43,087 nucleotides of DNA from Bacteroidota bacterium (GTDB lineage: Bacteria > Bacteroidota > Bacteroidia > JABEUT01), in assembly GCA_013285805.1 (NCBI GenBank), contig JABDGY010000015.1, forward strand, positions 1-43,087, in the 5' to 3' direction. Under the pieces are notes generated by a model. That model ran no database searches and was not told the DNA's origin. It saw only the letters and a program-made list of their open reading frames with translations. Made by a program: the position numbers and the translations under genes. Positions within the stretch are counted from its first letter, which is position 1. Every line of letters begins with the position of its first letter. Below are positions 1 through 43,087 of this stretch, piece after piece.

Positions 1-872
1 GACAAGGCCAGCCATAACGATTTTTTGCGCGAGTGCAGCCATTGGCTCACTAACCCCCACAACAAACTACCCAGTGAAGCGCCTATATAGTGGAACATAA
101 CCGCTTCGCTTGAATCAATAGGGCCCGTTATATGCAGGTTCTTTGAGGCGTACTCTGAAGAGAAGGTAATAAGCACACCAATAACGTACCATACAGGTAT
201 ACCCAACAGTATGCAGTATAGGTACTTAAAGAAACGTTCCGTGTTAGTGAACAGCATAAAGAAGTTGCCTTTACTTACTTCCTGTGCTTTTAATTTCGAA
301 AACATGCCCGATTCACTAACATATATACGTAAAATAAGCAGCAATAAACCCTGTATGCCACCCACCAGGTAGGCAACGCTCCAGCTGAAACTTTTATTAA
401 TAGTGTAGCCGAACACGGCGCCCAGTATACCCACGAGCCCCACTATAGTGGTGCCATTGCCCCGTGTTTCTTTTGTCATTACTTCCGAAATAAGTGTAAT
501 GCCTGCCCCCAGTTCACCTGCAAGGCCAAGCCCGGCAAAAAAACGCGTGGTAGCATATTGCGTAATGTTTATCACGTAGGCATTCGCAATATTGGCAAGC
601 GAATAAAGAAGTATGGTGAAGAATAATACAGAGAGCCTTCCTTTTTTATCGCCCAGTATGCCCCATATAATGCCACCGATAACCATGCCCAGCATCTGCA
701 TGTTTTGCAGAAATTTCCCTTGAATCGTCAGTTCATCGCCGCTGAAACCGAGCGCTTTAAGGCTGGGTACGCGCACTATATTGAAAAGGGTAAGGTCGTA
801 TATATCTACGAAATAGCCCAGTGCGGCTACAATTACTATAATGTTAAGCGTACGTGTTGTAAGATTCGACAC
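1..872 (-). CDS. MFS transporter, 3' part cut off by window edge
   Basis: Major facilitator superfamily permease of the inner membrane; the substrate cannot be read from the sequence. About 290 codons are present and the reading frame runs off the left edge, so the C-terminal part is missing. Hydrophobic segments alternate with short loops, and the loop after the second membrane segment carries the MFS signature GxLGDKKGRLSV. I chose the GTG at 870-872 because an in-frame stop lies just upstream (882-884), an AAGGA ribosome site sits at a good distance, and the first ATG would remove the first membrane segment. It is transcribed divergently from the TauE-like gene. MFS family membership is sure; whether it carries sugars, organic acids or a drug is open. 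Confidence 0.85.
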   Translation of the reverse strand, partial: MSNLTTRTLNIIVIVAALGYFVDIYDLTLFNIVRVPSLKALGFSGDELTIQGKFLQNMQMLGMVIGGIIWGILGDKKGRLSVLFFTILLYSLANIANAYVINITQYATTRFFAGLGLAGELGAGITLISEVMTKETRGNGTTIVGLVGILGAVFGYTINKSFSWSVAYLVGGIQGLLLLILRIYVSESGMFSKLKAQEVSKGNFFMLFTNTERFFKYLYCILLGIPVWYVIGVLITFSSEYASKNLHITGPIDSSEAVMFHYIGASLGSLLWGLVSQWLHSRKKSLWLAL

Positions 873-951
873 AAATGTTCCTTAAAAAATTACTTTGCTA
901 AAATAATCAGTTTTTCACCTGCATGGGCAAATTGGCTGCTGAAATGTTTTT

Positions 952-1806
952 ATGTTTGCAATAATTATGCTCGATTACTTTGGGTTTACATTGCTTTTGT
1001 TTGCAGGGGCTTTAGCGGCTGGCCTGCTAGGCGCATTATCGGGCCTGGGCGGCGGGGTTGTTATAGTTCCATTGCTTACACTGGTTTTCCATGTCGATAT
1101 ACATTATGCTATAGGTGCATCGCTCATAGCTGTTATTGCCACATCATCGGGCGCAGCCTCGGCATTTGTAAAAGAAGGGTATTCCAACATACGCATTGCC
1201 ATGTTTCTTGAAATGGCCACAACCATAGGCGCTATTGCAGGCGCTTTTGTGGCCGTTTACATGTCGCCTTCAACCATTGCCATTATATTCGGTTGCGTGC
1301 TTGTTTATTCCGCCATTACGGCCCGCAGCGAACCGAAATTTCCCGATAATTTTAAAAAGAGCCTGTTTGCCGAGAGGCTGAAAATGAACAGCCATTATCC
1401 CAGTATTAGCGGCCCGCAGAGTTATAGTGTTTACAATATTTTCGGGGGGTTTTCATTAATGACCGTAGCCGGAATGCTGTCGGGATTGCTGGGCATAGGC
1501 TCGGGAGTTATTAAAGTTGTAGCTATGGACAAAGTAATGAAGATACCTTTCAAAGTATCTACCGCCACCAGTAATTTTATGATTGGCGTTACCGCTGCAG
1601 CCAGCGCGGGTATATACCTGCATCGCGGCTACATCGATCCTGCCATATCCATGTCGGTTATGCTGGGCGCATTGGCCGGGGCCGTAATAGGAGCAAGGTA
1701 TATGGTAAGGTTCAGGGTAAAAATGCTTCGGAACATATTTTCCATTATAATATTCGTATTGGCCATTGAAATGATTTATAACGGTATAACACACAAGCTG
1801 GGGTGA
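952..1806 (+). CDS. TauE/SafE (TSUP) family sulfite/sulfonate exporter-like permease
   Basis: Inner-membrane permease of the TSUP family (formerly DUF81), whose members move sulfite, sulfoacetate or other organosulfur anions. The 284-residue length and about eight hydrophobic segments fit the family. The two internally related halves each carry a glycine-rich motif: GALSGLGGGVVIVPLL near residues 27-42 and GMLSGLLGIGSGVIKV near residues 173-190. A second ATG five codons in is an equally possible start. A TTACTTTG sequence at 890-897 resembles the Bacteroidota -7 element. The stop codon overlaps the GTG start of the DUF1634 gene, so the two are probably co-translated. The substrate is not determinable here. 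Confidence 0.88.
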   Translation: MFAIIMLDYFGFTLLLFAGALAAGLLGALSGLGGGVVIVPLLTLVFHVDIHYAIGASLIAVIATSSGAASAFVKEGYSNIRIAMFLEMATTIGAIAGAFVAVYMSPSTIAIIFGCVLVYSAITARSEPKFPDNFKKSLFAERLKMNSHYPSISGPQSYSVYNIFGGFSLMTVAGMLSGLLGIGSGVIKVVAMDKVMKIPFKVSTATSNFMIGVTAAASAGIYLHRGYIDPAISMSVMLGALAGAVIGARYMVRFRVKMLRNIFSIIIFVLAIEMIYNGITHKLG

Positions 1807-2189
1807 GCGAAGAAAAGCACAAATTCGGCGATACCGATATGGAACTGTTTATAAGCAGGCTGTTGCGCTATGGAGTTATTATAGCATCTGCCATTGTGCT
1901 TACGGGCTGCATAATATTCCTGGCAAGGCATGGAACTTCGCAACCCGATTACGGCAAATTTGTAGGCGAACCCAGCGAGTTCCGCAGCGTGGTAGATATT
2001 ATTTCGTCGGTAATGAAGATGAGCGGCAAAGGGCTTATTGAATTCGGGCTACTGGTATTAATAGCCATTCCTATTTTGCGCGTTGTGCTTTCGGTAATTT
2101 CTTTCGCGGTAGAAAAAGACAGGAACTATGTAATTATTACATTAATTGTCCTGGCGCTTTTACTTTATAGTTTGCTGGGGCAGCAATAA
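1803..2189 (+). CDS. DUF1634 family membrane protein
   Basis: Small membrane protein of 128 residues with three hydrophobic segments (about residues 20-42, 78-98 and 105-126) and a basic, charged loop (VEKDRNYV) between the last two. This is the pattern I associate with DUF1634, a family of unknown function often found beside TauE/SafE permeases. It starts at GTG within the GTGA overlap with the permease stop, so translation is probably coupled and a fixed stoichiometry is plausible. A role as accessory subunit of the exporter is inference from this coupling only. Confidence 0.8.
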   Translation: MSEEKHKFGDTDMELFISRLLRYGVIIASAIVLTGCIIFLARHGTSQPDYGKFVGEPSEFRSVVDIISSVMKMSGKGLIEFGLLVLIAIPILRVVLSVISFAVEKDRNYVIITLIVLALLLYSLLGQQ

Positions 2190-2194
2190 AACAT

Positions 2195-3610
2195 TTACGC
2201 TTTAGCGGTTTTTCCTCCAAACAGTTTCTTCACTTTATTCCACAGGTTTATATAAGCATCACGGTCGAACAGGGCTGAATCGTTAGCCGCTTTATAGGTA
2301 AGGAAAACTCCCAGGGGCATAAAAACAGCGATAGGCAGCCACATTCCTGTTGTTACGGTTAGTGCTTCTTCCATAGCCGATTTCTGGCAGATAATGGTAA
2401 CTATATAATACACTATAAACAGTATAAGCGACATTACCACGGGCAGCCCCAGCCCGCCTTTTTTTATGATGGCTCCTAAAGGCGCGCCTATAAAAAACAG
2501 CATAAGGCACGAAATAGCGAAGGTGAATTTTTTATGCCATTCGGTGCGCATTCGTAATATCTGGTCGTTGGTTGAGGTCTGGTCATCGTCCCTCACTTTT
2601 ACCTGTGCCATGGCATTGCGCACGGTTTGTATGGCATTGTCAATGGCGCTAGCCTTTGCCCCGTCGGCTGCCTGGCTTATGGGCCTAAGCTTAAGCGCGT
2701 TGTAACGGGTCGAACTATAAAAATTCCGGGAGAAGTCGGTATAAAACTGGTTTTTGTTTTTGGCCTGTAGTTTTGTCATGGAATCGGCCACATAGGTCAA
2801 CTGTTTTATGTTCAGCATCTGCGATTGAGGGCTGTTCTTATATGCATCTTCGCTGGTGCGCATAAAGCGGAAACCTGAAAGGTCGAAATATAGAGTTTGC
2901 TGCTTGAAATTATTCACCATAAAAGGGTGGGTGGCATGCTGCGTTTCGTTTTCTATTAATTCCTGGTAAGTATTGCCATGATATAGTTCAAGGATAAGAT
3001 AGTGCTGGTCGCTCGACATTTTCATTTTACCGTCCCTGGCCTTCACCATCTTGGTGTTACCTAAATCCGACGAATGGTCATAAATCATTACATCGTGAAT
3101 GGTCTGCTGGTCCTGGTCTTTTTTACCAATGTATATGCTGTAATTATCAATGCCGTTGTAAAATACCTCCTGCTGAATATTCAGCGCCGGTTTGGCCGAG
3201 CGTATGTCGAAAAGCACGGAGTCTTTTTTCAACATTACCCAGGGCAATACGTTGTTGGCAAAGAAGAAAGCGCCAATGGAAATTACGAATATAAGTACTA
3301 TAAGCGGCGACATTATTTTTGGCAGCGACAGCCCCGCCGCTTTCATGCTCGCCAGTTCATTATTCTCTGCCAGGTTACCGAATGTCATGATTGATGCCAG
3401 TAATATAGCCAGCGGCAGCCCCATGGGCATAAGGGTAAGGGTAACCATACCCAGCAGTTTTATAATAATATAAAGGCCAAGGCCCTTGCCCACTATATCG
3501 TCAATATAAATGTAGATGAATTGCATAAGCAGCACGAACAGGGCAATAGCAAGGGTTAGCGCCAGCGGCCCTATAAACGACTTGAGCATGTACTTATAAA
3601 GTACTTTCAT
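2195..3610 (-). CDS. LptF/LptG family (YjgP/YjgQ) permease
   Basis: Inner-membrane permease of the LptF/LptG family, which with the ATPase LptB lifts lipopolysaccharide from the inner membrane toward the Lpt bridge. The start chosen is the ATG at 3608-3610 (471 residues, MKVLYKYML...); the longer open frame upstream is not protein-like. Three or four membrane segments occur at the N-terminus (about residues 12-120), including the conserved stretch NLAENNELASMKAAG. A large periplasmic jelly-roll-type region follows (about 125-360), then three C-terminal segments. A TATCTTTA -7-like element lies six bases before the ATG. LptF and LptG cannot be told apart here, and no lptB or lptC is seen nearby. 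Confidence 0.9.
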   Translation of the reverse strand: MKVLYKYMLKSFIGPLALTLAIALFVLLMQFIYIYIDDIVGKGLGLYIIIKLLGMVTLTLMPMGLPLAILLASIMTFGNLAENNELASMKAAGLSLPKIMSPLIVLIFVISIGAFFFANNVLPWVMLKKDSVLFDIRSAKPALNIQQEVFYNGIDNYSIYIGKKDQDQQTIHDVMIYDHSSDLGNTKMVKARDGKMKMSSDQHYLILELYHGNTYQELIENETQHATHPFMVNNFKQQTLYFDLSGFRFMRTSEDAYKNSPQSQMLNIKQLTYVADSMTKLQAKNKNQFYTDFSRNFYSSTRYNALKLRPISQAADGAKASAIDNAIQTVRNAMAQVKVRDDDQTSTNDQILRMRTEWHKKFTFAISCLMLFFIGAPLGAIIKKGGLGLPVVMSLILFIVYYIVTIICQKSAMEEALTVTTGMWLPIAVFMPLGVFLTYKAANDSALFDRDAYINLWNKVKKLFGGKTAKA

Positions 3611-3673
3611 AGACTGTAAAGATACCTGAAAAACGAAAAACAGGGCCGTAGAGTATATTGTTGGGTTATTTTT

Positions 3674-3681
3674 TACTTTTG
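3674..3681 (+). promoter_or_regulatory. Bacteroidota -7 promoter element (TACTTTTG)
   Basis: TACTTTTG matches the TAnnTTTG consensus and lies 14 bases before the ATG of the GT2 gene at 3696. No convincing TTG -33 element is seen at the usual 19-21 base spacing. Confidence 0.45.
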
Positions 3682-3695
3682 TCTTTCTCAAAAGC

Positions 3696-4451
3696 ATGAT
3701 AAATAATAAGAAGATAGTAGTTGTGCTGCCCGCATACAATGCCGAGCAGACCTTGGAGCAGACTTATAAGGAAATACCCTTTGATATTGTCGACGAGGTG
3801 GTGCTGGTTGATGATGCCAGCCGCGACAATACCGTGCAGGAGGGGCAACGCCTGGGTATAAAGCACATTATCCGCCATGAGCAGAATAAGGGCTACGGAG
3901 GCAACCAGAAGACCTGTTATAATAAGGCCCTTTCTATTGGAGCCGATATAGTTATTATGCTGCACCCCGATTACCAGTACACCCCCAAACTTATTCCCTC
4001 CATGGCTTTCCTTATTGCCAATGATGTGTACCCGGTGGTGCTGGGTTCGCGTATTTTAGGTAAAGGAGCCTTGAAAGGCGGCATGCCCATGTATAAATAT
4101 ATATTCAACCGGTTTTTAACGCTTTCGCAGAACATACTTATAGGCCAGAAACTTTCAGAATACCATACAGGCTACCGTGCTTTCTCTCGCCAGGTATTGG
4201 AAACCATACCTTACGAGCGTTGCTCCGACGATTTTGTGTTCGATAACCAGATGATATCGCAGATATTTTATGCCGGCTTTGATATTGCCGAAGTAACCTG
4301 CCCCACCAAATATTTCGAAGAAGCCTCATCTATAAACTTCAGCCGCAGCACTACCTACGGACTTGGCGTACTGAAAACCTCGTTCACCCACTTTTTCAAT
4401 AAAATGGGCATAGGGCACTCCAAGCTTTATGAAATGAAAAAGAGGGGCTAA
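3696..4451 (+). CDS. Glycosyltransferase family 2 (polyprenol-phosphate sugar synthase-like)
   Basis: GT-A fold glycosyltransferase of 251 residues. The N-terminus has the GT2 pattern VVVLPAYNAEQTL, then VLVDDASRDNT, and the metal/sugar-nucleotide region IVIMLHPDYQY, where a DxD-like motif is expected. There is no C-terminal membrane domain, so it resembles soluble dolichol-phosphate-mannose-synthase-like enzymes that load a sugar onto a polyprenyl phosphate, or uncharacterised GT2 enzymes of surface glycan synthesis. It is divergent from the LPS permease gene and followed after 52 bases by pruA. The donor and acceptor are not predictable. Confidence 0.85.
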   Translation: MINNKKIVVVLPAYNAEQTLEQTYKEIPFDIVDEVVLVDDASRDNTVQEGQRLGIKHIIRHEQNKGYGGNQKTCYNKALSIGADIVIMLHPDYQYTPKLIPSMAFLIANDVYPVVLGSRILGKGALKGGMPMYKYIFNRFLTLSQNILIGQKLSEYHTGYRAFSRQVLETIPYERCSDDFVFDNQMISQIFYAGFDIAEVTCPTKYFEEASSINFSRSTTYGLGVLKTSFTHFFNKMGIGHSKLYEMKKRG

Positions 4452-4503
4452 GCCTGCTCTAAAATTCTTAATTTTACACTCTCAATTCTAAAACTTGTTT
4501 GCC

Positions 4504-6144
4504 ATGTCGAACGCATTTTATAAAGTACCCCCCGCAAAAAATGAGCCTGTAAAATCTTACGCACCCGGCACACCCGAACGCGCAGAGTTGCAGGAAACGC
4601 TACGCCGCTTTATGAAAGAACATAAAGATATACCTATGCACATAGGTGGTAAAGAAATACGCACAGGTAAAACAGTCGACATTAGGCCACCGCATAACCA
4701 CAGGCATGTGGTGGGGCAGTACCATAAAGGAAACGCGACGCATGTAAAAAAGGCTATTGAAGCCGCCAATAAAGCCAAAGAAGAATGGAGCCATATGCCA
4801 TGGGAACAGCGAGCCGCTATATTCCTGCGTGCAGCCGATTTAATGGCTGGCCCTTACCGTGCAGCTATGAATGCCGCTACCATGATTGGCCAATCGAAAA
4901 ACGCTTTCCAGGCTGAGATTGATGCCGTATGCGAGCTGGTAGATTTCTTCCGTTTCAATGTACAATTCATGACCGAGATATACCACCAGCAACCCGAGTC
5001 TCCGGCTATGACCTGGAACCGCACCGAGCACCGCCCGCTGGAAGGATTTGTATTCGCGCTTACCCCGTTTAACTTTACATCTATTGCCGGTAACCTGCCT
5101 TCAGCCCCTGCGCTTATGGGTAATACCGTAGTGTGGAAACCATCGAACACGCAGATTTACGGGGCGAACATGATAATGGAGATTTTTGAAAAAGCAGGAT
5201 TGCCTCCGGGCGTAATCAATCTTGTGTATGCATCGGGCCCTGAAGTGGGCGATGTGGTTTTCTCTCACCGCGATTTTGCAGGTATTCACTTTACAGGCTC
5301 TACCGAGGTATTTAATGGCATTTGGAAAACAGTTGCCAATAATATTGATGTATATAAAACATACCCGCGTCTTGTAGGTGAAACAGGTGGTAAAGATTTT
5401 CTCATTGCTCACTCTTCAGCCGACCCTAAAGCGGTGGCAGTTGCATTATCGCGTGGGGCTTTTGAATACCAGGGACAGAAATGTTCTGCTGCATCGAGGG
5501 CATATATACCTGCATCGATGTGGAAAGAGGTGAAACAATATTTGCAGGAAGATTTGGCATCGTTCAAAATGGGCGATGTGGAAGATTTCGGCAACTTCAT
5601 AAATGCTGTTATCGATGAAAAATCGTTCGATAAAATAAGCGGATATATATCTGCTGCTAAGAAAGATAAAAAGGCGACAATAGTAGCCGGAGGAAAATCA
5701 GATAAATCGACCGGATACTTTGTACAGCCAACGGTTATTCAAACAGTTGACCCTTACTATACCACCATGTGCGAAGAAATCTTCGGCCCTGTACTTACCA
5801 TATATGTGTACGACGACAGAAGGTTCTCGCAAACATTAGATATTGTAGATAAAACGTCGGGTTACGCCCTAACGGGTGCCGTTATGGCTAACGACCGTAA
5901 CGCTGTTCTGCTGGCAACTCGCAAGCTAACGCATGCGGCAGGTAACTTTTATATAAACGATAAACCTACAGGTGCAGTAGTTGGACAACAACCTTTCGGT
6001 GGCGCCAGAAAATCGGGTACTAATGATAAAGCAGGTTCAATGATTAACCTGTTGCGGTGGGTATCGCCGAGAAGTATAAAAGAAAATTTTGTGCCTCCTA
6101 CCGATTACCGTTATCCTTTCCTGCAGGCTGATAAGAAGAAATAA
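4504..6144 (+). CDS. pruA: L-glutamate gamma-semialdehyde dehydrogenase (P5C dehydrogenase)
   Basis: NAD-dependent aldehyde dehydrogenase converting L-glutamate gamma-semialdehyde (from delta-1-pyrroline-5-carboxylate) to glutamate, the second step of proline breakdown. The 546-residue length fits the stand-alone P5CDH group rather than the long PutA fusion. The active-site glutamate is E293 in VGETGGKDF and the catalytic cysteine is C327 in GQKCSAASR. The cofactor region NFTSIAGNLPSAPALMGNTVVWKPS and the C-terminal GQQPFGGARKSGTNDKAG are present. I chose the ATG at 4504 over a TTG at 4495. Its last 47 bases overlap, tail to tail, the end of the GT4 gene on the other strand. No proline dehydrogenase is seen in the window. 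Confidence 0.95.
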   Translation: MSNAFYKVPPAKNEPVKSYAPGTPERAELQETLRRFMKEHKDIPMHIGGKEIRTGKTVDIRPPHNHRHVVGQYHKGNATHVKKAIEAANKAKEEWSHMPWEQRAAIFLRAADLMAGPYRAAMNAATMIGQSKNAFQAEIDAVCELVDFFRFNVQFMTEIYHQQPESPAMTWNRTEHRPLEGFVFALTPFNFTSIAGNLPSAPALMGNTVVWKPSNTQIYGANMIMEIFEKAGLPPGVINLVYASGPEVGDVVFSHRDFAGIHFTGSTEVFNGIWKTVANNIDVYKTYPRLVGETGGKDFLIAHSSADPKAVAVALSRGAFEYQGQKCSAASRAYIPASMWKEVKQYLQEDLASFKMGDVEDFGNFINAVIDEKSFDKISGYISAAKKDKKATIVAGGKSDKSTGYFVQPTVIQTVDPYYTTMCEEIFGPVLTIYVYDDRRFSQTLDIVDKTSGYALTGAVMANDRNAVLLATRKLTHAAGNFYINDKPTGAVVGQQPFGGARKSGTNDKAGSMINLLRWVSPRSIKENFVPPTDYRYPFLQADKKK

Positions 6145-7327
6145 CATTTTCGTACACTTCTTCCAGTTTAGCGGCTATTACCTTTTCCGAGTATTTGCTC
6201 CGGGCATCTTCACGCAGTTGTACGGGGTTAAATGTGGCATAACGGTTATATATTTCCACAAGCTTATCCTTCATATCGCTTACGTCATTCAATTGGCAGG
6301 TGAGCCCGTTACGTTCATTAATAAAATCTTCAGGCCCGCCGCAACGGGTTGTCAGCACCGGGTTGCCACGGTATAAAGCTTCCGCAGCAGCCATGGAAAA
6401 ACTTTCTTTTTCCGATGATATAACCACCACATTGGAATTATCTAATAGTGCAATTATTTCATTCGGGTCCTTATAGCCCGCCATTTGAACTTGTTCCTGT
6501 ATGCCCAGCGATGCAATAAGCTGATTTAACTCGCCCTCCAGTTCTCCGGTGCCGGCAATAATAAGCCTTACCTCATCACTGCCTTTAAATGCTTCGGCAA
6601 AAGCGCGTATAAGTATATCCTGCCGTTTACGCTGCCTGAGCTGGCCTATATTTAAAAAATAAAACGGCTTTGTCTTTTTAGGAAACGCAGGCAAAGGAAT
6701 ATCGGCAAAATCGTTATTAATCATATTGGGCAGGGTAATGAACGGCACCCCGAAAAGTTTTGAATTGAATGCCGCGTAATAAGTGCTTACCGCTATGCGG
6801 CAGGCTGCGTTTTCTATCATGGCCTGCCTTTCTTTTTCCGTTTCGTATACGGTAAAATGGTCCACCTTATCTATAAACATGGAATGTTCGGTAATAACAT
6901 AGGGTATGTTAAACACACGGTGCAGGTGGTAGGTAATGTATGAGTAATCGGCTAATCCGTGGTGATGAATAACATCGGGTTTGCCGTTCTGCTTTATATA
7001 TTTCCTGAAGTGCTTTTCAATGTGCGCCAGGAAAGCTTTTTTCTGCACCTGTATAGGGTCCGGTGCAAAGCGTGTAGGTAATAATCTTACAAAATCTAAC
7101 CGGTGGGGAATGATATTTCTTCCGGGCACCCATATGTTGAATTTTTCGCCTTTCAGTTTTTTCTGCAGCCACACCATAAGGCTGAAATAGCGGCACATAA
7201 ACAGGCCCACTTTGTGTCCGTTGTCAATCAAGGCGTCGGCCTGGTTACGCACTACCATGCCGCCTGTACGTCCCGGCACAGGGTACCATGTAGATAATAT
7301 AACTATGTGCAATTTTTTACCTGGCAC
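6098..7327 (-). CDS. Glycosyltransferase family 4
   Basis: GT-B fold retaining glycosyltransferase (409 residues) likely acting at the cytoplasmic membrane in surface polysaccharide or LPS core assembly. The N-terminal Rossmann part starts HIVILSTWYPVPGRTGGMVV. The C-terminal Glycos_transf_1 half has LNIGQLRQRKRQDILI, VRLIIAGTGE and the EX7E-like active region EKESFSMAAAEALYRGNPV. The GTG at 7325-7327 overlaps the end of the upstream GT2 gene by 11 bases; a TTG five codons in is an alternative start. It is the last gene of a three-gene minus-strand operon. The sugar is unknown. Confidence 0.88.
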   Translation of the reverse strand: MPGKKLHIVILSTWYPVPGRTGGMVVRNQADALIDNGHKVGLFMCRYFSLMVWLQKKLKGEKFNIWVPGRNIIPHRLDFVRLLPTRFAPDPIQVQKKAFLAHIEKHFRKYIKQNGKPDVIHHHGLADYSYITYHLHRVFNIPYVITEHSMFIDKVDHFTVYETEKERQAMIENAACRIAVSTYYAAFNSKLFGVPFITLPNMINNDFADIPLPAFPKKTKPFYFLNIGQLRQRKRQDILIRAFAEAFKGSDEVRLIIAGTGELEGELNQLIASLGIQEQVQMAGYKDPNEIIALLDNSNVVVISSEKESFSMAAAEALYRGNPVLTTRCGGPEDFINERNGLTCQLNDVSDMKDKLVEIYNRYATFNPVQLREDARSKYSEKVIAAKLEEVYENVISSYQPAGKDNGNR

Positions 7328-8330
7328 CCCGCAGATGATTTATTTTTCTTTTCGTTCTGAAATGCAGCCAGTTGATACATCCTGCAACAGACTTCGCTCT
7401 TTCAAGGCCGCTTTTTTCCTCTTCAATAACGCGATAGTCTTTTATATCAAGTATAGGGTAGGCTTCTTTTGCAAATTTAAACTCTTCGGGCGTAAAAACA
7501 AGGGTTCCTCTTCTCAGGAAAAAATTCCTCACCATATTCAATGTGGTTTCCTTACCCGGGTATTTGGGGAAAGTATAGGTATAAGAAGGGTTAATGGTAT
7601 AGCGCGATTCCAGCAGAGAGGCAACATCATTCATATTATTCAGTAAGGCAAAGTGTCGCAGTACAGTTGCATATTCATTATCAAATTCATCTCTCTTCCC
7701 CGTCGATTTCGATTCACTGTGGGTGCGGAAATATACCAGCACATCATCAATGCTCAGTGTATTATCGGTTCCATATTGCTGAATATATTTTATCCACAGC
7801 TCGCGGTCCATTATATAATGCAATCCTGTATTCAGCGGCATAAACTCGGCCATGACACTGCGTCTGAAAAAAGTGGAAGGCTGGTTTATATCGGGAAAAC
7901 GCAAATGATAATTGAGATTCTTTTTCTCCGTGACAGTAGGTTCTGTTTTTCGCTCTTTTCCTTTTTCATCAAATATTATGGTGCTTCCGGCCACTACATT
8001 TACAGTTGGATTTGAAAATGCCTTGCTCACGGCCTGCAATGCACCCGGTGCATAATAATCATCGCTGTTCAACCAGCCGATTATTTCTCCTGTGGCTTTG
8101 GCAAAACCTTTGTTTACGGCATCGGCCTGGCCCTTGTCGGGTTCACTTACCACGTATGCCAGTTTATTCTTGTGTTTTTCAAGAACAGATTTGGTATTGT
8201 CGGTGCTGCTACCGTCAATTATAATGTGTTCGGTATCCGGGTATTGCTGGCTGATAACGGAGAGTATATTTTGTTCGAGGTAGCGCCCCTGGTTAAAACT
8301 GGGGGTTATAATGGTAATTCTCGCTTGCAT
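7317..8330 (-). CDS. Glycosyltransferase family 2
   Basis: Inverting GT-A glycosyltransferase of 337 residues. N-terminal motifs are ITIITPSFNQGRYLEQNI and HIIIDGSSTDNT, followed by VSEPDKGQADAVNKGF and the metal-binding WLNSDDYYAPGAL. This set is typical of the GT2 enzymes in LPS and capsule clusters. The C-terminal third (about residues 230-337) is basic and has no membrane segment. The ATG at 8330 lies three bases after the SIS-domain gene stop, and its own stop overlaps the next gene, so the three are surely one transcription unit. Donor and acceptor are not predictable. Confidence 0.88.
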   Translation of the reverse strand: MQARITIITPSFNQGRYLEQNILSVISQQYPDTEHIIIDGSSTDNTKSVLEKHKNKLAYVVSEPDKGQADAVNKGFAKATGEIIGWLNSDDYYAPGALQAVSKAFSNPTVNVVAGSTIIFDEKGKERKTEPTVTEKKNLNYHLRFPDINQPSTFFRRSVMAEFMPLNTGLHYIMDRELWIKYIQQYGTDNTLSIDDVLVYFRTHSESKSTGKRDEFDNEYATVLRHFALLNNMNDVASLLESRYTINPSYTYTFPKYPGKETTLNMVRNFFLRRGTLVFTPEEFKFAKEAYPILDIKDYRVIEEEKSGLERAKSVAGCINWLHFRTKRKINHLRGAR

Positions 8331-8333
8331 TTT

Positions 8334-8864
8334 TTACAATCCCTGCAGCTCGTCGAGTATAATATGTAATACAGCCGAGTGGAAATTTTCCACTATACCA
8401 TAGCTACGGGTAGCTGATGGAACAACAATATTTACGTCGCCAAGCTTGGCCAGCGAGTTTTCGTTGGTGAAACCGCTAAGGGTTATCACCTTTCCTTTCA
8501 TCTCTTTGGCTTTCTTTACGGCGTTCAGTATGTTTTTCGATTCGCCCGAGCTGCTTATGGCAACCAGCAAATCGCCGGGCATAAACTGCGCTATAATCCA
8601 TTCTTCCATGGCGCGTTCCCAGCCGTAGTCGTTGCCGTAGCAGGTAATCATGGCCGCGTCGGTAAACGACATGGTATGCTTGCGGCCCATCTTCATATAG
8701 TCTTCCATCATGTGCGAGCAGATGGAGTTGGAGCCACCGTTGCCTAAAAAGAAAATGCGCTTGTGGGCGCGTACAAGTTCCAGTGATTTTTCGAGTGCCG
8801 GTTTAAGCTCAGGGTTGGCAAAATGCGCGGCAAACTCTTTTTGGTATAAATCAAGTTGTTTCAT
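8334..8864 (-). CDS. SIS-domain sugar isomerase, phosphoheptose isomerase-like
   Basis: Single SIS-domain protein of 176 residues, close to the size of GmhA, which converts sedoheptulose 7-phosphate to D-glycero-manno-heptose 7-phosphate. Sugar-phosphate binding is shown by FFLGNGGSN (residues 38-46) and LVAISSSGESKNI (about 99-111). His51 aligns with the active-site region of GmhA, but the residue four positions on, normally Glu, is Asp55 (Glu54 precedes it). The C-terminal EnFHSAVLHII supplies the second histidine pair. I therefore call it GmhA-like rather than GmhA. It leads an operon with two glycosyltransferases, which suits a sugar-supply role. A different ketose phosphate is possible. 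Confidence 0.75.
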   Translation of the reverse strand: MKQLDLYQKEFAAHFANPELKPALEKSLELVRAHKRIFFLGNGGSNSICSHMMEDYMKMGRKHTMSFTDAAMITCYGNDYGWERAMEEWIIAQFMPGDLLVAISSSGESKNILNAVKKAKEMKGKVITLSGFTNENSLAKLGDVNIVVPSATRSYGIVENFHSAVLHIILDELQGL

Positions 8865-8890
8865 AAATCGATTTTCAGGTTATAAGGGTG

Positions 8891-8898
8891 CAAATTTA
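8891..8898 (-). promoter_or_regulatory. -7 element (TAAATTTG) of the SIS/GT operon
   Basis: On the minus strand TAAATTTG matches TAnnTTTG and lies 26 bases before the ATG of the SIS-domain gene. No clear -33 TTG is seen. Confidence 0.45.
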
Positions 8899-8931
8899 GG
8901 CAATTCTGAGGACTTTAATGAAAAGATTTTC

Positions 8932-9684
8932 CTACCTAATAAAATATCGGAAACCTAAACAGGCTTGAAGAATACCCATATCCATATACATTGCATAGTT
9001 AGAAATAGAACTGCTTGAACTTCCGGTTGGTGGTGGCAAATAATAATAGGAAAATGTATTTACCACCCCATGTGGAAAATGTACCTCAGAATAAAGAAAA
9101 CTAAGTGAGAAGTCTATACTGAACCATTTATTGCTTTTTATTGTAAACCCCATTTCAGCAAGAAAAGCAACACCATTACCCATGCCAGGGATTTCTGAAC
9201 CAGAAGTATAACCTATTGGCGATCCGTCTTCAAAGAAACTATTCCCGGGATTATTTATATTGCAACTTACCGCACCAAACATTAGCAGGAAATATGTGTT
9301 AAAGAATGAATCCCTTGGTTTTGTCGCAGCATAGAAACCTGCCATATATTCATACACTTGATCGTGCGGAGGGTTAATATCCATTCCCGTTTTTGCAGCA
9401 AACCCAAAATGAGTTTGAGGTATATAAATGCCCGTCAAATCAAAATGCCCACCTGGTAATGCAAATCCCGAAACTTTTGAATATTCCTGGTAATAGTAAG
9501 AAGAACTTAGAGACTTATAATCGATAAAGGGGGAACTAATACCTGCATTGAGAATTAATACGAAATGTCGAGGCAAAGTGTCTTGTTTTACCCAAGTAAT
9601 CATTTCAGTATTATTTGCAACTGATTGCTGCCCAAAACAATGTATGTATGTAAATAATGGGAAAAGTAAAATAATTTTTTTCAT
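8932..9684 (-). CDS. Small outer-membrane beta-barrel-like protein
   Basis: Secreted protein of 250 residues with signal peptide MKKIILLFPLFTYIHCFGQ (cleavage near 19-20). The rest is rich in aromatic, alternating segments typical of beta-barrels, ending with strand GFRYFIR. Its central pattern (GFALPGGHFDL followed by FGFAAKTGMD) resembles the proteins at 18954 and 41655, so the three look like members of one family. Start at the ATG at 9684, directly before the signal sequence. It stands alone, convergent with no partner and divergent from mutS. I do not recognise a function; it could be a porin-like or structural surface protein. Confidence 0.65.
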   Translation of the reverse strand: MKKIILLFPLFTYIHCFGQQSVANNTEMITWVKQDTLPRHFVLILNAGISSPFIDYKSLSSSYYYQEYSKVSGFALPGGHFDLTGIYIPQTHFGFAAKTGMDINPPHDQVYEYMAGFYAATKPRDSFFNTYFLLMFGAVSCNINNPGNSFFEDGSPIGYTSGSEIPGMGNGVAFLAEMGFTIKSNKWFSIDFSLSFLYSEVHFPHGVVNTFSYYYLPPPTGSSSSSISNYAMYMDMGILQACLGFRYFIR

Positions 9685-9841
9685 TACGTAATGGCGATAG
9701 TGCTAATTGTGAATGCGATAATAACGAAATGGTAGAGCGAATTATTGCCATAAAGGTAGGAAAAATTGGGGGTAAACAAACTATCAGAAGTTATTAACTA
9801 CCCGCCCGGCTTTTTATTATTTTTATAACCTTTGCAACACA

Positions 9842-12463
9842 ATGGCTAAAACCGCAGTAAAAGAGGCTTCCGACACCCCTTTAATGAAGCAATACCAAGG
9901 CATTAAGGCGAAATACCCCGATGCGTTGTTGTTGTTCCGCGTAGGCGATTTTTACGAAACTTTTGGCCAGGATGCCGTTAAGGCTTCGGCTATATTGGGC
10001 ATAGTGCTTACACGCAAATCGTTGGGGAATAACGGTAATACCGAGTTGGCTGGGTTCCCATACCATTCGCTTGATATTTACCTGCCCAAACTGGTGCGTG
10101 CCGGTCACCGTGTTGCTATATGCGACCAGCTGGAGGACCCAAAAATGGTGAAGGGGATTGTGAAGCGCGGAATAACTGAACTGGTTACTCCCGGTGTTTC
10201 ATATAACGATAAAGTACTACAGCATAATGTCAATAACTTTTTGGCCGGTGTTTACTGGCACGATAAAAAAGCGGGCGTGGCTTTCCTCGACGTGTCTACC
10301 GGTGAGTTTTTAGTGGCGGAAGGAGATAAGGATTATGTGGAGAAATTGTTGCAGAGCTTTCAGCCGACTGAAGTGCTTTTTCCCAAAGACAAAAAGAAAG
10401 AATATAGCGAAACATGGGGAGAGAAGTTTTATAACTATCCCCTTGATGGTTGGATATTTACCGAAGACTACGGACGTGAAACCCTGCTGAAACATTTCGG
10501 GACAAAGTCGCTAAAGGGCTTTGGGGTTGAAGGTATGGGCGAGGCTATTATAGCCGCAGGTGCTGTGTTGCATTATTTAGCCGATACCCAACATGATAAG
10601 GTTCAGCATATAAATAAAATTGCCCGCATTGAGCGTGAGCATTTTATGTGGCTCGATGAATTTACCATACGCAACCTTGAACTGATACAGCCTTTACATG
10701 ATAGGGGCAGGTCGCTGATGGAAGTGCTTGATAAAACATCTTCGCCAATGGGTTCGCGCCTGCTGCGCAGGTGGATAACCTTTCCGCTGAAAGAAAAATC
10801 GTTGATAGAAGAAAGACTCGATGTGGTTGATTTTTTACTGGCTCATGAGGAGTTTGCAGAGAAAACTGACCAGCAGATACGAATGATTGGCGACCTGGAA
10901 CGTATTATTTCCAAGGTGGCTGTGGCGCGTATATCGCCAAGGGAAGTGATACAACTAAAAAATGCGTTGCGTTCCATTGAAATTATTCAGCATGATTGTG
11001 TGCTGAGTGAAAACGGGCATTTGAAAAAAATAGCTGAGCAGTTCAACCCGTGTAAAAGCATGTCGGAGCGCATAGAGGCAGAAATTATGCCCGACCCGCC
11101 TGCTTTGGTAAACAAAGGCAATGTAATTGCTACGGGCATTAATGCCGAACTGGATGAGTTACGAAAGATTGCCTTTTCAGGTAAAGATTATCTGGTGCAG
11201 ATACAGCAGAGGGAAATTCAACGGACTGGAATCGCGTCGTTGAAAATAAGTTTCAATAATGTTTTTGGTTATTACCTTGAAGTAACTAATGCGCACAAAG
11301 ACAAAGTACCTGCCGACTGGATACGCAAGCAGACATTAGTGAACTGTGAGCGTTATGTTACCGAAGAGCTAAAACAATACGAAGAAAAGATATTAGGCGC
11401 GGAAGAAAAAATACTGGCGCTGGAAGAAAGGCTTTATAATGAGCTGGTGTTGGCGTTATCTGATTACGTGGTGCCTGTACAGTTAAATGCTACACTGGTC
11501 GCCCGCCTCGATTGCCTTATATCGTTTGCTAAAGTGGCTAAGAGAAATGGCTACATACGCCCGCATATAAAAGATGATACCAGCATTGATATAAAAAACG
11601 GAAGGCACCCTGTAATAGAACAGCAATTGCCTCCCGGAGAAAGTTATGTATCGAATGACGTATACCTTGATAATGAAACACAGCAGATAATTGTAATTAC
11701 CGGCCCCAACATGTCGGGTAAATCGGCTTTACTGAGGCAGGTAGCGCTTATTGTAATTATGGCACAGACAGGTTGTTTTGTTCCGGCACAACATGCTGAG
11801 ATTGGCATAGTAGATAAGGTATTTACCAGGGTAGGAGCATCTGATAATATTTCGTCGGGCGAGTCGACTTTTATGGTGGAGATGAATGAAACGGCCAGCA
11901 TACTGAATAATATTTCGAACCGCAGTCTTATTTTACTTGATGAAATTGGCCGCGGCACAAGTACATACGATGGTATAAGTATTGCATGGGCCATAGTAGA
12001 ATATTTGCATGAGCACCCCGATGCAAAAGCCAAAACGTTATTCGCCACACATTATCACGAGTTAAATGAAATGGCGGCGCTCTATAAACGGGTGAAGAAT
12101 TTTAATGTGTCGGTGAAAGAAGTTGGCAACAAAGTAATTTTCCTGCGAAAATTAGTACAGGGCGGAAGTGAACATAGCTTTGGTATTCACGTGGCACGCA
12201 TGGCGGGTATGCCGGTAAAAGTGGTTCAGCGCGCATCGGAAGTATTGAAACAATTAGAGAATACCCACAGCCCTGCTTTATTAAATGAAGAAGCCAAACA
12301 GGTAAAGAAAGATGATGATTATCAATTAAGTTTCTTTCAACTCAACGACCCCTTGCTGGAACAGATACGTGAAGAGGTTCAGAATACCGATATAAATTCA
12401 CTGAGCCCTATTGATGCTTTACTGAAGCTCAATAAAATTAAGAAGCATATAGAAGGGAAGTAA
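9842..12463 (+). CDS. mutS: DNA mismatch repair protein MutS
   Basis: Mismatch-recognition ATPase that binds mispairs and recruits MutL. The 873-residue length is standard for bacterial MutS1. In order: N-terminal mismatch-binding domain with the stacking and hydrogen-bonding motif GDFYETFG (about residues 36-43), connector, core and clamp domains, then the ATPase with Walker [12 protein letters not shown] (from 621), Walker B region [16 protein letters not shown] and the conserved FATHYHEL. The C-terminal end [12 protein letters not shown] fits the dimerisation region. A near-consensus -7 element (TAACCTTTG) ends seven bases before the ATG, and no Shine-Dalgarno site is visible. Followed after 37 bases by the ACP-like gene on the same strand. 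Confidence 0.97.
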
Positions 12464-12500
12464 CGTGATAAGGTAATGCCATTGCTCAACTATTCAAATC

Positions 12501-13064
12501 ATGGGATTAGACAGTGTAGAACTTGTGATGGATTTTGAGACTTTTTTCAATTTTAAAATGCCTGATGTGGTGTCTGAAAAATTGCGAACAGTGCAGGATG
12601 CTGTGAGCTATATTTCAAGCCAAATTACATTTGTTAATGCCGGAGTTGATATAAAATCTGATGTAGCAAAACAATTGGCACGGGGTTTGGACATTGCTAT
12701 TTCCGATATTAATTTAAGTGATAAAATAGATAACCTTATTCCTTGCAACAATGAAGAGGGTTGGATAGACCTTGCATCGAAACTCTCTTATAGCATACCA
12801 TTTCCATTTCCCCATGGTAAATTTAATAAGTATCTGGACAAGCTATTCCCTTCAAACAGAATCGACTACCAAAATACTACGGTAGATAGATTCTTAGACT
12901 TGATTTGCGCGGTTAATTATAAGAAGCTTATAGTGCCTGGAAAGATTCAAAATGAATATGAAGTGCTGATTGGGGTAATGGGACTTACGATAGATAAACT
13001 CGGCGTTGATCCCTACGACGTATTCGCTACCAGTAATTTTGTAAATGATTTAGGACTGGATTAA
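12501..13064 (+). CDS. Acyl-carrier-protein-like protein with halves in permuted order
   Basis: A 187-residue protein that I do not recognise as a whole. Residues 1-40 read as the second half of an acyl carrier protein: GLDSVELVM with Ser5 at the phosphopantetheine position, then TVQDAVSYI. Residues about 149-187 read as the first half, ending LGVDPYDV...SNFVNDLGLD at the stop. Joined tail to head they give one complete ACP of about 75 residues. Residues about 50-140 look like a degenerate, serine-less ACP-like domain (INLSDKIDNLIP, GWIDLASKLS, TTVDRFLDLI). An in-frame stop at 12474-12476 rules out a longer N-terminus, and the TPR gene's 3' end at 13084 leaves no room downstream. The gene is more AT-rich than mutS. 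It may be a functional permutation or the remnant of a tandem duplication. Confidence 0.7.
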   Translation: MGLDSVELVMDFETFFNFKMPDVVSEKLRTVQDAVSYISSQITFVNAGVDIKSDVAKQLARGLDIAISDINLSDKIDNLIPCNNEEGWIDLASKLSYSIPFPFPHGKFNKYLDKLFPSNRIDYQNTTVDRFLDLICAVNYKKLIVPGKIQNEYEVLIGVMGLTIDKLGVDPYDVFATSNFVNDLGLD

Positions 13065-13083
13065 TTAAATCTTAACAATTTTT

Positions 13084-14163
13084 TTATCTTCCCATACGCG
13101 CAGCTTTATCAGCTGCTTTCTTGCACTCATCGGCATAGCCCTGTGCATCATCAACGCCAAGGTCGGCTGCTTTCTGGAACATTGGGCATGCATCCTGTCC
13201 CATTTTTTGCTGGTACAAAGCTATTTTGTAATAGGCATCGCCATAGCTTGGCTTAATACGTATAATCTGCTGGTAGTCAAATTGAGCCGATGCCTCTTTA
13301 TCCATATTCTCGCATGCTTCGGCACGGTGAACGTATGCGTCAATAAATCCGGAGTTCAGGCCAATGGACCTGGAAAGGTCCCTGAAGGCCATGTCCCACT
13401 TCTGTTTTTCTTCCCATAACAGGGCCCTGCGGTAATAAAGCTGGGAGTTATTTGAATCTATAGACAGTGCGGTTGTGTAGTCCATCATAGCCGAATCCGG
13501 TTTGCCTATACCATCATATGCAGCACCCCTGTATACATAATAGGTGGCTGAATCAGGGCAGAGGAGCACAGCCATATTCAGATTTTTCAGTGCTTCCGGG
13601 TACTCTTTCAGGCCAACCGCATTTTTGCCATCGCTGAAATATTGCGCGCCACACATCCAGCAGAACCCCATGGTGTAAGCATCCTTAGCGGCTCTCATAG
13701 TGTCACTATAATGCTTGGCTTTTCCCAGGTAAATGCATGAGCCAACTTTATCGCCTTTTTCTTTTTTCAGCAAAGCCGCCTGGTAGTATGCCTCGGCATA
13801 TTTATGGTCAACGCGTATGGCCATAAGGAAATCGGTATAGGCACTGTCTTTTTTACCAAGTAAAAGCCTGGCTTCGCCTCTTTCGCAAAAACCTTGTGCC
13901 CACACATGGGTAAAGGTGAAATTAGGAAACAACTCGCCTTTCTCGAAAGGGCTGCAGGTATCGTAGGTAGCTACCTTTTTCAGATATGCGGGCAGCTTAT
14001 CGCTTAAGGAATGAATATAATTGGTATAGTTGCTTTCAGCAGAGGTGTAATTCTTGGCCATCATAGAGCCTTGAGCGGTTTGCAGGGCCACATCGTCCTG
14101 GGCGCTGACATGTAATGATGTAAGTAGGAGTATAACCGGAATAAACTGTAAATATTTCTTCAT
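13084..14163 (-). CDS. Secreted TPR-repeat protein
   Basis: Exported protein of 359 residues with signal peptide MKKYLQFIPVILLLTSLHVSAQ; I use the ATG at 14163 rather than the longer frame from 14187. The mature part consists of tetratricopeptide repeats, visible as repeated helix pairs such as YADAYYQAALLKKEKGD, ALKNLNMAVLLCPDSATYYVYRGAAYDGI and AMMDYTTALSIDSNNSQLYYRRALLWEEK. TPR domains bind partner proteins in the periplasm or at the envelope. It is the third gene of an apparent unit with the RemB/Wzi-like barrel and the anchor-L protein, but a TAGATTTG element upstream suggests it can also be transcribed on its own. The specific partner is unknown. Confidence 0.82.
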   Translation of the reverse strand: MKKYLQFIPVILLLTSLHVSAQDDVALQTAQGSMMAKNYTSAESNYTNYIHSLSDKLPAYLKKVATYDTCSPFEKGELFPNFTFTHVWAQGFCERGEARLLLGKKDSAYTDFLMAIRVDHKYAEAYYQAALLKKEKGDKVGSCIYLGKAKHYSDTMRAAKDAYTMGFCWMCGAQYFSDGKNAVGLKEYPEALKNLNMAVLLCPDSATYYVYRGAAYDGIGKPDSAMMDYTTALSIDSNNSQLYYRRALLWEEKQKWDMAFRDLSRSIGLNSGFIDAYVHRAEACENMDKEASAQFDYQQIIRIKPSYGDAYYKIALYQQKMGQDACPMFQKAADLGVDDAQGYADECKKAADKAARMGR

Positions 14164-14186
14164 GCGGCAAAGAGATTCGTAGCTCA

Positions 14187-14194
14187 CAAATCTA
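14187..14194 (-). promoter_or_regulatory. -7 element (TAGATTTG) before the TPR gene
   Basis: Minus-strand TAGATTTG matches TAnnTTTG and sits 23 bases before the ATG at 14163, in the 78-base gap after the RemB/Wzi-like gene. Confidence 0.45.
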
Positions 14195-14241
14195 ATAAAT
14201 CCCCTTTACTCCCGTATTAATTTTTATTCACATGCCAATAA

Positions 14242-15963
14242 TCAGAATTCCTGCAGGCGCTGCCCCACATTCCAGCGGAAGGAAAACTGCACAATTTTAT
14301 CATCGCTGTTATATGCCTTATCATCACTTATTTCTTTACGGTCGGTAAGGCTTAAATCAATAAACATATTATGCTTTAACTGGTAGGTTGCGGTAAAGCT
14401 TAAATAGGTAATGGTAGTAAAATAACCTTGTGTAATTACATTGTTGTAATTATCAGGGTGCTTGTTATAATCAATCATAATATTGCTACCATAATCGCTT
14501 TTGGCCGAATCGAGCCCGATGGCTGTATAAAAAGCCTTGGCGGTGAACGAAAGTTTATAGGTTGGCTGGAACCTTAAAACTACTATGTTCTCGTAAAAAT
14601 TGGCTCCATTAGGGTCGGCCAGAGGCTGGTCGTAGTTTGAATAATTGGCGTAATATGAGTAATCGGTTGTTTTTGAAAACGAGAAGTGGGTATATGTATA
14701 AGGGCGCACCACGTTAAACTCGTATTGCAAATCGAGGTTTTTTATGCCAAATACATCAATGTATTTAAGCCCCATTTGCAAGGCCTGTTTATCGCCCCAC
14801 CATCCGCTGGAATCTTTAATTTCATCGAGGTTGAATTCATCGATAAAGAAGGTTCCGTAAAGTGAAAAGTGGTGCAGGAAATTCCATTTCCAGGTAATGC
14901 CAATGTGGTCCTTATCGGGTGCGCCCAGGCCGTTTTCAGCGGCTTTGTAAAAAATAATGGGGTTCAGGTAAGTGAAATCGTAGCCCCGGTTATGAATGGT
15001 GTCGGTGTTTCCGAAGGTTATACATTCAAATAAGCCTATGTTGAAGTTTTTCGAAACGTTAAAGCTCAGGTAGTGCAGTGCCATATATTTCTGCGGGTAA
15101 AACACATCGCCCTGCACATTGCCTATAGTGCCCACCACATCGGCGGTCATTTTGGCCCATACGTTTATGTAATCAAACTTCCATATTTTGGTATCTATCT
15201 TCCAGAAGAGGTAGCTGGGTGAATAATCGGACAACATGAGCGAACGGTAACCGTCGCCAATAAAATTTTTATCCTGCCCGAATTGTGTAGTTATATGCCT
15301 GGTAAGGTGGAAATCGACATAACCGTTGAAGTCATAAAAATCGTATCCCCCGGTTTTGTAAGTCTGCCAGTAGCCTTCGCCGGGAACAACGCTGGTAGCT
15401 TTAACACGGTTATTTACATATTGCGGAAAATAAGCCTGGTTATCGGTAAGGAAAGTGTAAAAACCAATTTTGTCATCTATAGAGCCCCTTACTTCAACAC
15501 CTCTTGTATTTATAAACGTAGTTTTCTTTTTCGACGAATCCATTTCACTGCCATATGACAGGTATAGCACAGGATTTACCTGGCATTGAAATCCTTTTGT
15601 AGTCGCCTCGTAAAAATCGTTCTTCTTTTTATACAGGCCCCATATAAAAGGCTTATTGCTTTTACCTGAATCTTTTACATTGCTCCATTCCCAGTTATCA
15701 TCGCGCAGGTATTGTATATCCTTTTTGTCCACTTTTGAAAAACGGGCGCTGTCTTTCGAAAGCGAGTCGGCCAGTTTGGCTATATCTTTCCTGAAATAAG
15801 GTTTTATATTGGTGTATATATCGCCCGATGTTCCACCTTTAATATCAAGCCTGTCAATAAGGTGGTAATAATCGTAATCGATGGGGGCATAAACGCTTTG
15901 CGCTTTTGCCGTTAATGAATAAACTAAAAAGAACGCGATAAAGTAATGTAGTTTATGCTGCAT
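14242..15963 (-). CDS. Outer-membrane beta-barrel protein, RemB/Wzi-like
   Basis: 573-residue secreted protein with signal peptide MQHKLHYFIAFFLVYSLTAKAQ and a long series of amphipathic aromatic strands, ending in the barrel-like FSFRWNVGQRLQEF. The pattern QFGQDKNFIGDGYRSLML, the stretch GYDFTYLNPIIFYKAAEN and YSNYDQPLADPNGANFYEN recall Bacteroidota proteins annotated as gliding-motility RemB or capsule assembly Wzi family; this is from memory of the family and is not certain. The start lies 15 bases after the stop of the anchor-L protein, so the two are co-transcribed. A role in displaying or anchoring surface material is inference. Confidence 0.65.
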   Translation of the reverse strand: MQHKLHYFIAFFLVYSLTAKAQSVYAPIDYDYYHLIDRLDIKGGTSGDIYTNIKPYFRKDIAKLADSLSKDSARFSKVDKKDIQYLRDDNWEWSNVKDSGKSNKPFIWGLYKKKNDFYEATTKGFQCQVNPVLYLSYGSEMDSSKKKTTFINTRGVEVRGSIDDKIGFYTFLTDNQAYFPQYVNNRVKATSVVPGEGYWQTYKTGGYDFYDFNGYVDFHLTRHITTQFGQDKNFIGDGYRSLMLSDYSPSYLFWKIDTKIWKFDYINVWAKMTADVVGTIGNVQGDVFYPQKYMALHYLSFNVSKNFNIGLFECITFGNTDTIHNRGYDFTYLNPIIFYKAAENGLGAPDKDHIGITWKWNFLHHFSLYGTFFIDEFNLDEIKDSSGWWGDKQALQMGLKYIDVFGIKNLDLQYEFNVVRPYTYTHFSFSKTTDYSYYANYSNYDQPLADPNGANFYENIVVLRFQPTYKLSFTAKAFYTAIGLDSAKSDYGSNIMIDYNKHPDNYNNVITQGYFTTITYLSFTATYQLKHNMFIDLSLTDRKEISDDKAYNSDDKIVQFSFRWNVGQRLQEF

Positions 15964-15978
15964 ATTTAAGTGTTGAAG

Positions 15979-17280
15979 TTATTTGCGTAAAATAGTTACA
16001 AATCCTTTTTTTACTTCGCGGTTGGCAAGGGTTAGCAGGTAGTAGTAAGTGCCATCGGTAGCATTACTGCCCGTCCAGTCGTTATGGTAGTCTGTCGAAT
16101 GATATACCACATCGCCCCAGCGGTCGAATATTTTAAGGTTGGTATTGGGATACTTATCAAGGTTCGCAATAAAAAACACATCGTTTGCGTCGCCGCTGCC
16201 CGGTGTAAATACGTTAGGCACTACCACATCGCAGGGGTTAATATTTACAATTACTGAGTCGTTATTGTAAGTGCAGGCCCCGGTTACCAGCATTTTTACC
16301 TGCTTAGGTCCCGAGGTGGGCCAGCTTACTACATACGGGCCACCCAGGCTACCCGATTGCACAACTCCGCCATCGAACTGCCAGGTATAAACATCGCTGG
16401 CATCGTTAATGGGGAATGAAATGCTTACCTTATCGTTAGGGCATATAGAATCGACCGGAACGGTTGAAATGTTCAAGGGGTTTGTTCCTCCGCGGAAGGT
16501 ACCACCGGCCAGGAATACGCCTGAATCGTAAAAAGGATCATTAGCGTCGGCAATGGCAATGCGGATATGATAAGTTTGTCCGCATTGCACTTGCGACAAA
16601 GCTTTTATAACTGTAGTAAAACCGCCATACCCTACCGTAGTGCCACTGTCGTTATCAACGTAATATTTCGAATTGCTGTTGCAGCATGCCCCGCCACAGT
16701 GGCTTTCTGCAGCACAGTTCCCGTTAATAGTATTAATTGAAATAGGTATTGCGGTACTGGGTACAAGGGCTATGTTTTGCTGACCCACAATTCCGGGCCC
16801 GCTGATAAAGAAAGCGAACACATCGTTCACCTTACAGCATGTGAAGGCAGGATATTCCTGCGAACCGAAAGCGAAGTCGAAGCTTACCGTGTCGGCAAAA
16901 GGAACGAAATCGAATTCAAGTATACAGGCATCGAAAGTGGAGTCGCCGCAAATGGCAGTCAGCGCCGAATCGCCCGGCAACCTGTTATCTACGCCCCTGT
17001 TTAAAGGGTTGTAAGCGCCTGCCGCAACTTCTACGCTGCCTGTTGTCATAAGTACCCCATTGGCAATGCCTATATTCGATTTTGTGCCGTTAAAATAACC
17101 AATGGCATGCGCGGCTCCGGTATATTTAATATTCGACACAATTATGCTGTTGCCAAGCAATACATTCTTTACGAGCTCGTCAGGGGTGTAGGTGTTAGTG
17201 TCGACAATAAGCTGGGCTTCTGCTTTGTAAAAGCAAAATGAAAATAATAACGATAATATAGCACTGCGTTTTAGGCCCAT
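15979..17280 (-). CDS. T9SS-exported choice-of-anchor-L protein with type B sorting domain
   Basis: Surface protein of 433 residues. Signal peptide MGLKRSAILSLLFSFCFYKAEAQ (start at the ATG at 17280, not the longer frame at 17298). Residues about 25-270 match the choice-of-anchor-L domain: an N-terminal LVKNVLLGNSIIVSNIKYTG, GVLMTTGS and the FDFAFGSQEYP segment, with several cysteines (CCKVND, ESHCGGACC) that could form disulfides. A PKD/Ig-like piece follows (about 275-350). The end, VVPNVFTPGSGDANDVF...LKIFDRWGDVVY...GTYYYLL, is the gliding-motility-associated C-terminal domain used as type B T9SS signal. Divergent from the dipeptidase gene; a TAACTTTG -7 element lies 15 bases upstream. Confidence 0.88.
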   Translation of the reverse strand: MGLKRSAILSLLFSFCFYKAEAQLIVDTNTYTPDELVKNVLLGNSIIVSNIKYTGAAHAIGYFNGTKSNIGIANGVLMTTGSVEVAAGAYNPLNRGVDNRLPGDSALTAICGDSTFDACILEFDFVPFADTVSFDFAFGSQEYPAFTCCKVNDVFAFFISGPGIVGQQNIALVPSTAIPISINTINGNCAAESHCGGACCNSNSKYYVDNDSGTTVGYGGFTTVIKALSQVQCGQTYHIRIAIADANDPFYDSGVFLAGGTFRGGTNPLNISTVPVDSICPNDKVSISFPINDASDVYTWQFDGGVVQSGSLGGPYVVSWPTSGPKQVKMLVTGACTYNNDSVIVNINPCDVVVPNVFTPGSGDANDVFFIANLDKYPNTNLKIFDRWGDVVYHSTDYHNDWTGSNATDGTYYYLLTLANREVKKGFVTILRK

Positions 17281-17295
17281 AGCATGCGTAAGGTA

Positions 17296-17303
17296 CAAAG
17301 TTA
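17296..17303 (-). promoter_or_regulatory. -7 element (TAACTTTG) of the anchor-L operon
   Basis: Minus-strand TAACTTTG matches TAnnTTTG and ends 15 bases before the ATG at 17280. Confidence 0.5.
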
Positions 17304-17382
17304 AAAAATTATATGCGGAGAAAGGAGCAGAAGTTGCATATTTGTGAACAGTTTATTATCGCCATACCCAAAAAAATACAAT

Positions 17383-18759
17383 ATGAAACAGGTAAAAGAA
17401 TATGTAAACGCCAACAAGCAGCGTTTCATCGACGAACTTATTGAGTTATTAAGCATACCATCGGTAAGCGCCGACCCTGCTTACAAGAAGGATGTTGCCC
17501 GCACGGCAGAGTGGGTTAAAAAATCGCTGCTCGACGCAGGGGTTGATAAAGCCGAGGTTATACCCACCGCCTTTCACCCTATAGTGTATGGCGAAAAGAT
17601 TATTGACAAGAAATTACCAACTGTAATGGTGTATGGCCATTATGATGTGCAGCCGCCCGACCCGCTTGATTTGTGGACCTCGCCACCGTTTAAGCCGGTT
17701 ATAAAAAACGGCAAGATTTATGCCCGTGGCGCCTGCGACGATAAAGGGCAGATGTACATGCATGTGAAGGCATTTGAGCTGATGATGCGCAACAAAATGC
17801 TGCCCTGCAATGTGAAATTTTTGATAGAAGGCGAAGAAGAAGTAGGTTCGGAATCGCTGGGCGTTTTTGTAAAGAAGAACAAAGCCAAACTGCAATCGGA
17901 CGTAATACTTATTTCTGATACCGATATTATTGCCAACGATATACCATCTATAAATGTTGGGTTAAGAGGGTTAAGCTATGTACAGGTAGAAGTTACCGGC
18001 CCTAACCGCGATTTGCATTCGGGGGTTTACGGAGGGGCTGTGCCGAATCCTATTAATATATTGTGCGAAATGATTGCATCGTTGAAAGATAAGGACGGGC
18101 ATATTACCATACCTGGTTTTTATAAGGATGTAAATAAGGTTTCGGATAAAGACCGTAAAGAACTTGCCCGTGCGCCTTTCAGCCTGAAGGAATACAAGAA
18201 AGACCTGGGAATTGATGATGTAATTGGTGAAAAAGGATACACTACCCCTGAGCGTACTTCTATACGCCCGACCCTCGATGTAAACGGAATATGGGGTGGC
18301 TATACGGGCGAAGGCTCCAAAACGGTGATAGCATCGAAAGCATACGCTAAAATATCAATGCGCCTTGTACCTAACCAATCACCAGACAAGACAATAGCGC
18401 TATTCACAAAGCATTTTACAAAAATAGCCCCCAAATCGGTGAAGGTGAAAGTTATTCCTTTCCACGGAGGCGACCCCTTGCTGCTCGATACTAAATTTGT
18501 AGGCTATGCCGCTGCTGAAAAAGCCATGATTACTTCATTTGGCAAAAAGCCGATACCGGTAAGGGGTGGTGGTAGCATACCTATTGTTGCATTATTTAAA
18601 AAAGAACTGAAAACCGATTCTATATTGTTTGGCTTCGGGCTTAATTCTGATAATATACATTCGCCAAATGAATCGTATGGTATTTTCAACTACCTGAAAG
18701 GTATTGAAACTATTTCACTTTTCCACCAGTACTATGCTGAGATGAGGAAGAAGAAGTAG
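17383..18759 (+). CDS. M20 family dipeptidase
   Basis: Di-zinc metallopeptidase of 458 residues, in the branch with carnosine-type and other dipeptidases. Zinc and catalytic motifs are present in order: VMVYGHYDVQPPDPLDLW (metal His and catalytic Asp), ARGACDDKGQ (bridging Asp), EGEEEVGSES (catalytic Glu pair), ISDTD, the dimerisation-domain segment GPNRDLHSGVYGG, and the C-terminal SDNIHSPNES with the last metal histidine. No signal peptide, so probably cytoplasmic. I use the ATG at 17383; the frame is open from a GTG at 17344. It stands alone, ended by the hairpin terminator at 18832-18873. Substrate among small peptides is not predictable. Confidence 0.92.
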   Translation: MKQVKEYVNANKQRFIDELIELLSIPSVSADPAYKKDVARTAEWVKKSLLDAGVDKAEVIPTAFHPIVYGEKIIDKKLPTVMVYGHYDVQPPDPLDLWTSPPFKPVIKNGKIYARGACDDKGQMYMHVKAFELMMRNKMLPCNVKFLIEGEEEVGSESLGVFVKKNKAKLQSDVILISDTDIIANDIPSINVGLRGLSYVQVEVTGPNRDLHSGVYGGAVPNPINILCEMIASLKDKDGHITIPGFYKDVNKVSDKDRKELARAPFSLKEYKKDLGIDDVIGEKGYTTPERTSIRPTLDVNGIWGGYTGEGSKTVIASKAYAKISMRLVPNQSPDKTIALFTKHFTKIAPKSVKVKVIPFHGGDPLLLDTKFVGYAAAEKAMITSFGKKPIPVRGGGSIPIVALFKKELKTDSILFGFGLNSDNIHSPNESYGIFNYLKGIETISLFHQYYAEMRKKK

Positions 18760-18770
18760 GGGGAGTTGAA

Positions 18771-18810
18771 TAGATTTCTCACACCGACTTTGTCGGTATT
18801 CGAAATGACA
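18771..18810 (+). repeat. Dispersed palindromic repeat, copy 1
   Basis: Starts TAGATTTCTC and ends GAAATGACA with a central ACCGAC/GTCGGT hairpin. The same frame with a different hairpin core recurs in inverted orientation at 18890-18927. I know this outline as a common intergenic repeat in Bacteroidota genomes; its copy number here cannot be tested from one window. Confidence 0.6.
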
Positions 18811-18831
18811 GGATGGGTTATAAGATTTATT

Positions 18832-18873
18832 GAGAATCAGGGGTGGTAAATCCCACCCTGATTCTCTTTTTTT
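18832..18873 (+). terminator. Rho-independent terminator after the dipeptidase gene
   Basis: GAGAATCAGGGGTGG pairs with CCCACCCTGATTCTC across a five-base loop, with one bulge, and is followed by seven T residues. It ends the dipeptidase transcript and isolates it from the barrel gene at 18954. Confidence 0.85.
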
Positions 18874-18889
18874 GTACATTAGCTTAAAT

Positions 18890-18927
18890 TGTCATTTCTC
18901 TCCGCCAAGTTGGCGGAGAGAAATCTA
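18890..18927 (-). repeat. Dispersed palindromic repeat, copy 2
   Basis: Reverse-strand copy of the TAGATTTCTC...GAAATGACA frame seen at 18771-18810; its core here is the hairpin TCTCCGCCA/TTGGCGGAGA. It sits between the terminator and the ribosome site of the next gene. Confidence 0.6.
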
Positions 18928-18953
18928 ACAAACGGCGTTAAGGAGAAAGAATA

Positions 18954-19679
18954 ATGAAACCACTGATAAAAATAGGATTTTGTATTCTATTATTATGTTC
19001 AACTTTAGGTGTATTCGCTCAATCCGATAGTTCTAAATTCTCTTTTATAGGAGTAAATGGGGGAATAGCCGTGCCTTTAAAATCATTTGCACCTTTTTCT
19101 TCTGTTTTTCCTGATAGTAAAGCCTCCTTAGGATATACCGTTAATATTACTGTTGAATATCCAATTAAAAATTCACGGATAGGGATAATTGGATTATTAA
19201 GCTATGGACAAAATAAATTTAATCCTATTTCATTTAGCCCAAGTGGGGGAGGATATTTGTATGACAGTTCCCGTTATGGTAATTTTAATGAACTTACTAT
19301 TCAAGGCGGCATTTACTTACCTTTATCATCGAAAGACAATGTGTTTAATTTTCACGTTTTAGGTGGAGTATTGTTTTTTACATTTCCTGAAACTATGTAT
19401 TCAGAAAACTATTATTACCCAAGTTATGCTTATAATGAAACCTATAGAATTAATTCTGCGAACATTATGGGGCTTACATTTGACATGGGCTTTGGCATCA
19501 AAGGTTATATAAATCAAAAGTTATTATTTGCATTGAGCATAGATACCTTCTTTTCTGAAAAAAGTAATTGTATAACGGGTTTAACTAATTATCAGGCAGG
19601 AACTAATACATATTTCTCATCACTAAATGTTTTCCTTTTCAATATTACAACTGGTTTAGCCTATGTGATTGGCAAGTAG
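18954..19679 (+). CDS. Small outer-membrane beta-barrel-like protein
   Basis: Exported protein of 241 residues with signal peptide MKPLIKIGFCILLLCSTLGVFAQ. The mature part is rich in glycine, tyrosine and phenylalanine in alternating strands and ends LFNITTGLAYVIGK. It shares the layout of the proteins at 8932 and 41655: an early glycine/proline-containing first strand, a variable loop, then a strand with YPI...RIGIIGLLSYG. Unlike most genes here it has a strong Shine-Dalgarno site (AAGGAG at 18940-18945, eight bases before the ATG), and its base composition is AT-rich compared with its neighbours. Function unknown. Confidence 0.65.
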   Translation: MKPLIKIGFCILLLCSTLGVFAQSDSSKFSFIGVNGGIAVPLKSFAPFSSVFPDSKASLGYTVNITVEYPIKNSRIGIIGLLSYGQNKFNPISFSPSGGGYLYDSSRYGNFNELTIQGGIYLPLSSKDNVFNFHVLGGVLFFTFPETMYSENYYYPSYAYNETYRINSANIMGLTFDMGFGIKGYINQKLLFALSIDTFFSEKSNCITGLTNYQAGTNTYFSSLNVFLFNITTGLAYVIGK

Positions 19680-19787
19680 CTTTCCTTTTACCAATACTTA
19701 GTGTAATTTATTGACAATCAATACAGTAATTAACTATTTTCCATTCTTTTTGATGCTCAACTACCACCAATGTTAATTTATCGTTAA

Positions 19788-19816
19788 ATAAATAAGGGCT
19801 TTATTGCCTTTATTTT
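19788..19816 (+). terminator. Possible terminator after the 18954 gene
   Basis: AATAAGGGC and GCCTTTATT can pair around TTTATT with one G-T pair, followed by TTT. The hairpin is AT-rich and weak, and it could work on either strand. Confidence 0.4.
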
Positions 19817-19869
19817 CGCTGAATTGGTCAAAAAACGGGGCTTGTTCATAATATAAGAGGACGAAAAAG

Positions 19870-19899
19870 TTGGTTAATTGGCTAAAATGAATACATTTG
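19870..19899 (+). promoter_or_regulatory. Complete Bacteroidota-type promoter (TTG-N19-TACATTTG)
   Basis: TTG at 19870-19872, a 19-base spacer and TACATTTG at 19892-19899 fit the Bacteroidota consensus exactly. Transcription should begin a few bases later, downstream of the longest open frame's first codon at 19897, which supports translation from the ATG at 19942. Confidence 0.75.
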
Positions 19900-19941
19900 C
19901 GCCGTACTGATTCGTCTTTTTCTAACATACCCTTAATTAAA

Positions 19942-22900
19942 ATGAAAAAAGGAATACTAAATCGTTCCCTTAAAGGCTTTATTGCTTTTCTGTTTTTATG
20001 CAATGGAACACTTATTGCGCAAACCGATTCTTTCCATTTTACAAAAGATGGCAAGCTAAAAGGACAAGACTTTGAAGAAGTTAACGCTTACTGGCGTGAA
20101 GGCGGTAAGGCTCTCAGAACTAAATTGGGGTTAAATACCGCTGATTTCAGGCAATTCATTACTTTTTATAGTAATAGAATTGACTCTGACCGCAATACTT
20201 TTATAGCAAAAATTACAAGCGGTGCCATAACGAAAAAAAATATGTTTGAATATATTGCCTTTAAGGAATCGCAATATATTTTCTATTACAAACAATACCA
20301 GGAGGCCAAGAAGAATTTCCCCTCGTCGGTAGCCGAATATTCTGTGAAGCATAATTATAATAAGAGGCCTGAGGGTACATGTAACCCAAGCTGTACTAAT
20401 ATAGATTTTGAGAATGGTACACTTTCAGGATGGAATGCGTATTATGCTTCCAATTCATCAAGTACTACATCATTTATTATTACTACTCCGGTTGGTGGAG
20501 CAGCTGGTGCGGTTACCAAGGCAGCTTTTGATCCCAGCGCTGCTATTAACGATTACCAGGTTGAAATAATGTCAGGCGGATTTGATGCGTTGGCCCCCTC
20601 TGTTCCAACTGTTTCTCCTTTCGGCGGAAAATATTCTGCACGGATTGGTGACAGTACAGTACCGTACCAGGGAGTTGCCATTTTGAACCAGACTTTTCAG
20701 GTAACTGCGGCCAATACCAACTTCACCTATATGTATGCTGTGTTCCTGGAAAACCCGGGCCACCCTTACTATGAACAACCTTTTTTCAATATTGCACTGC
20801 TCGATGCAGTAGGGGATACCATACCGCATTGCGGAACCTATAACGTAGTTTCAGGCGCTGGCCTGCCTGGTTACGATTCGGTTTTTTACTCTAACGACGG
20901 GGATTATGTTTACTATAAAAACTGGACCGTTGTATTTGCTTCCTTAAAAGCATATATAGGACAGTGTGTTACCATTCAGTTCCAAGCTTCTGATTGTGCA
21001 CTTGGCGGACACTTTGGCTATGCTTATGTAGATGCTTCCTGCAGCCCTGTTGGCCTTATTTCTTCATCTCCAGCATTATGCGGGCAGAAATTTATTACCC
21101 TCACGGCTCCTTCAGGTGGTATTTCATATTCATGGACCGGCCCCGCAGGAGGTATAGTTGGCGCTTCCAACACCCAATCGGTGAATGTTGACAGCGCCGG
21201 AACATATACTGTAATTGTTACTCCTGTAACGGGTACTTTCTGTGCTGACACTGTTTCTATTACCGTTCCAAAGGCCCCCGGCCCACCTCCAATACCTTCA
21301 TTTAAGGCCGATACAGTTTGTATGGGAACACCAACACAATTTACAAATACCTCGACGCCTGATACAGCCGGTGACAAATTCTACTGGATATTTAACGGCC
21401 TTAGTACATATCAGGACTCTACTACTAACCCAAGCTATACTTTCAGTTCGCCGGGCGTATACAGTGTGAAACTATTCGAGGTAAGTGGTGGCTGTGGTGC
21501 CGATACTACTATACTGGTAAAGGTAGACAGCAATTCTGTTTCAGGCTTTACCTATACGAATGCATGTGTGGGGCAGACGGTATTTTTTACCAATACCTCT
21601 ACAGGCGCCACTATATACAGCTGGAATTTTGGTGATCCGGGTTCGGGCCCTGCCAACACAAGTACCATCCTCGATCCTACCCACATTTATGGCTCTGCAG
21701 GAACATATACTGTAACCCTAGTGTCAAGTAGCGGAGGTTCATGTTCAGATACTCTTAAAGAAGCTGTTACTATAACCTCGCCTCCGGTGGTTACAGTCAG
21801 CGGTACCGATTCAATATGCCCCGGTGCCAGTGATGTTCTTACAGCTTCTGGCGCTACCAGTTATATATGGCAGCCCGGTGGCCTTTCAGGAGCTACTGTA
21901 ACTGTAACTCCGTCAGCAACTACAACCTATACAGTTACCGGTACCACCGGTTTATGCAGCCACGATAGTACATTTACTGTAGTGGTAAAAGTAAACCCTA
22001 CCGCCGGAATTACAGCCAAGCCCGATACCATTTGCGTTGGCGACAGCGCACATTTATATGCCTCGGGTGGAGGAACATATCTCTGGTCATCGCCCAGCAG
22101 CACATCTGACAGTATTTGGGTAAAACCCGGTTCAACTACAAATTACAATTTGCTGGTAACCAAAGATGGTTGTTCGGTTGGTGTAAATAAAACAGTAACT
22201 GTTCAATCGGCGGCATCTATTATTCTTACCCTTTCGAAAGACAGCATTTGCCCTAACGATAGCGCTACACTTACTGTAACAGGCGCTAATACTTATGTAT
22301 GGAGCACTGGTGCAACCACCAGTTCTATTACGGTTTCCCCGGGCGTTACAACCCCGTATTGGGTAGTTGCCCAGAATTTATGTGCAAAAGATTCACTGGC
22401 TAAAACACTTCATATAGTACCTTTCCCTACGCCTCTTGTTTCAGGTAATGATTCTATTTGCACAGGAAGCAGTACTACTTTAACAGCTACAGGTGGAACA
22501 ACCTATACATGGAACCCAGGCTCTTTATCCGGTGCGGTTGTAACCGTAAAACCGGTTTCAACTACAACATATACTCTTGAAGCAGCCAACGGCGCTTGTA
22601 GTAAAGATACTACCTTCACGGTATATGTATCGCCATATCCTACTCCGTTAATAACAGCCGTACCCGACAGCGTTTGTCCGGGCGGCTCTTCAGTGCTGAC
22701 TGCCAGCGGAGGCGGAACATATAGCTGGGCCACAGGCCAGACAAGCGATACACTTACAGTGGCCCCGGTAACAACTTCTGTATATACGGTAACTGTTACC
22801 AAGAATGGGTGTTCAATCTCTACCACAGGGCAGGTTAATGTAATAGTGCCCGGCTCTACTACACTGGTGCTTTCGCGCGATAGTATTTGCCCTTCAGATA

Positions 22901-24054
22901 CAGCCAGCTTTAAAGCAGCAGGAGCCACCACCTATTCGTGGAGCCCTGCAGCAGGATTAAGCTGTACCAATTGCCCTAATCCTGAGTTTACAGGAACAGT
23001 AACAGCGGGAAATTATACCTACACCCTTATTGCACATACAAAATGTGCTATTGATACCTTGAAAAAAACAATAACAGTAGTAGGTACTCCGACTGTAACC
23101 ATAGTTGGTAACGACTCAGTTTGCGCGGGCACCAATACTGTGCTTACCGCATCGGGAGGTTCGAGTTACAAATGGAGCACCGGTTCAACGAAAGCGTCAA
23201 TAATAGTAAGCCCTAGTGTAAACACTACTTACTATGTAACGGTTTCGAACGGACATTGCAGCACAATAGATTCATTTAGGGTGAGAATTAAACCTTTACC
23301 TATAGTTACCATAACAGGCCCGACAACGGCTTGCAGTGGCGATAATGTTACCATTACGGCTACCGGCGGCGGAACCTATGAATGGAGTACAGGGCAAAGC
23401 TCAAGCTCTATTACTGTGCCTGCTACCGCGGCACTTAGTAACCTTTATGTGGTGGTAACCAAAGGTTGCGCCGATACAGTGAAATACCCGATAAGTGTGG
23501 TTGCAACCAAGGGCGTAGTGGCATGGGCGCATCCTGATACTGTTCCGCTCGGCACGGTTGTAAACATTAATGCATCGGGTGTAACAGGTTATGTATGGAG
23601 CCCTTCTTCGCAGGTTAATTGTTATACATGCCCTAATACCACAACTGCAGGCCTAACTAACAACACTACATTTACCGTAACCGGTACCGATAGTAACGGT
23701 TGTGTAAGTACTGCCGAAGTAACTATTTACATAGAGTGCGAGGATTTCTTTGTCCCCAACGTATTTACACCTAATGGCGATGGAGACAATGATGAGTTTA
23801 TTGTAAGGCAAGTAATAACAAAAACTCCGCTTACACTTACCTCTAATCCGGAGGAGCCTGATTACACCATTGAGATATTTGACAGGTGGGGTAAGAAGGT
23901 ATTCAGCGCTAACGGTTCTACAGCCGCTCCATGGAATGGTAAGATAGATAATACAGGTGGTGATGCCCCTACAGGTGTGTACTACTATATTATTAAATCT
24001 ACCTGCGATAACAACAATTACGACCAGCACGGTTTTGTGCAGCTGATACGTTAA
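19942..24054 (+). CDS. Giant T9SS type B surface protein with two PKD and nine Ig-like modules
   Basis: Secreted protein of 1370 residues; start set at the ATG at 19942 (signal peptide MKKGILNRSLKGFIAFLFLCNG...AQ). In order: a charged helical region (about 30-140); a lectin-like beta-sandwich (about 147-370) opening CNPSCTNIDFENGTLSGWNAYY; an Ig-like segment (372-450); two PKD domains (451-530 and 533-615; NTSTGATIYSWNFGDPG); nine tandem modules of about 70 residues (616-1267), most with a DSICxG-type first cysteine and a second cysteine near the end; then the gliding-associated C-terminal domain FVPNVFTPNGDGDNDEF...IEIFDRWGKKVF...PTGVYYYII (1268-1370), the type B T9SS signal. Same architecture as the next gene. 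Probably a surface adhesin or filament; the ligand is unknown. Confidence 0.9.
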   Translation: MKKGILNRSLKGFIAFLFLCNGTLIAQTDSFHFTKDGKLKGQDFEEVNAYWREGGKALRTKLGLNTADFRQFITFYSNRIDSDRNTFIAKITSGAITKKNMFEYIAFKESQYIFYYKQYQEAKKNFPSSVAEYSVKHNYNKRPEGTCNPSCTNIDFENGTLSGWNAYYASNSSSTTSFIITTPVGGAAGAVTKAAFDPSAAINDYQVEIMSGGFDALAPSVPTVSPFGGKYSARIGDSTVPYQGVAILNQTFQVTAANTNFTYMYAVFLENPGHPYYEQPFFNIALLDAVGDTIPHCGTYNVVSGAGLPGYDSVFYSNDGDYVYYKNWTVVFASLKAYIGQCVTIQFQASDCALGGHFGYAYVDASCSPVGLISSSPALCGQKFITLTAPSGGISYSWTGPAGGIVGASNTQSVNVDSAGTYTVIVTPVTGTFCADTVSITVPKAPGPPPIPSFKADTVCMGTPTQFTNTSTPDTAGDKFYWIFNGLSTYQDSTTNPSYTFSSPGVYSVKLFEVSGGCGADTTILVKVDSNSVSGFTYTNACVGQTVFFTNTSTGATIYSWNFGDPGSGPANTSTILDPTHIYGSAGTYTVTLVSSSGGSCSDTLKEAVTITSPPVVTVSGTDSICPGASDVLTASGATSYIWQPGGLSGATVTVTPSATTTYTVTGTTGLCSHDSTFTVVVKVNPTAGITAKPDTICVGDSAHLYASGGGTYLWSSPSSTSDSIWVKPGSTTNYNLLVTKDGCSVGVNKTVTVQSAASIILTLSKDSICPNDSATLTVTGANTYVWSTGATTSSITVSPGVTTPYWVVAQNLCAKDSLAKTLHIVPFPTPLVSGNDSICTGSSTTLTATGGTTYTWNPGSLSGAVVTVKPVSTTTYTLEAANGACSKDTTFTVYVSPYPTPLITAVPDSVCPGGSSVLTASGGGTYSWATGQTSDTLTVAPVTTSVYTVTVTKNGCSISTTGQVNVIVPGSTTLVLSRDSICPSDTASFKAAGATTYSWSPAAGLSCTNCPNPEFTGTVTAGNYTYTLIAHTKCAIDTLKKTITVVGTPTVTIVGNDSVCAGTNTVLTASGGSSYKWSTGSTKASIIVSPSVNTTYYVTVSNGHCSTIDSFRVRIKPLPIVTITGPTTACSGDNVTITATGGGTYEWSTGQSSSSITVPATAALSNLYVVVTKGCADTVKYPISVVATKGVVAWAHPDTVPLGTVVNINASGVTGYVWSPSSQVNCYTCPNTTTAGLTNNTTFTVTGTDSNGCVSTAEVTIYIECEDFFVPNVFTPNGDGDNDEFIVRQVITKTPLTLTSNPEEPDYTIEIFDRWGKKVFSANGSTAAPWNGKIDNTGGDAPTGVYYYIIKSTCDNNNYDQHGFVQLIR
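21786..23740 (+). repeat. Nine tandem Ig-like module repeats
   Basis: In-frame repeat of about 210 bases, starting near 21789, 22003, 22213, 22426, 22639, 22855, 23089, 23299 and 23509. Conserved protein features per unit are V-C-(P/A)-G near the start, a glycine-rich turn followed by Y-x-W, a Thr/Val strand, and a closing cysteine. Module 6 and module 9 also carry a CxxCP turn. The DNA of the units has diverged, so they are old rather than recent duplications. Confidence 0.85.
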
Positions 24055-24073
24055 AGAAAAAATAACTATTAAG

Positions 24074-24108
24074 AAAGGGTGAAAGTTTTCTTTCACCCTT
24101 TTTTCTTT
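24074..24108 (+). terminator. Rho-independent terminator between the two giant genes
   Basis: AAAGGGTGAAAG pairs perfectly with CTTTCACCCTTT over a TTTT loop, followed by a T-rich tail. The second giant gene must therefore have its own promoter. Confidence 0.88.
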
Positions 24109-24159
24109 GACTGTTGGCGGGCAGTACAGGTGCTTTATACGTATTTCACTTAAAAGCAG

Positions 24160-24167
24160 TACCTTTG
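24160..24167 (+). promoter_or_regulatory. -7 element (TACCTTTG) before the second giant gene
   Basis: TACCTTTG matches TAnnTTTG and lies 23 bases before the ATG at 24191, after the terminator of the preceding gene. The -33 region has only TTT at a longer spacing. Confidence 0.55.
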
Positions 24168-24190
24168 ATACTTAAACTATACCTTTTAGA

Positions 24191-26971
24191 ATGAAAAAAT
24201 CTACTTTTTTCCTCGCTAAAACCCTGGTATTGCTTTCCTTCATTTCTTCTGTAACCGCTTTTTCCCAAAGCAAGCCCGACATGGATGAGGCCGATAAAGG
24301 CTTTATTATTTTCGGAAAAGTATTGGAAAAAGTACGTGAAAATGTGGGTGCAAGCAAAGAAGATTTCAGGATTTTCCAGTCGTTTTACGGGCAAAAAATT
24401 GATAATGAAAGAGGAAAATTTTTCAGTTCATTAGGCAGCGCCCGTTTTGATGAAAAGGCTGCTGAAAATAAAATGAAAGATGAGGAAACACGTATTACTG
24501 CTTTATATAATCAGTTTGTAGAGGTAAGGAAAGAATACCCTTCTTCAGTTGAGGAATTCAGGTACCCTGCACACCGTCTTATGGGTACATGCGACTCAAG
24601 TGGCTGCACTAATATTAACTTTGAACAGGGCACGCTTAACGGCTGGAATGCCTTTTACGGTTACGACAATAACAGCAGCGGCTTCCCTTATTTCAATGTA
24701 ACAGATATTACGGGCGGGCCTGCCGGCGCAGTTACTGAGGCTGCTAATGATGCATTTACATCAACATCAGGTTATTATAATGCCGGTATTGGACCAAATC
24801 CCAGCCCCGATTACCAGATAAGCATAACTTCAGGCGCACGAGGCGATGCATTGGTGCCTACAGTTCCTGTTGTGTCTCCTTTCGGCGGAAAATATTCAGC
24901 TATGGTGGGCGACAGTACCCTGCGGAATTACGGAGTAGCTATTCTTTCAAAGACCTTTTTAGTAAACTCAAGCAACGATAACTTTACATACCAATACGCG
25001 GTTTTTCTTGAAAACCCTGTTTCACATAGTTATTATCAGCAGCCATTTTTTAAAGTTGCTGTGTTAGATGAACTGGGAGATACCATTCCTTTCTGCGGAG
25101 AATACACAGTGGTTTCAAAAGGCGGCCTGCCTGGATTTACAGCTATTTATTATCCGCCTAATGGAGATTCAGTGTACTATAAAAACTGGACCGTAGTTGA
25201 TGTGCCCCTGAAAAAATATATAGGCCAATGCGTTACCGTAGTTTTTGAATCAGGCGATTGTGGCCTTGGCGGACATTTTGGCTATGCCTATGTAAGCGCT
25301 TCATGTGCTCCGCTGGGTGTGCTGAGCTCTTCACCGGCTTTATGCGGACAGAAAACAATTACCGTTACAGCTCCTCCCGGTTTTGCGGGCTATTTGTGGA
25401 GCGGACCGACAAACGGAATAGTAGGCGCAGATAGCACCCAGAATATTTCAGTTGACAGTGCAGGAACATATACAGTTGTATTAACACCGGTTACCGGCGC
25501 AAGTTGCGCCGATACGCTTAGTATAACAATCGGCAAGGCTCCCGGCCCTCCGCCTACAGCTAACTTTACTGCTGACACCGTTTGTGCGGGACAGGCCACT
25601 ACATTTAATAATAAATCGAACCCGATAACGGGTAAGTTTTACTGGGATTTTTACAACACCGGAACATTTGAAGATTCAACCGTTAACCCTACATGGACAT
25701 ACGCCCATGCAGGTACCTATTTTGTAAAACTGTATGAAAATAATAATGGTTGCGGGGCCGATACAATATTGAAAGTTATAGTAGACAGCTCATCTATAGC
25801 CTCATTTACGGCTCCCAGTGTCTGCCTCGGGCAATCGGTAACTTTTACAAATAACTCGGTGGGTGCAACTTCCTATGCCTGGAATTTCGGCGACCCTTCT
25901 TCAGGTATAAATAATACAAGTACCCTTACCAATCCTTCGCATACCTATGGCTCCATAGGGACATATACTGTTGTACTGGTTACCAAAATAAAGGGCAGTA
26001 CTTGCGCCGATACAGCTAAAGAAGTAATTACCGTATCACCTATTCCTGTGCCTAATATTGTGGGTAACCACAACATTTGTGCGTGTACCAACACCGTGCT
26101 TACTGCTTCGGGTGGTTCAACCTATTCATGGGCTCCGGGCGGAGGTACAACAGCTTCCATAACAGTTAAGCCTTGCGTTAATACTGTCTATACTGTAACT
26201 GTTTCGAATGGAGTTTGCACAGCAACAGATACGTTCGCGGTAATTGTTACACCCTTACCTGTGGTTACGGTTACAGGCGCCACCAATGTTTGCCAGAACG
26301 ACAGCGTAACACTAAGCGCAACCGGCGGAGGTGTGTACGAATGGAGCAATAAATCGACAAACAGTTCCATTACAGTACTGGCATCGAAAGATTCGACCTA
26401 TTATGTTGTGGTAACAAAAGGTTGCGCCGATACAACTTTCCATACTATTACTGTTATTCCTGTGAAAGGCATTACAGCTTGCTGCGATACAACCATAGCC
26501 CCCGGAACCAGTGCAGGAATAGGCGCAAGTGGTGCCGTTGGTTATGTGTGGAGCCCTTCAGGCAGTGTTGATTGTTATACATGCCCGGTTACTAATGCTA
26601 CACCAAGCGTGACTACTACCTATACGGTTGTGGGAACGGATAGCAACGGCTGTAAGAGTTATGCAGAGGTTACTATAACATTGGAATGCACCAATTATAT
26701 TATACCGAATGTATTTACGCCTAATGGCGACGGTAAGAATGATGCTTTCCTTATAAAGGCATTCGGAACACAGAAATACAGTATAGAGATATATGACCGA
26801 TGGGGCGTAAAGGTATTCCAGTCCGATGATCCGTCAACACCGTGGAACGGTAAAATAAATAATACCGGTGGTGAAGCTCCTACAGGTGTTTACTATTATA
26901 TTCTTAAATCAAACTGTAATAATGTGGAAGATGACCACCACGGCTTTTTGCAGTTGATAAGAGGACAATAG
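24191..26971 (+). CDS. Large T9SS type B surface protein, tandem paralog with three Ig-like modules
   Basis: Secreted protein of 926 residues with signal peptide MKKSTFFLAKTLVLLSFISSVTAFSQ. The order of domains repeats that of its neighbour: charged helical region (about 30-130), lectin-like sandwich (135-375; CTNINFEQGTLNGWNAFYG and FGGKYSAMVGDS), Ig-like segment (378-450), two PKD domains (456-535 and 535-615; ATSYAWNFGDPS), three Ig-like modules (617-835), and the gliding-associated C-terminal domain YIIPNVFTPNGDGKNDAF...IEIYDRWGVKVF (836-926). The three modules correspond best to modules 7-9 of the neighbour, including the CYTCP turn in the last, so modules 1-6 are the difference. Likely a cell-surface adhesin; own promoter and possibly separate regulation. 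Confidence 0.9.
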   Translation: MKKSTFFLAKTLVLLSFISSVTAFSQSKPDMDEADKGFIIFGKVLEKVRENVGASKEDFRIFQSFYGQKIDNERGKFFSSLGSARFDEKAAENKMKDEETRITALYNQFVEVRKEYPSSVEEFRYPAHRLMGTCDSSGCTNINFEQGTLNGWNAFYGYDNNSSGFPYFNVTDITGGPAGAVTEAANDAFTSTSGYYNAGIGPNPSPDYQISITSGARGDALVPTVPVVSPFGGKYSAMVGDSTLRNYGVAILSKTFLVNSSNDNFTYQYAVFLENPVSHSYYQQPFFKVAVLDELGDTIPFCGEYTVVSKGGLPGFTAIYYPPNGDSVYYKNWTVVDVPLKKYIGQCVTVVFESGDCGLGGHFGYAYVSASCAPLGVLSSSPALCGQKTITVTAPPGFAGYLWSGPTNGIVGADSTQNISVDSAGTYTVVLTPVTGASCADTLSITIGKAPGPPPTANFTADTVCAGQATTFNNKSNPITGKFYWDFYNTGTFEDSTVNPTWTYAHAGTYFVKLYENNNGCGADTILKVIVDSSSIASFTAPSVCLGQSVTFTNNSVGATSYAWNFGDPSSGINNTSTLTNPSHTYGSIGTYTVVLVTKIKGSTCADTAKEVITVSPIPVPNIVGNHNICACTNTVLTASGGSTYSWAPGGGTTASITVKPCVNTVYTVTVSNGVCTATDTFAVIVTPLPVVTVTGATNVCQNDSVTLSATGGGVYEWSNKSTNSSITVLASKDSTYYVVVTKGCADTTFHTITVIPVKGITACCDTTIAPGTSAGIGASGAVGYVWSPSGSVDCYTCPVTNATPSVTTTYTVVGTDSNGCKSYAEVTITLECTNYIIPNVFTPNGDGKNDAFLIKAFGTQKYSIEIYDRWGVKVFQSDDPSTPWNGKINNTGGEAPTGVYYYILKSNCNNVEDDHHGFLQLIRGQ
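26037..26690 (+). repeat. Three tandem Ig-like module repeats
   Basis: Units begin near 26040, 26250 and 26460, with the same module pattern as at 21786-23740. The last unit has CYTCP like module 9 of the neighbour. Confidence 0.75.
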
Positions 26972-26982
26972 TAAGTTCAATT

Positions 26983-27020
26983 GATTAACGAATATCGATT
27001 AACGATTTCTGATTTCAGAA
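26983..27020. repeat. Short direct repeat and hairpin between convergent genes
   Basis: GATTAACGA occurs at 26983-26991 and 26997-27005, followed by the palindrome TTCTGATTTCAGAA at 27007-27020. It lies between the convergent ends of the surface-protein gene and the radical SAM gene and has no T-run. It may be a dispersed repeat remnant. Confidence 0.4.
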
Positions 27021-27036
27021 GTTAATACAGGTTGCA

Positions 27037-28059
27037 CTACCCCCAGACTTTTGTACCCTCGGTACAGTTCCTGCAAATGTCTATCTCTTTGCGCGAACGC
27101 AGCAATGCCTGGCGGAAATTATTATACTTGTCCCCCTGCCATAATTCTTTAAACGCCTGCTCTTTTACGTTGCCCATAGGGTGCTGGGCATCTTTATCGA
27201 AGCAGCAGGGAACCACATTGCCATCCCATGTAATTACACATGAATGCCACGAGCGCCAGCAATGGTTCAGCAGTTCATTTTTTATTTCGTACTTACCCGA
27301 TTCATTCTTTTTGTAGCGGGCATATTTTTGTTGTTCGGGTATTAAGGGGCTACCGTTCTCATAATCGTAGACCTGAACGGTTTTCAGTTTCACTTCATCA
27401 ATACCCAGTTCTTTTGCCAATGCTTTAACTTCAGGTATCTGGTGTTCGTTCTGCTTTACCACTAAAAACTGGAATATAGTGTAAGGTGTGCGCGAATTCA
27501 TTTTCTTTTTCCACTCCACTATATTTTTCGCTCCTTCAATAACTTTATCTAACGTGCCTCCAATACGGTACGATGAGTAGGCTTCCTGGGTAGTACCGTC
27601 AATAGAAATAATGAGCCGGTCTAAGCCCGATTCAACCGTTTTCTTTGCATTTTCAGGCGTCAGGTAGTGTGCATTGGTAGATGTGGCTGTATATATTCCT
27701 TTATCCGATGCATACTTTACCATATCTAAAAACCGGGAATTCAGATATGGTTCGCCCTGGAAATAGAAGGTTAGATAAGTAAGGTGGGGAGCAAGTTCGT
27801 CAATCAGTTCTTTAAAAAAATCTTCTTTAAGCATACCTGTGTTGCGGGTAAACTCACGTTTTCCGCTAGGGCATTCGGGGCAGCGCAGGTTGCACGATGT
27901 GGTAGGCTCAATAGATGCTGCAAAAGGCATGCCCTTGTGCATGGCCTTGCCCGTAATCCTCGATAACTGGTAACTGAACAAAACCTTTCCCGCGTTCCAT
28001 CCTTTGGTAGGAGATATGCGCGATGCAATATTAATACGGTCTTTCAGTTTGGCGAACAT
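27037..28059 (-). CDS. Radical SAM/SPASM domain protein
   Basis: Iron-sulfur enzyme of 340 residues. The radical SAM cluster motif CxxxCxxC is at Cys56, Cys60 and Cys63 (TTSCNLRCPECPSG). The GEPYLN segment (about 103-108) follows the usual GGEP-type SAM-binding position. The C-terminal third holds a SPASM-type cysteine set: CWRSWHSCVITWDGNVVPCC near 266-286 and CRNC near 330, which would bind an additional cluster. Such proteins modify peptides, sugars or cofactors; nothing nearby is an obvious precursor peptide, although a 53-residue frame lies just upstream. A TATCTTTG -7 element ends four bases before the ATG. Confidence 0.88.
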   Translation of the reverse strand: MFAKLKDRINIASRISPTKGWNAGKVLFSYQLSRITGKAMHKGMPFAASIEPTTSCNLRCPECPSGKREFTRNTGMLKEDFFKELIDELAPHLTYLTFYFQGEPYLNSRFLDMVKYASDKGIYTATSTNAHYLTPENAKKTVESGLDRLIISIDGTTQEAYSSYRIGGTLDKVIEGAKNIVEWKKKMNSRTPYTIFQFLVVKQNEHQIPEVKALAKELGIDEVKLKTVQVYDYENGSPLIPEQQKYARYKKNESGKYEIKNELLNHCWRSWHSCVITWDGNVVPCCFDKDAQHPMGNVKEQAFKELWQGDKYNNFRQALLRSRKEIDICRNCTEGTKVWG

Positions 28060-28063
28060 AGAG

Positions 28064-28071
28064 CAAAGATA
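28064..28071 (-). promoter_or_regulatory. -7 element (TATCTTTG) four bases from the radical SAM start
   Basis: Minus-strand TATCTTTG matches TAnnTTTG. Only CTCT separates it from the ATG at 28059, so the transcript should start at or within a few bases of the start codon. Confidence 0.6.
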
Positions 28072-28118
28072 GCATTAGCAGGAACGATAAAGAAGGGTAT
28101 GCCTATATTCCCGTGGGA

Positions 28119-28143
28119 TTGGTAAATTTGGACTGATTTTCAA
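28119..28143 (+). repeat. 25-base direct repeat, copy 1 (contains TAAATTTG)
   Basis: Identical over 25 bases to 28478-28502, including the -7-like TAAATTTG at 28123-28130. This copy has no gene directly downstream on its strand. Confidence 0.85.
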
Positions 28144-28152
28144 ACACGGGCT

Positions 28153-28314
28153 CTATTGATAACCCACCAGGGGAGTTTCCCGGTATACAGGATTGCCAAA
28201 TTCATCAAACATTGGGTTTTCATTATCAATACCTGTTTTCTCTATTTGGGTGAACTTTTCCCTATCGGTGAAAAACCTAATAAACGAGATTATGATATAC
28301 GATAAAAGGTTCAT
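28153..28314 (-). CDS. Possible small protein of 53 residues
   Basis: An ATG-to-TAG frame of 53 codons plus stop. The product begins MNLLSYIIISFIRFFTD, a short hydrophobic N-terminus, then a polar, acidic part ending in NPMFDEFGNPVYRETP and LVGYQ. The composition looks protein-like, and it fills an otherwise empty 446-base gap. There is no Shine-Dalgarno site or clear promoter, and it is bracketed by the 25-base repeats, so chance remains possible. It lies on the same strand as, and upstream of, the radical SAM gene. I do not recognise it. Confidence 0.4.
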   Translation of the reverse strand: MNLLSYIIISFIRFFTDREKFTQIEKTGIDNENPMFDEFGNPVYRETPLVGYQ

Positions 28315-28421
28315 ATTGTTAGATTATAGGCACTAAAGTATTGCAGGCTGTAGGCAATTTTGCTGAATAATCGATGAACTGAATAAAACTGGTGATGAAC
28401 TTAGTAGATAGGATTGTATGC

Positions 28422-28441
28422 TGTCTTTAATTTCAAAGACA
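28422..28441. promoter_or_regulatory. Inverted repeat upstream of murF-alr
   Basis: TGTCTTT and AAAGACA are separated by six bases. The repeat lies about 40 bases upstream of the -7 element of murF-alr and could be an operator or a chance palindrome. Confidence 0.3.
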
Positions 28442-28477
28442 AGCGAAGTTAAGGTTGCAGGAGATGGCGCCTGTTTT

Positions 28478-28502
28478 TTGGTAAATTTGGACTGATTTTC
28501 AA
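28478..28502 (+). promoter_or_regulatory. 25-base repeat copy 2 carrying the murF-alr -7 element
   Basis: TAAATTTG at 28482-28489 matches TAnnTTTG and lies 16 bases before the ATG at 28506. A TTG at 28455-28457 is 24 bases upstream, longer than the usual spacing. The whole 25-mer is an exact copy of 28119-28143. Confidence 0.6.
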
Positions 28503-28505
28503 GCT

Positions 28506-30956
28506 ATGGCCTATAAAGTATCGGAAATAGTTAAGGCGTTAAACGCAAAACAGGCGGGTGCCGACCGCAACGTGGAGAACCTGCTTATTGACAGCCGCAG
28601 CCTTGTGGTGCCTGAAGGAACGCTTTTTGTAGCCCTGAAATCGGCCAAGAACGACGGACATAAATACATAGGTGAGCTATACAGGCGTGGCATTAGGGCC
28701 TTTTTAGTGGAAGAAGGATATGATGCAAAAGAACAAAGCGATGCTACTTTCATACTGGTGAAAGATACCCAAAACGCTCTCCAACAATTGGCTACATGGC
28801 ACCGCTCGCATTTTAATATACCAATTTTGGCTATAACAGGCAGCAATGGCAAGACCATTGTAAAAGAGTGGTTATATCAACTGCTTTCGCCCGACAGGGT
28901 AATTGTCCGCAGCCCGCGCAGCTATAATTCGCAGGTAGGTGTGCCGCTCTCGGTATGGCAGATAAATAGTAGCCATCAACTGGGTATTTTTGAGGCGGGT
29001 ATTTCTCAGCCCGGTGAAATGGAAGCCCTGCAACATATTATTCAACCTACTATAGGGCTGTTTACCAATATTGGCGAAGCACACGGATTGAATTTTAAAG
29101 ATGCAAGACATAAGGTAAAAGAAAAACTTAAATTATTTAAGGGCGTTAAAACCCTTGTCTTTTGTAAAGATTATAGCGAGATTGACGAGGAAGTTAAAAC
29201 ATTGGCAGGCATTAAAGCATTCTGCTGGTCAAAAAAACCGGGTGCCGATTTGTGGATTAATGAAGTTGCAAAGAATAATGGAACCAGCGTAAAGGCAACA
29301 TATAATGGTGAGCAGATAAGTATATCTATACCATTTACAGATGAAGCTTCAATAGAAAATGCTATTAACTGCTGGGCCTATATGTTAATGTCGGGTTACA
29401 AAAATGATGTTATTGCGCAGCGCATTGCCAACCTTCAGCAGGTGGCTATGCGATTGGAAATGATTGAAGGCATGAACAATTGCAGCATTATAAACGATGT
29501 ATATAATTCCGATATCAATTCGCTTTCCATTGCACTCGATTTCCTGAACCAGCAACGGCAGCATGAGCGTAAAACACTTATCCTCTCCGATATAATGCAG
29601 GGTGGAGATGAAGAGGATGTTTATACCAAAGTGGCCGATATTATTAATGCCCGCAAGCCTTCGCGGCTGATTGGCATTGGGGAAACCATATCGCGGTATG
29701 CCGGCGAGTTTAATGTGGAGAAGCATTTCTTTAATAACACCAACGAATTTCTATCTCACCTGCCCGGTTTTATTTTTCACGACGAGTCGGTATTGGTGAA
29801 GGGGGCCCGCAGTTTTGAGTTTGAGAAAATAAGCCGTGCCTTGCAGCAAAAAGCGCATGAAACTGTGTTGCAGATTAATTTCAATTCCCTCATCCATAAC
29901 CTGAATTATTTCCGTTCGCACCTTAAGCCCGGCACCCGCATTATGGCTATGGTAAAGGCATTCTCATACGGCAGCGGCAGTTTTGAAATAGCCAATGTGT
30001 TGCAATACCATAAAGCCGATTACCTGGCTGTAGCCTATGCCGATGAAGGTGTAGAGTTGCGTACGTCAGGCATATCACTACCTATAATGGTTATGAACCC
30101 TGAGCCTGGCAGTTTTGATAATATGTTGCGTTACCAACTTGAACCCGAGGTTTACAGTTTCCGCATATTGGAAATGGTGCTTGACGCGGTGAAGAAAAGC
30201 GGTTCGAACCAGCCATTGCCCGTGCATATTAAGCTCGATACCGGCATGCATCGTTTAGGTTTTGCCGATGGAGATATAGAAAAGTTGATAGCCGAACTGA
30301 AAAAATCGCCACAGGTAAAAGTGCAATCTGTTTTCTCTCACCTTGCCGCCAGCGATGCCGATGCACATAAAGATTTTACCCTGTTGCAGGTGAACCGTTT
30401 TAAAGAGATGAGCGATAAGATTATAAAGAGTTTAGACTATCCTGTAATGCGGCATATATTAAACTCTGCTGGTATAGTGCGTTTCCCCGAAGCCCAGTTT
30501 GATATGGTGAGACTGGGGATAGGACTATATGGAGTAGGGGCCAATGATGAAGAACAGAAGAAACTGGAAAATGTTAGTGCATTAAAGACAACCATCTCGC
30601 AAATCAACCATTTGAAAAAAGGCGAGACCGTTGGGTATAACCGCAGAGGTGTTTTAGAGAAAGACTCAGTTATTGCCACGGTGGCAATTGGTTACGCCGA
30701 TGGTTATGGACGAGAATTAGGCAGTGGCAAAGGACAAATGTGGGTAAATGGTAAGCCGGCTCCTGTTGTGGGCGATGTTTGTATGGATATGTGCATGATT
30801 GATATTACCGGTATTGATACCAAAGAAGGTGATGAAGTGGTAATCTTCGATAATATACCGGCACTCAGGCAAATGGCTAAAGCCATGAATACCATTCCAT
30901 ACGAAGTTTTAACAGGGCTTTCGGGAAGGGTAAAGCGCATTTACACCCACGAATAG
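28506..30956 (+). CDS. Bifunctional MurF ligase / alanine racemase
   Basis: Fusion of 816 residues. The first half is the UDP-MurNAc-tripeptide:D-alanyl-D-alanine ligase and the second the PLP-dependent alanine racemase that makes the D-Ala; both act in cytoplasmic peptidoglycan precursor synthesis. MurF shows the ATP loop GSNGKT at 112-117, SYNSQVGVPLSVW, FEAGISQPGEMEAL, TNIGEAHGLNF and the NDVYNSDINSLS loop. Alr begins near residue 455; the PLP lysine is K484 in AMVKAFSYGSG, with GYADGYGRE and GDVCMDMCMIDIT near the C-terminus supplying the second catalytic Tyr region. This fusion is a known Bacteroidota arrangement. It heads a plus-strand series of four genes. Confidence 0.95.
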   Translation: MAYKVSEIVKALNAKQAGADRNVENLLIDSRSLVVPEGTLFVALKSAKNDGHKYIGELYRRGIRAFLVEEGYDAKEQSDATFILVKDTQNALQQLATWHRSHFNIPILAITGSNGKTIVKEWLYQLLSPDRVIVRSPRSYNSQVGVPLSVWQINSSHQLGIFEAGISQPGEMEALQHIIQPTIGLFTNIGEAHGLNFKDARHKVKEKLKLFKGVKTLVFCKDYSEIDEEVKTLAGIKAFCWSKKPGADLWINEVAKNNGTSVKATYNGEQISISIPFTDEASIENAINCWAYMLMSGYKNDVIAQRIANLQQVAMRLEMIEGMNNCSIINDVYNSDINSLSIALDFLNQQRQHERKTLILSDIMQGGDEEDVYTKVADIINARKPSRLIGIGETISRYAGEFNVEKHFFNNTNEFLSHLPGFIFHDESVLVKGARSFEFEKISRALQQKAHETVLQINFNSLIHNLNYFRSHLKPGTRIMAMVKAFSYGSGSFEIANVLQYHKADYLAVAYADEGVELRTSGISLPIMVMNPEPGSFDNMLRYQLEPEVYSFRILEMVLDAVKKSGSNQPLPVHIKLDTGMHRLGFADGDIEKLIAELKKSPQVKVQSVFSHLAASDADAHKDFTLLQVNRFKEMSDKIIKSLDYPVMRHILNSAGIVRFPEAQFDMVRLGIGLYGVGANDEEQKKLENVSALKTTISQINHLKKGETVGYNRRGVLEKDSVIATVAIGYADGYGRELGSGKGQMWVNGKPAPVVGDVCMDMCMIDITGIDTKEGDEVVIFDNIPALRQMAKAMNTIPYEVLTGLSGRVKRIYTHE

Positions 30957-30958
30957 AA

Positions 30959-30981
30959 TACCCTTATATTTGTAAAGGGTA
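30959..30981 (+). promoter_or_regulatory. -7 element inside an inverted repeat before the TPR/SpoIIE gene
   Basis: TATATTTG at 30965-30972 matches TAnnTTTG and ends eight bases before the ATG at 30981. It is flanked by TACCCTT (30959-30965) and AAGGGTA (30975-30981), an inverted repeat that overlaps the start codon and could be an operator. Confidence 0.5.
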
Positions 30982-33359
30982 TGGTATACGCAATACGCAG
31001 AAAAGCACGTTTTTTTATTTTACTTCTTGCAGGAGTATTACCTCTTGTTTCTTTTTCCCAACATAAAATAGATTCGTTGCAGGGCGCACTAGCGGTTTGT
31101 AAAACAGATACAGGAAAGGTGGCTATACTAACTGCTATGGCCAGGGCCTATAATGATGTAGATAGTCTTAATAAGGGCCTTTCATACTCCAGGCAGGCGC
31201 TGCAGGCAGCCATTGCCAGTAAGTATGAAAAGAAAGAAGCTGAAGCTATGTACATTATGGGCTCGCTTTATTTTAGCAGTGGCGAAAACGACAGCGCTAT
31301 TTACTGGATAAAAAAAGCTATAGTAGTTTATGAAAAAGAGCCGCTTTCGAAAATGCGGGTGAAAATCTATAAAGGGTTGGGTGATGTATATCGTAATGTG
31401 ACCAAATACCCTGCTGCCATTGAAATGTATGGTAAGGCGCTGAATGCCGGACAGTCGCTTGCCGATACGGGCGATTTAATATCTATCTACTACAATTGGG
31501 GCCTTTTATACGATGCTAACGACCAGTTCGACCTTGCCCGCGATGAATGCAACAAGTCAGCAGAACTGGCACTGGCAGGTAAAAAATACAGATCGGCGAT
31601 AGCTGCTTATAATGTGGTTGGTAGCGAGTATGCAAGGCAGGGCCTGAGCGGGGAAGCCGCAAAGGCCTATTACGGGGCGCTTGAGGTTAATATTAAGTAC
31701 TTGCACGATACAGATGCTTCGGCAATTACAAATGTAAACCTTGGTAATGTGTATGATGAAATGAAAGATACAGCCAACGCGTTTAAGTGTTACAGGCAGG
31801 CGTTGGACGATTTTGAAAAAAGGAAGAATAAACTGGGCGAAGCTGAGTTGCTGGGCAATATTGGCAATACATATATGAATGTGGGCGACTATAAGCACGC
31901 TGAGGTATATGAGTTGAAGTCGCTGGAGGAGATGCAACAGCTTAATGATAAACACTTTTCAGCGCTATGTTACAGCAATGTGGCCGAGTTTTACCGTAAA
32001 ACAAAGAACTACGATAAAGCGAAGGATTACTACACCAAAGCGCTTCAAATGCAGTTTGATGCAGGGGATAAGGAGGGAATAGTTTATTCCATGTCGGGCC
32101 TGGCATTGCTTTATAAAGAGCAGGGAAATATTCCCAAAGCAATAGATTACGAACTGCAGGCCTTTAATGCAGCCGAAGAGATTCATTTGCTGGGGCAGGT
32201 GCGCGACCAGGCCAAAGAGATAAGCGATTTGTATGAAAGCCAGCACCAGGCCGACAGGGCGTTTTATTATTATAAGTTATATATAGAAGCGCGCGACACG
32301 CTTGAAAATAAGGAAGAATCGAAAAAACTTATTAGCGCTGAATTAAGCCATGAATATGAACAGAAGCAGGAGGCTGAAAAAATTGAAGATGCGAAAAAAC
32401 AAGCCATTGAAGATGAAAAACAGGCCCATGAAAGGGTGATTCGCAATATCTCGCTTGGGGCATCCTTAGTGTTTCTTCTCCTGGCTGGACTGCTGTTGCG
32501 CAACCTTACCCGCATCCGCAAATCGAAACAGATAATTGAGGAACAAAAGCATGAGGTTGAAAAACAGAAAGCTATTGTAGATGAGAAAAATAAAGATATT
32601 ACCGATAGCATTCATTATGCATCGCGGATACAGAAAGCACTGCTTACAACAGATGAATATATTGGCAAGCATGTGAAAGAATATTTCATTTTGTTTAAAC
32701 CCAGGGATATTGTAAGCGGCGATTTTTATTGGGCCATAGAGGGCGGGGCTGCAGGCACTTTCCTGATTTGTGCCGGAGACTGTACAGGCCACGGAGTTCC
32801 AGGCGCTTTTATGAGCCTGCTCAATATTTCAATGCTGAATGAAACCGTTATTGAAAGAAAAATTTCCAACCCTGCACAGGTATTGAACGAATTAAGGAAT
32901 GGAATTATCAGGGCATTGAACCCTGAAGGTAAAGATGATGGCAGTAAAGACGGTATGGACTGCTCGCTTTGCGCCATTGATTTTAAAAATAAATCAATGC
33001 AGCTTGCATGTGCCAATAATGGGGTATGGATTATTCCTGAGGGAAGTAAAACTGTGGTTGAAATAGAACCCGATAAAATGCCGGTTGGTATACAACATGG
33101 TGAACAGAAGCCCTTTACATTGCATACGGTGAACCTTAATAAAGGTGACAACATTTATTTGTTTACCGATGGCTATGCAGACCAGTTTGGCGGGCCAAAG
33201 GGCAAAAAGTTTAAATACAAGCAGTTGCAGGAACTTATAGTTGCGAACGCTAATAAGCCCATGAGTGAACAGAAGGCAATATTGGAAAGAACCTTTAAAG
33301 AATGGACAGGCGGACTTGAACAGGTAGATGATGTATTAGTGATAGGGTTAAAAGTATAA
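30981..33359 (+). CDS. TPR sensor with SpoIIE/PP2C-type serine phosphatase domain
   Basis: Membrane signalling protein of 792 residues. N-terminal signal sequence (RRKARFFILLLAGVLPLVSFSQ), periplasmic tetratricopeptide repeats to about residue 430, a charged coiled coil, one membrane segment (about 486-505, ISLGASLVFLLLAGLLL), a second coiled coil (510-545), then the cytoplasmic SpoIIE domain (about 550-790). Metal-binding motifs are GDFYWA, CAGDCTGHGVPGAFMSL and LFTDGYADQFGG. Such phosphatases typically act on anti-sigma-factor antagonists or similar Ser/Thr-phosphorylated partners; none is visible nearby. It follows murF-alr after 24 bases and is followed one base later by the polyprenyl synthase, so it may be in the same transcript despite its own -7 element. 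Confidence 0.9.
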   Translation: MVYAIRRKARFFILLLAGVLPLVSFSQHKIDSLQGALAVCKTDTGKVAILTAMARAYNDVDSLNKGLSYSRQALQAAIASKYEKKEAEAMYIMGSLYFSSGENDSAIYWIKKAIVVYEKEPLSKMRVKIYKGLGDVYRNVTKYPAAIEMYGKALNAGQSLADTGDLISIYYNWGLLYDANDQFDLARDECNKSAELALAGKKYRSAIAAYNVVGSEYARQGLSGEAAKAYYGALEVNIKYLHDTDASAITNVNLGNVYDEMKDTANAFKCYRQALDDFEKRKNKLGEAELLGNIGNTYMNVGDYKHAEVYELKSLEEMQQLNDKHFSALCYSNVAEFYRKTKNYDKAKDYYTKALQMQFDAGDKEGIVYSMSGLALLYKEQGNIPKAIDYELQAFNAAEEIHLLGQVRDQAKEISDLYESQHQADRAFYYYKLYIEARDTLENKEESKKLISAELSHEYEQKQEAEKIEDAKKQAIEDEKQAHERVIRNISLGASLVFLLLAGLLLRNLTRIRKSKQIIEEQKHEVEKQKAIVDEKNKDITDSIHYASRIQKALLTTDEYIGKHVKEYFILFKPRDIVSGDFYWAIEGGAAGTFLICAGDCTGHGVPGAFMSLLNISMLNETVIERKISNPAQVLNELRNGIIRALNPEGKDDGSKDGMDCSLCAIDFKNKSMQLACANNGVWIIPEGSKTVVEIEPDKMPVGIQHGEQKPFTLHTVNLNKGDNIYLFTDGYADQFGGPKGKKFKYKQLQELIVANANKPMSEQKAILERTFKEWTGGLEQVDDVLVIGLKV

Positions 33360-33360
33360 T

Positions 33361-34335
33361 ATGGTGACACTGCATGACATACGGCCATTAATTGGAACAG
33401 AACTAGATGAGTTTGAAGTGCGCTTCAGGGCTTCAATGAAGAGCTCGGTGCCCCTGCTCGACAAGATTACCTATTATCTTATTAAAAGGCGTGGCAAGCA
33501 GTTAAGGCCCATGTTGGTGTTTCTTTCTGCAGGCCTGCATGGCAAACCCGGCGATTCATCGCATCGCGCAGCGGCCCTTATAGAATTACTGCATACAGCT
33601 ACCCTTGTGCACGACGATGTGGTTGATGAAACTTACCGCCGCAGAGGATTTTTCTCTATCAATGCTTTATGGAAAAATAAAGTAGCCGTGCTTGTAGGCG
33701 ACTATTTGCTGTCTCGTGGCTTATTGATGGCTATTGACAGTAAGGAGTTCAGGTTACTGGAATTGGTTTCTACAGCAGTGAAGAAGATGAGCGAGGGAGA
33801 GCTTTTGCAGATTGAAAAAACGCGTAAACTGGATATAACTGAAGAACAATATTTTGAAATTATTTCCTGCAAAACGGCATCGCTGGTAGCTGCCTGTTGT
33901 GCCAGCGGGGCTTCATCAGTGGGTATGGATGAGGCTACGGTGCAGAAAATGTGGGATATGGGTGAAATGATTGGCATGGCTTTCCAGCTGAAAGACGATT
34001 TGCTTGATTTTGGAGCGGGTGAGGATATTGGCAAGCCGATAGGTACCGACATTAAAGAGAAAAAAATGAGCCTGCCGCTTATCTATGCGCTTCAGCAGTC
34101 GCCCTATGTGGAGAGAAAAAAGATAATAAACAACATAAAAAACCACAGCAAAGAGCCCGAAGTTATTGAAGAGGTATTTAAATTTGTGAAAGATAAGGGT
34201 GGACTTGTATATGCCCAGAAGACAATGACAGATTACAGGGAAAAGGGAAGGAACATATTGAACGAGTTACCTGAGTCGCAGTATAAAAAAGCATTTAACG
34301 ACCTTATTAATTTTGTTACAGAAAGAAATAACTGA
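33361..34335 (+). CDS. Polyprenyl diphosphate synthase
   Basis: Trans-prenyltransferase of 324 residues that extends farnesyl diphosphate with isopentenyl diphosphate, probably to the long side chain of menaquinone. The first Asp-rich motif is DDVVD at 85-89, after small residues LHTATLVH that permit long products. The second is DDLLD at 212-216. KRGKQLRPML (substrate-binding K and R) and GEllQIEK are present. It starts one base after the SpoIIE gene stop, so translation is likely coupled. Product length (octaprenyl or heptaprenyl) cannot be fixed from the sequence. Confidence 0.92.
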   Translation: MVTLHDIRPLIGTELDEFEVRFRASMKSSVPLLDKITYYLIKRRGKQLRPMLVFLSAGLHGKPGDSSHRAAALIELLHTATLVHDDVVDETYRRRGFFSINALWKNKVAVLVGDYLLSRGLLMAIDSKEFRLLELVSTAVKKMSEGELLQIEKTRKLDITEEQYFEIISCKTASLVAACCASGASSVGMDEATVQKMWDMGEMIGMAFQLKDDLLDFGAGEDIGKPIGTDIKEKKMSLPLIYALQQSPYVERKKIINNIKNHSKEPEVIEEVFKFVKDKGGLVYAQKTMTDYREKGRNILNELPESQYKKAFNDLINFVTERNN

Positions 34336-34339
34336 TAGT

Positions 34340-34816
34340 ATGAATAACCTACTCAAAACATTTTCTCTTACTGCCGTTTGCACAATTGCATTGGCATCGT
34401 GCAATAATAATCATTCGCCGGCCCCGGCTGCTACTCCGCAACCTGCCGCTACAAATGCTACGCCAAAGCCCGACAGTATGGCAGGGCCGAAACCAGCCAG
34501 GGTAAATATTCCGGATGGCCCCAACGAAACGCGATACGACAATGGTGTTTTAAAAGCCAAAGGCAATTATTTAAATGGCCAGCGAACAGGCGAGTGGCAA
34601 AGCTTTTATCCCAGCGGCAAATTATGGAGCGATGAATCTTATTCCAACGGCCTTGCCGAGGGTAAAGCGACTGTATACTATGAAAATGGCCAGAAAATGT
34701 ATGAAGGAATGAATGCCAAGGGCCAACCTACCGGGGTATGGCATTACTGGAACCAGAAAGGAGAGATAGTGCGTACGACAGATTACTCGAAGAAGGGCGC
34801 TAACAACCCTATGTAG
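34340..34816 (+). CDS. Lipoprotein with MORN-type repeats (YwqK-like)
   Basis: Lipoprotein of 158 residues; I choose the ATG at 34340 because it gives a type II signal peptide with the lipobox LASC at about residues 17-20. A low-complexity Pro/Ala/Thr linker follows (about 25-55). Two or three MORN_2-type repeats then appear: ETRYDNGVLKAKGNYLNGQRTGEWQ, YSNGLAEGKATVYYENGQK and MNAKGQPTGVWHYWN. Proteins of this kind are often labelled YwqK-family antitoxins, but nothing toxin-like is adjacent. It starts four bases after the polyprenyl synthase and ends overlapping the protease gene on the other strand by eight bases. Confidence 0.8.
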   Translation: MNNLLKTFSLTAVCTIALASCNNNHSPAPAATPQPAATNATPKPDSMAGPKPARVNIPDGPNETRYDNGVLKAKGNYLNGQRTGEWQSFYPSGKLWSDESYSNGLAEGKATVYYENGQKMYEGMNAKGQPTGVWHYWNQKGEIVRTTDYSKKGANNPM

Positions 34817-35237
34817 GCTTCTTCAGCTCATTTATTGAAACATCTACCAGGAACTTATTTTTCAGCAGCCTGCGCCCGATAAGCATTGGGTACTTCATAT
34901 TACCGCGGTCGGTTAGGGTGACAAAGGTCTTTATCCTTCGGCCATGTATACGAATGGCAGTGCGTATAATATACCTGTCCTCGGTATCGCCAAAAGAGTT
35001 ACGTATGCTTTTACGGGTATAGTTCTTAAAGCGGATTTCCTTTTCGCGATATTCCGGGTGGGTTGGGTCAAGCAACTTGAAGCAAAGTTTTTTTATTCCC
35101 TCTATTTCCTTTATCTCAATATGGTGACAATGCAGGGTGCAGTAGTAGGCACCAGAGTCAATTTTGGCACTTATACCTATAAAACCCAGCCGTGGAAGGT
35201 CAACCAACGCTGTTCTTCCTATTACCTCTTTGCTCAT
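34809..35237 (-). CDS. Retropepsin-like 'ATP-dependent zinc protease' family protein
   Basis: Protein of 142 residues matching what is known as the putative ATP-dependent zinc protease family (RimB-like, retropepsin fold). The aspartic-protease-like motif is AKIDSGAYYCTLHCHH (about residues 25-40), with DSGA at the position of DTGA. The family's closing motif PMLIGRRLLKNKFLVD is near 115-130. No signal peptide. These proteins often accompany RimK-type ligases, but none is in the window. Whether it cleaves peptides and needs zinc is unclear in the family itself. Convergent overlap of eight bases with the lipoprotein gene; divergent from the rhomboid gene. Confidence 0.82.
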   Translation of the reverse strand: MSKEVIGRTALVDLPRLGFIGISAKIDSGAYYCTLHCHHIEIKEIEGIKKLCFKLLDPTHPEYREKEIRFKNYTRKSIRNSFGDTEDRYIIRTAIRIHGRRIKTFVTLTDRGNMKYPMLIGRRLLKNKFLVDVSINELKKPT

Positions 35238-35291
35238 AAACCCGTTAATATATTCTCAAAAATAGCATGATTAGCATAATATCAAAACAAG

Positions 35292-35299
35292 TATTTTTG
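35292..35299 (+). promoter_or_regulatory. -7 element (TATTTTTG) four bases from the rhomboid start
   Basis: TATTTTTG matches TAnnTTTG, with TTA at 35271-35273 18 bases upstream as a near -33 element. Only four bases separate it from the ATG at 35304. Confidence 0.6.
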
Positions 35300-35303
35300 G
35301 TTT

Positions 35304-35924
35304 ATGATAACCTACATTCTTTTAGCTATAAATATTGGCATGTCGTTAATGGGTTTCCAGAACAGGAATTTCTTTGAAAAATACCTTTTCCGGCCCTATA
35401 ATGTAGCGCATAACCGCAGCCAGTGGTACACTGTTTTTACCCATACTTTCCTTCATGCCAATTTCCCCCATCTTTTGTTCAATATGATAGCCTTATATTC
35501 ATTTGGGCCGGCGCTTGAGAAATATGAATTTGCCCGGTATTTTGGTGGAAAGGCCGAGTTTTACTATATCCTTCTTTACGTTGGGGCTATAATGGTTTCA
35601 TCATTGCCTGCGCTTGAAAAATATAAGGACACATACGCCTATGCTGCGGTAGGCGCTTCCGGTGCGGTTTCGGCAGTGGTGTTTTCTTTTATCTTAATCA
35701 ATCCTAAAGCCGGTATTGGTTTCATGTTTATTCCTATTCCCATTCCGGCATGGATTTTCGGCGCTCTATTTATGGCCTATTCATGGTACATGTCGAAGCA
35801 CGGGCGCGATAATATAGGCCACGATGCCCACCTGTGGGGTGGCCTATTCGGGCTTGCGCTTACACTGGTTCTGCATCCCGCTTTCTTTTCCGGCTTCATT
35901 AATCAAATACTTACACATTCCTGA
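35304..35924 (+). CDS. Rhomboid family intramembrane serine protease
   Basis: Membrane protease of 206 residues with six hydrophobic segments. The catalytic Ser119 is in VGASGAVSAV (GxSG) and the catalytic His176 in GHDAHLWGGLFG. The HANFPHLLFNM motif near residues 50-60 is the conserved region after the first membrane helix. Rhomboids cleave single-pass membrane proteins within the bilayer; the substrate here is unknown. Its TGA shares one base with the ATG of the gmhB-like gene, so the two are translationally coupled. Confidence 0.93.
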   Translation: MITYILLAINIGMSLMGFQNRNFFEKYLFRPYNVAHNRSQWYTVFTHTFLHANFPHLLFNMIALYSFGPALEKYEFARYFGGKAEFYYILLYVGAIMVSSLPALEKYKDTYAYAAVGASGAVSAVVFSFILINPKAGIGFMFIPIPIPAWIFGALFMAYSWYMSKHGRDNIGHDAHLWGGLFGLALTLVLHPAFFSGFINQILTHS

Positions 35925-36409
35925 TGAATAAGGCCGTATTGCTTGACCGCGACGGAGTGATAAACCGCGAACGAGACGATTACACCTATCGCATAGAGGA
36001 TTTTGAAATACTGCCCGATGTGGTGGAGGCATTGAAAACGCTGATGAAGAAGGGTTACCTGCTTATCATTATCTCGAACCAGGGTGGTATTGCAAAAGGC
36101 GTGTTTACTATAGCCGATGTGGAGAAAATGCATGCCCATATGCTTAATCACTTTACGAAGAATGGCATTAAAATCGAAGAGATATATTATTGCCCGCATC
36201 ACCCTGAGTTTGGTAATTGCATTTGCCGTAAGCCTGATTCATTGAATGTAGAGAAAGCACTGGCAAGGTTTCATTTAGACCCTGAAAAGTCATATTTCAT
36301 TGGCGATAAGGAACGCGATGTGCTTGCCGGAAAAAAGGTTGGAGTAGAAGGCATATTGATAGAGTCAAATACGTCATTACTTGAGGCAATTGAAGTAATT
36401 ATTAAATAA
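35924..36409 (+). CDS. HAD-IIIA phosphatase, GmhB-like
   Basis: HAD-superfamily phosphatase of 161 residues, similar to D,D-heptose 1,7-bisphosphate phosphatase (GmhB). Motif I is LLDRDGVI (nucleophile Asp8, acid/base Asp10), motif II SNQGG, and motif IV FIGDKERD. The zinc loop CPHHPEFGNCICRKP matches the GmhB-type CxH...CxC pattern. It fits the heptose pathway with the SIS-domain isomerase at 8334, although the two are 27 kb apart and no heptose kinase is seen. A histidinol-phosphate phosphatase or another sugar-bisphosphate activity is an alternative. Confidence 0.87.
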   Translation: MNKAVLLDRDGVINRERDDYTYRIEDFEILPDVVEALKTLMKKGYLLIIISNQGGIAKGVFTIADVEKMHAHMLNHFTKNGIKIEEIYYCPHHPEFGNCICRKPDSLNVEKALARFHLDPEKSYFIGDKERDVLAGKKVGVEGILIESNTSLLEAIEVIIK

Positions 36410-36415
36410 TTAAGT

Positions 36416-36441
36416 CTCGCAAAGACGCCAAGGCGCAAAGA
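36416..36441 (+). repeat. Left inverted repeat framing the GxxExxY gene
   Basis: Built of the alternating blocks CGCAAAGA and CGCCAAGG. Shares the 16-base stretch CGCCAAGGCGCAAAGA, inverted, with 36832-36856. It ends nine bases before the ATG at 36451. Confidence 0.75.
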
Positions 36442-36450
36442 TAAAACCGA

Positions 36451-36828
36451 ATGACCGAAAACGAAATAGCAAGGATTCTTGTAGATACTTTTTTGAGGAT
36501 ACACCGTAACCTGGGTCCAGGGTTGCTTGAATCTGTTTATGAAGAAGTGATTTGTTACGAATTACAAAAGGTCGGCATAGAATTTAAGAGGCAACAAGGC
36601 ATAATTGTAAAATATGATGATGTAAAAATGGATTTGGGATTCAGGGCAGATATTATTGTTGACAATAAGGTAATTATTGAAATTAAGTCAGTCGAGGCCT
36701 TAGCCCCTGTTCATCATAAGCAATTACTTACATATCTGAAGATTACTGATTTAAAGTTGGGACTGCTTGTCAACTTCAATGTGGACTTAATAAAAGATGG
36801 AATTGTTAGAATTGTAAACAAATTATAA
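36451..36828 (+). CDS. GxxExxY family protein (PD-(D/E)XK-like)
   Basis: Protein of 125 residues of the GxxExxY family, named for GLLESVY at Gly24, Glu27 and Tyr30. The C-terminal half has FRADIIVDNKVIIEIKSVEAL, the core of a PD-(D/E)XK nuclease-like fold with Asp, then Glu and Lys. The function of the family is not established. The gene sits between gmhB-like and GT4 genes and is bracketed closely by inverted repeats made of the same blocks, so it looks like an inserted cassette. Base composition is AT-rich relative to the neighbours. Confidence 0.88.
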   Translation: MTENEIARILVDTFLRIHRNLGPGLLESVYEEVICYELQKVGIEFKRQQGIIVKYDDVKMDLGFRADIIVDNKVIIEIKSVEALAPVHHKQLLTYLKITDLKLGLLVNFNVDLIKDGIVRIVNKL

Positions 36829-36831
36829 CTG

Positions 36832-36856
36832 CTTGGCGTCTTTGCGCCTTGGCGAG
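36832..36856 (-). repeat. Right inverted repeat framing the GxxExxY gene
   Basis: Reverse complement contains CGCCAAGGCGCAAAGA followed by CGCCAAG, the same blocks as at 36416-36441 but in another order. It ends eight bases before the GT4 ATG, so it lies where that gene's leader should be. Confidence 0.75.
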
Positions 36857-36864
36857 AAAATTAG

Positions 36865-37998
36865 ATGAAGATAGCTGTAAATACACGTTTATTGATAAAA
36901 GGTAAAATGGAAGGTATTGCGGTACATGCTTACCATGTGCTGAAACGTATAACTGCCAATCACCCGGAGCACCAATTCCTTTTTATTTTCGACCGTCCTT
37001 ATAGCGAAGAGTTTATTTTCTCAAATAACATCACTCCCATTTCAGTTATGCCACAGGCAAGGCACCCTTTTCTGTTTTATGTCTGGTTCGAATATTCAGT
37101 TGCAGGTGTGTTGAACCACAATAAACCCGATCTGTTTTATTCTCCCGATGGACTCCTCAGCCTGCGAACCGACGTGCCATCTGTACCTGTTATGCACGAC
37201 ATAAACTACGAGCATTATCCCGAAGACCTGCCCAAATTAGCATCTTGGTATTATAAACGTTATTTCCCGAAGTTTGCCAATAAGGCAAAACGCATTTTAA
37301 CTGTATCGGAATTTTCAAAACGAGATATCGCCAGGGCGTATAACTTAAACCCTGAGAAGATTGACGTGGTTTATAACGGAGCCGACGAAGCTTACCGTAA
37401 ACTAAATGATGAAGAAGCTAAGAAGGTAAAAGAGAAATACTCTAATGGGCAAGACTACTTTGTATATGTGAGTGCTTTACACCCGCGCAAAAATGTAATG
37501 AGATTGTTACATGCATTCGATAAGATGAAAGACAAGGCCCAATCGCCTATAAAGCTTTTACTGGTTGGCCCGGCCTATTTCAAGAACAATGAAATGGTGA
37601 AGGCCCACGAAGAGATGAAGTATAAAAATGATGTGGTGTTTACGGGCAGGCTTGAAGGAGAAGAACTTTGTAGTGTGGTAGGTGCTGCTTTTGCAATGAC
37701 GTATGTATCGTACTTTGAAGGGTTTGGAATACCGATTGTAGAAGCCATGCGCTGCGAGGTGCCTATAATTGCATCTGACGTTACATCAATGCCTGAGGTG
37801 GCAGGTGACGCTGCTCTGCTCGTTGACCCTTTTTCAGTTGACTCAATTTCAGATGCTATGTTGCGCTTATTAAAAGATAATGCACTGAGGAATAACCTGG
37901 TTGAAAAAGCGCGATTGAGAAAAGATGTATTTACATGGGACAGGACGGCCAATTTAACCTGGGCTGCATTTGAAAAAACATTAGCGGAATGTCGTTAA
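36865..37998 (+). CDS. Glycosyltransferase family 4
   Basis: GT-B glycosyltransferase of 377 residues. The N-terminal acceptor domain starts [29 protein letters not shown]. The C-terminal donor domain has [30 protein letters not shown] and the EX7E-type motif [19 protein letters not shown]. It is the mannosyl/glucosyl type seen in LPS and exopolysaccharide synthesis, but the sugar is not predictable. Its end overlaps rnhB by 10 bases. The leader is occupied by the right inverted repeat of the GxxExxY cassette. Confidence 0.9.
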
Positions 37999-38591
37999 AC
38001 GCATACTTTGATGAAAAACTGGTGGAAGCCGGTTGCGATGAGGCTGGACGCGGATGCCTTGCCGGACCTGTGTTTGCCGCGGCTGTAATATTGCCTAAGA
38101 GTTTTCATCACCCGCTGTTGAATGACTCGAAGCAGGTGACCGAAAGTAACAGGTATGAACTTAGAGAGGTAATTGAAAAAGAAGCATTGGCTTATGCAGT
38201 GGAACAGGTGAGTTGTACCGAGATTGATGAGATTAATATACTGAATGCCTCTTTCCTGGCTATGCATAAGGCAATAGATAAACTTTCTATGCAACCTGAA
38301 TTGCTGCTGATTGATGGCAACAGGTTTAAGAAATACAAAGACATCGCTCATGAATGCATTATAAAAGGAGATGGTAAATATGCTTCTATAGCTGCGGCAT
38401 CGGTGCTGGCCAAAACTTATAGGGACGATTATATGAAACAATTGCATGAAGAGGACCCGCGCTACAACTGGATGAAGAATAAAGGCTATGGAACGGCCGA
38501 CCATCGTTCAGCTATTGAAAAGCATGGCATTTCATTACACCACCGCAAAAGTTTTCAATTAGTACAGTGGGATTTATTTCACCAGCATTAA
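37989..38591 (+). CDS. rnhB: Ribonuclease HII
   Basis: Type 2 RNase H of 200 residues that cleaves RNA in RNA-DNA hybrids and at single ribonucleotides in DNA. The active-site DEAGRG is at Asp17 and Glu18 ([17 protein letters not shown]), with Asp109 in LLIDGNRF and the [21 protein letters not shown] motif for the remaining metal ligand. The length is standard. It starts 10 bases inside the GT4 gene and is followed after four bases by the DUF3352-like gene. Confidence 0.95.
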
Positions 38592-38595
38592 TTGT

Positions 38596-41346
38596 ATGAA
38601 AAAGAGGTTGGCGGTACTGGTAGTCGTTTTATTTCTCATTGCAGGTGTGGTGTATGAATCACTGAAGTGGGGCAAAAAATCGGTAGCCCCCGTAAGCGCA
38701 GCCATTACTGCTATTCCCATAGGTGCTTCATTTATTTTTGAAAGTAATAAAACTTATCCGTTGTGGAAAGGCTTGTCGCAAAACAGCCTTATATGGAAAG
38801 ATTTGCTGGGTACGGAAACAGTTGCTGAGTTGAATGGCAATATGCATTACCTCGATTCGCTGGTTAGCGGCGAACCAAAAATGCGCGCTATGGTTGAGGC
38901 CCAGCCCATATTTATATCGGCCCATGCTAACGGCATGCAGCACTTCGATTACCTTTTTATCTGCGCATTGCCCGGTGACGCCGCTGCTAAAACCCTTCAG
39001 GACTATATGCAGTCTGTAAGCGCCAAGGGCTCGCTGACTTCCACTCAATATGATGGCATAACTGAATATTGTTTGAAGATACCGGGCAAGAGCGATTTTT
39101 ACTATTCAGTGTACGATGGCATATTCATCGGTTCGCTGAAATCGGAAATAGTGCAGGAATCGTTGCGGCAGCAGGAATCGCCCGAGAAGGTATCGCTTAT
39201 GGGAATGCCTTTGTTTGTTAAAGCGCTTAAAGCTACAAGCAACGAAGCGCCTGCCAAGCTGTTTATCCGTTACCAGTTTATTAATGATGTGCTTACTTCT
39301 TTTACCGGCAAGGAAGCTAACTCGCTTCTTTCGTCAGTGCCCGATTTTGCCCAATGGACAGCGGTTGAAATTTCTACCGAAATGAACGAGGTGATGATGA
39401 ACGGCTTTACAGTGACCGATAGTACAGGTATGCAATACCTGGAATTATTCTCAGGCCAGAACCCGCAAACTACAGGGGTGCCATCGGTGGTTCCGGCTAA
39501 CACTTCCTTCATGGCGTGTTTTGAACTTAGCGACAGCAAAACATTCATAAAGGATTACAAAAGATACCTGGGGCTGCACAGGCGTATGCCTAAACATAAT
39601 GAATGGCTGGCGCAGGTAGAAAAGAACTACGGCATTAACCCTGAGAAGAATTTTTATCCCTGGCTAGACAATGAAATTGCATTGGTAATAACAGAACCCA
39701 GTGATACCACATTGCAGAACGACACTTATGCGTTAATCGGCACGCGCGATACCAAAGAGGCGATAAATACGCTGGGTAAAATGGCCGACACTATTTTCGG
39801 GGACCAGGAAAAGCATTTTGAGACGTACAAGTTTATGGGGCACGACATACACTACATAGGCCTCGATAATATGCTGCCTAATTTGCTGGGTGGCGCATTT
39901 GAACCCATGAAGAGAACCTATTACACCGCCATTGACAAGTTTATTGTATTCGCTAATAGCGGAGAGGCCTTGCAGATGTTCATTAACCGCTATGAAAGCG
40001 GCGCAACGCTGGAAAAGGATTCCTACTACCAGTCGTTTACCCGCGACCATATTGAGAACGGAGCAGGCGTGTACATTTATAATAATGTGGCGCTGTCGCC
40101 TATGCTTTATGAACAGTACCTCGACAAACCTTATGCCGATGCCATAAAAAAACATACCGACATTACCCGAAAGTTCCAGGCAGTGGAGGCACAGTTCACC
40201 TATATGCAGGGCATGTTCTATACCAATGTATATTTTAAGCGCAATCCCGATTATAAAAAACAAGCCGGCGCATTGTGGCAGATGGCCTTAGACACCACCC
40301 TTGCTGCTCCACCTTGCTGGGTCACCGATTATAAAACAAAGTACCAATATGTAATGGCTGAAGATAAAGCCGACAACATTTATTTAATAAGCAATACGGG
40401 GCATATACAATGGGAGAAACAAGTTGACGGGAAAATAATGGGCCCTGTCCAGCAGTTAGACGGGTTGAAGAACGGTAAACTGCAATATCTGTTTACGACA
40501 GAGAGAAACATTTATATAGTCGACCGCAATGGAAAGGACGTATATGGTTACCCTGTAAGTATTCCATCGAAGGCTACGGCTAACGCTTCCTTATTCGATT
40601 ATGATGGCAAGCGAAATTACAGGATTGCAGTGCCATGCGGCGATGGCAAAATAAGGATGTATGATAACACAGGAAAAAGCATTAAGGACTGGAAGCCTGA
40701 AGAAACTGACGGATTAGTGAAATGCCCGTTGCAATATATGAATATAGATGATGAAGGCTTTATTATTGCCGTTGACGATAAAGGCAAGGTATATACATAC
40801 GACAGAAAAGGCAAGAGTAAATTAGATTTCACCAAGCGCCTGCCTGCGAATATTTCCAGCTTCTATATTACCAAAGCCAAAACCTTAAAAGAGACTTACC
40901 TTATGGCATGCGACTCTACGGGAGTGGTGTACCAGCTTAGCCTTACCGATTTCTTAAACCGTACCCAATATTTGCCAGAGGGTATCCATCGCCCTGCATT
41001 TGCACCGGTTGATTTGGAAGGCAAAGGACAGACCGATATGGTTTTCTTTGTGAAGTATGATGTCTATGCCTATTCACCCGATAAAAAACAAATATTCCAC
41101 TACACCATGCACGATTCGTTGCGGAACAATATTATGAGCTACACCTTCCCTGATGGCAAAACCCGCATTGGGGGAGTAGCCACAAAGCCCGGCAAAATAT
41201 ATATGCTCGATGAGAAGGGAGATATGTGCCCAGGCTTCCCCCTCCAAGGCTCTTACCCATTCTCTATTGGCGATATGAATAACGACGGACAACTTTACCT
41301 GCTTACAGCAATTGGTAATAGTGTGTATGTGTATAGTTTGCCGTAA
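38596..41346 (+). CDS. Membrane-anchored DUF3352-like protein with C-terminal propeller-like repeats
   Basis: Protein of 916 residues anchored by one N-terminal membrane segment (MKKRLAVLVVVLFLIAGVVYESL). Residues about 30-550 resemble DUF3352 proteins: repeated alpha/beta segments such as FIFESNKTYPLWKGLSQ, FDYLFICALPGDAAAKTLQ and ALIGTRDTKEAINTLGKM. Residues about 580-916 contain short beta-propeller-like repeats (AEDKADNIYLISNTGHIQWEKQV, RNIYIVDRNGKDVYGYPV, KIRMYDNTGKSIKDW, KVYTYDRKGKSKLDF and IYMLDEKGDMCPGFP), like PQQ- or FG-GAP-type blades. The function is unknown; it faces the periplasm. It follows rnhB closely. Confidence 0.68.
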   Translation: MKKRLAVLVVVLFLIAGVVYESLKWGKKSVAPVSAAITAIPIGASFIFESNKTYPLWKGLSQNSLIWKDLLGTETVAELNGNMHYLDSLVSGEPKMRAMVEAQPIFISAHANGMQHFDYLFICALPGDAAAKTLQDYMQSVSAKGSLTSTQYDGITEYCLKIPGKSDFYYSVYDGIFIGSLKSEIVQESLRQQESPEKVSLMGMPLFVKALKATSNEAPAKLFIRYQFINDVLTSFTGKEANSLLSSVPDFAQWTAVEISTEMNEVMMNGFTVTDSTGMQYLELFSGQNPQTTGVPSVVPANTSFMACFELSDSKTFIKDYKRYLGLHRRMPKHNEWLAQVEKNYGINPEKNFYPWLDNEIALVITEPSDTTLQNDTYALIGTRDTKEAINTLGKMADTIFGDQEKHFETYKFMGHDIHYIGLDNMLPNLLGGAFEPMKRTYYTAIDKFIVFANSGEALQMFINRYESGATLEKDSYYQSFTRDHIENGAGVYIYNNVALSPMLYEQYLDKPYADAIKKHTDITRKFQAVEAQFTYMQGMFYTNVYFKRNPDYKKQAGALWQMALDTTLAAPPCWVTDYKTKYQYVMAEDKADNIYLISNTGHIQWEKQVDGKIMGPVQQLDGLKNGKLQYLFTTERNIYIVDRNGKDVYGYPVSIPSKATANASLFDYDGKRNYRIAVPCGDGKIRMYDNTGKSIKDWKPEETDGLVKCPLQYMNIDDEGFIIAVDDKGKVYTYDRKGKSKLDFTKRLPANISSFYITKAKTLKETYLMACDSTGVVYQLSLTDFLNRTQYLPEGIHRPAFAPVDLEGKGQTDMVFFVKYDVYAYSPDKKQIFHYTMHDSLRNNIMSYTFPDGKTRIGGVATKPGKIYMLDEKGDMCPGFPLQGSYPFSIGDMNNDGQLYLLTAIGNSVYVYSLP

Positions 41347-41654
41347 GCCTCGTGATTATTCTACTGGAGTTTACGGAAAAGCAATAGTATATCCTATTGA
41401 CATTTCATTATAATAAATAACATAAGTAATTGATTGTTAAATATTTATATCGGATAGTTATTTTGTAGCCCATTGTATTTTATTGTTATTATCAATAAAA
41501 CAGTCGTTAGTAAAAACTGCTCTGTATAGCTCTTTTATCTCTGTGAACTCTGTGTTGAATGTCTTTCTATGGTATCTTTAAACTATTTAGCAGAACAATA
41601 GTCAAAAGATTTGTAAAAGGAAATCGTCTAATAGATTAATAAAGTCAGTTAGTT
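41347..41654. other. 308-base AT-rich gap
   Basis: No gene or strong hairpin is seen. There is an imperfect repeat CTCTGTGAACTCTGTGTTG near 41540-41560, which recalls a short dispersed Bacteroidota repeat. TATCTTTA near 41573 is a possible -7 element for the barrel gene at 41655, but the spacing to a TTG is short. Confidence 0.4.
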
Positions 41655-42479
41655 ATGAAAACAAGAAAAGCAATATTAGTAGTAGGCCTATTGGCCTTTA
41701 TAATTGGAGATGCAGCAGCCCAGTACTATGGCCCACCCGGCCCGCCTCCGGGTCCTGCACCAATGAGGCGCCAGCGCCAACAAGAGCCTAAAGATGATGA
41801 ACAATCAAAGCCAACGGGGTATTTTGAAATTAGCTTTGGACTGTCTGAACCTATAGGCGCATTTGGCGCTACAACCGGTACAACTTACGGAGGTTATGCC
41901 CTGCCCGGTTCGGCTTTCAATCTTTCATTGGGCATACCGGTAAACCATACCAATTTAGGTGTGGCATTAATGTATGGCGATTACAACAACCTGTTCGATA
42001 TTAACAGTTTTGCCTATACCCAGCAATTAGCCGACCAGTCAAAGGCATACGCACCTATACTCCAGGATTCATATAATGAAAGCTTTATTCTGGCCGGCCT
42101 TTTCTGGACCTGGCCCGTACACAGGCTTTCGTTCGATGCGCGCTTAATGGGCGGTATAGCTATATGCCACTTGCCTGAAGTGACATGGGGAGCGCAGGGC
42201 GCATACGACCCTACAATTTCAACATATGACACATACCAGTGGGATACATATCCCAGTTCGTCTGTCGGATTCGCTTATGATATAGGAGCAGATATACGTT
42301 ATAAGCTCAGGAGAACATCTATTATGCTGGGTATAGACTATACGGGGGCCAACCCGAATGTAAATACAACACAGCAATATACCGACCCATACGGCAACAT
42401 GTATTATAGCCGTATTTCAGGCGGAGTGCCTATGTCGCTCATTTGCGTTAACCTTGGTTTAGCTTACGAAATTAGATAG
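41655..42479 (+). CDS. Outer-membrane beta-barrel-like protein with Pro-rich N-terminus
   Basis: Secreted protein of 274 residues. The signal peptide MKTRKAILVVGLLAFIIGDAAAQ is followed by a Gly/Pro-rich, then charged linker (YYGPPGPPPGPAPMRRQRQQ, to about residue 55), and then a glycine- and tyrosine-rich barrel that closes with LICVNLGLAYEIR. The first strands (ISFGLSEPIGAFGA, GYALPGSAFNLSLGIPV and NLGVALMYGDYNN) resemble the proteins at 8932 and 18954. It is a stand-alone gene after a 308-base gap and before a palindrome cluster. No specific function recognised. Confidence 0.68.
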   Translation: MKTRKAILVVGLLAFIIGDAAAQYYGPPGPPPGPAPMRRQRQQEPKDDEQSKPTGYFEISFGLSEPIGAFGATTGTTYGGYALPGSAFNLSLGIPVNHTNLGVALMYGDYNNLFDINSFAYTQQLADQSKAYAPILQDSYNESFILAGLFWTWPVHRLSFDARLMGGIAICHLPEVTWGAQGAYDPTISTYDTYQWDTYPSSSVGFAYDIGADIRYKLRRTSIMLGIDYTGANPNVNTTQQYTDPYGNMYYSRISGGVPMSLICVNLGLAYEIR

Positions 42480-42486
42480 CTATCGC

Positions 42487-42575
42487 AAGTAATAAGTTAT
42501 AGGTAAGAAGTAATAGATAAATTTAAGGGTATTACGTACCCATATCTTTTACCTATAACCTATTACTTTTTACTT
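42487..42575. repeat. Long imperfect inverted repeat
   Basis: Arms 42487-42519 and 42543-42575 match at 27 of 33 positions when one is reversed. Inside, GGGTA/TACCC (42527-42531 and 42537-42541) continues the stem. It could fold into a large hairpin and act as a terminator for the barrel gene, or be a dispersed repeat. Confidence 0.7.
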
Positions 42576-42611
42576 TCATCTAAGGGGGTTAATGGCATTC
42601 CCACTCCCCTG

Positions 42612-42631
42612 CCCCTCTCCCGGGAGAGGGG
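42612..42631. repeat. Perfect 20-base palindrome
   Basis: CCCCTCTCCC followed directly by GGGAGAGGGG, then ATATAGGGGTGAGGG. The outline is one I know as a common intergenic repeat of Bacteroidota genomes. Confidence 0.7.
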
Positions 42632-42655
42632 ATATAGGGGTGAGGGCACTGTTTA

Positions 42656-42675
42656 CCCCGACATAAATGTCGGGG
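42656..42675. repeat. Hairpin CCCCGACAT/ATGTCGGGG
   Basis: Nine-base perfect arms with a two-base centre, with no T-run on either side. Confidence 0.7.
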
Positions 42676-42686
42676 CTACTAATGTT

Positions 42687-42703
42687 ATACCCCTACGGGG
42701 TAT
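42687..42703. repeat. Hairpin ATACCCC/GGGGTAT
   Basis: Seven-base perfect arms around TAC, 12 bases after the previous hairpin and just before the end of the minus-strand gene. Confidence 0.65.
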
Positions 42704-42715
42704 TTATACAATCCT

Positions 42716-43087
42716 CTAATGTAACGCCACATCATTACCCGATTTGCTTTCGTTATAAACTTTCAATGCCTCTTCAAGCAATGTAAGGTAATATGCAATG
42801 CCATCAGCAACCGGTGTAAATAGCTCTAACGCACAAAAGCAGTTGGGCCGCTTTTTAAGCTCCTCTATCTGGTCCAGTGTAAATAATACCGGTTTGCCAT
42901 CTACTATCTTTGGCCACATCATATTTTCTTCTCCCCCGCTCCACATATAGTACAAATCGGGGTTATCGGTTCCGGAGAAAACATAAAATTCCATCTTCAT
43001 AATTTCTGTAATTGCATTTTTACCCTTCAGCAGACCTTCCATGAACTGCCTTTTCATATCCGGGCCTTTCAAATCTTTGTAATACGA
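42716..43087 (-). CDS. Hypothetical protein, 5' part cut off by window edge
   Basis: The frame is open from the right edge to TAG at 42716-42718, giving about 123 visible codons. The first ATG or TTG codons inside the window (43072 or 43057) may not be the true start, because the frame continues upstream as SYYKDLKGPDMKRQFMEGLL. The product is a soluble mixed alpha/beta protein with FYVFSGTDNPDLYYMWSGGEENMMWPKIVDGKPVLF and an amphipathic C-terminal helix. No domain recognised. Confidence 0.7.
   Translation of the reverse strand, partial: SYYKDLKGPDMKRQFMEGLLKGKNAITEIMKMEFYVFSGTDNPDLYYMWSGGEENMMWPKIVDGKPVLFTLDQIEELKKRPNCFCALELFTPVADGIAYYLTLLEEALKVYNESKSGNDVALH

Follow-up and report, generated by a model that had tools for sequence, protein, structure and literature searches.

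Two neighbouring genes for T9SS type B surface proteins

The window analysed here is the whole 43,087-nucleotide stretch of contig JABDGY010000015.1 from a Bacteroidota bacterium (GenBank assembly GCA_013285805.1). It contains two neighbouring genes on the same strand, referred to as A and B, and their features are collected in Table 1. The domain order was common to both proteins and comprised a signal peptide, a helical segment, a jelly roll, one Ig domain, two PKD domains, a stalk of further Ig-like modules and a T9SS type B sorting domain. The open frame of gene A begins at a TTG at position 19897, and the signal peptide was found by inspection to be given by the ATG at 19942. PKD domains were found in both A and B, and both sorting domains scored above the curated cut-offs of TIGR04131 (41.3 bits for A and 50.9 bits for B; cut-off 35) and CHU_C (71.6 and 80.3 bits; cut-off 27). 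When the two sequences were compared directly, one alignment ran from the head of A into the first Ig modules with 51% identity to B, and a second alignment joined the last modules and anchor of A to those of B. The open frames and domain profiles bore out the coordinates, the same-strand neighbourhood and the common domain order of the original prediction, which had also called the proteins giant; this word is overstated, since stalk proteins of 2000-3000 aa exist in the same genus. The window holds a third CHU_C (T9SS type B) protein of 439 aa, encoded on the minus strand at 15979-17298.

Table 1. Positions of genes A and B, their domains and the nearby transcription signals in the window.
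Feature	Position	Strand	Remark
TAnnTTTG box, 50 bp upstream of A ATG	19892-19899	+	consensus only; TTG box at 19870
Gene A	19942-24054	+	1370 aa, T9SS type B surface protein, nine-module Ig stalk
A jelly-roll part of head	20377-21057 (approximate)	+	aligned to B; fold inferred from B model
A Ig-like domain and two PKD domains	21058-21786 (approximate)	+	profile matches
A modules 1-3 (first block)	21787-22428	+	module alignment, trees
A modules 4-6 (second block copy; CxxCP turn in module 6)	22429-23091	+	module alignment
A modules 7-9 (triplet matching B stalk)	23092-23751	+	module alignment, trees
A CHU_C / T9SS type B sorting domain	23752-24045	+	PF13585 6e-20; TIGR04131 1.2e-10
Terminator-like hairpin with T tract, between A and B	24073-24110	+	-26.1 kcal/mol, z -4.45
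TAnnTTTG box, 31 bp upstream of B start	24160-24167	+	consensus only
Gene B	24191-26971	+	926 aa, T9SS type B surface protein, three-module Ig stalk
B helical N-terminal segment	24281-24562 (residues 31-124)	+	model of B
B jelly-roll, MAM-like head domain	24590-25306 (residues 134-372)	+	model, structure alignment
B Ig-like domain and two PKD domains	25322-26047 (approximate)	+	profile matches, structure alignment
B Ig modules (three), homologous to A7-A9	26045-26701	+	module alignment, trees
B CHU_C / T9SS type B sorting domain	26699-26956	+	PF13585 1.1e-22; TIGR04131 1.3e-13

Promoters for each gene and a terminator between them had also been predicted, and the hairpin and both TAnnTTTG boxes fit this claim at the level of consensus evidence. 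The consensus terminator scan did not list the hairpin among its matches. TAnnTTTG is the Bacteroidota -7 type box; it was present within 150 bp upstream in 8 of the 22 gene starts examined, where about 0.06 were expected per start. Separate transcription of A and B is plausible.

Stalk modules and block duplication in A

The module alignment revealed nine modules of 70-80 residues in A and three of 69-78 residues in B. With the Pfam family Ig_7 (E <= 0.1), three stretches of A were matched, whereas B gave no match. Because Ig_7 finds few of the modules, the count rests on their mutual alignment, on a profile of their own and, for B, on the structural model (mean pLDDT 78); the predicted nine and three were confirmed. 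By pairwise score, the best partners were B7-A7, B8-A8 and B9-A9, with identities of 61, 56 and 55-57%, respectively. The claim that the three modules of B match A7-A9 best therefore holds in pairwise comparison, and the refuting check named for it, carried out pairwise, did not refute it. The trees reproduced the pairing in part: A8/B8 was well supported in two module trees (99/92* and 100/92*), A9/B9 was weakly supported (83/45 and 85/71), and A7/B7 were paired in one tree (98/67) and unpaired in the larger one, where their pairing was not rejected (AU p 0.425). A7, B7 and the G008 modules formed a starred clade (98/90* and 99/96*). Single forks in these trees are weak because there are few alignment columns, and the second module tree was calculated without the long rows G8B_2 and G7C57_1. 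The CxxCP turn was present in A9 and B9, as had been described for the final module; it also occurred in A6 and so does not mark the last module alone.

Within A, modules three positions apart resembled each other, with identities of 57% (A1-A4), 47% (A2-A5) and 47% (A3-A6). The mean similarity was 0.383 at offset three compared with 0.182-0.269 at the other offsets, a value reached at that offset by 4 of 50000 order permutations and at any offset from one to five by 57 of 20000. Based on these identities and permutations, and on the CxxCP turn shared by A9 and A6, we conclude that the six extra modules of A represent two diverged copies of a three-module block. A1 and A4 were paired in the module trees (99/83* and 89/86). 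The tree displayed neither A2/A5 nor A3/A6, although neither pair was rejected (AU p 0.577 and 0.26); the best partner of A3 by score was A5 (0.37), with A6 a close second (0.35), and in the larger tree A3 grouped with third modules of other species. The three-module block that is present in two copies in A1-A6 resembled modules 1-3 of genes in other species.

We also profiled 40 proteins for the same signal. A clear offset-three peak was found in gene A and also in G004:C32 (0.58). A period of three is not general in the genus, as similarity in most of the profiled proteins decayed with offset.

Stalk length across the genus

Type B matches numbered 326 in 11 genomes, and those taken lay mainly in open frames of at least about 800 aa; G000, G002 and G007 were sampled less in the stalk survey, and frames cut at the 3' end were left out. 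Four or more modules were present in 189 of the 272 open frames of at least 500 aa, and a head of at least 100 residues in 171 of the 189. Fifty reciprocal-best head pairs were compared, 49 in the genus and one in G054. Stalk length differed by at least 0.75 module length in 29 of these 50 sister-head pairs, and the differences were 1, 2, 3, 4, 5, 6, 8, 17 and 20 module-lengths. Nine of the 27 adjacent pairs listed, whatever their strand, had heads at least 45% identical; module number differed in seven of the nine, one of which is the window pair. Unequal stalks are common in the genus, and the A/B pair is an ordinary case. Growth in steps of three, an idea that arose since several pairs differed by exactly three, was tested after 120 stretches had been added and was rejected: multiples of three made up 5 of 29 differences when lengths were compared and 5 of 31 when modules were counted, less than the one third expected of random sizes.

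Two other observations concern particular genes of the genus. In the adjacent pair at G009:C45 (L167), the heads were 82% identical and the stalks contained 4 and 12 modules; this pair illustrates unequal stalks after duplication better than A and B do. At G009:C2:89011-89268, a type B sorting domain is encoded within a frame 27,093 aa long, possibly that of a giant T9SS protein.

The variation in module number may have no functional meaning. If any long enough rod works, blocks gained or lost by recombination would be tolerated and module number would drift, as the many sizes of difference among the unequal pairs (1 to 20 module-lengths) would lead one to expect. However, stalk length is the same in 21 of the 50 pairs even though the median identity of their matched modules has fallen to 45-78%, which suggests some constraint. 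We regard drift as possible but somewhat doubtful, and a putative length-ruler function of the stalk as plausible.

Probable separate histories of heads and tails

The identity between A and B varied by domain, with values of 31% in the helical segment, 64% in the jelly roll, 61/56/55-57% in the last triplet and 62% in the anchor; the corresponding values between B and its G008 homolog were 45, 70, 46/46/57 and 54%. In a tree of 24 heads, B grouped with G008, G009, G006:C102 and G010:C8 (98/98*), and A lay outside. With these heads, AU tests rejected A and B as sisters (p 0.003), A with B and G008 (p 0.004) and A inside the five-row clade of B (p 0.009), and gave p 0.064 for A inside the ten-row clade. 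With the jelly roll only (17 of the 24 rows), the p values were 0.062 for A with B, 0.082 for the five-row clade and 0.358 for the ten-row clade; on nine taxa, A and B as sisters gave p 0.085. The jelly-roll-only trees drop 7 of the 24 heads, in which no boundary motif could be located, the 24-row trees leave out the long-branch head G003:C28, and G003:C33 failed the part split. The tested clades were named after the trees had been seen. The tree calculated from the last triplet plus anchor contained a clade of A, B and G008 (100/98*), with A and B together at 85/89; placing A outside the B family was rejected (AU p 0.0016), and B with G008 was not (p 0.139).

Because A and B are rejected as sisters by their heads while the last triplet and anchor group them together, A is likely a mosaic in which its own head and two block copies were placed on a B-like tail triplet and anchor. 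This reading weakens when the fast-evolving helical segment is removed, on nine taxa, or against the ten-row clade.

The original prediction had instead proposed a tandem duplication of one gene at this site, after which the stalk grew or shrank as a length ruler while head and anchor were kept. The two genes are indeed adjacent, with the same strand and domain order and with last triplets and anchors that are mutually closest, and congeners have adjacent genes whose heads are far more alike and whose stalks are unequal, as at G009:C45 and at G007:C1 (heads 72% identical, 15 and 11 modules). Against this, the head tree already disfavours a local duplication, since sister heads were rejected with 24 heads and borderline on the subsets; the helical segments are only 31% identical; and A1-A6 resemble modules of other genes. 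Three-module stalks like that of B were also found in three relatives of other species (G005:C7, G001:C113 and G002:C4), so B need not be a shortened A. Homologous heads and anchors were confirmed, but retention of the head is doubtful given the divergent helical segments and the exchange of heads in congeners described below. We consider a tandem origin at this site unlikely; the pair looks like an old mosaic and not a recent duplicate.

The corresponding locus in congeners

The head was present in all 10 of the same-genus genomes examined. At G001:C121 and G005:C21, the gene order was an M20 peptidase, one head gene with six Ig modules, a radical SAM gene and MurF-Alr. At G002:C65, the M20 peptidase was followed by one such head gene, with radical SAM not adjacent, and G006:C126 had the M20 peptidase and an A-like gene truncated by the end of the contig. 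A B-like gene adjoined radical SAM at G008:C86, where the contig ends upstream, and G007:C47 had radical SAM and MurF-Alr with no adjacent head gene. The reading frame of the G008:C86 gene is broken in the head in this assembly (L055, about position 1062). Just upstream of A, a 241-aa gene at 18954-19679 gave no Pfam or NCBIfam match; no counterpart was found at the corresponding place in G001, G005, G002 or G006, and its relatives elsewhere in the genus were only weak.

The tails of G001:C121, G005:C21 and G002:C65 formed one clade (100/100*). In contrast, the same-locus heads of G001 and G005 were rejected as sisters (p about 1e-58) and came from different paralog clades, and the tails were each rejected from the kin of their own heads (p 0.001 and 6e-6). 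These groups, too, were named after the trees had been seen. The case for incongruence between head and tail is stronger in the congeners than in A. The chances are only a little short of even that the stretch between the M20 peptidase and radical SAM is a head-exchange site, at which varying heads are combined with a single conserved tail triplet and anchor, and stalk blocks were added independently. If this is true, the window shows a state with two such genes side by side. Varying heads and independent stalk blocks would mean that the genus combines head identity and reach as separate variables, and the data suggest that the heads and the tails found at a single locus can differ in their history.

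Fold, export and proposed working

The model of B contained helices at residues 31-124 and a jelly roll at residues 134-372, followed by an Ig/PKD rod. The jelly roll was similar to the MAM-Ig module of receptor phosphatase mu (2c9a), with a Z-score of 9.3 and an rmsd of 3.8 Å over 153 aligned residues, and to 8iqe (Z-score 8.9); Z-scores near 9 are modest for a model of 926 residues. Structure comparison placed the Ig/PKD modules of B close to collagenase PKD domains and to fragments of GhpA. The model of A (m251689578ff6; mean pLDDT 47.7) was good mainly for modules 7-9 and was set aside. The head of B matched no Pfam family, and the other nine of the 10 heads scanned gave single-member stray matches only. 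The absence of other head folds in the VIA rows means little, because these rows are mostly stalk.

GhpA of Aureispira sp. CCB-QB1 (PDB 9flp, 9fly and others), which has Ig/PKD-type rod modules like those of A and B and gave a very weak C-terminal match, is described as forming a heptameric hook (PMC11205867). Its fragments were the top Foldseek matches (1.1e-25 to 1.1e-13), and it was the sole PDB sequence match for A at E <= 0.001 (4.1e-25), as would be expected if A and B were relatives that form multimeric hooks for catching prey. However, the matches lie mainly in the Ig/PKD rod modules at 17-24% identity, and modules of this common kind are weak evidence for a hook. The heads had no significant PDB sequence match, no head match was found with GhpA, and A and B are 4-6 times shorter than the 5898-aa GhpA, all of which makes a hook very improbable. 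Although the source is a metagenome-assembled genome (MAG) of 2.05 Mb in 110 contigs and 60.4% complete, the chance that repeat collapse or expansion during assembly made the module difference is negligible, since the longest exact repeat within the A Ig stalk is 13 bp, too short for the modules to be collapsible repeats, and modules within A are at most 57% identical (A1-A4), with adjacent ones at 26-46%.

The same genome encodes SprA (2266 bits) and four PorP-family genes over the cut-off. Together with the export and C-terminal anchoring described for type B cargo (PMC11205867), these genes predict that A and B are exported by the T9SS and displayed at the surface on a C-terminal anchor, with the head outermost. 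The N-terminal head, consisting of the helical segment and the MAM-like jelly roll, would sit at the distal tip of a rod built from one Ig domain, two PKD domains and then nine (A) or three (B) further Ig modules, and would mediate binding. The head of A would reach farther than that of B: an Ig module is about 4 nm, and six extra modules would add some 20-25 nm. The length difference probably arises by domain shuffling and block duplication within a large paralog family of the genus. Overall, the observation is sound and the history first proposed for it is doubtful, and the exchange of heads is the part worth following. With moderate confidence, we favour a rod-borne head on a T9SS anchor whose unequal stalks came about by shuffling and block duplication, A being a mosaic rather than the product of a recent tandem duplication.

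Comparison with known systems

On their sequences and the model of B, we class A and B as putative T9SS fibrillar adhesin-like proteins. They have the features of T9SS type B cargo, namely sorting domains above the cut-offs and SprA and PorP-family genes in the genome, and the stalk array and surface anchor of fibrillar adhesins, with a jelly roll of MAM-like fold in the head as a candidate adhesive domain. As described for fibrillar adhesins (PMC8286594, PMC9210967), A and B are long single-chain proteins in which repeated domains build the stalk and the putative adhesive part sits at the N-terminus, distant from the anchor at the C-terminus. In contrast, the head of B matches no Pfam family, and the anchor is a T9SS type B domain. 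SprB/RemA-type adhesins of gliding bacteria, as described in PMC11205867, are likewise large, T9SS-secreted and have paralogs, but no lectin family was found in A/B-type heads.

Our literature search, limited to the terms used, yielded no paper that we recognised as treating this protein family. New here are the block duplication inside A, the head/tail incongruence, and the change of heads over an orthologous tail in congeners. New fibrillar adhesins are described as arising by shuffling of the ligand-binding domain (PMC10952558); here, congeners carry different heads at a single chromosomal site, on a tail that is orthologous.

Periscope Proteins are defined, in the descriptions consulted, by highly identical tandem repeats whose number differs from strain to strain (PMC8201768, PMC9704523). 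Like A and B, they have an N-terminal head on a stalk whose folded modules vary in number, and A and B may work in the same way. Unlike Periscope Proteins, adjacent Ig modules of A have the low identities given above, and the comparison here is between species with one genome each. This suggests that surface proteins of variable reach need not carry the near-identical repeats of Periscope Proteins, and related heads on unequal stalks provide a natural set for testing reach and binding apart.
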